This document shows, one piece after another, positions 1 through 42,077 of a stretch of 42,077 bases of DNA. The notes beneath the pieces are model-generated. The model was given only the letters and a program-made list of their open reading frames with translations. It was not told the origin of the DNA and made no database searches. The stretch lies in the NCBI GenBank assembly GCA_903911825.1, contig CAIWFB010000324.1:1-42077 (forward strand), given 5' to 3'. Source of the DNA: an uncultured Verrucomicrobia subdivision 3 bacterium. GTDB lineage: Bacteria; Verrucomicrobiota; Verrucomicrobiia; Limisphaerales; UBA11358. The translations under genes and the position numbers were made by a program. Within the stretch, counting starts at the first letter, position 1; each line of letters begins with the position of its first letter.

Positions 1-61
1 ACTGGGAATGGACAAAGAAACAACGAAACCATAAAATCAAACCAATGCTCGGACTAACAAA

Positions 62-172
62 TCAGTGGTCCAGAAAAGCGAACCCTCTCACGCGCGCAAA
101 ATATTTCAGCGATAACTCTTCGTCATCCACGTAGAGAATGGCGAATTTTTTGTAGTTGTAAGCGTTATCCAT
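62..172 (-). pseudogene. Truncated response-regulator receiver domain
   Basis: Starting at the ATG at 172, ten bases after the histidine kinase stop, the minus strand encodes 36 residues. They begin with a textbook receiver-domain first strand, FAILYVDDEELSLKYFAR, which carries the acidic pair (VDDEE) of CheY-like domains. After about residue 26 the similarity stops and a TGA follows at 62-64. The phosphoacceptor aspartate and the conserved lysine expected further on are absent, and bases 1-61 do not continue the fold in any frame I can read. The position directly behind a kinase gene suggests the cognate regulator. It is either a genuinely broken gene or an artefact of the sequence edge. Confidence 0.6.
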
Positions 173-181
173 GAGGTGACA

Positions 182-1555
182 TCAGTTGTTCGCCGGCAGA
201 TTTTCGGCGGCGGGAAATTCCAGTGTGAACTCGCAAAATTTCCCCGGCTCGGTGCGGACCGAAATTTTCCCCTTGGCGCTCACCACGAAACGGTAGCACA
301 GCGTCAATCCCAACCCCATGCCCGCGCCCACGTCTTTGGTGGTGAAAAACGGATCGTAAATCTTGTCCAGGTGTTCGGCGGCGATGCCGGGGCCGTTGTC
401 GTAAACGGTGAGAAACGTCACCCCGTTTTCCATTCGGCCGGAAATACGAATCGTGGGCTTTTCGTCGGTGAAGGTTTTGGTTTTCAGCGCATCCAGTGAG
501 TTTTGGAGCATCAAGCTCAAGGTGTTGATCAATTTATCCTTGTTCGCCCAGATCGTCAGATTCGCCGGCAAATCTTGCTGAAATTCGACGCCGTCTATTT
601 GCTCTTTGCTCAAAAAGCGCAGTTCATCCGCCACCGCTTCACTCAGTGAGATGCGGTCACTTTGTTCGGTGTCAGGATTGGTGAACGTCCGTAGACCGGA
701 GACGATTTTCTTCACGCGATCCACACCGGCTTCGACATCGTGCAAAATCTCGGCGTAATCCGCCTGCTGTTCCGGCGCGAGATATTTCCCCTTCTTGCGC
801 AAAGTAAATAAACCCGTCGTTGCAAAGTTCAGCGGATTGTTGATCTCGTGAATCATCCCCGCGCTCATGCGGCCCAGCGACGCTAGCTTCTCGGATTGGA
901 TGAGTTGGGCTTCGTTCGCCTTCAATTGCTCGAGGCTGATTTCGAGAGCGGTGCGGCTCTTGTCCAATTCCTGACGCAGCACAAATTCCGTGAAGCGTTG
1001 GCGCACTTGAAAATAAGTGCCCGCCACCACGATGATATCCATCAGCGCGATGAAGTAGTAATTCGTGAACAGTTCTTTGGTGGGTGGATAAATTCCGGCG
1101 TATAACCCCGCGCTGGTATACATCAACAGAACCAAAATGACGGCCAAGATACTTTCGCGCAGCGTCCAATGAAGCACTGCACCGACGGCCAGCAAAACGA
1201 GATTCAAAGCCATGTAGTAGCTGGATTCAAACCCATCGGAAACGGCGATCATGCCAGACAGAAAAATGGCAGGCAGGAGCGGCACGACTTCGCCGAGCCA
1301 GGAAAGATTCTGCTGGCCGCGCTTCGTGAAGAGCAGCGCCCAGATGATCAACGCGGTGGCGGAGCAGACCAGGCGCAACGCGAAAAATTCCCACAACATG
1401 CCGTGGTAAACAAAATAATCCACGGTGCTGCCCAGCGGCATGAGCGTGACGACGAGCGCGCAACCCACTTTGGTGTGATGCAGGCGTTGCTCCGCTTCGT
1501 AAGCCTTGAACGCGGCTACGGTATCGGCATTGACGTTGGCGAGAGCTTTATTCAC
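182..1555 (-). CDS. Six-helix membrane sensor histidine kinase
   Basis: A 457-residue two-component sensor kinase with a GTG start. Roughly six hydrophobic segments fill residues 27-185, with almost no periplasmic loop. A short coiled coil (about 190-225) leads into the dimerisation domain, with phosphoacceptor His236 in the motif MIHEINNPLNFA. The ATPase domain shows the N box (QNSLDALK, about 351), G1 (DNGPGI, 386), F box (DPFFTTK, 401) and G2 (GAGMGLGL, 411), so it should be active. A membrane-embedded sensor without a large extracellular domain is the layout of PhcS, LqsS and CqsS, which sense small lipid-like signals; that comparison is inference. Its start overlaps the methyltransferase gene by 8 bases, implying co-translation, and a broken receiver gene follows. 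The ligand is unknown. Confidence 0.9.
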   Translation of the reverse strand: MNKALANVNADTVAAFKAYEAEQRLHHTKVGCALVVTLMPLGSTVDYFVYHGMLWEFFALRLVCSATALIIWALLFTKRGQQNLSWLGEVVPLLPAIFLSGMIAVSDGFESSYYMALNLVLLAVGAVLHWTLRESILAVILVLLMYTSAGLYAGIYPPTKELFTNYYFIALMDIIVVAGTYFQVRQRFTEFVLRQELDKSRTALEISLEQLKANEAQLIQSEKLASLGRMSAGMIHEINNPLNFATTGLFTLRKKGKYLAPEQQADYAEILHDVEAGVDRVKKIVSGLRTFTNPDTEQSDRISLSEAVADELRFLSKEQIDGVEFQQDLPANLTIWANKDKLINTLSLMLQNSLDALKTKTFTDEKPTIRISGRMENGVTFLTVYDNGPGIAAEHLDKIYDPFFTTKDVGAGMGLGLTLCYRFVVSAKGKISVRTEPGKFCEFTLEFPAAENLPANN

Positions 1556-3053
1556 GTTCCGGTTTTTGCGCTTCGAAATAGATGTTCACGCCGGTTGGGT
1601 CGGATTTGACCCCGCACCAATCTTCGGGAGCGGCGTCTGGTTTTAGTGTCATCAAATCCGTAGCGCGGCGATAAAACAAATGCCATTCCATGATGTGGTC
1701 CATCGTGATCCGGCGGGGATTGTAAACGTCCACATTCGTGATGACCAGTGTGCCGCTCGGTCTAAGCCAGTCGTAAAAAATGCCGTTCAGCCGACGACAA
1801 ACGCTGTCGCTCAAGTAGTCATACAAACCTGCGCAATAAACCAAATCATACTCACCCGTGATGGCGCCGTCTTTTCCGCGACTGGCATCTTTCACGATTT
1901 GCTGCACCGATTTTTTGACGAAAGTGAATTGGGTGCGGTGGGCGAATTTGCTTTGCGCCGTGGTCACGATGGCGCGGCAATGGGCCAAGCTTTCTTCGCT
2001 GAAATCCAGCAAGGTGAACTCGACGTTGTCCGCCAGCGAACTTTCCTGCATGAACCGCTGCACTTCGTGAACCGGGCCGCAACCGATATTCAGGATGCGG
2101 GCGGGGCGACCTTGATTCATGGCGCGCAACGTCGCGGCTTCGAGATAGCGCACGAGACTTTTGATGCGATTACGATGTGCCTCGGCGGGCGGCTGTTGCA
2201 CGAACCAGAGATTGATGAGCTTGGCGTAGAGCGACGCGCCTTCCAACGGGTCGCGCAGCATCATGTTCACCATTTCGTAATCACCGGCATAGCCCAGCGG
2301 CTTGGTGAAACAGCGATAGAGAAACGGCGAACACAACAGCAGCGGATGCAACTGCCGACGCGCGAAGGCTTGATGCGCGGGCAAGCGGTCGGGCTCGATG
2401 ACGCGCAGACAATTCTCAAATTTCTCAAACAGATTCGTCAGCAGCGGCAAGATTTGCGGGCTGAGTTCGCCAGCAATTTTCTGCTCCAGAGCCGGGCGCT
2501 CCACGGCGGAGGCGGCGCGGATGCCGAGCTCCACTTGCTCTAGCCACAGGCGCAGATCCGTGAGAAACGATTGCATGTCGCCGACGATGACTTTGAACTC
2601 TGCGCCGATCTGATACAGCTTCTGCCATTCGCCGAGAAAGTTTTTGAATTCTTGCGCCACTTGGCCAGCGGCGGGTGGTTTGGTGAAATCCAAACCGGTC
2701 CAATTCGCTTCATCCAGCGAAGCGTCGCACACGGTGGTGGCGCCGGCTTCCATCAGATTGCTGACTACGGCGCGGCCAGAATAAACGGTGCGTTCCTGAA
2801 AAATGATTTTGAAATTTTCCAGCGTCTCCGTCAGGCGCGGCGCGAGGCTGGAGTTATAAAGTTCCAGCACCACCGTGTGTCGGTTCAAGTGCAGCGGCGT
2901 GCCGCGCACGGTGAGGCCGTCAGCGGATAGGAAAATGACTTGGGTTTCCGCGAGGGGTAGCGCCGACGCAGGCCGCGGCTTAGTCGTCGGGTTGGCAGTT
3001 CCCTCCGCGCCTTGGCCGTGGTTAGGTTTGTAGCTGGTAACCACCGGACTCAT
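1548..3053 (-). CDS. SAM-dependent methyltransferase, 3-OH-palmitate methyl ester (PhcB-like) family
   Basis: A 501-residue two-part protein. Residues about 37-120 form a beta-rich, PilZ-like region (HLNRHTVVLELYNSS). The middle carries the family signature KPLGYAGDYEMVN (251-263). The C-terminal half is a Rossmann-type methyltransferase: motif I ILNIGCGP (321-328), acidic residue Asp350 ending strand 2, and YDLVYCAGLYDYL (402-414). These features, including the MEWHLFYR stretch, match proteins annotated as extracellular-factor (3-hydroxypalmitic acid methyl ester) biosynthesis proteins, whose prototype PhcB makes a quorum signal in Ralstonia. The assignment rests on recognised motifs, and the substrate here is not proven. 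The gene lies between a FadL channel (51 bases upstream) and a histidine kinase (8-base overlap), which fits production and sensing of a fatty-acid-derived signal. Confidence 0.8.
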   Translation of the reverse strand: MSPVVTSYKPNHGQGAEGTANPTTKPRPASALPLAETQVIFLSADGLTVRGTPLHLNRHTVVLELYNSSLAPRLTETLENFKIIFQERTVYSGRAVVSNLMEAGATTVCDASLDEANWTGLDFTKPPAAGQVAQEFKNFLGEWQKLYQIGAEFKVIVGDMQSFLTDLRLWLEQVELGIRAASAVERPALEQKIAGELSPQILPLLTNLFEKFENCLRVIEPDRLPAHQAFARRQLHPLLLCSPFLYRCFTKPLGYAGDYEMVNMMLRDPLEGASLYAKLINLWFVQQPPAEAHRNRIKSLVRYLEAATLRAMNQGRPARILNIGCGPVHEVQRFMQESSLADNVEFTLLDFSEESLAHCRAIVTTAQSKFAHRTQFTFVKKSVQQIVKDASRGKDGAITGEYDLVYCAGLYDYLSDSVCRRLNGIFYDWLRPSGTLVITNVDVYNPRRITMDHIMEWHLFYRRATDLMTLKPDAAPEDWCGVKSDPTGVNIYFEAQKPERE

Positions 3054-3104
3054 TCGCGGTGAGGATGGAATATCCCGTCCGCCAAAACAACGCGTTTGTT
3101 GCGT

Positions 3105-4373
3105 TCAGAAGCGCAAGCCGCACGTCACAAAAATGGCGTGGCTGATGAATTCATAAGTGCCATCCGCCGTTTGCCCAGCGAATTGCCCCGGCGTGGACGA
3201 CGGCGTGCTCCCCGTTACGGTGTGCGGCGGGCCGTAACCAAATTGATAGGCGATATCGAGGCTGTAGCGTTTACCGGTGAAGCCCGTGCCAATGCTGATG
3301 AAATGCCGGTCCAGATCCGCAGCGAGCGGCGAGTAATACGCATCGGGCACGGAATTTTGGTCAAACACATAGCCCGCGCTGACGTGCCAGCCGTTGTCGA
3401 AATAGCGTGTCACGCCCAGTGAATACATCCAGCTCGCGCGCCAATTCAGCGTCACGGGAATGTTTTGTTGAATGCCCGAGGGCGGCGCGGGATTTTGGTA
3501 GATGGTGGTTTTGCCCACGCTGCTCCAATCCGTGAAGTCCGCATCTGCTTCAATATTCCATTTTGGCGTGGGCCGATACGAAATGCCGAAAGTGGTCGTC
3601 AGTGGAAACGTTAAAGCCATTTTGGCCGAGCGCGAGCCGGGCGGAAAGGCACCTTCCTCGACGAAGTCCGTGTTGCCGCTGAACGTGAAATCATTGGCCC
3701 CGCGCATCGTCGCGCCGAACGATAATTTTTCAATGGGCTGCCACAAGAGGCCAGCGTTGTAGCCCACGCTGAAGCCGTCGCCGTGAAAGGTAAAATTATT
3801 CGGCGGGTTGACCCCTTTCAAAATTCCCTGTTTCAGCAACATCCGCGCGTAGTCCACGCTCACGCCCGCACCGAGGGAAAGCGTGTCGGTCAATTTCACG
3901 GCCACCACCGGACTGAAGCGCAAATAGGTGAGCGAACTGCGTTTCGCCACGGAACGAAACCGCGTGTCGTCCGGCCAACTGATCGCGCCGCCGTAAGGCG
4001 CGTAAAGTCCCACGCCGAAGCTCACGGGAATTGCTTTCAACGTATGCGTCGCAAAAAATTGCGGCACGGCGGCGTAATTTTTGGCGATGCCGTAGGTGTT
4101 ACCGCTGTTGGGTTGACCTTCCGGCGGACGAAAGCCGGGTTGCAGATTGATGCCGTAGATCCCGCTGCGCACGGTGGTGTTGGTCAGTTGCGTGATGCCC
4201 GCCGGGTTGTAGTAAACAGCCGAGGCGTTGTCGGCGGTGGCCACAAACGCTTCGCCGCGTGCTGTCGCTGCCGCGTCTTGATCGGCCAAGCGAAAGCCGT
4301 TGGCCGCCGCTGTTCCGACCGTGAGGGCCAGCAGCAGTGCGGCGAGGAATGGAATTGTCTGCGGTTGCTTCAT
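3105..4373 (-). CDS. OmpP1/FadL-family outer-membrane hydrophobic-compound channel
   Basis: A 422-residue outer-membrane beta-barrel. A signal peptide (MKQPQTIPFLAALLLALTVG, cleaved after TAAA or nearby) precedes the FadL hatch start NGFRLADQDAAATARGEAFV and the family motif VYYNPAGIT (residues about 54-62). The remainder alternates short polar and aromatic strands and ends in CGLRF, the C-terminal aromatic residue needed for barrel assembly. FadL proteins pass long-chain fatty acids and other hydrophobic molecules through the outer membrane by lateral diffusion; in Sinorhizobium a FadL protein also admits long-chain acyl-homoserine lactones. It is the first gene of the minus-strand cluster with the methyltransferase and kinase, so carriage of a lipid signal is a reasonable inference; general fatty-acid uptake is the alternative. 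Confidence 0.9.
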   Translation of the reverse strand: MKQPQTIPFLAALLLALTVGTAAANGFRLADQDAAATARGEAFVATADNASAVYYNPAGITQLTNTTVRSGIYGINLQPGFRPPEGQPNSGNTYGIAKNYAAVPQFFATHTLKAIPVSFGVGLYAPYGGAISWPDDTRFRSVAKRSSLTYLRFSPVVAVKLTDTLSLGAGVSVDYARMLLKQGILKGVNPPNNFTFHGDGFSVGYNAGLLWQPIEKLSFGATMRGANDFTFSGNTDFVEEGAFPPGSRSAKMALTFPLTTTFGISYRPTPKWNIEADADFTDWSSVGKTTIYQNPAPPSGIQQNIPVTLNWRASWMYSLGVTRYFDNGWHVSAGYVFDQNSVPDAYYSPLAADLDRHFISIGTGFTGKRYSLDIAYQFGYGPPHTVTGSTPSSTPGQFAGQTADGTYEFISHAIFVTCGLRF

Positions 4374-4491
4374 GGATGTTTTATCCTGACTGCGCCCAGA
4401 GATTAACCATCGTCTCGCAGCGTGTCAGCAAATTCTCGGCGGCGGGCGGGTCTCAACTTTACAAACCATCGCGCTGGGCTAAAGTGGCACG

Positions 4492-5606
4492 GTGAAAGGC
4501 TTTTTCAGATTCACAACGGTGGTTTTTGTCGCGTTCGCTGGTCTGGCGCACGCGGGGTTTTCTTCGCTCTACGTTTTTGGCGATGGCACTTCGGCGACGA
4601 CTAATTTTTTTCTTTCCGCCAATTACTACGGCGGGACGCGCTATTCCAACGGCCGCTGCTGGGTCGAGGTGCTGGCGCAGCGGCAGGGCTAGGCGCTACC
4701 TCGTTGACCAGCACCAATTGGAGTTACTCGACGAATAACCGTTCGTTTTACGGGCATTATAGTTATTTGCTGGTCACTAATGTTAACAACTTCGTGGCGC
4801 CGCCAAACGCTTCGAATTGTCTCTTCATCGTCTGGGTCGCCAATGCTGATTTCGTGGAAGACATCGGCAATCTTGGTGGCAGTATTCCGGGCAATTTGGC
4901 GGCGTGGACTAATTCGATCAATCAACACATCACGAATCATTTCCGAGCCATCACCAATCTGTATGCCAAAGGGATGCGCACGCTTATTGCCCCCAATGCG
5001 GTTGACCTCACTAAAACTCCCCAATACAACAGCTACACGCCGTCGGGCCGGGCCTTCATTCGTCAGCGCATCGTTGAATTCAACAACGCCTATTCGAACC
5101 GGCTCAATCAAATCAAAGTCAGTAGTCCGGCGTTGAAGATTTATACGCCTGATGTTTTTGCCTTGCTAGATGACGTCGAAGCGAATGCCGGCCAATACGG
5201 TCTGACCAATGTGCTCGATAATACGACCAATATCACAAGCGCGCTGGAAAACGCCGCTCTGTCACCGTGGGCCATCAACGGGCCTGGCACGAATTACGTC
5301 TGGTGGGGGCCCATTGCTCCCTCCGCTCGCTTTCACGCCGTCATTGCCGACACGGTGCAACAAATGATTTCGCCCGTGGATGTGGGCGGTTTGGTGCCCG
5401 TGAATACCAGCAACCAGTTGCAATTGGTCAACGCGCCGGTAGGGATGAATGGCCAAGTCCTATTCGCCACCAATCTGGCGGCGGCTACTTGGCTGACGAA
5501 TTCCACTTTCAGCACGCTGACGGTGACGCAGTCCGTCTTCGTGAATGCCACCAACTCCCAGCGTTTTTATCGCCTGAAGTTTCCGTGGCAGTGGACTTGG
5601 CCGTGA
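4492..5606 (+). pseudogene. Frameshifted SGNH/GDSL-like secreted protein lacking catalytic residues
   Basis: A GTG start at 4492 opens a signal peptide (cut after LAHA, residue 21) and the SGNH block I region LYVFGDGTSATT. The frame ends at a TAG at 4690. The continuation, GATSLTSTNWSYSTNN onward, is one base out of register from about 4689, and one missing C in GGC(C)TAGG would restore a single protein of about 371 residues. All three expected catalytic positions differ from the family: the nucleophile serine of GDS is Gly (4585-4587), and in the C-terminal W-D-x-x-H-P block the Asp is Gly (5307-5309) and the His is Ala (5316-5318). The C-terminus carries the beta module ending FYRLKFPWQWTWP. 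It is a dead enzyme, a decayed gene or a binding protein; a sequencing error could explain the frameshift but not the substitutions. Confidence 0.75.
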
Positions 5607-5610
5607 CAGC

Positions 5611-6663
5611 TTACGCCGCTTTCGCCAGCGTCTCGTAACCCCAACGCAACATGCGTTCGGTGGTTTCCCAGCCCACGCAGGAATCTGTGATGCTCACACC
5701 GTAGCGGAGTTCGTTCAGCGCTTTGGGAATCGGCTGATTACCTTCGCTCAAGTGACTTTCCACCATCAGGCCGATGAGCGACTTCGTGCCGCCGACCCGT
5801 TGTTCGATGACGCTGCGCCAGACTTCTTCCTGCTTGGCGAATTTCTTTTCCGAATTCGCGTGGCTGCAATCCACCATGAGCACCGGCGGCAATTTTTCCG
5901 ACGCCAACTTGCCTTCCGCCGTCTGGATGCTCGCGGCGTCGTAATTCGTCATCGCGCGGCCGCCGCGGAGGACGACGTGCGCGTTCGGGTTGCCGTTCGT
6001 GCGGACGATGCTCGTCACGCCTTCTTCGTTCACGCCGAGAAAACTGTGGGAATTGCGCGTGGCGCCCATGGCATCAATGGCCACTTGCAAGCTGCCGTCC
6101 GTGCTGTTCTTCAAGCCCACGGGCATGGAGAGACCGCTGGCCATCTCGCGATGCGTCTGCGATTCCGTGGTGCGCGCGCCGATGGCCGCCCAACTGATGA
6201 GGTCCGCGATGTATTGCGGCACGATGGGATCGAGAAATTCCGTGGCCGCCGGCAAGCCGAGGGCATTGATTTGCAGCAATAATTTCCGCGCCGTTTTCAA
6301 GCCCGCTTCGATGTCCTGCGAACCGTCCAGATGCGGGTCGTTGATCAAGCCCTTCCAGCCGATGGTGGTGCGGGGTTTCTCAAAATAGACGCGCATGACG
6401 ATTTCCAAGCGGTCTGAAAATTCCTTTTGCAGCTTGCTCAAGCGTTGGGCGTATTCCAAAGCGCTCTTTTCATCGTGAATGGAGCACGGCCCCACCACCA
6501 CGAGCAAGCGCGGGTCTTGTTGGTTCAAGATCCGGATGATGCGCTCCCGGGCTTCCGCCACGGTGGCATTCACCGCCTCGCTCACCGGCGCGATCGCCTT
6601 GATGGCGCGCGGCGAGAGCAAAGGCACAATTTCTTTAACGTGTAAATCCTGCGTCCGATACAT
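5611..6663 (-). CDS. aroG: 3-deoxy-7-phosphoheptulonate synthase (DAHP synthase, class I alpha)
   Basis: A 350-residue enzyme condensing phosphoenolpyruvate with erythrose 4-phosphate, the first step of aromatic amino-acid synthesis. It aligns from end to end with E. coli AroG as I know it: [67 protein letters not shown] and [11 protein letters not shown], including the metal-binding Cys, His and Glu regions. The ATG at 6663 ([12 protein letters not shown]) was chosen because it matches the family N-terminus; an upstream TTG at 6684 would add only seven residues. The aroF, aroG and aroH isozymes, which differ in feedback control, cannot be told apart here. It is convergent with the SGNH-like gene, 4 bases away, leaving no room for a separate terminator. 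Confidence 0.95.
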
Positions 6664-6672
6664 AGTCGGTTC

Positions 6673-6678
6673 AGTATA
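6673..6678 (-). promoter_or_regulatory. Possible -10 box for the DAHP synthase gene
   Basis: On the minus strand TATACT lies 9 bases before the ATG at 6663. If used, transcription would begin within a few bases of the start codon, giving a nearly leaderless message, consistent with the absence of a Shine-Dalgarno site. The -35 region (about CTTTCC) is poor, so this is weak. Confidence 0.3.
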
Positions 6679-6821
6679 GGGCAAAAAACGGGCGCGGAAA
6701 GCCGAAAGCTTGAAGGCACCAGCAGCCGAGGGATTGCCGGAAGGGGATAAGCAGGGTTATTCATGAACTAAACCGCGCCAGGGTTGGGACTGAAACCTTA
6801 TTGAGCAGCCAGAAGGAAATT

Positions 6822-7658
6822 TCAATCCGGGTCAATCCGCACGGGAATCCAGTCAATTTCCAATTTTTCGGCCTGACAAAAGTCGTAAAACCGTTTGGAC
6901 GCAACGAAGGTTCCCGCCTTGCCGCCATTTGGCTCATGGGTCCGCGCCAAGTCAAACGGTCCGAGCTTAGCCAAATCACTGCTTCGGTAGCGCATTTCAG
7001 CAGGCGTAAAACCGTCTTTCACAATGCAGGCATGGCTTTTCCCATCTTCATAAAGACCGCCAATTCCATCAATCAAATGCAACCCCGGAGACAATCGCGG
7101 CATCCGCAAGTTGGTGACTAATTCCCAATACTGCTCGCGAACTTGTTTGGCCTTATGCCCCATTACCTTCGCCGGGAAAAACTGGATTCCCTTCAGGTCG
7201 GCTTGCTCCATGAGAAGTTTGATGGAGTGGGTGACGGCGTAGGTGGTTTTCCCCGGTTCATGAACCCAGCCTAGTTGCGGCGGTTGCCCCTCAAAATCCG
7301 AAGTGACGATCAATAGGCCATCAGATGTCCGTCGCTTAACTGTTTCCAGTGAAATTTTGGCAACAGGTTCAAATAGGTTAACCAAACCAAAATCAATACT
7401 TTCATAGATGCGTTCTTTTTCTAGCCTAAACCTGTAACCATTCTGACTCTCGTTTTCACTTTCGTCAGATAGTCGCGGAAAGAGCCCAAAGTCTTTTAGG
7501 CATTTTAAGATCTTGCTCAAACGCTCATCATTTTCATTGAGAATACAATGGAAACTCCGCCCTCTGTCGCCTTCTGGATAAATTTTGAGAAGGGTTTTAA
7601 GTGCCTTTTGTTCCAAGTGAACCTTTGGAATCAATCCAACATGAACTTGTATTCTCAT
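6822..7658 (-). CDS. Hypothetical protein, possibly immunity-like
   Basis: A 278-residue soluble protein without signal peptide or membrane segment. I chose the ATG at 7658 (MRIQVHVGLIPK) because AAAGGAA precedes it at good spacing; an in-frame ATG at 7685 with GAGGG further upstream is the alternative. The C-terminal third (DLARTHEPNGGKAGTFVASKR, then FYDFCQAEKLEIDWIPVRID) loosely resembles Imm11 and double-CXXCG immunity-like proteins found near toxins in myxobacteria, but the CXXCG pairs are missing and no toxin gene is adjacent. Local base composition is more A/T-rich than the neighbours, with many Ser, Asn and Glu codons, which could mean recent acquisition. No function is assigned. Confidence 0.65.
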   Translation of the reverse strand: MRIQVHVGLIPKVHLEQKALKTLLKIYPEGDRGRSFHCILNENDERLSKILKCLKDFGLFPRLSDESENESQNGYRFRLEKERIYESIDFGLVNLFEPVAKISLETVKRRTSDGLLIVTSDFEGQPPQLGWVHEPGKTTYAVTHSIKLLMEQADLKGIQFFPAKVMGHKAKQVREQYWELVTNLRMPRLSPGLHLIDGIGGLYEDGKSHACIVKDGFTPAEMRYRSSDLAKLGPFDLARTHEPNGGKAGTFVASKRFYDFCQAEKLEIDWIPVRIDPD

Positions 7659-7826
7659 TATTGAATTCCTTTCGTTGCTAACCATTTTTAGTCAACCCTC
7701 AAAGGGCTGGTCGTGGCGCCGATTTAACCACCCAGAAAACGGGCGTCAAGACTGGGCCTGACCTCTTTTGATCTGCGGGTAAAACCAAGCGGGAATATCC
7801 AGCGGACCAACCAAGGACTTAACGCC

Positions 7827-7903
7827 GGTAGGGCGGGCAGTCCGCTGCCCGCCGGACGCGTAGGTTGCTAACCGCCGGCGCGCACGGAGTGACGCGCCCT
7901 ACC
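7827..7903. repeat. Palindromic intergenic element with GGTAGGGCG ends
   Basis: The element is bounded by GGTAGGGCG (7827-7835) and its exact reverse complement CGCCCTACC (7895-7903). Inside, the left half forms a 9-bp hairpin, GGCGGGCAG / CTGCCCGCC with a TCCG loop (7832-7853). The right half can pair GGCGCG with CGCGCC. It looks like a REP or MITE-type dispersed repeat. The rest of the gene-free stretch (7659-8009) shows nothing I recognise. Confidence 0.65.
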
Positions 7904-8009
7904 AAGCCTGGTTGGCCATCCAGATAATAGCGTAAAACCCGGGCCAGACTCCCCCTTCCCAGTCAAAATCTCCATAAACCCACATTTTCGCCACTTTTTT
8001 GGCTTTTTA

Positions 8010-8234
8010 ATGCGGTTTGGTCGTGAGCTTAGCCGTTCCGATGCTGAGGTTAGGCGTTTAGGTCACGAGCTTAACCGCTATCCTGTTGAGGTTAGCCGCT
8101 TCGGTCATCAGCTTAACCGTTACGCTTATCAGCCAAACGGCTTGGCTCGTGAGCTTAGCGGCTTTGGTCGCGAGCGGAACGGCTCTGGGGTTGAGCCTAG
8201 CCGTTGGTGGGTTGAGCGGAGGAGTTCCGGTCGG
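8010..8234 (+). repeat. Degenerate 21-bp tandem array encoding heptads
   Basis: Ten consecutive 21-base units run from 8025 to 8234 with no length change, preceded by a partial unit (8010-8024). Most units begin GAG followed by CTT or GTT, then AGC or AAC, then CGT, CGC or GGC. Units 1-4 read GAGCTTAGCCGTT, GAGGTTAGGCGTT, GAGCTTAACCGCT and GAGGTTAGCCGCT over their first 13 bases. In the frame of the ATG at 8010 each unit gives a heptad of the form E-[LV]-[SN]-R-x-x-x. Units diverge but keep the 21-base period, so the array is old or constrained. Confidence 0.85.
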
Positions 8235-8270
8235 GCACTTGACAGTTTGGCAGTGGCGTGGAAGAGGTAA
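8010..8270 (+). CDS. Possible 86-residue heptad-repeat protein
   Basis: An ATG at 8010 opens exactly in phase with the 21-bp array and reads through it to a TAA at 8268-8270. The product would be ten heptads rich in Glu, Arg, Asn and Gly with a short unrelated tail. There is no Shine-Dalgarno site (the upstream bases are TTTTTTGGCTTTTTA), and the heptads lack the hydrophobic a/d pattern of a stable coiled coil. The array may instead act as DNA or as RNA leader for the gene at 8344. I cannot decide whether it is translated. Confidence 0.25.
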   Translation: MRFGRELSRSDAEVRRLGHELNRYPVEVSRFGHQLNRYAYQPNGLARELSGFGRERNGSGVEPSRWWVERRSSGRALDSLAVAWKR

Positions 8271-8289
8271 ACCGTCGGCTCGTGGCGGG

Positions 8290-8306
8290 GGAAACCAGAG
8301 GTTTCC
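8290..8306 (+). promoter_or_regulatory. Leader hairpin upstream of the 120-residue gene
   Basis: GGAAACC and GGTTTCC form a perfect 7-bp stem around an AGA loop, 37 bases before the ATG at 8344. There is no U-run, so it is not a terminator; it may affect message stability or translation. Confidence 0.35.
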
Positions 8307-8343
8307 GCGCCCGGCTCAAACTGAAACTAAACGAATCAATACT

Positions 8344-8706
8344 ATGGCTAGAGCAAAGAGAAAATCGCCAGCCTTGGACGCCGCTAAAGAGCGGGCGAAC
8401 TCGTTGGCAACGGTAGATAAGACAATGGACTTCGGGAATGGCACGTCGTTGGCGGCTTTGACCGCCGCGAATACGGCGCTGGAAACCAAGCTGGACCTTT
8501 ACAACCAAATGCTCTCGGATTTGGACGATGAGTTGAATGAGTTGGAGGTATTGGAAGCCAAGTCCACGGACCTCGGTTCGCGGCTGTTGGGCGGTGTAAA
8601 GGTGAAATACGGCCCGGATAGTTCCGAATACGAAAAGGCCGGCGGCACCCGCACCAGCGAAATCAAACGCGGCCCGCGCACCAAAAAGACCGGCACGCCC
8701 AAATAA
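8344..8706 (+). CDS. Small conserved basic protein of unknown function
   Basis: A 120-residue protein. The N-terminus is basic (MARAKRKSPALD). The middle (about 45-75) is a helical stretch with coiled-coil character (TALETKLDLYNQMLSDLDDE). The C-terminus carries VKYGPDSSEYEKAGGTR followed by a Lys/Arg-rich tail. I recognise the KYGxDSSEYEKAGG motif from short hypothetical proteins of Verrucomicrobiota, Bacteroidota and cyanobacteria, but no function is known to me. The start at 8344 is chosen because upstream codons in this frame run into the 21-bp array. A strong terminator follows, so the gene is probably monocistronic. Confidence 0.8.
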   Translation: MARAKRKSPALDAAKERANSLATVDKTMDFGNGTSLAALTAANTALETKLDLYNQMLSDLDDELNELEVLEAKSTDLGSRLLGGVKVKYGPDSSEYEKAGGTRTSEIKRGPRTKKTGTPK

Positions 8707-8727
8707 GTTCCTGGCTCAAAAAATCAC

Positions 8728-8760
8728 GCGCGATGGTGAAAGCCATCGCGCTTTTTCTTT
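8728..8760 (+). terminator. Rho-independent terminator
   Basis: GCGCGATGG and CCATCGCGC form a perfect 9-bp stem around a TGAAAG loop, followed by TTTTTCTTT. It lies 22 bases after the stop of the 120-residue gene. An ATG at 8733 falls inside the stem, which argues against it as the start of the next gene. Confidence 0.9.
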
Positions 8761-8828
8761 TCTGGCCGCGCTTGCATCTTATTGGACTCGCGCCGCTTTT
8801 TGTGTATCGTCGCGGCACGGGGAAATTT

Positions 8829-10247
8829 ATGAGCTTGGAAAAATTAAACACCGGTCAAAAAGCGCTCCAAATCAATGTTGACGCCAAAAAATACGGCACC
8901 TTTGCCGAAATCGGCGCGGGGCAGGAAGTGGCGCGCTGGTTCTTTCAAGTCGGCAAAGCCTCCGGCACCGTCGCCAAGACCATTTCCGCCTACGACATGG
9001 CGGTGAGTGACGCGATCTATGGTGTGGCCGATCGCTACGTCAGCCGCAAACGTCTCCAGTCCATGTTGGACTTGGAATATAATCTCCTCGTGCAACGCTT
9101 GGATCAGACGCGCGGCAACAAATGCACCTTTTTCGCCTACGCCGACACGGTCACCACCAAGCACATTTCCAAAGCCGGTGAAGATGGCGGGCAAGGTTGG
9201 TTGGGCGTGAAATTCCAGACCGTTCCCCAAGCGGAACCGTCCACCATCATCATCCACGCGCGGATGTTGGATTGGGAAACGCAGCGCCAGCAGGAAGCCA
9301 TCGGCGTGCTGGGCGTGAACCTGATTCACGGCGCGTTCTATCGTTCGCTGGATCCCATCGGCCTCATCGGTTCGCTGCTCGACGGCTTGTCGAATCAGCG
9401 CATCGAAGTGGACATGATCAAATTTTCCGGGCCCGCTTTTTTCAAAGTGGACAACCGCCTCATGGCGCTGCAGCTCGTGGAGCAATGGCTTACGGAAGCC
9501 ACCATGTTCACCGCCAGCGGCGAAACGGTCATCCCCAGTGAATTGCTCTACAAAAAACCAGTGCTGCTCGAACGCGGTAGTTTCCGTCCGCTCACGAACC
9601 CCATGCTCGACATGATGGAACGCGCCCAAGAGATGTTCGTGCAAGAACCCGCGCTTGCCGGCGAAGCCCCCGTGACGATGTTCGAAATGACGTTGCGCCA
9701 GTTGCAGATCGGCAATTCCATTGATCATCGCGACTTCCTCGACCGCGTGGACACACTCGGCGCGTTGGGCAAGCCGGTGTTGATCTCCAATTTTCTCCGT
9801 TACCATCGCTTGGTCACGTATCTCTCGCGGCACACGCAGAAACCGATCGGCCTACCCATCGGCTTGGTGCGGTTGCGCGACGTGTTGGATGAGAAATTCT
9901 ACACCGACTTGCCGGGCGGCTTGATGGAATCGCTTGGACAATTATTCAAGAACGGCGCGAAGCTCTACGTTTATCCTTCGCTCGACAAGAAAACCGGCAA
10001 GCTGACCACGGCGGAAAATCTGGAAGTGCCCGCTCATCTTCGCCACCTCTACGCACATTTGTTGGAAAATAAATTCGTGGTGAACCTCGACAACTTCAAC
10101 GCCGACTCGCTGAAGATTTATTCCGGCGAAGTGCTGGCCAAGATCCATTCCGGCGACGAAAGCCTCGCCCAACTGATTCCGCCGGCAATTTTTGAAGTCA
10201 TCAAGGCCAAGAAATTGTTCGGCTGGGGACAGAAACCGGTGGCGTGA
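8829..10247 (+). CDS. Large conserved protein of unknown function
   Basis: A 472-residue, apparently cytosolic protein beginning MSLEKLNTGQKALQINVDAK at the ATG 8829. This start was chosen over the upstream ATG at 8733, which lies inside a terminator stem. Conserved-looking blocks include YGTFAEIGAGQEVARWFF (about 19-36), SAYDMAVSDAIYG, IIIHARMLDWETQRQQEA, GVNLIHGAFYR, RIEVDMIKFSGPAFFKVDNR and KPVLLERGSFRPLT. I recognise the family from cyanobacteria and Verrucomicrobiota, where it is variously labelled TonB-dependent receptor or nicotinate-nucleotide adenylyltransferase. Neither label fits: there is no signal peptide or barrel, and I see no HxGH nucleotidyltransferase motif. It stands alone, with unrelated neighbours. 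Confidence 0.85.
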   Translation: MSLEKLNTGQKALQINVDAKKYGTFAEIGAGQEVARWFFQVGKASGTVAKTISAYDMAVSDAIYGVADRYVSRKRLQSMLDLEYNLLVQRLDQTRGNKCTFFAYADTVTTKHISKAGEDGGQGWLGVKFQTVPQAEPSTIIIHARMLDWETQRQQEAIGVLGVNLIHGAFYRSLDPIGLIGSLLDGLSNQRIEVDMIKFSGPAFFKVDNRLMALQLVEQWLTEATMFTASGETVIPSELLYKKPVLLERGSFRPLTNPMLDMMERAQEMFVQEPALAGEAPVTMFEMTLRQLQIGNSIDHRDFLDRVDTLGALGKPVLISNFLRYHRLVTYLSRHTQKPIGLPIGLVRLRDVLDEKFYTDLPGGLMESLGQLFKNGAKLYVYPSLDKKTGKLTTAENLEVPAHLRHLYAHLLENKFVVNLDNFNADSLKIYSGEVLAKIHSGDESLAQLIPPAIFEVIKAKKLFGWGQKPVA

Positions 10248-10311
10248 ACGATGACCAGAAAAGCATTGGACACTTAGTCGTAAAACTTCAGAATCACATT
10301 CAACGATTCGT

Positions 10312-10575
10312 ATGAAAACTCGCCAATACATTCTAAAGTTTTTGCTTTTAGGGATGCTGTTGTGCTCGTTTTCATCCGCTCTGGCTGATGAAAAATTGTC
10401 TGGGCTTCAAACCTCGTTGAGCAATACGACTATCAGTGGGTATGTTTCGGCAGGTGTCATCGTAGATGTTGGTGGCCCACAAGTTTCAACAGACAATCCG
10501 CCGGACCGCTTTCAGGCTTTTCGTAATTGGCTACGCAATTGGTTTGCTCGCTTCCATTCTCGTTCTGGCCGATAA
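10312..10575 (+). CDS. Short secreted hypothetical protein, possibly truncated
   Basis: An 87-residue reading frame with a good signal peptide (MKTRQYILKFLLLGMLLCSF, cleavage after SSALA). The mature start, EKLSGLQTSLSNTTISGYVS, resembles the opening strand of verrucomicrobial porin-like proteins. It ends after 60 mature residues in a basic tail. From about 10510 the +1 frame encodes a hydrophobic stretch (IGYAIGLLASILVLADKTV) ending at 10651, so a frameshift or truncation is possible. I cannot show it is expressed. Confidence 0.4.
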   Translation: MKTRQYILKFLLLGMLLCSFSSALADEKLSGLQTSLSNTTISGYVSAGVIVDVGGPQVSTDNPPDRFQAFRNWLRNWFARFHSRSGR

Positions 10576-10647
10576 AACCGTTCTTTGGTTGTGCCGGATT
10601 TTAAAAACATCGTTTCCCAAATCCTGTTCCGGTGCTAGTTTTCTGCC

Positions 10648-10854
10648 ATGACAAAGTTCGCCCAAGTTCTGGACTCTGCTGATGGTCTAGCTATCGAAGA
10701 GCAGGAATCGCTCGTGGAAGTTTTACGACATCGGCTTGCTGAACATCACCGCACTGAATTGGTTGAAGCCGTCAAATCTGCCCGGCGCGAATTCAAAGAA
10801 GGTCGGCTCCGTGTCGCCACGCCCGCGCAAATCACCAAACGCCTCCTCGCGTGA
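10648..10854 (+). CDS. Antitoxin of a RelE/ParE-type pair
   Basis: A 68-residue acidic-helical protein (MTKFAQVLDSADGLAIEEQE) with a basic C-terminal tail, the size and style of addiction-module antitoxins that partner RelE-like toxins. Its GTGA overlap with the following toxin gene (10851-10854) indicates coupled translation. In such systems the antitoxin neutralises the toxin and usually represses the shared promoter. No ribbon-helix-helix or helix-turn-helix motif is obvious by eye, so the call leans on gene order. Confidence 0.75.
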   Translation: MTKFAQVLDSADGLAIEEQESLVEVLRHRLAEHHRTELVEAVKSARREFKEGRLRVATPAQITKRLLA

Positions 10855-11132
10855 AACGCGCGCTCCTGCCCTCAGCGGCCTTCATCCGTTCGGGTCGTCG
10901 GTTCGCCCGGAAGCATCCAAACATTGCCACGGAACTGGAATCCGTTCTAGCCTTGCTGGCCGAGGACGCCTTTCACCCGCAGCTCAAGACCCACAAACTC
11001 AAAGGCAAACTGGCCGGTTCATGGGCGTCGAGTGCAGGCTATGATTTGCGGATTGTTTTTGAATTTGTGCAGCACAAAGGCGCAGAAGCCATTTTGCTCG
11101 CCAGCGTCGGCACGCACGACGAAGTTTATTGA
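10851..11132 (+). CDS. RelE/YafQ/ParE-superfamily toxin
   Basis: A 93-residue basic protein starting at GTG 10851. It has the family layout: an N-terminal helix pair (FIRSGRRFARKHPNIATELE), then KTHKLKGKLAGSWASSAGYDLRIV, where Leu-Lys-Gly-x-Leu-x-Gly and the Arg of DLRIVFEF are typical of RelE/YafQ mRNA interferases, and a C-terminal strand ending VGTHDEVY. These toxins cleave ribosome-bound mRNA or, in ParE members, inhibit gyrase; the sequence does not settle which. The pair sits alone between unrelated genes, as is usual for mobile toxin-antitoxin cassettes. Confidence 0.8.
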   Translation: MKRALLPSAAFIRSGRRFARKHPNIATELESVLALLAEDAFHPQLKTHKLKGKLAGSWASSAGYDLRIVFEFVQHKGAEAILLASVGTHDEVY

Positions 11133-11163
11133 AATGTTTGATGAGTGCCGGAGAAAATTTAGC

Positions 11164-11191
11164 TTGGAAAATTTTTAATTCAGCGTAGAAC
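11164..11191 (+). promoter_or_regulatory. Candidate promoter for the riboswitch transcript
   Basis: TTGGAA (11164-11169) and TAGAAC (11186-11191) are separated by 16 bases in an A/T-rich stretch just before the riboswitch. The position is right, but the match to consensus is only moderate. Confidence 0.4.
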
Positions 11192-11204
11192 TAGCGCGCT
11201 CTTT

Positions 11205-11370
11205 GAAAACGGCGGGACAGTTTCCGCCGTCATAGCAGACAAATGTCAGGGAACCCGGTGTGAATCCGGGACGGTTGCGCCACTGTAACGGCTACAAACT
11301 CCCAAGGTCACTGGACGAAAGTCCGGGAAGACGGGAGTGAGGTTTGAGGCCGAAGTCAGGATACCGGTTT
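11205..11370 (+). promoter_or_regulatory. Cobalamin (B12) riboswitch
   Basis: The element contains the conserved cobalamin core: GGGAACCCGGTGTGAATCC, then GGACGGTTGCGCCACTGTAA, the paired CTCCC/GGGAG arms around GGACGAAAGTCC, and the closing GAAGTCAGGATACC box. A hairpin with a GGCGG/CCGCC stem precedes it. It should bind adenosyl- or methylcobalamin and lower expression of what follows. The next gene starts 225 bases later, after a terminator-like hairpin, and is not a recognisable B12 transport or synthesis gene. Confidence 0.93.
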
Positions 11371-11466
11371 GTTTGTGCTCGTCCGCCCCACGTTCGGGGC
11401 ACTTCTCCGCAAAGAGAAGGATGAGGCCAGTCCACCCAAACCATTTTTGGGCGGCTCGTCGAATTT

Positions 11467-11507
11467 ACCTCCATTCCTCGTTTGCGAAGTCTGGAGGTTT
11501 TTTATTT
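11467..11507 (+). terminator. Terminator downstream of the riboswitch
   Basis: ACCTCCA (11467-11473) pairs with TGGAGGT (11492-11498) and is followed by TTTTTATTTT. It lies about 100 bases after the riboswitch and 90 bases before the next gene. It may be the expression platform that stops transcription when cobalamin is bound. The rest of 11371-11595 shows no gene. Confidence 0.7.
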
Positions 11508-11595
11508 TCCAAAATCTCCCGGCCTCGCGCTGGTCTCTCAACCCAACCCGTTCCGTGAATTCATTTTCACGGAGCAGAAATGAAAGATCAGCCTG

Positions 11596-12534
11596 ATGCA
11601 AAAAATCCGTTTGCTGGCCATTGCCAGCGTGTTCGTCCTGTCCGTAGCCCACGCCACGCTTATCAAAGAAAAGTTCACCGCCAATCCCGCGCTGGCTGGC
11701 TGGCAGGTTTTCGGTGATCCGAACCTGTTCCAGTGGGATGCCACCAATCATAACCTCGCGGTCACTTGGGATTCGTCCCAAACCAACAGCTATTTTTATC
11801 ATCCACTCGGCGCGACCTTCACCAAGGCGGACGGTTTTTGTGTCTCGTTCGATTTGAACCTCAAGGACGCGAACGCCACGGGATATTTTCAAATCGCCAT
11901 CGGCTTGTGCAATTTCGCCAATGCCACTAGCACGAACTTCTCTCGCGCGAACGGTGTTTCTCCCAACCTGTGCGAGTTCGACTATTTTCCTGATGGCCCG
12001 GACAGCTATGGCCCATCGCTTGACGCCACGCTGGTGGATGCCAATGGTAATTTTTACTTCGCCTTCGACACCAGCCAGCCGCTGGTCAACGGGGTGAATT
12101 ATCGCGTCGTCCTGATTCATCGTGCGGGCGAAGCGAGTATCAGCGGCACGGTCTATACCAACGGTCAGGTCTTCACTTCATTGCCTGTCATCGCCGCCTA
12201 CGGTGCGAATGCTTTCAACCTCGATACGCTGGCGATCAGCAGCTACACCACGCTCGATGACATTTACGGCGACGCCTTGCTCGCGCACGGCACGGTGGAT
12301 AATCTCGCGTTCGCCTCGCCATTGCCGGTGAGCCTCGTCAGCACCGTCGCCGCCGGACAGATTCACTTTACCAGCGATGCGAACTGGTTCTACACGCTGG
12401 AGCAGTCTGCTGATTTCAAAATCTGGACACCCGCCGCGCCCACCAGCTTGGGCACCGGAACCAATTTAATTTTGCAAGCGACCAACCCGCCGGCTGATAA
12501 ATCATTTTATCGCGTTCGCGCCGACCTACCTTGA
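11596..12534 (+). CDS. Secreted hypothetical protein with C-terminal beta module
   Basis: A 312-residue exported protein. The signal peptide MQKIRLLAIASVFVLSVAHA is cleaved near residue 20. The mature part begins TLIKEKFTANPALAGWQVFG and is rich in Asn, Thr, Phe and Asp, with alternating strands that suggest a concanavalin-like (LamG-type) sandwich up to about residue 235. A short C-terminal module (FYTLEQSADFKIWTPAAP, ending SFYRVRADLP) resembles modules common at the ends of verrucomicrobial surface proteins. There is no PEP-CTERM or lipobox. It is the first gene behind the cobalamin riboswitch, so it may be cobalamin-repressed and might bind or help capture corrinoids; this is inference from position only. 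Confidence 0.75.
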   Translation: MQKIRLLAIASVFVLSVAHATLIKEKFTANPALAGWQVFGDPNLFQWDATNHNLAVTWDSSQTNSYFYHPLGATFTKADGFCVSFDLNLKDANATGYFQIAIGLCNFANATSTNFSRANGVSPNLCEFDYFPDGPDSYGPSLDATLVDANGNFYFAFDTSQPLVNGVNYRVVLIHRAGEASISGTVYTNGQVFTSLPVIAAYGANAFNLDTLAISSYTTLDDIYGDALLAHGTVDNLAFASPLPVSLVSTVAAGQIHFTSDANWFYTLEQSADFKIWTPAAPTSLGTGTNLILQATNPPADKSFYRVRADLP

Positions 12535-12541
12535 ACTGAAT

Positions 12542-12742
12542 ATGCATTGCGATTCTCCCTGCAACGGCATCTGCCAACTCGATCACGCTGACCACTGCCT
12601 CGGCTGTCTGCGCACGCGCGGCGAAATTGCCGCGTGGTCGGAAATGGCGGTGCCTGAAAAATATTTTGTGCTTACCGCCGTGCGCGAGCGCCGTGAATTG
12701 AGCCCCACCATCATCCGTTATGAACTCACTACAGCAGCTTAA
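12542..12742 (+). CDS. DUF1289 protein
   Basis: A 66-residue cysteine-rich protein. The motif [19 protein letters not shown], followed by GEIAAWSEM, is the defining DUF1289 pattern, with four cysteines that could bind a metal. The family has no firm function. It starts 7 bases after the secreted protein and overlaps the next gene by 23 bases, so it belongs to the riboswitch-led operon. Confidence 0.9.
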
Positions 12743-13697
12743 TCCCGCCGCTTGCCCTTTGTGTGGCGAGGCGAACCATTGTCAGTTGTGTTCGCCCGCC
12801 ACCTACAAAGGGCAGTGCTGGTGTATGCAACAGGAGATTCCCTCCGAACTGCTCTTGCGCGTGCCGGAGCCCTTGCGGAATCGCGCCTGCATCTGTCAGA
12901 ATTGCGTGGGCGGTTTTCAATTGAGCCGCGAATTGCAGCGCAGCTCCGGTCCGCATTCCGCCCGCCGCGCGCCCGGTTTTACGTTGATCGAACTCCTCGT
13001 CGTCATCGCCATCATCGGTATTTTATCCGCGATGTTGCTCCCCGCGCTCAATCGCGCCAAAGCCACCGCCCTGCGCGCTGATTGCGTCAGTAACCTCCGC
13101 CAGATCGGCCTCGGCACGCAGATGTATGCGGATGAAAACAGCGGTTACGGTTTCAAATATTCCAGTAGCGGCACAACCAATGGCGGCACACTTTATTGGT
13201 TCGGCTGGATTCAGGGAACGTCCGTGCCGGAAGGTCAACGGGAATTCGATCTGACCGTGGGTGCACTCTTTCCGTATCTCCGCGGCGGTGCGGTGCGATT
13301 CTGCCCTTCGCCCGCGTGGAGCTCCGCGCAATTCAAACTCAAAGGCACCAACGTCATCTTCAGCTACGGTGCCAACCTCGCGCTCTTCGTATTGCCCACC
13401 AAGCCCGCTGTGAATTTCAGTCGTTTGCGGCAGCCCGCCGAAACGGCGTGGTTCGCTGACACCGCCCAAGTGAACACCTTTCAAGCCCCCGCCTCGGCGA
13501 GCAATCCGTTGTTTGAAGAATTTTATTATTTGAATACCAGCGAAACCACCGCGCACTTCCGTCACACGCAAAAAGCTAATGTCACCTTTGCCGATGGCCA
13601 TGTGGATGTGGAAAAACCGTTGGCCGGTTCCCTTGACCAGCGCCTGCCGAATCAAAACATCGGCAAACTGCGTGGGGAAATTCTGTTGGTTCCGTAG
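12720..13697 (+). CDS. Cysteine-rich CWC domain fused to a type II pseudopilin
   Basis: A 325-residue frame with two parts. Residues 1-62 form a CWC-type cysteine domain ([23 protein letters not shown]). Residues about 84-108 are a prepilin signal, [19 protein letters not shown], with the Gly-Phe processing site and Glu5. The C-terminal domain carries the H-x9-DG pattern ([16 protein letters not shown]) typical of planctomycete and verrucomicrobial pseudopilins. A prepilin leader is normally short, so this 80-residue Cys-rich leader is odd. TTG codons at residues 68 and 72 (12921 and 12933) could start a separate pseudopilin with a leader of ordinary length. It overlaps the DUF1289 gene. Confidence 0.85.
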
Positions 13698-13699
13698 GT

Positions 13700-13754
13700 G
13701 GCGATGTGAGGTGTCTCAAATTTAGTTTCAGATTTCAATTTGAGTTTCGTCGCC
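13700..13754 (+). other. Two-part inverted repeat after the pseudopilin gene
   Basis: CTCAAATT (13715-13722) pairs with AATTTGAG (13737-13744), and an outer GGCGA/TCGCC pair (13700-13704, 13750-13754) closes the structure. There is no U-run directly after it, so a terminator role is uncertain. Confidence 0.4.
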
Positions 13755-13824
13755 GCGACTCTTACCAATCAGTGAGTAGAACTTGGGCTGGACAAGTTGA
13801 AAGGAGCGGCGCAAAGTCAAATTC

Positions 13825-14346
13825 GTGAAAGTAAAATGGGATAAATTAAATTCTCGGTGGTTAAATCCCGCGTCCGTTATTTCAATCGTTCTTGCAGGTG
13901 GCACGCTGGTTTTATGGTTAGCAACTTTTACGGTGGATCCGCAGCGCCAACAATTATCGCTCGCGACTAATTTTCATATCAGTGTTTGCGAGGGTTTTAG
14001 CGGCAATCCATTTGGCTGTTTGGCCTTTTTTAATGGTTCTAAAACCGGCCCGTATCGGGGCAGTATTGTCGCGATGAGCGATACCGACAGCCCTGAACCG
14101 GACAGACAAATCTGGCATTGGGGAAATTATGGATGGGGGAAAATTATCTATATTGACCGACAGAGGCAGCCTACGCTAAAAGCACTTTACTGCGATTTAC
14201 CCGGAATATATTTTCGCTATTTTTGGTTGGCAAATCAGCCTGCTCCAATTTGGACGCTAATGATAAGCCTTTGGTGTCCACTTTTCCTATTCAGTATTTC
14301 ACCCGTAATCTGGGTTTTACGCCGCTGGTTTTCACGGGGGAAATAA
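13825..14346 (+). CDS. Hypothetical membrane protein with two transmembrane segments
   Basis: A 173-residue protein starting at GTG 13825. One hydrophobic segment lies near the N-terminus (ISIVLAGGTLVLWLATF) and one near the C-terminus (WTLMISLWCPLFLFSISPVI), with about 100 polar and aromatic residues between (HISVCEGFSGNPFGCLAFF, WHWGNYGWGKIIYIDR). The layout suggests an extracytoplasmic domain held by two helices. Similar small proteins are common hypotheticals in Verrucomicrobiota. No motif gives a function, and the neighbours are unrelated. Confidence 0.6.
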   Translation: MKVKWDKLNSRWLNPASVISIVLAGGTLVLWLATFTVDPQRQQLSLATNFHISVCEGFSGNPFGCLAFFNGSKTGPYRGSIVAMSDTDSPEPDRQIWHWGNYGWGKIIYIDRQRQPTLKALYCDLPGIYFRYFWLANQPAPIWTLMISLWCPLFLFSISPVIWVLRRWFSRGK

Positions 14347-14359
14347 AGTCAGCAGAAAG

Positions 14360-15742
14360 TTAAACCCCAATCTGTTTCTGAATCGCGCCGCAGATTTTTT
14401 CGGACCACGACTTGAGCATCGCGCTGTCACGGCCTTCCACCAGCAGGCGCACTTTGGGTTCCGTGCCGGAGTAACGCAGCAGTAAGCGGCCACCTTGCGC
14501 GGCCAATTCTTTTTCCGCCGCCGCCACGAGTTGATTCACGCCGTCGAGTTGGTCGAACGGTTTTTTCTCACGCACTTTCACGTTCGTCACGAGCTGCGGG
14601 AAACGCGTCCAGCATTTTGCGAGCTGCGAGAGCGGCGCTTGTCGGGCTTTCATGATGCGCAGAATCTGGAGCGCAGCCACGAGGCCATCGCCGGTGCTGG
14701 CGAAATCGCGGAAGATCAGATGTCCGCTCTGTTCGCCGCCGAAGTTGAAGCCGCTACGGAGCATCTCATCAATCACGTTCTTGTCGCCCACGCCGGTGCG
14801 CAGCATCTGGCCGCCCGCCTGAACGATGGCGGCTTCGAGTCCGGCATTGCTCATCACGGTGGAGACGAGAGTTTTTCCAGCTAAAGAGTTTTCCGCAAGC
14901 ATCTCGAGCGCGGCGATGGCCATGATGTCATCACCATCAATCAACGTGCCGTTTTCGTCGCAAAGCAACACGCGATCCGCATCACCATCGTGCGCGATAC
15001 CGATATGCGCGCCGCACTCGACCACCTTTTTGCACATGGCTTCGGGGTGCATGGAGCCGCAGTTTTCATTGATGTTTTTGCCGTCCGGCTGGTTGTTGAA
15101 AACGGTGACGTCGGCGCCAAGTTCGCGCAGGACGCAGGGCGACGATTTGTAAGCGGCACCGTGGCCGCAGTCCAAAACGATTTTCACGCCTTCGAGCGTC
15201 AGGCCGCGCGGGAAACTGGCTTTGGCGTATTCGATGTAGCGGCCGAGCGCATCGTCCACGCGCACGGCGCGGCCGATTTCGCCAGCGGAAGGGCGGACAT
15301 TTTCGATCTCGCCGGTGAAGACGAGATTTTCAATTTGGCTTTCGATTTTGTCATCGAGTTTGTAGCCGTCCGCGCGAAAAAATTTGATGCCATTATCCGT
15401 GTAAGGATTGTGCGAGGCGGTGATGACGATGCCTGCATCCGCGCGCAAACTCCGCGTGACATACGCCACGCCCGGCGTGGGCAGCGGCCCGATGAAGAGC
15501 ACATCCACGCCCATCGAAAGGATGCCGGAGCTGATGGCGTTCTCCAACATGTAGCCGGAGAGGCGCGTGTCTTTGCCGATGACGATCTTGTGTTTGCCGC
15601 GCCCGCGCGATTCGCGTTCAAGATTTTTGAAAACGTGCGCCGCCGCGCGTCCCAACTTCAGGGCGGTTTCAGCGGTAACGGGTTCGACATTCGCCGTGCC
15701 GCGAACGCCATCGGTGCCAAAGATTTTGCGAGGAGAACTCAT
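14360..15742 (-). CDS. glmM: Phosphoglucosamine mutase
   Basis: A 460-residue enzyme interconverting glucosamine 6-phosphate and glucosamine 1-phosphate for UDP-GlcNAc, peptidoglycan and LPS synthesis. The family motifs are all present: KIFGTDGVRGTAN at the start, the phosphoserine loop VITASHNPYTDNGIKFF, the metal loop DGDADRVLLCDENG, and the phosphate-binding RYSGTEPKVRLLVEG. The ATG at 15742 (MSSPRKIFGTDG) fits the family; a GTG at 15766 is possible. It is the last gene of folP-cdaA-cdaR-glmM. In Firmicutes cdaA, cdaR and glmM form an operon whose products interact, so the same control of c-di-AMP synthesis is plausible here. Confidence 0.96.
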   Translation of the reverse strand: MSSPRKIFGTDGVRGTANVEPVTAETALKLGRAAAHVFKNLERESRGRGKHKIVIGKDTRLSGYMLENAISSGILSMGVDVLFIGPLPTPGVAYVTRSLRADAGIVITASHNPYTDNGIKFFRADGYKLDDKIESQIENLVFTGEIENVRPSAGEIGRAVRVDDALGRYIEYAKASFPRGLTLEGVKIVLDCGHGAAYKSSPCVLRELGADVTVFNNQPDGKNINENCGSMHPEAMCKKVVECGAHIGIAHDGDADRVLLCDENGTLIDGDDIMAIAALEMLAENSLAGKTLVSTVMSNAGLEAAIVQAGGQMLRTGVGDKNVIDEMLRSGFNFGGEQSGHLIFRDFASTGDGLVAALQILRIMKARQAPLSQLAKCWTRFPQLVTNVKVREKKPFDQLDGVNQLVAAAEKELAAQGGRLLLRYSGTEPKVRLLVEGRDSAMLKSWSEKICGAIQKQIGV

Positions 15743-15836
15743 GTTAAATTTTGGAAATGAAACCACGAACCGCGCCGGTTGAACATGCAGAATTTTGCCA
15801 GAAACTGAACCGGTGCAGGATTTTGTCGACCGAAAA

Positions 15837-16241
15837 TCACTTCGGCGGAATGATCACGCCAACTTTGCTCGGCTCCACGCTCACCAGCGTTACGCCGGAA
15901 GGCACAGAAATATCCACGCGGCGTTTCAAATCCTTGGCGGAATCAATGTCAGTCAAATCCACGGTGGCGCGAATCTGATTCGCTTTCAAATCCGCAATCA
16001 CGTCCGGCGCCCCGCTGACGGTGACGGAAATACTATCCGGCACGACGCGATAGAGATGCACGTCGGCGGCGGCGGCGACAATGAAGACGGGCAACTTACC
16101 GTAAGTGAGTGTGCTGTTACCGGCGCGCGGGGCGGCGATATTCGATTCATGCAAGATACGGTTCACGGTCAACCAGATGGCCGCCGCCACCACCAGCGAG
16201 AACAATTTCCAGCCCCAATCTTTGATAAATAATGTGCGCAT
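15837..16241 (-). CDS. cdaR: YbbR-domain protein, CdaR-like regulator of the diadenylate cyclase
   Basis: A 134-residue protein with one N-terminal transmembrane helix (WGWKLFSLVVAAAIWLTVN) and a single extracytoplasmic YbbR-like domain (YRVVPDSISVTVSGAPDVIA, then NQIRATVDLTDI and SGVTLVSVEPSKVGVIIP). Firmicute CdaR proteins have three or four such domains, so this is a minimal version. It starts 11 bases after cdaA and precedes glmM, the same gene order as the CdaA-CdaR-GlmM complex genes of Bacillus and Listeria. A role in tuning CdaA activity at the membrane is inferred from that order. Confidence 0.85.
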   Translation of the reverse strand: MRTLFIKDWGWKLFSLVVAAAIWLTVNRILHESNIAAPRAGNSTLTYGKLPVFIVAAAADVHLYRVVPDSISVTVSGAPDVIADLKANQIRATVDLTDIDSAKDLKRRVDISVPSGVTLVSVEPSKVGVIIPPK

Positions 16242-16252
16242 GTGGGGGGAAA

Positions 16253-17122
16253 TTATTTGGCTCCCGACTTGGTCGCCGGGCGCGGTTCACGCTTGGTGAT
16301 GACGGCTGGGCCAGCGGACGTGTGGTGTTCGCCAAATTTGGAGCGCAGCCAGTGCAACAGATTATTTGGGCGCGCCGGTTTTAAGATGATGGAAGTCACG
16401 AAGGAACGTAGCTCTTCCAAAGTCACACCGCGCACGAGCTGGCCTTTGTAAGCATGCGACATCGTGCCGGTTTCTTCGGAGACGACGACGATGACGGCAT
16501 CTGTTTCCTCGCTCAAACCCAGCGCGGCGCGATGCCGGGTGCCCAGGGATTTATTGAGGTCGCTGCGTTGGGTCAGCGGGAAAATACAGGCGGCGTAAGC
16601 GATGCGATCGCCTTTGATGATGACGCCACCATCATGCACCGCGTTGTTCGGAAAGAAAATTGTCTCCAACATTTCCGACGTCACGTCGCAATCCACTTTG
16701 ATGCCGGACTCAACGGCTTCTTGTAGCTGAATGGATTGCTCGATTGCGATCAGCGCCCCGATGCGCACGTCAGCGAGGCGTTCGCAGGTTTGGATGATGA
16801 TTTCGATGCTCTCGCGCTGCTCGCTGTTGCTGGCGAACAAGGGAAGATTACCCAGCTCGGCCAACATCCGGCGCAATTCGGGTTGGAAAATGACCATCGC
16901 CCCTAACGCGATGAACACCGAAGCGCTACCGAGAATCCAGCGAAGAACTTTTAGATCCAAAATGGTCGTGACCGCTGTGAGTGCGAGGATAACCACCAAA
17001 AAACCGATGACCACGGGCCAGCCGCGCGTGCCGCGCACGAAGCGAAAGGCAAAATAGATGAGCACCGCGAGGATTAAAATCTCCACTACGGGCTGCCAGC
17101 CTTTTTCGAGGTCATTCCACAT
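16253..17122 (-). CDS. cdaA: CdaA-type diadenylate cyclase (c-di-AMP synthase)
   Basis: A 289-residue membrane enzyme that joins two ATP to c-di-AMP. Three N-terminal helices (about 11-30, 36-53, 64-80) precede the DAC domain. The catalytic motifs are HDGGVII (163-169; most family members have DGA) and RHRAALGLSE (196-205). The ATG at 17122 (MWNDLEKGWQPV) was chosen because it gives the usual CdaA N-terminus and overlaps the folP stop by 11 bases; the upstream extension lies inside folP. The C-terminal 40 residues are basic and probably disordered. c-di-AMP normally controls potassium and osmotic balance and cell-wall synthesis; no c-di-AMP riboswitch or phosphodiesterase gene is in view. Confidence 0.93.
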   Translation of the reverse strand: MWNDLEKGWQPVVEILILAVLIYFAFRFVRGTRGWPVVIGFLVVILALTAVTTILDLKVLRWILGSASVFIALGAMVIFQPELRRMLAELGNLPLFASNSEQRESIEIIIQTCERLADVRIGALIAIEQSIQLQEAVESGIKVDCDVTSEMLETIFFPNNAVHDGGVIIKGDRIAYAACIFPLTQRSDLNKSLGTRHRAALGLSEETDAVIVVVSEETGTMSHAYKGQLVRGVTLEELRSFVTSIILKPARPNNLLHWLRSKFGEHHTSAGPAVITKREPRPATKSGAK

Positions 17123-17960
17123 TTGGTTTACGGGACAAAATTGCTTCCGCCGTGCGCACCGCTTGAACGGTGGCGGCCACATCATGCGTGCGGATGAGCT
17201 GCACGCCGTTGGCTACCGCCAGAGTCGCGCAGGCAAGCGACGCGGGCAAGCGCTCATTCGCGTCCGCTGTGAAAATTTTTGCCATGAAAGATTTCCGTGA
17301 GACGCCTAATAATTGCGGACGACCCAGCGCCTGAAATTTTTTAAGCCCAGCGAGCAGGGATAAATTATGTTCCAGCGTTTTGCCGAAGCCGATGCCGGGA
17401 TCGAACACCACTTGCTCGTTCGAAATTCCAGCCGCATTCAATTTTTCCAATCGCTCTTTAAAAAACTCGGTGACATCACCGAGCACATCAGCATAAACGG
17501 GATTTTGCTGCATCGTCTGCGGGGTGCCTTGGGCGTGCATACAGATATAGCCCGCAGCAAATTCCGCGACGGTTTGCCACATTAGCGGCTCGCTTCGGTT
17601 GGCAGCGACATCGTTGACGATGCTGGCCCCAGCCACCAGCGCCGCGCGGGCCACGGCGGGCTTCATCGTATCAATCGAGAGCGCGACTTTGGTTTTGGCA
17701 GCGAGCGCATGAATCACAGGAATCACGCGGCGAAGTTCCTCGGCCTCACTAACGGGTTCTGCGCCGGGGCGGGTGGATTCGCCACCGAGGTCGAGGATTT
17801 CCGCGCCTTCGTCAACCAGTTGGAGCGCGTGGGCGACGGCGGCATCGGTGTTCAGAAATTTTCCGCCATCAGAAAAAGAATCCGGCGTGACATTGACGAT
17901 GCCCATGACGAGCGTCGGACGCGGAAAACAGAATTCAAATTGGCGGGCGCGAAATAACAT
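17112..17960 (-). CDS. folP: Dihydropteroate synthase
   Basis: A 282-residue TIM-barrel enzyme joining p-aminobenzoate to dihydropterin pyrophosphate in folate synthesis. Family motifs are MGIVNVTPDSFSDGG (19-33), DLGGESTRPGA, LSIDTMKPAVA, VFDPGIGFGKT, GVSRKSF and RTHDV near the end. Length and motifs are normal. Its last codons overlap the cdaA start (AATGTGGAATGA contains the cdaA ATG), so the two are probably co-translated. The 81 bases upstream hold an inverted repeat. Confidence 0.96.
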   Translation of the reverse strand: MLFRARQFEFCFPRPTLVMGIVNVTPDSFSDGGKFLNTDAAVAHALQLVDEGAEILDLGGESTRPGAEPVSEAEELRRVIPVIHALAAKTKVALSIDTMKPAVARAALVAGASIVNDVAANRSEPLMWQTVAEFAAGYICMHAQGTPQTMQQNPVYADVLGDVTEFFKERLEKLNAAGISNEQVVFDPGIGFGKTLEHNLSLLAGLKKFQALGRPQLLGVSRKSFMAKIFTADANERLPASLACATLAVANGVQLIRTHDVAATVQAVRTAEAILSRKPNVE

Positions 17961-17981
17961 CAGCTCAATTTACGGTATTGA

Positions 17982-18023
17982 ATTTACGATGACGCAGATT
18001 TTTTGGCGCGTAAATCGTAAATC
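17982..18023. repeat. Inverted repeat upstream of folP
   Basis: ATTTACGAT (17982-17990) and ATCGTAAAT (18014-18022) are exact reverse complements 23 bases apart. The right part, GGCGCGTAAATCGTAAATC (18005-18023), closely resembles a sequence at 25631-25650. It may be an operator-like site or a dispersed short repeat. Confidence 0.55.
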
Positions 18024-18041
18024 GCCAATGTTTAAATGGCG

Positions 18042-18992
18042 TCAGACCTTCGTCCGGAAATACGCAATCGTGTCCGTCAAACCATCCGCCAGCTTCACTT
18101 GCGGCTCCCACTTGAGAATTTTTTTAGCTTTGGCGATGTCAGGCTTGCGTTGCTTAGGGTCGTCTTGTGGCAAGGGTTTGTGGACGATTTTGCTCTTGGA
18201 GCCGGTGGCTTGGATGATCTGCTCGGCGAATTGGAGCATGGTCATTTCGGTTGGGTTGCCGATGTTCACGGGCAAATCGTAATCGCTCATCATCAGGCGA
18301 TAAATGCCTTCGATCAGGTCAGAGTAATAGCAGAAGCTGCGCGTCTGGGTGCCTTTGCCGAAAACAGTGATGGCTTTATTCTTCAACGCTTGGCTAATGA
18401 AAGCGGGCACCACGCGGCCATCATTCAGGCGCATGCGCGGGCCGTAGGTATTGAAGATGCGGACGATGCGCGTCTCGACTTTATGCTCGCGGTGATAGGC
18501 CATCGTGAGTGCTTCGGCGAAGCGTTTGGCTTCGTCGTAGCAACCACGCGGCCCGATGGTGTTGACGTTGCCCCAGTATTCTTCCGGCTGCGGATGGAGC
18601 AGGGGATCTCCGTAAATTTCCGAGGTGGACGCGACCAGAAAGCGGGCGCCTTTATTCTTGGCGAGGCCCAAGGCTTTGTGCGTGCCGAGTGAACCGACCT
18701 TCATTGTTTGAATAGGGATTTGCAGATAATCAATCGGGCTGGCAGGCGAAGCGAAATGCCAGACGTAGTCCACCGGGCCATCGAGGAAAATAAATTCGGT
18801 GACGTCCTGCTGGATGAATTTGAAATTCGGATTGCCGCCGAGGTGAACGATGTTGTCCACGCTGCCGGTGACGAAATTATCAATGCCGATGACTTTGTGG
18901 CCGCGCTTCAGCAACAGATCGGTGAGGTGTGAGCCAAGAAAACCGGCCGCGCCGGTGACGACGGAAGTAAGTTGTTTCTGCTTTTTTTTCAT
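18042..18992 (-). CDS. UDP-glucuronate decarboxylase (UDP-xylose synthase)
   Basis: A 316-residue extended short-chain dehydrogenase. The NAD-binding motif is [11 protein letters not shown] (13-23). The active site shows STSEIYGDP and YDEAK (Tyr-x-x-x-Lys). The stretches SPIDYLQIP and [10 protein letters not shown]-like [10 protein letters not shown], and the C-terminal [13 protein letters not shown], match UXS-type decarboxylases that turn UDP-glucuronate into UDP-xylose. It lies at the downstream end of the exopolysaccharide block, so a pentose building block for the glycan is the likely role. A related dTDP-glucose 4,6-dehydratase is less likely given the SPIDY motif. Confidence 0.9.
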
Positions 18993-19105
18993 CGGTGATA
19001 AATTTTAAAAATTGCCGCTGCGTTCGCGAGCCTGAATCGTATGCAAAGCTCACATTGATTCAACGTCTAAAGCGGTTGGAGGGGATTGTAGCAACCTTGC
19101 CTCGC

Positions 19106-19960
19106 TTAAAAATCTTCCGGCCCGGTGCGTTGCGGGACAAAGTCTCTGGCGCGTTGCTGCGCTTCCGCCAACTGCTGCGGGGTCAATTGCGCGGCGAATT
19201 GTTGGAGCGTGGCGCCGTTGCGGTGGTTGATGTTGAACTTGTCCTTGGCGAGCAGCAGCCACTTGTAGCCTTCGACCGGGTCTTGCGCGACGCCGTTACC
19301 GGTAAAATACATATCGCCCAGCCACGTCGCAGAATCAGCAACGCCCTGATTTGCTGCCGTCGTCAGCCAAGCCGCCGCCTTTTGCGGATCTTTGTCCGCG
19401 CCATCACCCCACAACAACCGCAGGCCGAGACCGTGCTGCGATTCGGCCTGTCCCTGTTCCGCCGCCTTGGCATACCACTCGATTGCTTTCGCAGAATCTT
19501 TTTCCACACCTTGCCCCAGCACATACATGACGCCGATGCGATGTTGCGCGACGGCATCGCCGGACTCGGCGAGCGGGAGCAGTAGCTTCATGGCTTTTTT
19601 GTAATCACCACGTGCCCATGCGTCGCTGCCGCGATCCAAGGTGATCTCCATCAAGTTCGAGGCAAGCGCCGTTTGCGCGGATTGTTGCTGGGCGCGAAGG
19701 GCCTGCAATTGCGCCATGATTTCCGCCGGGCCGACCAGTCGGCCGTCGGCCGTAAAACCATTCAGTGAATCAGCCGCACGTTTCCGCGTTTCTTCTGCTT
19801 TGCGCAGCCCGTCCACTTCCTCCCGCAACGTCGCCACTTCCTGTCGCAGCAGGCCGATTTCATCAGCCGATTTTTCGCCCGTCGATTTTTTGCCAATATA
19901 AATGACGGTCGCAGCCAGTGCGACAGCCAGACTTAGAGCCAACAGGACGCTTGTTCTCAT
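19106..19960 (-). CDS. Sel1-repeat protein with membrane anchor and coiled coil
   Basis: A 284-residue envelope protein. An N-terminal hydrophobic helix (residues 3-23) acts as uncleaved signal or anchor, followed by a coiled coil (about 33-65, EIGLLRQEVATLREEVDGL). Three to four Sel1 repeats run from about 130 to 235 (AVAQHRIGVMYVLGQGVEKD; AESQHGLGLRLLWGDGADKD; ADSATWLGDMYFTGNGVAQD). Such repeats form helical scaffolds for protein contacts. The start is backed by a GAGGTC Shine-Dalgarno site that overlaps the stop region of the sugar-transferase gene 12 bases upstream, so the two are coupled. It may organise polysaccharide machinery, by position only. Confidence 0.88.
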   Translation of the reverse strand: MRTSVLLALSLAVALAATVIYIGKKSTGEKSADEIGLLRQEVATLREEVDGLRKAEETRKRAADSLNGFTADGRLVGPAEIMAQLQALRAQQQSAQTALASNLMEITLDRGSDAWARGDYKKAMKLLLPLAESGDAVAQHRIGVMYVLGQGVEKDSAKAIEWYAKAAEQGQAESQHGLGLRLLWGDGADKDPQKAAAWLTTAANQGVADSATWLGDMYFTGNGVAQDPVEGYKWLLLAKDKFNINHRNGATLQQFAAQLTPQQLAEAQQRARDFVPQRTGPEDF

Positions 19961-19972
19961 AATTTTATGACC

Positions 19973-21376
19973 TCACTTCGCGCCGGTGCCAGAAAAGACG
20001 GCCGGAATCGTGCGGAACAGAATGATGATGTCGAGCCAGATGGACCAATTATCAATGTATTCTAAGTCGAGTCGCACCCATTCTTTGAAGTCTGAGATTT
20101 TATTGCGCCCGCTGACTTGCCACAGGCAGGTGAGGCCGGGTTTGACGCTCAAGCGGCGGCGGTGCGCGAGGTCGTTGAAGCGTTTCACTTCATCCACGGG
20201 CAGCGGACGTGGCCCAACGAGGCTCATCTCACCGCGCAGGACGTTGAAGAGTTGGGGTAGTTCATCGAGGCTGTATTTGCGGAGAAATTTGCCGATGGGC
20301 GTGATGCGCGGGTCGTTGGTGACTTTGAAAACGGGGCCGGACATCTCATTCATCGCGGCGAGTTCATGTTGGAACTGCTCGGCGTTGGTCATCATGGTGC
20401 GAAACTTAAAGATGTTGAAGGGGGAACCGTTTAGTCCTGAGCGCTGTTGTCGGAAAAATATCGGGCCGGGGGAGGTCAGTTTGATAAGTAAGGCAACGAG
20501 CAGCATGGGCAACGCCGCGACGAGGAGCATGAAGATGGCGCCGAAAAAATCGATCAACATCTTGGCGAGCATCTGCCAGGAAGTTTCCGGGGTGGAGCGG
20601 AAGACGATCAGCGGGTGGCCAAACATTTCGTCCAAGCTGGCGCGGGCGATTTGCGTGGCAAAAAAATCGGCGGCGAGCCAGGCTTCGACGCCTTCGATTT
20701 CACACAACTGGATGACGCTTTCGACGCGTTCGAAGTTGGCGTTTTTGGCACTGATGAGCACGCCGCTGACGGAATGTTCGTGGAGGGCTTCAATCAAATC
20801 AGCCGTCTGGCCGGCCAACAGATTAAATTCCGCGATGACGGTGATGTCGCCACCGCCGCGATCCTCCAACAGTTTGCGTAGCCGGACAATTTCCGGCGCT
20901 GTGCCGGCGATGATGATCCGGCGTTTGTATTGCGCATGTGACATCTGGCTCCGCAAGGCTGCCCGTAGTAATTCTTCTTTGGCCCAGACCAAACCGAAGC
21001 TGATGAAGGCAAAAACGATCGTTACTCCGCGCGGCGTCGTGTTGGCTGATTTGAAAGTGAACAGCAGCAAGACCAGCCCGATGGTGACAATGAGGCAGCC
21101 CCGCAGCAGCGGCCAGAGCATGGCGGTGCGGGAGCTAACCACGGGACGGTTGTAGAACCCCTGTGATTCCAAGACGAGCGGGGCGGCAGGCACCAGCGCA
21201 AAGTAGAGCCAGACAACCTGATCGAAGGATTCCAAAGGGATGACATCCAAGCCCAGCCACGATTGGAGCCAACCGCTACAGCGCACGACATAGGCTAACC
21301 AAAAGCTGGCCGCGAAAAGGCACGCGTCCGTCAATTGGTTCACCTGCGTTCGGATTTGGCGATCCCGTTGCAGCAT
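19973..21376 (-). CDS. Polyprenyl-phosphate sugar-1-phosphate transferase (initiating glycosyltransferase)
   Basis: A 467-residue member of the bacterial sugar transferase family (WbaP/EpsE type). Four N-terminal helices (about 16-130) and a central CoA-binding-like nucleotide domain (RRIIIAGTAPEIVRLRKLL) precede a fifth hydrophobic segment (about 268-292). The catalytic C-terminal domain shows KLTSPGPIFFRQQRSGLNG, FKFRTMMTNAEQ, RKYSLDELPQLFNVLRGEMS, LVGPRPLPVDEV and KPGLTCLWQVSGRN. It loads the first sugar phosphate onto undecaprenyl phosphate and so starts exopolysaccharide synthesis. It lies 40 bases after epsI; exosortase loci often carry such an enzyme. Confidence 0.95.
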   Translation of the reverse strand: MLQRDRQIRTQVNQLTDACLFAASFWLAYVVRCSGWLQSWLGLDVIPLESFDQVVWLYFALVPAAPLVLESQGFYNRPVVSSRTAMLWPLLRGCLIVTIGLVLLLFTFKSANTTPRGVTIVFAFISFGLVWAKEELLRAALRSQMSHAQYKRRIIIAGTAPEIVRLRKLLEDRGGGDITVIAEFNLLAGQTADLIEALHEHSVSGVLISAKNANFERVESVIQLCEIEGVEAWLAADFFATQIARASLDEMFGHPLIVFRSTPETSWQMLAKMLIDFFGAIFMLLVAALPMLLVALLIKLTSPGPIFFRQQRSGLNGSPFNIFKFRTMMTNAEQFQHELAAMNEMSGPVFKVTNDPRITPIGKFLRKYSLDELPQLFNVLRGEMSLVGPRPLPVDEVKRFNDLAHRRRLSVKPGLTCLWQVSGRNKISDFKEWVRLDLEYIDNWSIWLDIIILFRTIPAVFSGTGAK

Positions 21377-21416
21377 TGTTATTTACCTTCAGATTATTGG
21401 GTCGGGCCGACCTTAA

Positions 21417-22139
21417 CTATTTGCCCGTCCGCGGGACAAGTTGGAATTCCGGCACCGTCTCCGCAATCAATTTCTTTGTGCGGTCATAGACAGCATCTTC
21501 TTGCCCCAGCGTTCCATACGAGAAAAAGGAGATATAAGCCCAGCGATCGAGCGTGCCGGTCAGCAGCACATGCCGCATCATGCTCCACTTGAAATCATCT
21601 TTGTTGCCGGTGTAACTATCGCCATCCACAAACCAATAAACATAGTTGCAACGTATGACCACGGGCTGGCCGTTGGTATCGGTCGTGTTCAGGTTAGCCA
21701 CCAAACGCGTGACGGGAAGGTCGTAAGGAAATGGTTTCTCAATGTGGATGGTGTCGGCGCGGGAAGCGTCCCGGTCAATCTGCCAGCCTTGGCCCGGCAG
21801 ACAAATTTCCGGCTGATGAATGCTCGTGCGATCTGTGCCCATCAAAACCACGTTGGCCAGAATGGGAAAGCCCTCGGCACCTTTATAAACCCGCTGACCA
21901 AAGCTAGTGTCGCTGGGCAAGGCATCCACGACCAATTGCGCTTGGGTGATGGTCAGGGAACTCCAGCCGGGCACATTTTCCGGCAGGATCACTTCCAGAT
22001 TTCGGCTGTTGGGCAAAGGTCGTGTTTTCACACCCGGTTCACCGAGGCGACGATTGGTTTTGATCTCCAGCAAGAGCGCCACCGTGACGCCCAGCAAAGC
22101 CAAGACCACCACAGCCGGGAAAAAAGCGTTGCGTTTCAT
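21417..22139 (-). CDS. epsI: EpsI-family exosortase-associated protein
   Basis: A 240-residue protein with one N-terminal transmembrane helix (AFFPAVVVLALLGVTVALLL). The EpsI/DUF3485 domain is seen in LPENVPGWSS and the signature HQPEICLPGQGWQI. The ATG at 22137-22139 overlaps the exosortase stop (ATGA), which settles the start; the longer upstream frame lies inside the exosortase gene. EpsI partners exosortases in EPS-linked PEP-CTERM systems; its exact biochemical role is not established. Confidence 0.92.
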   Translation of the reverse strand: MKRNAFFPAVVVLALLGVTVALLLEIKTNRRLGEPGVKTRPLPNSRNLEVILPENVPGWSSLTITQAQLVVDALPSDTSFGQRVYKGAEGFPILANVVLMGTDRTSIHQPEICLPGQGWQIDRDASRADTIHIEKPFPYDLPVTRLVANLNTTDTNGQPVVIRCNYVYWFVDGDSYTGNKDDFKWSMMRHVLLTGTLDRWAYISFFSYGTLGQEDAVYDRTKKLIAETVPEFQLVPRTGK

Positions 22140-23230
22140 ACGGTGGTAGAATTCGGCGTGGTCGCGTCGGCAGAAGGTTTCTCCAGCCACCGGGCGATTA
22201 AAAACATGCAGCCCAGCGCCACGGCAAACGTGATGAAGCCAAAATTTGTTTCCACCGCTTTGCCCGCGTCTTGGCCGAACATTTCCGCTACTCCGATGGT
22301 GAAACAGAGCCGGATGACATTGCCCAACACCGCCAGCGGCAATGCCGATGCGATCAGCGCGCCGCGTTTCCAAGGCGAACGAAACGTCACAAAACCATAA
22401 ACCGTCGCTAGCACCAGCAGCGTGATCAGACTACGGATTCCGCTGCACGCCGCCGCCACCTCATAGGCGAAGGTTCGCTGGCTATCCATCAACTGCGTGC
22501 CCTGCCGAACCAAATCCGGCGATAAGCCCAGATGCGCGATGATTTCCACAATGCGCGCCACAAGCAACCGCAGCGGTGACGTCAGGTGATCCAACACATC
22601 CGTGATGGGCAGACAAAATGCGAACAGAAAAAATGGAAAGAAACTCGCCTTCAACCAATGTTTTCCCCACAGCAAACCGGTGATGCCGTAGAGGCCCACA
22701 AAAAATCCGATGATGGAAAGGCGGATTTGCTGCGCCATAAAACCTGCAAGATGCAGAACTAATCCAAGCACGATTAACAGCAGCGCCGGCCACCACACGC
22801 CCGCCGGTTGCGCGGTCAACTCCTTGCGTTTCCACCAGAGCAACACGAGCACGACGAACGGAATCATCAGCGCATGTTCCTGATCGGCCAGCGGCGACGT
22901 GTAGGCATCCAGCAACCAAGCGAACATCGAGGGCGGCACGCCGTAGCCGAGCGTGGCATTGCCTAAGACTTGAAATAACGTTACCCATGCCGCCAGCAAA
23001 ATGAGAAACGAGGCGCGATTCGGCAAGAGTCGCCATTCTTCCCGCGAACGAAAGATCAACACACCCAAGCCTGCGACCAACGCGCTGCCGAAGATGGGCA
23101 ACGGCTGCCACCAGCCACGGAATTGCACGCCCGTCCAGTGAAAAGCCCACGCCACCAAGGCAAGAAAAGCAATCTCGTGTGGCCACAGGCCCTTGATTAA
23201 AAAGGGTTTTTTAGTTTCTGATGACACCAT
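22136..23230 (-). CDS. Exosortase (membrane transpeptidase), His position replaced
   Basis: A 364-residue protein of about eight transmembrane helices from the exosortase/archaeosortase family, which cut and transfer PEP-CTERM-like proteins at the membrane. The catalytic cysteine is Cys262 in AAACSGIRS and the arginine is Arg307 in GNVIRL. The third conserved residue, a His four residues before a Gly in most exosortases, is Glu327 here (VETNFGF; codon GAA at 22250-22252). The start at 23230 (MVSSETKKPFLIKG) gives the normal family N-terminus; the upstream extension is low-complexity shadow of the neighbouring gene. It overlaps epsI by 4 bases. No PEP-CTERM substrate gene is in the window. Confidence 0.92.
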   Translation of the reverse strand: MVSSETKKPFLIKGLWPHEIAFLALVAWAFHWTGVQFRGWWQPLPIFGSALVAGLGVLIFRSREEWRLLPNRASFLILLAAWVTLFQVLGNATLGYGVPPSMFAWLLDAYTSPLADQEHALMIPFVVLVLLWWKRKELTAQPAGVWWPALLLIVLGLVLHLAGFMAQQIRLSIIGFFVGLYGITGLLWGKHWLKASFFPFFLFAFCLPITDVLDHLTSPLRLLVARIVEIIAHLGLSPDLVRQGTQLMDSQRTFAYEVAAACSGIRSLITLLVLATVYGFVTFRSPWKRGALIASALPLAVLGNVIRLCFTIGVAEMFGQDAGKAVETNFGFITFAVALGCMFLIARWLEKPSADATTPNSTTV

Positions 23231-23291
23231 GCGCAGGATTGAGATAGTCGAATGCACGAATTTGCTCAAACAAATTTCCCGGCGCACGCGG

Positions 23292-24827
23292 TTATTTGCT
23301 TTGACTTGGTGGGGAATCCACCGCGATTCGTCGCCAGATTTGGAAAGCGGTGAGGTTGGTGGCGAGTTGATAATGGCCTTCGCGCACAAGTTCTCGGATG
23401 CCGCCGCGATCATCATAAGCGTCCGGTCGCGTGGTGATGATGACATCCGGTCGCGCATTCGCGATGGATTGTGTGTCTGGATTCGCCAGCCAAGCGGCGG
23501 CATTCGCCTGCGTCTGGCCATTCGCCAAGGGGACTTGATAAAAGAGGGCTGAATTGCGATCTGCATTCCACCAAACGGATTTTCCCTCTGCGAGCGCAGC
23601 TTTGGCAACATTGGCTGCGCCGCGATAATCATCTTTTTCATGCCGCATCGCGAAACGCAGCGACAACGCTGACGCCAAATACAGCCCCACAAAACTGCAG
23701 GCTAAAATTTTTCCTAACTTTCCGCGCCGCCACGCCGTCGCTAAACCAAGCCCCAGCAGCAAAACGGCTACTGGCCACATCGCCGCAAAATGCCGACCCA
23801 GAATCCGAAAGTGCATGGCATGGCTCGCCGCCAACAGTAAGCCCACCGGCAAAGCCACCGACAGAAACAGCAGTGCCAGTTTTTTAGTGCCGAGGTTTTT
23901 TTTCAGATCAACCGCCGCCAGAAAGAGCAGTGCTGCCGCAGTTGCCGCAAAGAGCAACAAGATAGGCGCGAAGGACCGGAAAGTTTCCAGTCCGCCGCCG
24001 CCACTGCGAATAGCCATGCGCCCCGGGCCCAGACCAGAAACCCCAAACAGCTCGTATGCGATGAACGCGGCGTTGCGCCAATCCGTGCCCGCGATGCCGG
24101 TGGCGCGGTCGCCGGAATGCAGCGTCCACAGATAATAAATTCCCAACGCGACTAACGCCGCAGAAGTGACGGCCAAACTGACCCAGAATTGATTTCCCAA
24201 TTGCCGCAACGATTTCAGTGGCACCAAAACCAGCAGCACCAACAGCGGCGCGGTGGCCAGCACCATGCTCAGCAGGCTGCTACCGCACAGGCAGAACAGG
24301 GCGATGCAAAATAGCCGAACGTGGCCGCGTTCTTTGGTCGCCGAAAAATCCGTTTGCCGCGCCCAATGTCCGATGAGCGCAAAGAGCACCAAGCTGGTGC
24401 TGAATTGCATGGTGTAAGCGCGGGCTTCATTCAGGTAATACCAAGCAAAAGGACTGACGATTGCCGCGCCGAAGATGGTAAGTTGCAACGAGCGATTCCC
24501 CGCCAACGTGCGCAACAGCACAACCAGCGCCGGCACGAACCAAAAAAGGTTCACGGCGCGCAAGGCGATTTCCTGGTGGCCGACTACTTTCTCCACCGCC
24601 CAAAGCCACGCGATGTAGAGCGGCATTTGCGGGTCGGAGCCCTTGATTTCGCGCAGCAGATGCCAGCACGCCGCGGGAGTGGACTGTTCCGCAAAGCGGG
24701 CGGAATACGTTTCATCCAGCCAAAAACTTCGCGTGGTCAGCGCTAGTGACGCCATGAGCAAAATCAGCGCCGCAAAAATCCACCAACGCGAACGCGCGCT
24801 TGAGTTGCTGGCGGTGGGCTGGCTCAT
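23292..24827 (-). CDS. GT39-like membrane glycosyltransferase
   Basis: A 511-residue polytopic protein with about ten to eleven hydrophobic helices. The first loop has FWLDETYSARFA, with the acidic D-E pair expected of GT-C enzymes that use polyprenyl-phosphate sugars, and later YYLNEARAYTMQF, the N-E-A-R-x-Y motif of the ArnT/PMT-like family. The C-terminal 130 residues form a soluble domain (NVAKAALAEGKSVWWNADRN). It probably transfers a lipid-linked sugar outside the membrane; donor and acceptor are unknown. The ATG at 24827 overlaps the WecG stop (ATGA). It precedes the exosortase by 61 bases. Confidence 0.85.
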   Translation of the reverse strand: MSQPTASNSSARSRWWIFAALILLMASLALTTRSFWLDETYSARFAEQSTPAACWHLLREIKGSDPQMPLYIAWLWAVEKVVGHQEIALRAVNLFWFVPALVVLLRTLAGNRSLQLTIFGAAIVSPFAWYYLNEARAYTMQFSTSLVLFALIGHWARQTDFSATKERGHVRLFCIALFCLCGSSLLSMVLATAPLLVLLVLVPLKSLRQLGNQFWVSLAVTSAALVALGIYYLWTLHSGDRATGIAGTDWRNAAFIAYELFGVSGLGPGRMAIRSGGGGLETFRSFAPILLLFAATAAALLFLAAVDLKKNLGTKKLALLFLSVALPVGLLLAASHAMHFRILGRHFAAMWPVAVLLLGLGLATAWRRGKLGKILACSFVGLYLASALSLRFAMRHEKDDYRGAANVAKAALAEGKSVWWNADRNSALFYQVPLANGQTQANAAAWLANPDTQSIANARPDVIITTRPDAYDDRGGIRELVREGHYQLATNLTAFQIWRRIAVDSPPSQSK

Positions 24828-25588
24828 GGCAGCGGAAATTTCTTCAGTCCCGTGCGCTGGAGAAATAAGTTCAGCACGAAGAGCGGATTGTTGCGCAAGT
24901 AACGCTTCCACAAGCGACGCGGCTCGCAGCACAGGCGATAAAACCATTCCAGCCCCGTGCGCTGCATCCAACGCGGGGCTTGCGAGATGCGGCCGCTATG
25001 GAAATCAAACGCCGCGCCCACGCCGACCATGAGCGTCACGTCGAGTTGCGGTAGAAATTCCGCCATGAATTTTTCCTGTTTCGGCGTGCTCAAACCCACC
25101 CACAACATATCCGGTTGCACCACGCGAATCTGTTCCTGCAGCGCTTTGACTTCCGTTTCATTCAGCGCCCGGAACGGCGGCGTGTAGGTGCCCACGACTT
25201 GTAGCTCGGGAAATTTTGCTTTCAACTTCCGCGCCAATAATTCTGCCACGCCGTCCGCCCCGCCGTAAAAGAAATGTTTGCAGCCGCTAGTTTCGCTCCA
25301 CGCGCAAACGTCCAGCATCAGATCAGGACCATAGACGCGGGTCATCTCGCGATGGCCGTCCAATTTACCCGCCCACACCATCGGCATGCCGTCGGGCGTG
25401 CAGAGAAAAGCGCCGTTGAGAATTTTTTTGAAGGCTGAATCATCCTGCGCTTCCATCACGCCGTGCACGCCGGTCACGCAGATGTAGCCCTTGCGCCGCT
25501 CGCGCACGGCGGCGGCGATAGCCTCCAGCGCCGTCCGCAGATTGAGGACGCTAAGGCCGACACCGAGCACATTGACACGCTTCGTCAT
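24824..25588 (-). CDS. WecG/TagA/CpsF-family glycosyltransferase
   Basis: A 254-residue GT26 enzyme. Family landmarks are VTGVHGVMEAQDD, TPDGMPMVW (37-75 region), RVYGPDLM, HFFYGGADGVAE, PDMLWVGLSTPKQE and the C-terminal basic segment RTGLEWFYRLCCEPRRLWKR, which associates with the membrane. Relatives transfer N-acetylmannosamine or its acid to lipid-linked GlcNAc, giving the second sugar of surface polymers. It is the first gene of the long minus-strand EPS/exosortase block and is divergent from the GT4 gene at 25669, with 80 bases between. Confidence 0.93.
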   Translation of the reverse strand: MTKRVNVLGVGLSVLNLRTALEAIAAAVRERRKGYICVTGVHGVMEAQDDSAFKKILNGAFLCTPDGMPMVWAGKLDGHREMTRVYGPDLMLDVCAWSETSGCKHFFYGGADGVAELLARKLKAKFPELQVVGTYTPPFRALNETEVKALQEQIRVVQPDMLWVGLSTPKQEKFMAEFLPQLDVTLMVGVGAAFDFHSGRISQAPRWMQRTGLEWFYRLCCEPRRLWKRYLRNNPLFVLNLFLQRTGLKKFPLP

Positions 25589-25606
25589 TTACGAGTTACG
25601 ATTGGG

Positions 25607-25650
25607 GATTTACGATTTCAAAATTCGCACGGCGCGTAAACCGTTAAATC
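25607..25650. repeat. Intergenic repeat related to the one upstream of folP
   Basis: GATTTACGATTT (25607-25618) and GGCGCGTAAACCGTTAAATC (25631-25650) form an imperfect inverted repeat that shares GGCGCGTAAA and the TTTACGAT word with 17982-18023. It lies in the divergent promoter region between the WecG-type and GT4 genes. Confidence 0.45.
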
Positions 25651-25668
25651 AACCGCCGTGAATCAGAA

Positions 25669-26859
25669 ATGAAACTGCTCGTCTTTGCGCACACGCCGCC
25701 GCCACACCATGGCCAAAGTTACATGGTGCAACTGATGCTGGCTGGCTTGGGTGGTGATTGCCGGCAAGCGCGCACGCCGAATCCCTTTGGCATCGAATGT
25801 TATCACGTCAACGCCCGCTTCTCGCGTGGACTTTCGGACGTCGGCGAATTTCAGGGCACAAAAATTTTCCTCATCTTCTGGTTTTGCGCGCAAGCCCTCT
25901 GGCTGCGGTTCCGTTACGGCGTCAAAAATTTCTATTACGTTCCCGCGCCCGGCAAGCGCGTGGCGTTGTATCGTGACTGGCTGGTGATGTTCCTGTGCCG
26001 CCCGTTTTTCAAACACGTCATTCTCCACTGGCACGCCGCCGGATTGGCGAAATGGCTGGAAACCGAAACTACCATCAGTTCGCGGTCCGCAACATATCGG
26101 GCGTTTCGGCCCGTGGATTTGAGCATTGTGCTCTCGCGTTACAATGTGGCCGATGCGGAGAAACTATTATCCCGCCAGATCCGCGTGGTGAACAACGGCA
26201 TTCCTGATCCGTGTCCGGATTTTGAGAAAACCTTACTCGCTTACCGGCGCGATCGTTTCGTAGCGCGCAAACGGATTTTTGCCGGTGAACCTTCGCCAGC
26301 GATGACGGTGAAAGTTTTATTTCTGGCCCACTGCACGCGGGAGAAAGGCCTGTTCGCGGCTGTCGAAGCGGTGGTGCTCGCCAATCGCGAACTCATTGCT
26401 CGCCAGTTGCCGGTGAAGCTGGTGCTGTCCGTGGCGGGTAACTTTGTGACGACTGACGAGCAGGCAGATTTCCTGCAACTGCGGGAGAATGCCGAGGTCG
26501 CCGCCGTGGTGCAGCCGGTCGGGTTTGTTTCAGGTGAACGCAAAACAGAATTGTTGCGCGAAGCGGATCTATTTTTGTTCCCCACGCGTTATCTCGGTGA
26601 AAATCAGCCGGTGAATTTGATCGAGGCGATGGCGTTCGGGCTGCCTTTGGTCACCACGCGTTGGCGTTCGTTGCCCGAGATGTTGCCGCCAAATTATCCC
26701 GGTCTGGTGGATGGCCAAAACCCAGCCGAAATCGCCAGCGCCATCCTCAAAGTTCTCGCGATCAAGAGTGGCGAGCAGGCACGCGAACATTTCACCAACC
26801 ACTTCACCATGGAACAGCATCTCACCGCGCTGGCGGCGGCGCTGCGCAGTGTGGAATAG
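25669..26859 (+). CDS. Glycosyltransferase family 4/1
   Basis: A 396-residue GT-B enzyme. The N-terminal domain begins MKLLVFAHTPPPHHGQSYMV, with the acceptor-side glycine-histidine region. The C-terminal nucleotide-sugar domain shows KVLFLAHCTREKGLFAAVEA and the donor motif DLFLFPTRYLGENQPVNLIE, with the E-x7-E pattern continuing into AMAFGLPLVTTRW. It is first in the plus-strand part of the polysaccharide region; donor and linkage cannot be told. Confidence 0.9.
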   Translation: MKLLVFAHTPPPHHGQSYMVQLMLAGLGGDCRQARTPNPFGIECYHVNARFSRGLSDVGEFQGTKIFLIFWFCAQALWLRFRYGVKNFYYVPAPGKRVALYRDWLVMFLCRPFFKHVILHWHAAGLAKWLETETTISSRSATYRAFRPVDLSIVLSRYNVADAEKLLSRQIRVVNNGIPDPCPDFEKTLLAYRRDRFVARKRIFAGEPSPAMTVKVLFLAHCTREKGLFAAVEAVVLANRELIARQLPVKLVLSVAGNFVTTDEQADFLQLRENAEVAAVVQPVGFVSGERKTELLREADLFLFPTRYLGENQPVNLIEAMAFGLPLVTTRWRSLPEMLPPNYPGLVDGQNPAEIASAILKVLAIKSGEQAREHFTNHFTMEQHLTALAAALRSVE

Positions 26860-26931
26860 ATTTACGCTGGCCGTTTTCCAAATTACGATGGCACAGGTTT
26901 GCCACTCGCAAATCTCTAATCGCAAAACCAA

Positions 26932-28581
<1,650 letters not shown>

Positions 28582-28635
28582 GTTTTAGCCGTTGCGTTGA
28601 ATGGAATAGCCTTTAGGATTGTGCAGATTTTTTTG

Positions 28636-30861
28636 ATGCCCTCGACAAACCCAGTTTTTATTGTTGGCGTATTTCGCTCCGGCACCTCATTGCTGTGTTC
28701 GCTGCTGAATCAAAATCCCCAGATTGCCTTGATGTATGAGTGCGACGTGTGGAATTTTCCGCGGCCATTGTTAAACACCCGTTTCCGGCGCAACTGGGCG
28801 GAACGGATCGAATTCTACAACCAGGCGCTTTCGCGGCATCAGATGTTTTCTGCTGGGAGTTCCTCCAGCCTGCAAAAAATCCGCACGCCGCTAGACTTAT
28901 ATCGCACTTTTGGTGAACGCAAAGGGGCAACGGTTAGCGGTGAAAAATCGCCATTTTACTGCGATCGTCTGGAGCAATTACATAAGCAATATCCCAACGC
29001 CTTCTTCATTCTGGTCTGGCGCGATCCCGTGGAAATCTACCGCAGTTTGCTCAAAGCTGGCCAAACCTCGCGCTTCTTCGGCAAGCCGGGGATGTTGAGC
29101 CGGATGATTTACCATCAGGAAGAAGCCATTCATCAAGCAGCCCGGATTGAGAATAAGGGTGCCAAAATATTTCGCGTTGATTATGCCGCGCTGGTTGACC
29201 ACACGGAAACTGTCTGTCGCGACCTTAGCGCCTTTCTTGGCGTGGCTTTTGATGTGCAGATGTTAGAGTTGAACAAGGCAGATTTGTCGTCAATCTATAA
29301 AGCTCCGCATCATGCTTACCTGCGCCGGGGCATCATTGAACGGCAAAAATATGCCAAGGAACTGGTGCCGCCCGCCGTCGTTAAAAAACTGGAGCGCTAT
29401 CGCCATCGCTGGGAACGACTCCAAGCCAAATGGCTTAAACCTTCTGCGGCAGGCGAATCGGTTGAACCAGGTTTTCTGGAGCTCGGTTACCACAATGTCG
29501 TGGGCAAAGGACTGACCTTCTACGATTCTGGCGTGCGTGCGGGCTTTGAATTTTTGCCGTTGGTTTGGTTGCGGGTGTATCGGCTGCTCAAAACCTGGGT
29601 GGTCAATCCGCCCTCCGGAACCGTGGATGAAAAAACTTCCTTGCTCAAGGATCTCAAAAATCATTGGCTGACGATTGTGGTTTCTGCCCTGTTGTTTTGG
29701 CTGGTGGCCATGCTTCATAAGCAGGCGAATCCGCACCTGATGTTCATTCTGTTTTACGCGATTCCTTGCGCCATCCTGGCCTTGGTAGTCAATACGCGTT
29801 GGGCCACCCTGTTCGTGCTGGCAAGCGCTTTTCTGGCCCCGCTCATCCAATACGAGGGAGATGCCGATTACCAGAACCCCGGAGTTTTTACTTGGAATTT
29901 CGTAACCCGCTTTATTTTGCTGGAGGTTTTTATCCTAACGCTTGGTCGGATCCGACTGGAATCTTCGCGCATGGATATTTTAGAGAAAAGCGGTGGGAGC
30001 ATTCACCCGACCCCGGCTAACGACTTGAAATTTTCCATCATCACCCCCAGTTTTCGCAATTCCGCGTGGCTCAAGCTTTGCATCGCCTCCGTGGCGGATC
30101 AGCAGGGCGTCGAGTATGAGCACATTGTGCAAGATTCCTGCTCCGACGACGGCACACTGGATTGGTTGCCGCAGGATCAGCGTGTGAAAGCGTTCATCGA
30201 AAAAGATGGCGGGATGTATGACGCGGTGAATCGCGGTTATCGCCGCGCCACCGGCGACATCCTCGCGTATCTGAATTGCGACGAGCAATATCTCCCCGGC
30301 GCACTCGCCACGGTGAAAAAATTCTTCGAGGAAAATCCAGAAGTCGAAGTCCTCTTCGCCGGCAGCATCGTCACCGATGGGGGCGGGAACTATAATTGCC
30401 ACCGCCACGCGCTCGTGCCCAACGTTCGGCACATCTGGTTCCGCTTTCCCGTGTTGACCAGCTCCATTTTTATTCGCCGCAAAGTTATTGCTGAACGGGG
30501 GCTGTTCTTCGACACCAAATGGCGTGATCTCGGCGATTTTCACTGGGCGCTCGCCTTGATGAGAAATCAAGTTCCCATGGCGGTGAGTAATGAATTCACC
30601 TCTACCTTCGCCGACACTGGTGACAACATGAATCTCAAGCCCAACGCCATTCGCGAGAAAAACGCGACCAACGAAATGGCGCCCGCTTGGGTGCGCGCCT
30701 TGAAACCGTTGTGGGTTTTCAGTCATCGCGTGCGGCGGCTGTTTCACGGCCATTTCAATCTCAAGCCCACCAGCTACGCCATTTACACCAAGGCCAGCCC
30801 CGCGCAGCGAGTGACGGTGGATGTGCCTAAGCCCTCCCCGATCTGGTGGAATCGAATCTAA
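28636..30861 (+). CDS. Sulfotransferase - membrane domain - GT2 glycosyltransferase fusion
   Basis: A 741-residue three-part protein. Residues 1-300 are a sulfotransferase: the PAPS 5'-phosphosulfate loop FIVGVFRSGTSLLCSLLN (8-25), the 3'-phosphate region FFILVWRDPVEIYRSLL, and LSAFLGVAF. Residues 340-441 hold four transmembrane helices ending FVTRFILLEVFILTLGRIR, resembling the helical sensor part of some membrane kinases. Residues 462-740 are a GT2 domain (KFSIITPSFRNSAWL, SCSDDGTLDWL, AYLNCDEQYLPGAL, FFDTKWRDLGDFHWAL). The ATG at 28636 was preferred to a TTG at 28597 because it begins just before the first strand. It could both add a sugar and sulfate the same membrane glycan. No frameshift is needed to read it as one gene. 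Confidence 0.88.
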   Translation: MPSTNPVFIVGVFRSGTSLLCSLLNQNPQIALMYECDVWNFPRPLLNTRFRRNWAERIEFYNQALSRHQMFSAGSSSSLQKIRTPLDLYRTFGERKGATVSGEKSPFYCDRLEQLHKQYPNAFFILVWRDPVEIYRSLLKAGQTSRFFGKPGMLSRMIYHQEEAIHQAARIENKGAKIFRVDYAALVDHTETVCRDLSAFLGVAFDVQMLELNKADLSSIYKAPHHAYLRRGIIERQKYAKELVPPAVVKKLERYRHRWERLQAKWLKPSAAGESVEPGFLELGYHNVVGKGLTFYDSGVRAGFEFLPLVWLRVYRLLKTWVVNPPSGTVDEKTSLLKDLKNHWLTIVVSALLFWLVAMLHKQANPHLMFILFYAIPCAILALVVNTRWATLFVLASAFLAPLIQYEGDADYQNPGVFTWNFVTRFILLEVFILTLGRIRLESSRMDILEKSGGSIHPTPANDLKFSIITPSFRNSAWLKLCIASVADQQGVEYEHIVQDSCSDDGTLDWLPQDQRVKAFIEKDGGMYDAVNRGYRRATGDILAYLNCDEQYLPGALATVKKFFEENPEVEVLFAGSIVTDGGGNYNCHRHALVPNVRHIWFRFPVLTSSIFIRRKVIAERGLFFDTKWRDLGDFHWALALMRNQVPMAVSNEFTSTFADTGDNMNLKPNAIREKNATNEMAPAWVRALKPLWVFSHRVRRLFHGHFNLKPTSYAIYTKASPAQRVTVDVPKPSPIWWNRI

Positions 30862-30868
30862 ACGCAGC

Positions 30869-32119
30869 ATGAAAGTCCTGCTCTCTGCGTATTCTTGTTT
30901 CCCCTGCAAAACTTCCGAGCCGGGCAACGCGTGGCGTGCCATCAACGAAGCTCTCAAGGAACACGAAGTCTGGGTCGTGATCGCTGACGCCCATCAATAC
31001 CGCGAATTGACCGAGCCGGTGCTCCGGAAAAATCCCCTGCCGAATTTTCATCCCATCTTTCACGCGCTACCACCCGCATTGCAGTGGTTGAGCCGCCGTT
31101 CCGCCACCACCGCGATTTACTATCATCTCTGGCAGGAAAGTTTGCGCAGCGTCGTGCGCGAGTTGCACCAGAATGTGAAATTCGACCTCGTGCATCACGT
31201 CACCTACGGCCGCTACTGGTCGCCGAGCGGACTGCGCGAATTAAATCTTCCCTTCATCTGGGGACCCGTTGGTGCTGCGGAAACGCCCCCGGCTGAATTC
31301 GTCTCCGAACTGCCCTTGCGCTATCGCCTCATCGAAACCGCGCGCGATGGCGCCCGTAATTTCTGCGAACAAACCGCCGCGCTCCGCGAAACGGCCGCCG
31401 CCGCGACCATCGCCATTGGTGTCACCCGCGAAAGTTGCGCCGCCCTCAAACGTCTCGGTGCTCCGCGCGTCGAACAGATGCCGCAGCTCGCGCTCACGGA
31501 CGAAGATCTCGCACAATTCGCCGCGCTGCCCAGTCCGCCCGCTGGTCCGCTCCGCGCCATTTGCGTGGGCCGCCACGTGCATTGGAAAGGTTTTTACCTC
31601 GCCATCCGCGCCTTCGCCGAATTCGCCAAAAATAATTCCGACGCCGAATTGTGGATTGTCAACGACGGCCCGTTCCGTGGTGAATTGGAAAAAACCGCCG
31701 CGCAAACCGGCGTCGCGTCGCGCGTGAAATTTCTCGGCACGCTGCCGAAATACTCTGACGTCCTGGCGCGACTCGGCCAATCTCACGTCCTCCTGCACCC
31801 CGCGTTGCACGAAGGTTTTGGCAACGTCTGCATGGAAGCGATGGCCGCTGGCCGCCCCGTCGCGTGCCTCGACATCGGCGGCCCCGCCTCACAAATCACG
31901 CCGGAAACCGGGTTCGCCGCGCCCGCCACGAATCCCGCCGAAGCCGTGACTGCCCTCGCGAAATTTTTGGAGAAGATTGATCGCGACCGCGCCTTGCTCG
32001 CCCGCATGTCCGCCGCCGCGCGCGCCCATGTGGCAAAAAATTACACCATGCGCCGGGTCAACGCGCAGATGCGGGATTTTTATGCAGAAGCGGTGGCACA
32101 GCATCCCCGCCGAAATTAG
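30869..32119 (+). CDS. Glycosyltransferase family 4
   Basis: A 416-residue GT-B enzyme starting MKVLLSAYSCFPCKTSEPGN at the ATG 30869, 7 bases after the fusion gene; the longer frame upstream overlaps that gene. The motifs are FIWGPVGAAETPP, AICVGRHVHWKGFYLAIRAF (donor domain start), FLGTLPKYSDV and the E-x7-E motif HEGFGNVCMEAMAAGRPV. It ends in a convergent overlap with yajQ. The sugar is unknown. Confidence 0.92.
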   Translation: MKVLLSAYSCFPCKTSEPGNAWRAINEALKEHEVWVVIADAHQYRELTEPVLRKNPLPNFHPIFHALPPALQWLSRRSATTAIYYHLWQESLRSVVRELHQNVKFDLVHHVTYGRYWSPSGLRELNLPFIWGPVGAAETPPAEFVSELPLRYRLIETARDGARNFCEQTAALRETAAAATIAIGVTRESCAALKRLGAPRVEQMPQLALTDEDLAQFAALPSPPAGPLRAICVGRHVHWKGFYLAIRAFAEFAKNNSDAELWIVNDGPFRGELEKTAAQTGVASRVKFLGTLPKYSDVLARLGQSHVLLHPALHEGFGNVCMEAMAAGRPVACLDIGGPASQITPETGFAAPATNPAEAVTALAKFLEKIDRDRALLARMSAAARAHVAKNYTMRRVNAQMRDFYAEAVAQHPRRN

Positions 32120-32601
32120 TCGCGGAAATTCACAAACTGCACGGCTACGGAAAATTCTTTCGCCCGCACGGCGGCGATGACCGCTTGCAGATCATCGCGG
32201 CTCTTGCCTTGCACGCGCACTTCATCGCCTTGGATTTGCGTCGTCACTTTCAGTTTGGCTTCACGGATGAAACTGGCAATCTCCTTGGCCACACTGCTTT
32301 CGATGCCGTGCTTGATCTTGATGCTTTGACGCGCGTGACCGAGCGGCGAAATATCAGGGTCGCGTTGCTCAATGCTTTTCATGGAAATACCGCGCTTGGC
32401 TAATTTGCCGATAACAATTTCATTCAGTGTGCTGACTTTGAATTCGTTGTCCGCCGTCAGTTTGATCTCGGTCTTTTCCAGAATGATCTCCCACTTACTG
32501 CTCTTGAAATCAAAGCGGTTGGCCAATTCTTTTTTGGCCTGATTGACGGCGTTTTCGATTTCCATCGAGTTGACCTGTGAAACAATGTCGAATGAAGGCA
32601 T
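32116..32601 (-). CDS. yajQ: YajQ-family nucleotide-binding protein
   Basis: A 161-residue cytosolic protein with the two ferredoxin-like folds of the family: MPSFDIVSQVNSMEIENAVN at the start, ELANRFDFKSSKWEI, SIKIKHGIESSVAKEIASFI, and GDEVRVQGKSRDDLQAVIA. The ATG at 32601 fits the family start. YajQ proteins bind nucleotides or tRNA, and a Xanthomonas member binds c-di-GMP and controls virulence genes. It is the only minus-strand gene in this part and its stop overlaps the end of the GT4 gene by 3 bases. Confidence 0.95.
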   Translation of the reverse strand: MPSFDIVSQVNSMEIENAVNQAKKELANRFDFKSSKWEIILEKTEIKLTADNEFKVSTLNEIVIGKLAKRGISMKSIEQRDPDISPLGHARQSIKIKHGIESSVAKEIASFIREAKLKVTTQIQGDEVRVQGKSRDDLQAVIAAVRAKEFSVAVQFVNFRD

Positions 32602-32708
32602 GGCGGGATATTGCCAAGTCCGGCGGGTTTTGTCATCAATTCGTGACGAGGATTGAGATTGAACCACTAGGCTTTTTTTGCCATCTTCCTTTATCTGAGG
32701 ACAAGTTT

Positions 32709-33434
32709 GTGATTCAAGAAGTAAAATCCAATAACGACATCGAGCCTTGCCTGACGGCGGTGATGCCGGTTTATAACGAAGCGGGCACGGTTGCTGAAGT
32801 CATCCAAGTGGTGCTGGCGCAGCGGCCGGTTCAGCAACTCATCATCGTGGACGACTGTTCGACGGATGGGACTTGGAACAAGCTCCAGCCGCTCGCTGAA
32901 AAAGAACCGCGCATCAAGCTCGTCCGCCACGAAAATAACCAAGGTAAAGGCGCTGCTCTGCGCACAGGCATTTCGCACGCGACATCAAAAATTGTCATCA
33001 TTCAGGACGCTGATCTGGAATACGATCCAGCGGAATATTATCGGCTCCTCGCGCCGATTATGTCCGGCAAGGCTGACGTGGTTTTTGGCTCGCGCTTTAT
33101 CGGTAGCGCGGGTGGTCATCGGGTTTTATATTACTGGCACTCGGTCGGCAATAACGTGCTGACGATGTGTTCCAATATGGCGACCGACTTGAATCTCACC
33201 GACATGGAGACCTGCTACAAGACGTTCCGCCGCGAAATCATCCAACAGATCAAAATCGAGGAAAACCGTTTCGGCTTTGAGCCGGAGATCACTGCGAAAG
33301 TAGCGAAGTTGAAAGTGCGGATTTACGAAGTTGGCATCTCCTATCACGGGCGCACTTACGCGGAAGGTAAAAAAATCGGTTGGCGCGACGGGTTTCGCGC
33401 GCTGTGGTGCATCTTCAAATACAATTTTTTTTGA
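32709..33434 (+). CDS. GT2 glycosyltransferase, dolichyl/polyprenyl-phosphate mannose synthase type
   Basis: A 241-residue soluble GT2 enzyme. Motifs: TAVMPVYNEAGTVAEVI, IIVDDCSTDGTW, KGAALRTGISHA, IQDADLEYDPAEY (metal-binding DAD) and DMETCYKTFRRE. A GTG at 32709 preceded by GAGGA (32697-32701) at 7 bases spacing decides the start; the longer frame upstream crosses yajQ. Members load a sugar onto polyprenyl phosphate for use by GT-C enzymes. The next gene, 17 bases downstream, is a GT-C-like membrane protein, a natural partner. Confidence 0.93.
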   Translation: MIQEVKSNNDIEPCLTAVMPVYNEAGTVAEVIQVVLAQRPVQQLIIVDDCSTDGTWNKLQPLAEKEPRIKLVRHENNQGKGAALRTGISHATSKIVIIQDADLEYDPAEYYRLLAPIMSGKADVVFGSRFIGSAGGHRVLYYWHSVGNNVLTMCSNMATDLNLTDMETCYKTFRREIIQQIKIEENRFGFEPEITAKVAKLKVRIYEVGISYHGRTYAEGKKIGWRDGFRALWCIFKYNFF

Positions 33435-33451
33435 AACCTACCAGAACCTCC

Positions 33452-35344
33452 ATGATTGGGCTGTTCTGGATCTGGCTTTGCGCCTGGCTGAACTTCACGG
33501 GTTGGTTCCTTTCCGCGCTGCATTTGATTAACGCTGCCGGCTATGTGATTTCGTTACTATTATTCATAGTCGGTTTCTGGTTTTGGCGAACACGTGCGGA
33601 GGTCGCAAATTTTTCAGGCAATGTGCGTAAAACATTCTCCCGCCGGTTTCGCCGCCCATTGCCAGTTATATTTTTGATCCTGACGGCTTTGGTTTTTGTT
33701 GGCGGAATACTTTATGCCCCGACCAATTTTGACGCGTTAACCTACCGGCTCCCGCGCATGTTGAACTGGCAGGCAGCTGGACATTGGTTATGGATTCCAA
33801 CCTTCAATGAGCGGATGAACTACTCTGGCGTAGCTTGGGAATGGATTGCCATGCCGCTTCTGGTGTTGACCCATTCTGACCGTGGAATGTTTTTGATCAA
33901 CGCGCTGGGTTTCGTGCTCCTGCCGGGATTACTATTTTCCATTTTCATACAACTAGGCGTGGCCCGCAAGGTGGCTTGGACTTGGATGTGGCTACTGCCA
34001 CTGGCTTACGGTTTTGTGACTCAGGCTGGTAGTATTGGGAACGATCTTACTGGGGCCTTATTTTGCCTATTGTCCGTCTATTTTGGCTTGCGAGCGAGAT
34101 GTTCCGGGCGGGCAAGTGATGTCTGGTGCGCCTTGCTGGCTGCCGGACTGTTGACGAGTGTCAAACTTTCCAATCTACCCCTAGCTTTACCGTGCCTCCT
34201 CGCCGTGTGGCCAGCCTTGGGACAGCTGCGGAAAAATTTGGCCGGTAGTCTGGGGGTGGCTGTGCTGGCCATTCTGGTTTCTGCGGTGCCCATCATGTTC
34301 TTGAATTACCAGAATACCGGTGGTTGGAATGGTGATCCGCAAAACAAATACCATATGCAGATCAAAAACCCGCTGGCGGCATTTTTGGGAAACAGCTTTC
34401 TGCTGGCGGAGCAATCACTCGTGCCACCCGTGCTGCCGTTTTCAAATATGATCAATCAACGGCTAACGGACGCATTGCCCGCATCGTTGTTGGAACAATT
34501 TCCCAGATTACGCGGAAATAAAATCAATGAGCTGCAGGGTGAAGAGGGCGCCGCCCTTGGGCTGGGGATCACGCTTCCTCTACTAATCATCCTAGGCTTA
34601 ACAGTCTTTCGATTCAGGCAGGTTGGTTCGATGTTTCCAGTTCGCGTCTTACTGCCGCCGGTAGTTCTGGCGACGTGGCTCGCTACGCTATTCTTTTTGG
34701 TAAAAATTGGATCGGAAGCTGGGCCTAGATTGCTCTTGCCCTATTATTCACTAGCCATCGTTCCCCTTCTTTTATTGCCAGCACAAAAATCATTGTTACG
34801 TCTGCGCGGGTGGCGGGTTTTTTTGGTGCTGCTGGCGCTGCTGGCATCTCCTCTTCTAGTTCTGTCCATTTCACGCCCCTTGTGGCCGGCTCAATGCGTG
34901 TCAGCAAAGTTGGCGCAAAATTACCCTGAAAACAAAATGTTGCAACGACTCGCCACCACCTACGAAGCTTACGCTCATCGCAACGACCTGCTTGCACCCC
35001 TGCGTTTAGGCTTGCCAGATACTGCGGTTGAACTCGGTTTTATCGCCAGCTCAAATGATACTGATTACTCGTTGTGGCGGCCCTTCGGGCAGCGAAAAGT
35101 CAAATATCTCAGGCATGATTCCTACCACTTTTTACAGGCACCGGGCGAAACGGAATGGGTTCTCATCAAGCAAAATATCTGGCCGGAAATCAGCGCCACT
35201 CCACTACCAGATTGGGCGCGGACTCATCACGCAAAAATCACCTTGGTCCGGCCGATCATAACCTTAGTTTCTTGGGGTTCAGAAGACTGGCTCCTGTTGC
35301 AATTTGACAAATCAGACCCCGTAGCGGCCACTGCCAGTCATTGA
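33452..35344 (+). CDS. Polytopic GT-C-like membrane protein
   Basis: A 630-residue protein with about ten to twelve transmembrane helices in residues 1-480 and a soluble tail. The first loop has APTNFDALTYRLPRMLNWQA, with the acidic residue where GT39-like enzymes keep their catalytic Asp, and NERMNYSGVAWEW. This pattern belongs to uncharacterised glycosyltransferase-like proteins of polysaccharide loci. The ATG at 33452 gives a hydrophobic N-terminus (MIGLFWIWLCAWLNF); the upstream frame overlaps the GT2 gene. It probably uses the polyprenyl-linked sugar made by the preceding enzyme. The gene uses more A/T-ending codons than its neighbours, which may mark transfer. Confidence 0.8.
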   Translation: MIGLFWIWLCAWLNFTGWFLSALHLINAAGYVISLLLFIVGFWFWRTRAEVANFSGNVRKTFSRRFRRPLPVIFLILTALVFVGGILYAPTNFDALTYRLPRMLNWQAAGHWLWIPTFNERMNYSGVAWEWIAMPLLVLTHSDRGMFLINALGFVLLPGLLFSIFIQLGVARKVAWTWMWLLPLAYGFVTQAGSIGNDLTGALFCLLSVYFGLRARCSGRASDVWCALLAAGLLTSVKLSNLPLALPCLLAVWPALGQLRKNLAGSLGVAVLAILVSAVPIMFLNYQNTGGWNGDPQNKYHMQIKNPLAAFLGNSFLLAEQSLVPPVLPFSNMINQRLTDALPASLLEQFPRLRGNKINELQGEEGAALGLGITLPLLIILGLTVFRFRQVGSMFPVRVLLPPVVLATWLATLFFLVKIGSEAGPRLLLPYYSLAIVPLLLLPAQKSLLRLRGWRVFLVLLALLASPLLVLSISRPLWPAQCVSAKLAQNYPENKMLQRLATTYEAYAHRNDLLAPLRLGLPDTAVELGFIASSNDTDYSLWRPFGQRKVKYLRHDSYHFLQAPGETEWVLIKQNIWPEISATPLPDWARTHHAKITLVRPIITLVSWGSEDWLLLQFDKSDPVAATASH

Positions 35345-35455
35345 AAAAACTCTACCTTGTGCCCGTAACCCGCTTGTCAGTAATAACTTTTTTCCGCAAT
35401 ATCACTGCAAGCTATCCGCTACCAGCGGTTTTTTGCGTGGCTCTAAAAAAATATT

Positions 35456-36409
35456 ATGGCTGAAGAGCCCAAACAAAATCCTGACATTGCGGTGGTGATC
35501 CCCTGTTATCAGGAGGCGGCGGCCATCGGCAAAGTCGTCGCGGATTTTCGGCGCGAACTTCCAGCCGCCAAGATTTACGTCTTCGATAATAATTGCACCG
35601 ACGGCACACCGGATATTGCCGCCAAAGCCGGCGCCATCGTCATCCGTGAGAAACGACAAGGCAAAGGTTTCGTCGTCGCTTCGATGTTTGATTTTGTGGA
35701 CGCCGACATGCTCGTGATGGTGGATGGCGATGACACTTACGAAGCCGGTTTCGTGCACGAGTTGCTGAAACCTATCTTGCGTGGCGATGCAGACATGACC
35801 GTGGCTACGCGGTTGACCAGTCACGAAGATAAGTCCTTCCGCCCGCTGCACGTCGTCGGCAACCAAGCCGTCTGCGGCATCATCAATTGGATGTTTCACG
35901 CGCAAGTGTCCGATATTTTTTCCGGTTACCGTGTCTTCACTCGCGCTGCCGTGCGCCAGATTCCTATCACCGCGCGCGGTTTCGATGTGGAGACGGAACT
36001 GACGTTGCAGGCGCTCTATCGCGGCATGGTCATCCAGGAAATGCCCGCGCCGTATCGCGCGCGTGGCGCCGGCAGCTTCTCCAAACTGAACACATTCAGC
36101 GACGGCTTCCGCGTGCTGCTGAAATTATTTCTCATCCTCAAATCCTACAAGCCGCTCACGTTTTTTGGTGGCATCAGTCTGGTTTTGCTGGCGCTCGGAC
36201 TGTTGGTCGGTTCGCTGCCGGTGTATGATTACCTCACGGATCCGAATCATTTTGTGCACCGTGTGCCGAGCGCGATTCTCGCCGCCGCTTTGGTGATGCT
36301 CTCCTTTTTCTCCCTCGGCCTGGGCTTGATTTTGAACAGCATCAATCTGCGGCTGTTAGAACTGGAAAAGCTTTTAATCAAAGGCGGAAACCGGAGACCT
36401 GAAAACTGA
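35456..36409 (+). CDS. GT2 glycosyltransferase with C-terminal membrane helices
   Basis: A 317-residue enzyme. The GT2 domain shows VVIPCYQEAAAIGKVV, FDNNCTDGTPDIA, MVDGDDTYEAGFV (metal site) and VSDIFSGYRVFTR. Two hydrophobic helices follow at about 237-257 and 272-298 (TFFGGISLVLLALGLLVGSL and ILAAALVMLSFFSLGLGLIL). The layout fits polyprenyl-phosphate glycosyltransferases anchored to the membrane. It begins 111 bases after the GT-C-like gene, and its stop is immediately followed by a 34-codon frame leading to the ABC ATPase. Confidence 0.92.
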   Translation: MAEEPKQNPDIAVVIPCYQEAAAIGKVVADFRRELPAAKIYVFDNNCTDGTPDIAAKAGAIVIREKRQGKGFVVASMFDFVDADMLVMVDGDDTYEAGFVHELLKPILRGDADMTVATRLTSHEDKSFRPLHVVGNQAVCGIINWMFHAQVSDIFSGYRVFTRAAVRQIPITARGFDVETELTLQALYRGMVIQEMPAPYRARGAGSFSKLNTFSDGFRVLLKLFLILKSYKPLTFFGGISLVLLALGLLVGSLPVYDYLTDPNHFVHRVPSAILAAALVMLSFFSLGLGLILNSINLRLLELEKLLIKGGNRRPEN

Positions 36410-36410
36410 A

Positions 36411-36515
36411 ATGAAAGCCGCCCCTTCGCTTATTCGTCCCGGCCATGTGACTCTGGCACGGATTTTTTTTGTTTTAGCTTTCGGATCTCAAGCCTTCCCC
36501 ATCTCTTTAATATGA
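36411..36515 (+). CDS. Possible 34-residue small protein or leader
   Basis: An ATG one base after the GT2 stop opens 34 codons with a hydrophobic second half (RIFFVLAFGSQAFPISLI). Its TGA overlaps the ATG of the ABC ATPase gene (ATGA at 36512-36515). Tight coupling on both sides suggests translation, perhaps only to carry ribosomes forward. No Shine-Dalgarno or family resemblance supports it, so it may be chance. Confidence 0.3.
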   Translation: MKAAPSLIRPGHVTLARIFFVLAFGSQAFPISLI

Positions 36516-37750
36516 GTAAGCCCGCAATCCAAGTTGACGGCGTCGGGAAAAAATACCTGCTGCGACACCAGCAAGAAGGCCGCCGTTACAAGGCTCTCCG
36601 CGATATCATCGCGGGCAAGGCTAAGTCGATGATTAATTTTGGCGCTGAGAAAATCCGCCCCTCTGTCGAAGAATTCTGGGCACTTAAGAATGTTTCTTTT
36701 TCCATTCAGCAGGGTGAAGCCGTTGGCATCATCGGGCGGAATGGTGCAGGTAAATCTACGTTACTCAAATTATTAAGCCGCATCACGGAGCCGACGGAAG
36801 GCTCCATCCGCCTGCGCGGGCGCGTAGCCAGTTTGCTGGAGGTCGGCACTGGTTTTCATCCGGAATTAACCGGGCGCGAAAATATTTTTCTGAACGGCGC
36901 GATTCTCGGCATGACCAGAGTGGAGATCAAACGCAAGTTCGACGAAATCGTGGCGTTCGCGGAAGTGGAGAAGTTTTTGGACACGCCGGTAAAACGTTAT
37001 TCCAGCGGAATGTATGTGCGGCTCGCTTTCGCGGTGGCGGCGCATCTGGAACCGGAAATCCTCATCGTGGACGAAGTTCTGGCCGTTGGCGATTCAGCGT
37101 TCCAAAAGAAATGCCTCGGTAAAATGCAGGACGTTTCTCAAAAAGATGGCCGCACGGTTTTATTTGTTAGCCATAATATGTCCGCTATCAGCGAACTTAC
37201 CCAGCGTTGCGTTTATTTGGAAGGCGGCCAGGTCAAGGCTGATGGCCTGACGCCAGCGATGGTGCAGCGATACCTTTCGCTAGCCTCTGAACACGGCGGC
37301 TCTTTCCAGTCCAAATCTTCACAAAACCCGCGTGTGGATCGCGTGGAGATTAAAACCTCGCGCGCGAACCAAGTCCAGATTTCGGGGGAACCGCTGGAGC
37401 TTGAGTTTACTATTGAGCATGGTCAGCCGCGCAAGGGAATGTGTTTTTCATTCCAGTTTATCAACCAATTCGGAGTGCAAGTGGCACATTGCTGGGTGTT
37501 TGATCAGGATCAGCCCATGTGCCGTGAGGGCAGCCGCACGGTATTGAAGTGCCGCATTCCGCATTTGCACTTGAACGTGGGCACGTATTATCTCCGCACT
37601 TATCTTTCCGAGCCGCCCGGTGGACATCATTTTGAAACGCTGGACGTGCCACTGTCATTAGATGTTTCCATCGTGGACAAACACACTCTCTGGGGCTGGC
37701 GACCCGAGACCTGCACCTACCTGGAGGAGTATCATTGGGAAGTGGCTTGA
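36512..37750 (+). CDS. Wzt-type polysaccharide ABC transporter ATPase with C-terminal glycan-binding domain
   Basis: A 412-residue protein. The ATPase domain shows Walker A GRNGAGKST (about 77-85), Q-loop region VASLLEVGTGFHPELTGREN typical of O-antigen exporters, signature YSSGMYVRLAFA, Walker B ILIVDEVLAVGD and switch VSHNMSA. Residues from about 270 form a Wzt-C-like beta sandwich (MCFSFQFINQFGVQVAHCWV, HLNVGTYYLRTYLSEPPGGH), which in Wzt reads the glycan end before export. The partner permease (Wzm) is not in the window. Confidence 0.93.
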   Translation: MSKPAIQVDGVGKKYLLRHQQEGRRYKALRDIIAGKAKSMINFGAEKIRPSVEEFWALKNVSFSIQQGEAVGIIGRNGAGKSTLLKLLSRITEPTEGSIRLRGRVASLLEVGTGFHPELTGRENIFLNGAILGMTRVEIKRKFDEIVAFAEVEKFLDTPVKRYSSGMYVRLAFAVAAHLEPEILIVDEVLAVGDSAFQKKCLGKMQDVSQKDGRTVLFVSHNMSAISELTQRCVYLEGGQVKADGLTPAMVQRYLSLASEHGGSFQSKSSQNPRVDRVEIKTSRANQVQISGEPLELEFTIEHGQPRKGMCFSFQFINQFGVQVAHCWVFDQDQPMCREGSRTVLKCRIPHLHLNVGTYYLRTYLSEPPGGHHFETLDVPLSLDVSIVDKHTLWGWRPETCTYLEEYHWEVA

Positions 37751-37849
37751 ATTTCTTCATGGTATCACTTGCCCTGCGCCAGTGAAACTTGTTAGAGCGC
37801 CCCACTCAAATTAAAATCGCCTCAATCCGAAGTCGTAGAAACCTGACTT

Positions 37850-38626
37850 ATGAAAAAAATCATCAAGAAAATCCTGCACAGTGTCGGCGTTGACGTGATC
37901 CGTTACCGCCCGCCCGGGGAGTCGCCGCCATTTGATGCGACTTCTTTTGACATGTCGCCGACAGAAAAAGCCATCATTGAGAAGGCGCGGCCTTTTACCA
38001 TGACTGGCGTTGAACGGATGGCAGCTTTGATGAACGCGGTGGCTTATCTGAGCAAAAACAACATTCCCGGAGACATCGCCGAATGCGGCGTGTGGCGGGG
38101 CGGCAGCATGATGGTCACTGCGCTCACACTGTTGGCGCATGGCGATACGAGCCGGTCGCTGTATTTGTATGACACCTACGAAGGAATGTCGGCACCAACC
38201 GAACTCGACAAAAACACCGAGGGTGTTTCCGCCCAGGAACAGTTGAACCAGACCGAGCGTGGCACTGGCATCTGGTGTCACGCTACCTTGGACGATGTGC
38301 GGACCAATCTGTTGGCCACCGGTTATCCGGCGGACAAAATCCACTTTATCAAGGGCAAGGTGGAGGACACGCTGCCGGGAACCATCCCAGCACGACTCGC
38401 TTTGTTGCGGCTGGACACTGACTGGTATGAGTCCACCAAGCACGAACTGGTTCATCTGTTCCCTACGCTGGAACAGCGCGGTGTGCTCATCATCGACGAC
38501 TACGGCCATTGGCGGGGATCAAGGACGGCGGTGGATGAATATTTCCGCGAGCAAAATCTGTCCGTGTTTCTCCATCGCATAGATTATTCCGGGCGGATAC
38601 TCGTCGGCAAAGGCTGGCCCGCCTAA
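37850..38626 (+). CDS. TylF/MycF-family O-methyltransferase
   Basis: A 258-residue SAM-dependent enzyme of the macrocin O-methyltransferase family. Motifs: GDIAECGVWRGGSMMVTAL (SAM loop), LYLYDTYEGMSAPTELD, LLRLDTDWYESTKHELVHL and LIIDDYGHWRGSRTAVDEYF, the metal-binding Asp residues of TylF. In polysaccharide clusters such enzymes methylate sugar hydroxyls, sometimes as chain-ending caps read by a Wzt C-terminal domain, which fits the gene just upstream. The 99-base gap before it shows no clear signal. Confidence 0.92.
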   Translation: MKKIIKKILHSVGVDVIRYRPPGESPPFDATSFDMSPTEKAIIEKARPFTMTGVERMAALMNAVAYLSKNNIPGDIAECGVWRGGSMMVTALTLLAHGDTSRSLYLYDTYEGMSAPTELDKNTEGVSAQEQLNQTERGTGIWCHATLDDVRTNLLATGYPADKIHFIKGKVEDTLPGTIPARLALLRLDTDWYESTKHELVHLFPTLEQRGVLIIDDYGHWRGSRTAVDEYFREQNLSVFLHRIDYSGRILVGKGWPA

Positions 38627-38701
38627 GTCAAGATTTAGCGGGGATAGATTTAAGCTAGGGTTGGCGCTTGCGCTTCCCGCTCAAATTGGAAAACTGCTTC
38701 T

Positions 38702-39655
38702 GTGTCCGCACCGACTGGAATCATCCAACGCGCCGCAGCCCCGTTCGCGGGTGCCGTCAATCGCGCCCGGCTGGGTTTGCCGCGTCACTTTTTTGAAAGC
38801 ACCGGCTTGCTGGGCGATGACCTCATGTGCAGCGCCGTGTTCCGCGAATTAAAAAAACGCGGCGGCCGCAAAATCGCCTTTGCCACCCAGCACGGCGCGT
38901 TGTTCAAAAACAATCCCGACGTGGACCGACTCATCGGCCACTCCAGCGCTGGGTTCGCGCAGTGGGGCCAATTGGGCCTGCCGGTCAAGCCGCTGACCTA
39001 CACCCGCTACGATGCCATGCGGGATTACGACACGCCGCCGGATGAACATGCGCTCATCAAGATGTTTCGCGCCGCCGGGGTTGGTGGGCCGGTGGAATTA
39101 CGCCCTTATCTTTTCCTGACCGCGCAAGAATTTGCCGCCGGCAAACTCGGCGACCATCAAGTCGTGATCCAGTCCAGCAACGCTTCTTCGACGCAAGCCA
39201 TGCGAAACAAAGAATGGTATCCCGCACGGTTCCAGGAAGTCTGTTCCGAACTACGCCTCGACCTCACCGTGATTCAGTTGGGTAGCGTCGATGACCCCAA
39301 GCTGGAAGGCGCCAAGGATTTGCGGGGCAAAACCTCGCTGCGCGAAGCGGCGGCCATTCTCGCGAATTCCCTCGTCTTCGTCGGCCTTGTCAGTTTTCTC
39401 ATGCACCTCGCCCGCGCCGTGGATTGCCGCTCCGTCATCATTTACGGCGGCCGCGAGAAACCCTCGCAGACCGGCTACGTCGCGAATAAAAATCTTTATT
39501 CACAGGTCCGTTGTGCGCCGTGCTGGTTGCGCAACCCCTGCGACTTCGACCGCAAGTGCATGGACATGATCACCCCACAACACGTCATCGCCGCCGCCGC
39601 CGAACAGATCGCCCGTTACGGCACCTTGCTGGATGTGCAGACGGCGCAGCTTTAA
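38702..39655 (+). CDS. Glycosyltransferase family 9-like protein
   Basis: A 317-residue GT-B protein related to ADP-heptose LPS heptosyltransferases. It has the early GLLGDDLMCSAVFRELKKRG, the P-loop-like region, and the C-terminal ANSLVFVGLVSFLMHLARAV with IIYGGREKPSQTGY, followed by a cysteine cluster (CAPCWLRNPCDFDRKCM) seen in this subfamily. The start is a GTG at 38702 with no clear Shine-Dalgarno, so it is uncertain. In place of the usual D-S-G-x-x-H it reads GLVSFLMHL, a variant of the donor site. Confidence 0.85.
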   Translation: MSAPTGIIQRAAAPFAGAVNRARLGLPRHFFESTGLLGDDLMCSAVFRELKKRGGRKIAFATQHGALFKNNPDVDRLIGHSSAGFAQWGQLGLPVKPLTYTRYDAMRDYDTPPDEHALIKMFRAAGVGGPVELRPYLFLTAQEFAAGKLGDHQVVIQSSNASSTQAMRNKEWYPARFQEVCSELRLDLTVIQLGSVDDPKLEGAKDLRGKTSLREAAAILANSLVFVGLVSFLMHLARAVDCRSVIIYGGREKPSQTGYVANKNLYSQVRCAPCWLRNPCDFDRKCMDMITPQHVIAAAAEQIARYGTLLDVQTAQL

Positions 39656-39665
39656 AAATCTTCTG

Positions 39666-39752
39666 GTAGACGCGGACGTGAGTCCGCTCACATTAAAGCT
39701 ACTTGAGTAAAGTCAAACCAATGAGTTAGAGCGAACTCACGTTCGCTGCTAC
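39666..39752. repeat. Inverted pair of GTGA-loop hairpin repeats (REP-like)
   Basis: The left copy starts GTAG (39666) and forms GCGGAC-GTGA-GTCCGC (39672-39687). The right copy is the same element inverted: on the minus strand it starts GTAGC (from 39752) and forms AGCGAAC-GTGA-GTTCGCT. The stems differ by paired changes while the GTGA loop is constant. The pair fills the space between two convergent genes and supplies the TAG stop of the minus-strand GT4 gene. Confidence 0.8.
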
Positions 39753-40930
39753 AGTTCACCGAGTGTCTGTAAACTGGTCTCAATCTTCTCCACCATCGCC
39801 GTCAGCGTGTGCTTGCTGCGCACAGCGAGCTGCGCGTTGAAGGAAATCTTTTTGAACAGCTCGCCGTCACTCGCTAGTTCGCGGATGGCGCGCGCGCAAT
39901 CCGCCACGTCGCCCGCTTGAAACGTCATCGCCGTTTCGCGATTGCGAAAGAGTTCCCCGCTGCCGCCTGTCGTGGTGCCGATCACGGCCAGACCGCTGGC
40001 GATCGCCTCGAGCGGCGTGATGGCAAATGGCTCGTCCCATTCCGAAGGAAACACCAGCGCATCGTGCGCCGCGTAGATTTGCGGCAACTCCGCACGCGGC
40101 ACTTTGCCGAGAAATGTCACCCGTTCGCTTAACCCCAATTGTTTTACTTGGGCGCGTAACCGTTCTTCGTATTCCGGAAAATAACCACCACCCGCCAGCG
40201 TCAATGTCAGTTCGGAAAATTGTTTTTCCTTGGTTAGCAAGCCCAGCGCGGCGATGGCGGTATGCACGCCTTTTTGCTCGATCATCTGCCCGACGTAGAG
40301 CAAGCGCCGCAGCGGCCAGCGCTCGCGAGCGACGTTTTGAAACTGCGCCTGCTCGATCCCCCAGTGCGCCACGATCGAATCGCGCGCGGCAAAAGCGATG
40401 CCGTGTTGGCGGGCCACTTGCCGCAGAAATTCACTCGCGAAATGGCAGGTGTGATGTTCGATGATCGGTTTGCCTCGCACCAAAAATGTGTTTCCGAACA
40501 ACGCCCGCACCGGAGCCGCCGCTCCCGCGAGCCACGCCGCGATGCGCCAGGAAACGAAGTTCGTGTCTGATAAAAAAAACGCCAGCCGCGCGCCGTGCCA
40601 ATACGCCGCCGCTGGCAACCAGAACGTCAGCCCCGCCTGATTCCAGAAATAAACCACGTCCGGTGTGAACCGTTGCAGCGCCGACGTTAGCTTGCCGCAC
40701 TCGGCGCGTTTGTCGTGCGCGGGATCGGTCGGGGCGACGTTGAATTGCAGCGCGCGTTCCACGTCCGTTTCGCCGGGCGGATTTTCCGTTTTTCCGTTTT
40801 GAAAACGGCTCGTCAGCACGCGCACCGTGTGGCCGCGCGCGCGGAGTTGTTCCACCACATCGCGGCAACCGAGTTCATAGCCACCGATGTGTTGCGGCGG
40901 ATAAAGATTCGTGACGACGAGTATTTTCAC
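39749..40930 (-). CDS. Glycosyltransferase family 4
   Basis: A 393-residue GT-B enzyme. It starts at the GTG 40930 (VKILVVTNLYPPQHIGGYEL), overlapping the upstream GT9 stop (GTGA); the longer frame lies inside that gene. Motifs: LLYVGQMIEQKGVHTAIAAL, VTFLGKVPRAELPQIY and the E-x7-E motif PSEWDEPFAITPLEAIASG. The stop codon is contributed by a REP-like repeat. Confidence 0.92.
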   Translation of the reverse strand: MKILVVTNLYPPQHIGGYELGCRDVVEQLRARGHTVRVLTSRFQNGKTENPPGETDVERALQFNVAPTDPAHDKRAECGKLTSALQRFTPDVVYFWNQAGLTFWLPAAAYWHGARLAFFLSDTNFVSWRIAAWLAGAAAPVRALFGNTFLVRGKPIIEHHTCHFASEFLRQVARQHGIAFAARDSIVAHWGIEQAQFQNVARERWPLRRLLYVGQMIEQKGVHTAIAALGLLTKEKQFSELTLTLAGGGYFPEYEERLRAQVKQLGLSERVTFLGKVPRAELPQIYAAHDALVFPSEWDEPFAITPLEAIASGLAVIGTTTGGSGELFRNRETAMTFQAGDVADCARAIRELASDGELFKKISFNAQLAVRSKHTLTAMVEKIETSLQTLGEL

Positions 40931-41949
40931 CGCGTCGCCTCCAGTTGCCGCCGGCACGCCGCCAGCACCGCGGCCACCGGCAACGTCTTCATGCACTCGA
41001 TGTCGTGCGGGCAACCCGTGACCCAATGCAGGCGTGGCAACCGATGGTAACAACCCTGACACGCGACGGTGCTCACCACGAAGTTTTCGCGCAGCTCCGG
41101 TGCGTAGAAAAATTGCGGCGAGGTCGGCCCCCATACCGCCACTGCGGGCGTGCGCGTGCAGGCCGCGAGGTGCAAGACCCCTGAATCAATGCCGATAAAT
41201 AATTTCGCCCGCGCAATCGTCGCGAGACATTCCTCCACCGACAGCGCATCCACCAGCGACACTGTGCCGGGAATCGCGTCCACCGCCACCTGACCGAAAT
41301 TCATGTAACGCCCCACGCCCAGTTGCGCGATGTTCGTGTAGCCGCGTCCGCGCAGCGCCGCGACCAACGCCGTCCAGTGTGCCAGCGGCCATTCCTTCAC
41401 CGTCCAGCTCGGGCCGGGATGCAACAGGATCAGCTCGTCGGGCGAAAGTTTTTTCCCTGCCAGCAAAGCGTCCACCCGGCGGTTCACCTCCGCTGACGCC
41501 GTGAGCGCTGGATGCGTCTCCACCACCGGCAGCCCAAATTGTTGGCAGAATTCCGCCAGCATCGTGCCCCGCGCCACTTGCCCCGGCGTATCGTCGCCGT
41601 GCGCGAAGTGGTAGAAACCGCCGAGCAACCACCGATACCGATGCCCCACCACGCCGATGGCTTCCAACGTCGTCACCCGCTCCGCGATCCCCGCGAGGCG
41701 CGGCACCGCCGCGAAATCCGGGTGGCAATTGTAGATGAACGTCGCGCCCGGATGCCGCTTCATCAATTCCCGCGCCGGGCCGACCGAGCAAATGATGTCG
41801 CCCATGCCCGTGCGGCGGGAGAAGATCACCGGCCGTTTCCCCGTCCGCAACATCACCGGTAGCACCACGCGCAGCACATAGCCCAACGCCGCCGCCTGCC
41901 GCGTGCAGAACGCGGCGAAGGGAGCAACGGTTTTTTTAGCATCGGCCAC
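40927..41949 (-). CDS. Glycosyltransferase family 9 (heptosyltransferase-like)
   Basis: About 340 residues. Motifs: FSRRTGMGDIICSVGPAREL (acceptor loop), LLHPGPSWTVKEWPLAHW (the HPG-x-x-x-x-KxW donor site), and LFIGIDSGVLHLAACTRTP (D-S-G-x-x-H). The C-terminus has the cysteine set CQGCYHRLP and CPHDIECMK. A GTG at 41949 (VADAKKTVAPF) or one at 41997 may be the start; neither has a good ribosome site. It is the first gene of a two-gene minus-strand unit with the GT4 gene. Confidence 0.9.
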   Translation of the reverse strand: MADAKKTVAPFAAFCTRQAAALGYVLRVVLPVMLRTGKRPVIFSRRTGMGDIICSVGPARELMKRHPGATFIYNCHPDFAAVPRLAGIAERVTTLEAIGVVGHRYRWLLGGFYHFAHGDDTPGQVARGTMLAEFCQQFGLPVVETHPALTASAEVNRRVDALLAGKKLSPDELILLHPGPSWTVKEWPLAHWTALVAALRGRGYTNIAQLGVGRYMNFGQVAVDAIPGTVSLVDALSVEECLATIARAKLFIGIDSGVLHLAACTRTPAVAVWGPTSPQFFYAPELRENFVVSTVACQGCYHRLPRLHWVTGCPHDIECMKTLPVAAVLAACRRQLEATR

Positions 41950-42038
41950 AGTGCGCAGTGTGCAATGTCCAACTGCGCATGGCAAAAGCGAAACCACCGC
42001 GCGTCACTGTCGGGAGCGCGTCGCAAATCATATTTCTG

Positions 42039-42061
42039 GTAGCAGCCGACGTGAGCTCGGC
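42039..42061 (+). repeat. Third GTGA-loop hairpin repeat
   Basis: TTCTGGTAGCAG then GCCGAC-GTGA-GCTCGGC matches the 39666 element in its lead sequence (TTCTGGTAG), in the GTGA loop and in the A/T-rich tail, with a different stem sequence. It lies upstream of the minus-strand GT9 gene at the window end. Confidence 0.7.
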
Positions 42062-42077
42062 TCAAATTAACTTTTAA

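What the first reader, a model, noticed from the sequence alone, without database searches (positions are those of the whole stretch)
62..4373. Candidate fatty-acid-ester signalling module: FadL, PhcB-like methyltransferase, six-helix kinase, receiver
Seen: four adjacent minus-strand genes, two of them overlapping, encoding a FadL channel, a methyltransferase with the KPxGYAGDYEMV and YCAGLYDYL signatures, a kinase with six membrane helices and no sensor loop, and a receiver start. Known: PhcB makes 3-hydroxypalmitate methyl ester and PhcS is its sensor kinase in Ralstonia; FadL can import hydrophobic signals. Inferred: the unit makes, imports and senses a lipid signal. The added FadL and a location in Verrucomicrobiota would extend the phc-type arrangement.
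Basis: partly seen in the sequence, partly recalled or inferred. Interest (0 to 1): 0.75.

Follow-up and report, generated by a model that had tools for sequence, protein, structure and literature searches.

The report
Probable lipid-signal operon in Verrucomicrobiota
This is a conserved gene set in which a methyltransferase that probably makes a fatty-acid-type signal sits beside the membrane kinase that probably detects it, resembling the Ralstonia phc cell-to-cell signalling operon but widespread in Verrucomicrobiota, where I found no report of it; in this genome the relay gene is broken by a transposable element.

Summary
The genes are real. Minus strand: FadL porin (3105-4373), 501-aa methyltransferase (1548-3053), six-helix histidine kinase (182-1555), then a receiver cut after about 27 codons by an IS3-like insertion; its remainder lies on contig C335 with a 4-bp duplication. 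The core methyltransferase-kinase-receiver order is highly conserved: kinase in 108/108 and receiver in 89/90 related loci with enough flank. The kinase's membrane sensor domain occurs almost only with this methyltransferase in 97 genomes and co-diverges with its catalytic domain (r=0.51) but hardly with the rest of the pathway. A Paraburkholderia plasmid carries homologues of the core in phcBSRQ-like order; published functional residues of PhcB (R22), PhcS (H230) and PhcQ (R154) map onto it within 3 residues. In another verrucomicrobial order a KS-AT-DH-ER-KR-ACP megasynthase directly precedes the methyltransferase in 7 genomes, tying it to acyl chains. FadL lies within about 8 kb in 72/101 loci, usually one of 1-2 copies per genome. 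The methyltransferase has a PilZ-like domain. Best reading: a phc-type lipid autoinducer system. Chemistry, signalling and direct identity with Ralstonia PhcB are untested; FadL import is inferred; in this genome the system is probably damaged.

The parts
3105..4373 (-). FadL/TodX-family outer-membrane channel, 422 aa, 51 bp upstream of the methyltransferase
   Evidence: Pfam PF03349 E=1.9e-52; FadL within about 8 kb of the methyltransferase in 72 of 101 related loci; 1-3 FadL matches per FadL-positive genome
1548..3053 (-). PhcB-like class I SAM methyltransferase, 501 aa, putative signal synthase
   Evidence: Pfam methyltransferase models; 63 of 97 genomes have a convincing match; 38.9% identity over 91% to the Paraburkholderia graminis plasmid enzyme; AlphaFold model pLDDT 84.6, methyltransferase fold
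2715..2945 (-). N-terminal PilZ-like beta domain of the methyltransferase (residues 37-113), without the RxxxR and [DN]xSxxG motifs in the stretch tested
   Evidence: domain model pLDDT 90.5; leading structural matches are PilZ domains, Z 11.1 to MrkH; motif scan found none
182..1555 (-). Membrane sensor histidine kinase, PhcS-like, 457 aa, GTG start; H-box His at residue 236
   Evidence: HisKA and HATPase_c; kinase directly downstream in 108/108 loci; His position 236 versus 233 in P. graminis and published 230 in PhcS
941..1555 (-). Six-helix membrane sensor domain (residues 1-205) specific to methyltransferase-linked kinases
   Evidence: profile finds module kinases in the loci and 142 bits in the P. 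graminis kinase; in 61 of 97 genomes, 60 of them with the methyltransferase
91..172 (-). First about 27 codons of the receiver plus kinase-like (PhcR/PhcQ-like) regulator, interrupted
   Evidence: remainder at G000:C335:21421-22515(-), 62% identical to the relative used as query; followed on C335 by a receiver-containing kinase gene at 18392-20398(-)
1..90 (-). End of an IS3-like insertion element inserted in the receiver gene (4-bp duplication CGCG at 91-94)
   Evidence: same sequence at about 20 places, mostly contig ends, of G000; opposite inverted-repeat end on C335
4492..5606 (+). GDSL-like secreted esterase gene, divergent from fadL, frameshifted near 4687; possible accessory part
   Evidence: tblastn in two frames against L105 and L041; PF00657 in intact relatives; paired with FadL in relatives

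Best explanation
The core (methyltransferase, six-helix kinase, receiver-kinase regulator) is a phc-type cell-to-cell signalling operon. The methyltransferase transfers a methyl group from SAM to an acyl-chain product, most likely giving a hydrophobic fatty-acid methyl ester or a similar methylated lipid. The lipid leaves the cell and, in this lineage, probably crosses the outer membrane back through the neighbouring FadL channel. It is detected within the inner membrane by the kinase's dedicated six-helix domain, and phosphoryl groups pass to the receiver-kinase protein and a further receiver-containing kinase. Shown: gene order, conservation, near-exclusive pairing of sensor and enzyme, co-divergence, domain make-up, and the insertion in this genome. 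Inferred: the chemistry, export and import, phosphotransfer, and the cellular response. In this genome the relay gene is broken by an insertion element, so the system is probably impaired here while intact in relatives.
For: Order conserved: kinase 108/108, receiver 89/90 loci, and kinase plus receiver in 15 of 16 loci from outside the order. Sensor domain found in 61/97 genomes, 60 with the methyltransferase (Fisher 2.7e-21). Distances of the catalytic domain correlate with the sensor (r=0.51 over 93 loci, 0.68 in short-form loci; partial 0.50 and 0.64), but with kinase core and receiver only 0.10 and 0.13 overall (0.46 and 0.41 in short-form loci). P. graminis operon methyltransferase-kinase-receiver-receiver with homology in each part. 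Published PhcB R22, PhcS H230, PhcQ R154 correspond to P. graminis R22, H233, R157. KS-AT-DH-ER-KR-ACP megasynthase 5-80 bp upstream of the methyltransferase in 7 genomes of four families. FadL: 29/29 methyltransferase-positive genomes have it, 7 of 11 negative ones lack it (Fisher 1.8e-5). FadL takes up long-chain AHL signals in rhizobia (PMC9938287).
Against: No chemistry. FadL is not found nearby in 29 of 101 loci and is often paired with an esterase. No LysR PhcA-type output gene was looked for genome-wide. Receiver interrupted and esterase frameshifted in this genome. Related genomes are not independent, so the Fisher and Mantel values overstate significance. Co-divergence could also reflect direct enzyme-kinase contact.
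Confidence: 0.68

Rival explanations
1. The methyltransferase acts on the kinase or another protein, in the manner of CheR, and its PilZ-like domain docks on the kinase; the pair is an internal regulatory switch and no diffusible signal is made.
For: Weak CheR similarity (E=0.022); PilZ fold in the N-domain, one structural row being MapZ with CheR1; co-divergence of enzyme and sensor would also follow from contact.
Against: A dedicated acyl megasynthase precedes the enzyme in 7 genomes; the co-divergence with the membrane domain is stronger for the catalytic domain than for the PilZ domain (r 0.51 versus 0.26); homologous operon resembles phcBSRQ.
Confidence: 0.13
2. A lipid-scavenging locus: FadL and the GDSL esterase take up environmental lipids, the kinase senses lipids from outside, and the methyltransferase modifies or detoxifies them.
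For: FadL is paired with a GDSL esterase in about 20 relatives, sometimes away from the methyltransferase.
Against: The core without FadL or esterase is conserved in many loci and in P. graminis; the megasynthase-linked operons make a chain and do not merely import one.
Confidence: 0.1
3. A methylated membrane or secreted secondary lipid whose biosynthesis is feedback-controlled by the kinase, without cell-to-cell signalling.
For: Polyketide-synthase-like enzyme upstream in one order.
Against: No megasynthase beside the core in most loci; the conserved core has one enzyme and two or three signalling proteins; resemblance to an established quorum-sensing operon.
Confidence: 0.09

Closest known systems
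Ralstonia phcBSRQ quorum-sensing operon (PhcB methyltransferase, PhcS kinase, PhcR receiver-kinase, PhcQ receiver)
   Same: Gene order; kinase with the phosphoacceptor His at nearly the same position (236 versus 230); receiver-plus-kinase regulator; an Arg in the RGT motif corresponding, through P. graminis, to PhcB R22.
   Different: Verrucomicrobiota host; FadL and GDSL esterase neighbours; the kinase is often a roughly 900-aa form with a second kinase unit; an extra receiver-containing kinase downstream in part of the loci; PKS-linked version in another order; PhcA not seen nearby; product unknown.
Paraburkholderia graminis plasmid pPHS1_P operon CUJ91_RS33675-33690
   Same: Full-length methyltransferase 38.9% identical, homologous sensor (142 bits), two homologous receivers (183 and 104 bits).
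   Different: Receiver proteins without a recognised C-terminal kinase domain; no FadL annotated within 9 kb.
Lqs/Cqs systems (LqsA-LqsS, CqsA-CqsS)
   Same: Synthase beside a membrane kinase with little periplasmic sensor (kinase topology from general knowledge).
   Different: Synthase is a PLP-dependent enzyme, unrelated to a SAM methyltransferase; the signal is an alpha-hydroxyketone (general knowledge).
[quoted passage not shown]
   Same: FadL channel handling a hydrophobic signal.
   Different: Different signal class; no FadL-synthase-sensor gene cluster was reported in the passages read.

Membership tests
phcBSRQ-type quorum-sensing operon | PhcB-family methyltransferase, tested as full-length homology to a Burkholderiaceae enzyme in such an operon | tested here: met
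   38.9% over 91% to the P. graminis protein, which is nested among the verrucomicrobial enzymes in the tree; Ralstonia PhcB itself not available
phcBSRQ-type quorum-sensing operon | PhcS-type membrane histidine kinase directly downstream | tested here: met
   108/108 loci; sensor profile 142 bits in the P. graminis kinase
phcBSRQ-type quorum-sensing operon | PhcR/PhcQ-type receiver regulators next in order | tested here: met
   89/90 loci; receiver homology to both P. graminis regulators; interrupted in this genome
phcBSRQ-type quorum-sensing operon | Product is a 3-hydroxy fatty-acid methyl ester acting as autoinducer | not testable with these tools
   needs enzyme assay and mass spectrometry
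phcBSRQ-type quorum-sensing operon | Output through the LysR regulator PhcA | not tested
   no PhcA reference sequence at hand; no genome-wide search made
phcBSRQ-type quorum-sensing operon | Direct sequence comparison with Ralstonia PhcB, PhcS, PhcR, PhcQ | not testable with these tools
   no Ralstonia chromosome was reachable; the centre of another genome search must be a genome handle; only published residue positions were mapped
FadL outer-membrane transporter family | PF03349 match over the curated cut-off | tested here: met
   178.6 bits versus cut-off 29.7
PilZ domain, c-di-GMP-binding | PilZ beta-barrel fold | tested here: met
   Z up to 11.1, leading rows PilZ domains
PilZ domain, c-di-GMP-binding | RxxxR and [DN]xSxxG ligand motifs | tested here: not met
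   absent in all 27 aligned rows in the tested stretch; so it is not claimed as a c-di-GMP receptor

The most novel reading that the evidence does not exclude
An old, widespread lipid-pheromone system of Verrucomicrobiota: a PilZ-methyltransferase makes an acyl signal (from general fatty-acid synthesis here, from a dedicated fully reducing PKS in a sister order), FadL returns it across the outer membrane, and a co-evolving six-helix kinase reads it. Some Burkholderiaceae phc-type operons, such as the P. graminis plasmid one, would be transfers from this pool.
Probability: 0.4. Interest if true: 0.82.

Novelty: new variant of a known kind. Interest (0 to 1): 0.68.

Why it matters
The published survey of the phc cluster covered Proteobacteria and found it mainly in Betaproteobacteria (PMC10653808), and my full-text searches found no paper joining PhcB and Verrucomicrobiota. 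A conserved synthase-receptor pair across a phylum that is common in soils and waters would give it a testable cell-to-cell signal, offer a large natural set for working out how such lipid signals are recognised, and suggest a FadL route for a hydrophobic signal. The PKS-linked version predicts a chain made for the signal alone, and the PilZ-like domain gives a structural setting for the known PhcB R22C mutation.

Tried and rejected
Looking for Ralstonia homologues on plasmids (none listed). PDB sequence search of the methyltransferase: nothing significant with the single sequence, and with the profile only E about 0.005 to generic methyltransferases. Fold search of the whole methyltransferase gave a generic methyltransferase fold; best row 3ocj, an uncharacterised Bordetella protein, so no substrate hint. 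The idea that the receiver was merely cut by the window edge was rejected: insertion element. AroG upstream and pyruvate kinase downstream are treated as a fixed chromosomal location, not as part of the system. Searches for papers on FadL, methyltransferase, kinase and quorum sensing in Verrucomicrobiota gave none.

Full report
OBSERVATION. The window's first 4.4 kb hold, on the minus strand, a FadL-family channel (3105-4373), a 501-aa methyltransferase (1548-3053) and a histidine kinase (182-1555) with tight spacing: 51 bp between fadL and the methyltransferase, 8 bp overlap with the kinase, 9 bp to the next start. The quoted motifs are present. The receiver start at 172 is genuine but ends after about 27 codons in a 90-bp sequence found at about 20 places, mostly contig ends, of the same genome. 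The remaining receiver gene lies on contig C335, preceded by the opposite end of the element; the flanks share a 4-bp CGCG, and the reading KYFAR-AFG seen in relatives is split exactly there. This fits an IS3-family insertion; the family is my inference from the ends and an OrfA-like start. On C335 a receiver-containing kinase follows. Relatives named place the window in Verrucomicrobiota, near 'subdivision 3'/Limisphaerales.

CONSERVATION. 64 of 97 genomes match the methyltransferase, 63 of them convincingly (G073 is weak). In 121 distinct loci the kinase follows directly in 108 of 108 with enough flank, the receiver protein in 89 of 90, and FadL lies within about 8 kb in 72 of 101, adjacent on either strand (loci; one of the 121 is the Paraburkholderia locus). 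Outside the order the enzyme is sparse (16 of 287 other sampled genomes), yet 15 of those 16 loci again have the kinase and a receiver next. The module sits near aroG and pyk in several relatives, suggesting long vertical residence.

SYNTHASE-RECEPTOR SIGNS. A profile of the kinase's membrane domain (residues 1-205) matches only methyltransferase-linked kinases in the fetched loci, apart from two short ORFs near contig ends that I take for pieces of the same gene. In 97 genomes it is found in 61, of which 60 have the methyltransferase; several mismatches look like contig breaks or frameshifts. Across 93 loci, distances of the catalytic domain correlate with the sensor (r=0.51; 0.68 among short-form loci; partial 0.50 and 0.64 given kinase core and receiver), against 0.10 and 0.13 for kinase core and receiver overall (0.46 and 0.41 in short-form loci). 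Shared ancestry inflates such values, but the contrast between domains of one kinase is informative.

RELATION TO PHC. A Paraburkholderia graminis plasmid carries methyltransferase (38.9% over 91%), kinase, 134-aa receiver and 344-aa receiver. Its kinase membrane domain scores 142 bits with the verrucomicrobial profile and its receivers 104 and 183 bits. Published functional residues of the Ralstonia proteins, PhcB R22 and PhcQ R154 (PMC6989110) and PhcS H230 (PMC11960443), correspond to P. graminis R22, R157 and H233; the window has the RGT arginine at 50 and the kinase His at 236. In the tree the P. graminis enzyme is nested among verrucomicrobial ones (99/94 with L210, L212, L213), while short orphan methyltransferases from Rhizobium, Deinococcus and others sit apart on long branches (the placement of long branches is unsure). 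PhcR is a receiver-plus-kinase protein and PhcQ a receiver protein (PMC8578825), comparable to this module. The cited survey found phc mainly in Betaproteobacteria but looked only at Proteobacteria. I could not obtain Ralstonia sequences.

CHEMISTRY HINTS. In seven genomes of four families of another order, a roughly 2100-aa KS-AT-DH-ER-KR-ACP enzyme ends 5-80 bp before the methyltransferase, and kinase and receivers follow; FadL lies divergent from it in at least two. The megasynthases are as little as 38% identical between families, so the linkage has been kept over long divergence. The architecture predicts a reduced acyl chain, which supports a lipid substrate. In the window's clade general fatty-acid synthesis would have to supply the chain (inference).

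FADL AND ESTERASE. Of 40 genomes, all 29 with the methyltransferase have FadL and 7 of 11 without it lack FadL; most FadL-positive genomes have one or two matches, and by coordinates about 24 of the 29 have one within about 5 kb of the methyltransferase. The window's FadL belongs to a divergent FadL-GDSL esterase pair seen in about 20 relatives, sometimes away from the methyltransferase. So FadL could serve signal import, signal turnover with the esterase, or lipid scavenging. Import of long-chain AHLs by FadL is documented in rhizobia. In the window the esterase gene is frameshifted near 4687, possibly a sequencing error.

STRUCTURE. The methyltransferase model (pLDDT 84.6) has an N-terminal beta domain, a helical region and a methyltransferase fold. 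The N-domain modelled alone is PilZ-like (Z 11.1 to MrkH; leading rows PilZ domains) but lacks the usual c-di-GMP motifs. The arginine matching PhcB R22 lies in it.

CONCLUSION. The core is best read as a phc-type lipid-signal operon, conserved in Verrucomicrobiota and probably impaired in this genome. Ester identity, export, import and output remain to be shown.

Noticed in passing
window 1-94 and G000:C335:22515-22648: An IS3-like element present at about 20 places, mostly contig ends, fragments this assembly and interrupts the receiver gene with a 4-bp duplication.
   Followed up: yes
window 4492-5606 (+): A GDSL esterase gene divergent from fadL carries a frameshift near 4687; relatives have it intact and paired with FadL.
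   Followed up: partly
L212 1267-7536, L233 5123-11452, L234 4386-10646, L235 8901-15290, L236 3374-9694, L238 3049-9324, L239 2378-8710: Single-module fully reducing PKS/FAS-like megasynthase apparently in one operon with the PhcB-like methyltransferase, sensor kinase and receivers in another verrucomicrobial order.
   Followed up: partly
L120 (Pseudanabaena plasmid) 4959-7578: A shorter related methyltransferase beside a kinase with weak similarity to the same sensor domain (33 bits) and a response regulator on a cyanobacterial plasmid.
   Followed up: no
L223 4506-8344: A short 319-aa methyltransferase followed by a kinase with the same sensor domain and a receiver, in a genome (G295) that also has the full-length module (L204): possible second signal.
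   Followed up: no
window 6822-7685 (-) and L005 (G000:C169 end): A gene with weak Imm11 similarity, and by eye a similar C-terminal sequence beside another copy of the insertion element.
   Followed up: no
L218 (Deinococcus plasmid) 1392-4750: A short related methyltransferase annotated as CheR near a fatty acid desaturase gene.
   Followed up: no
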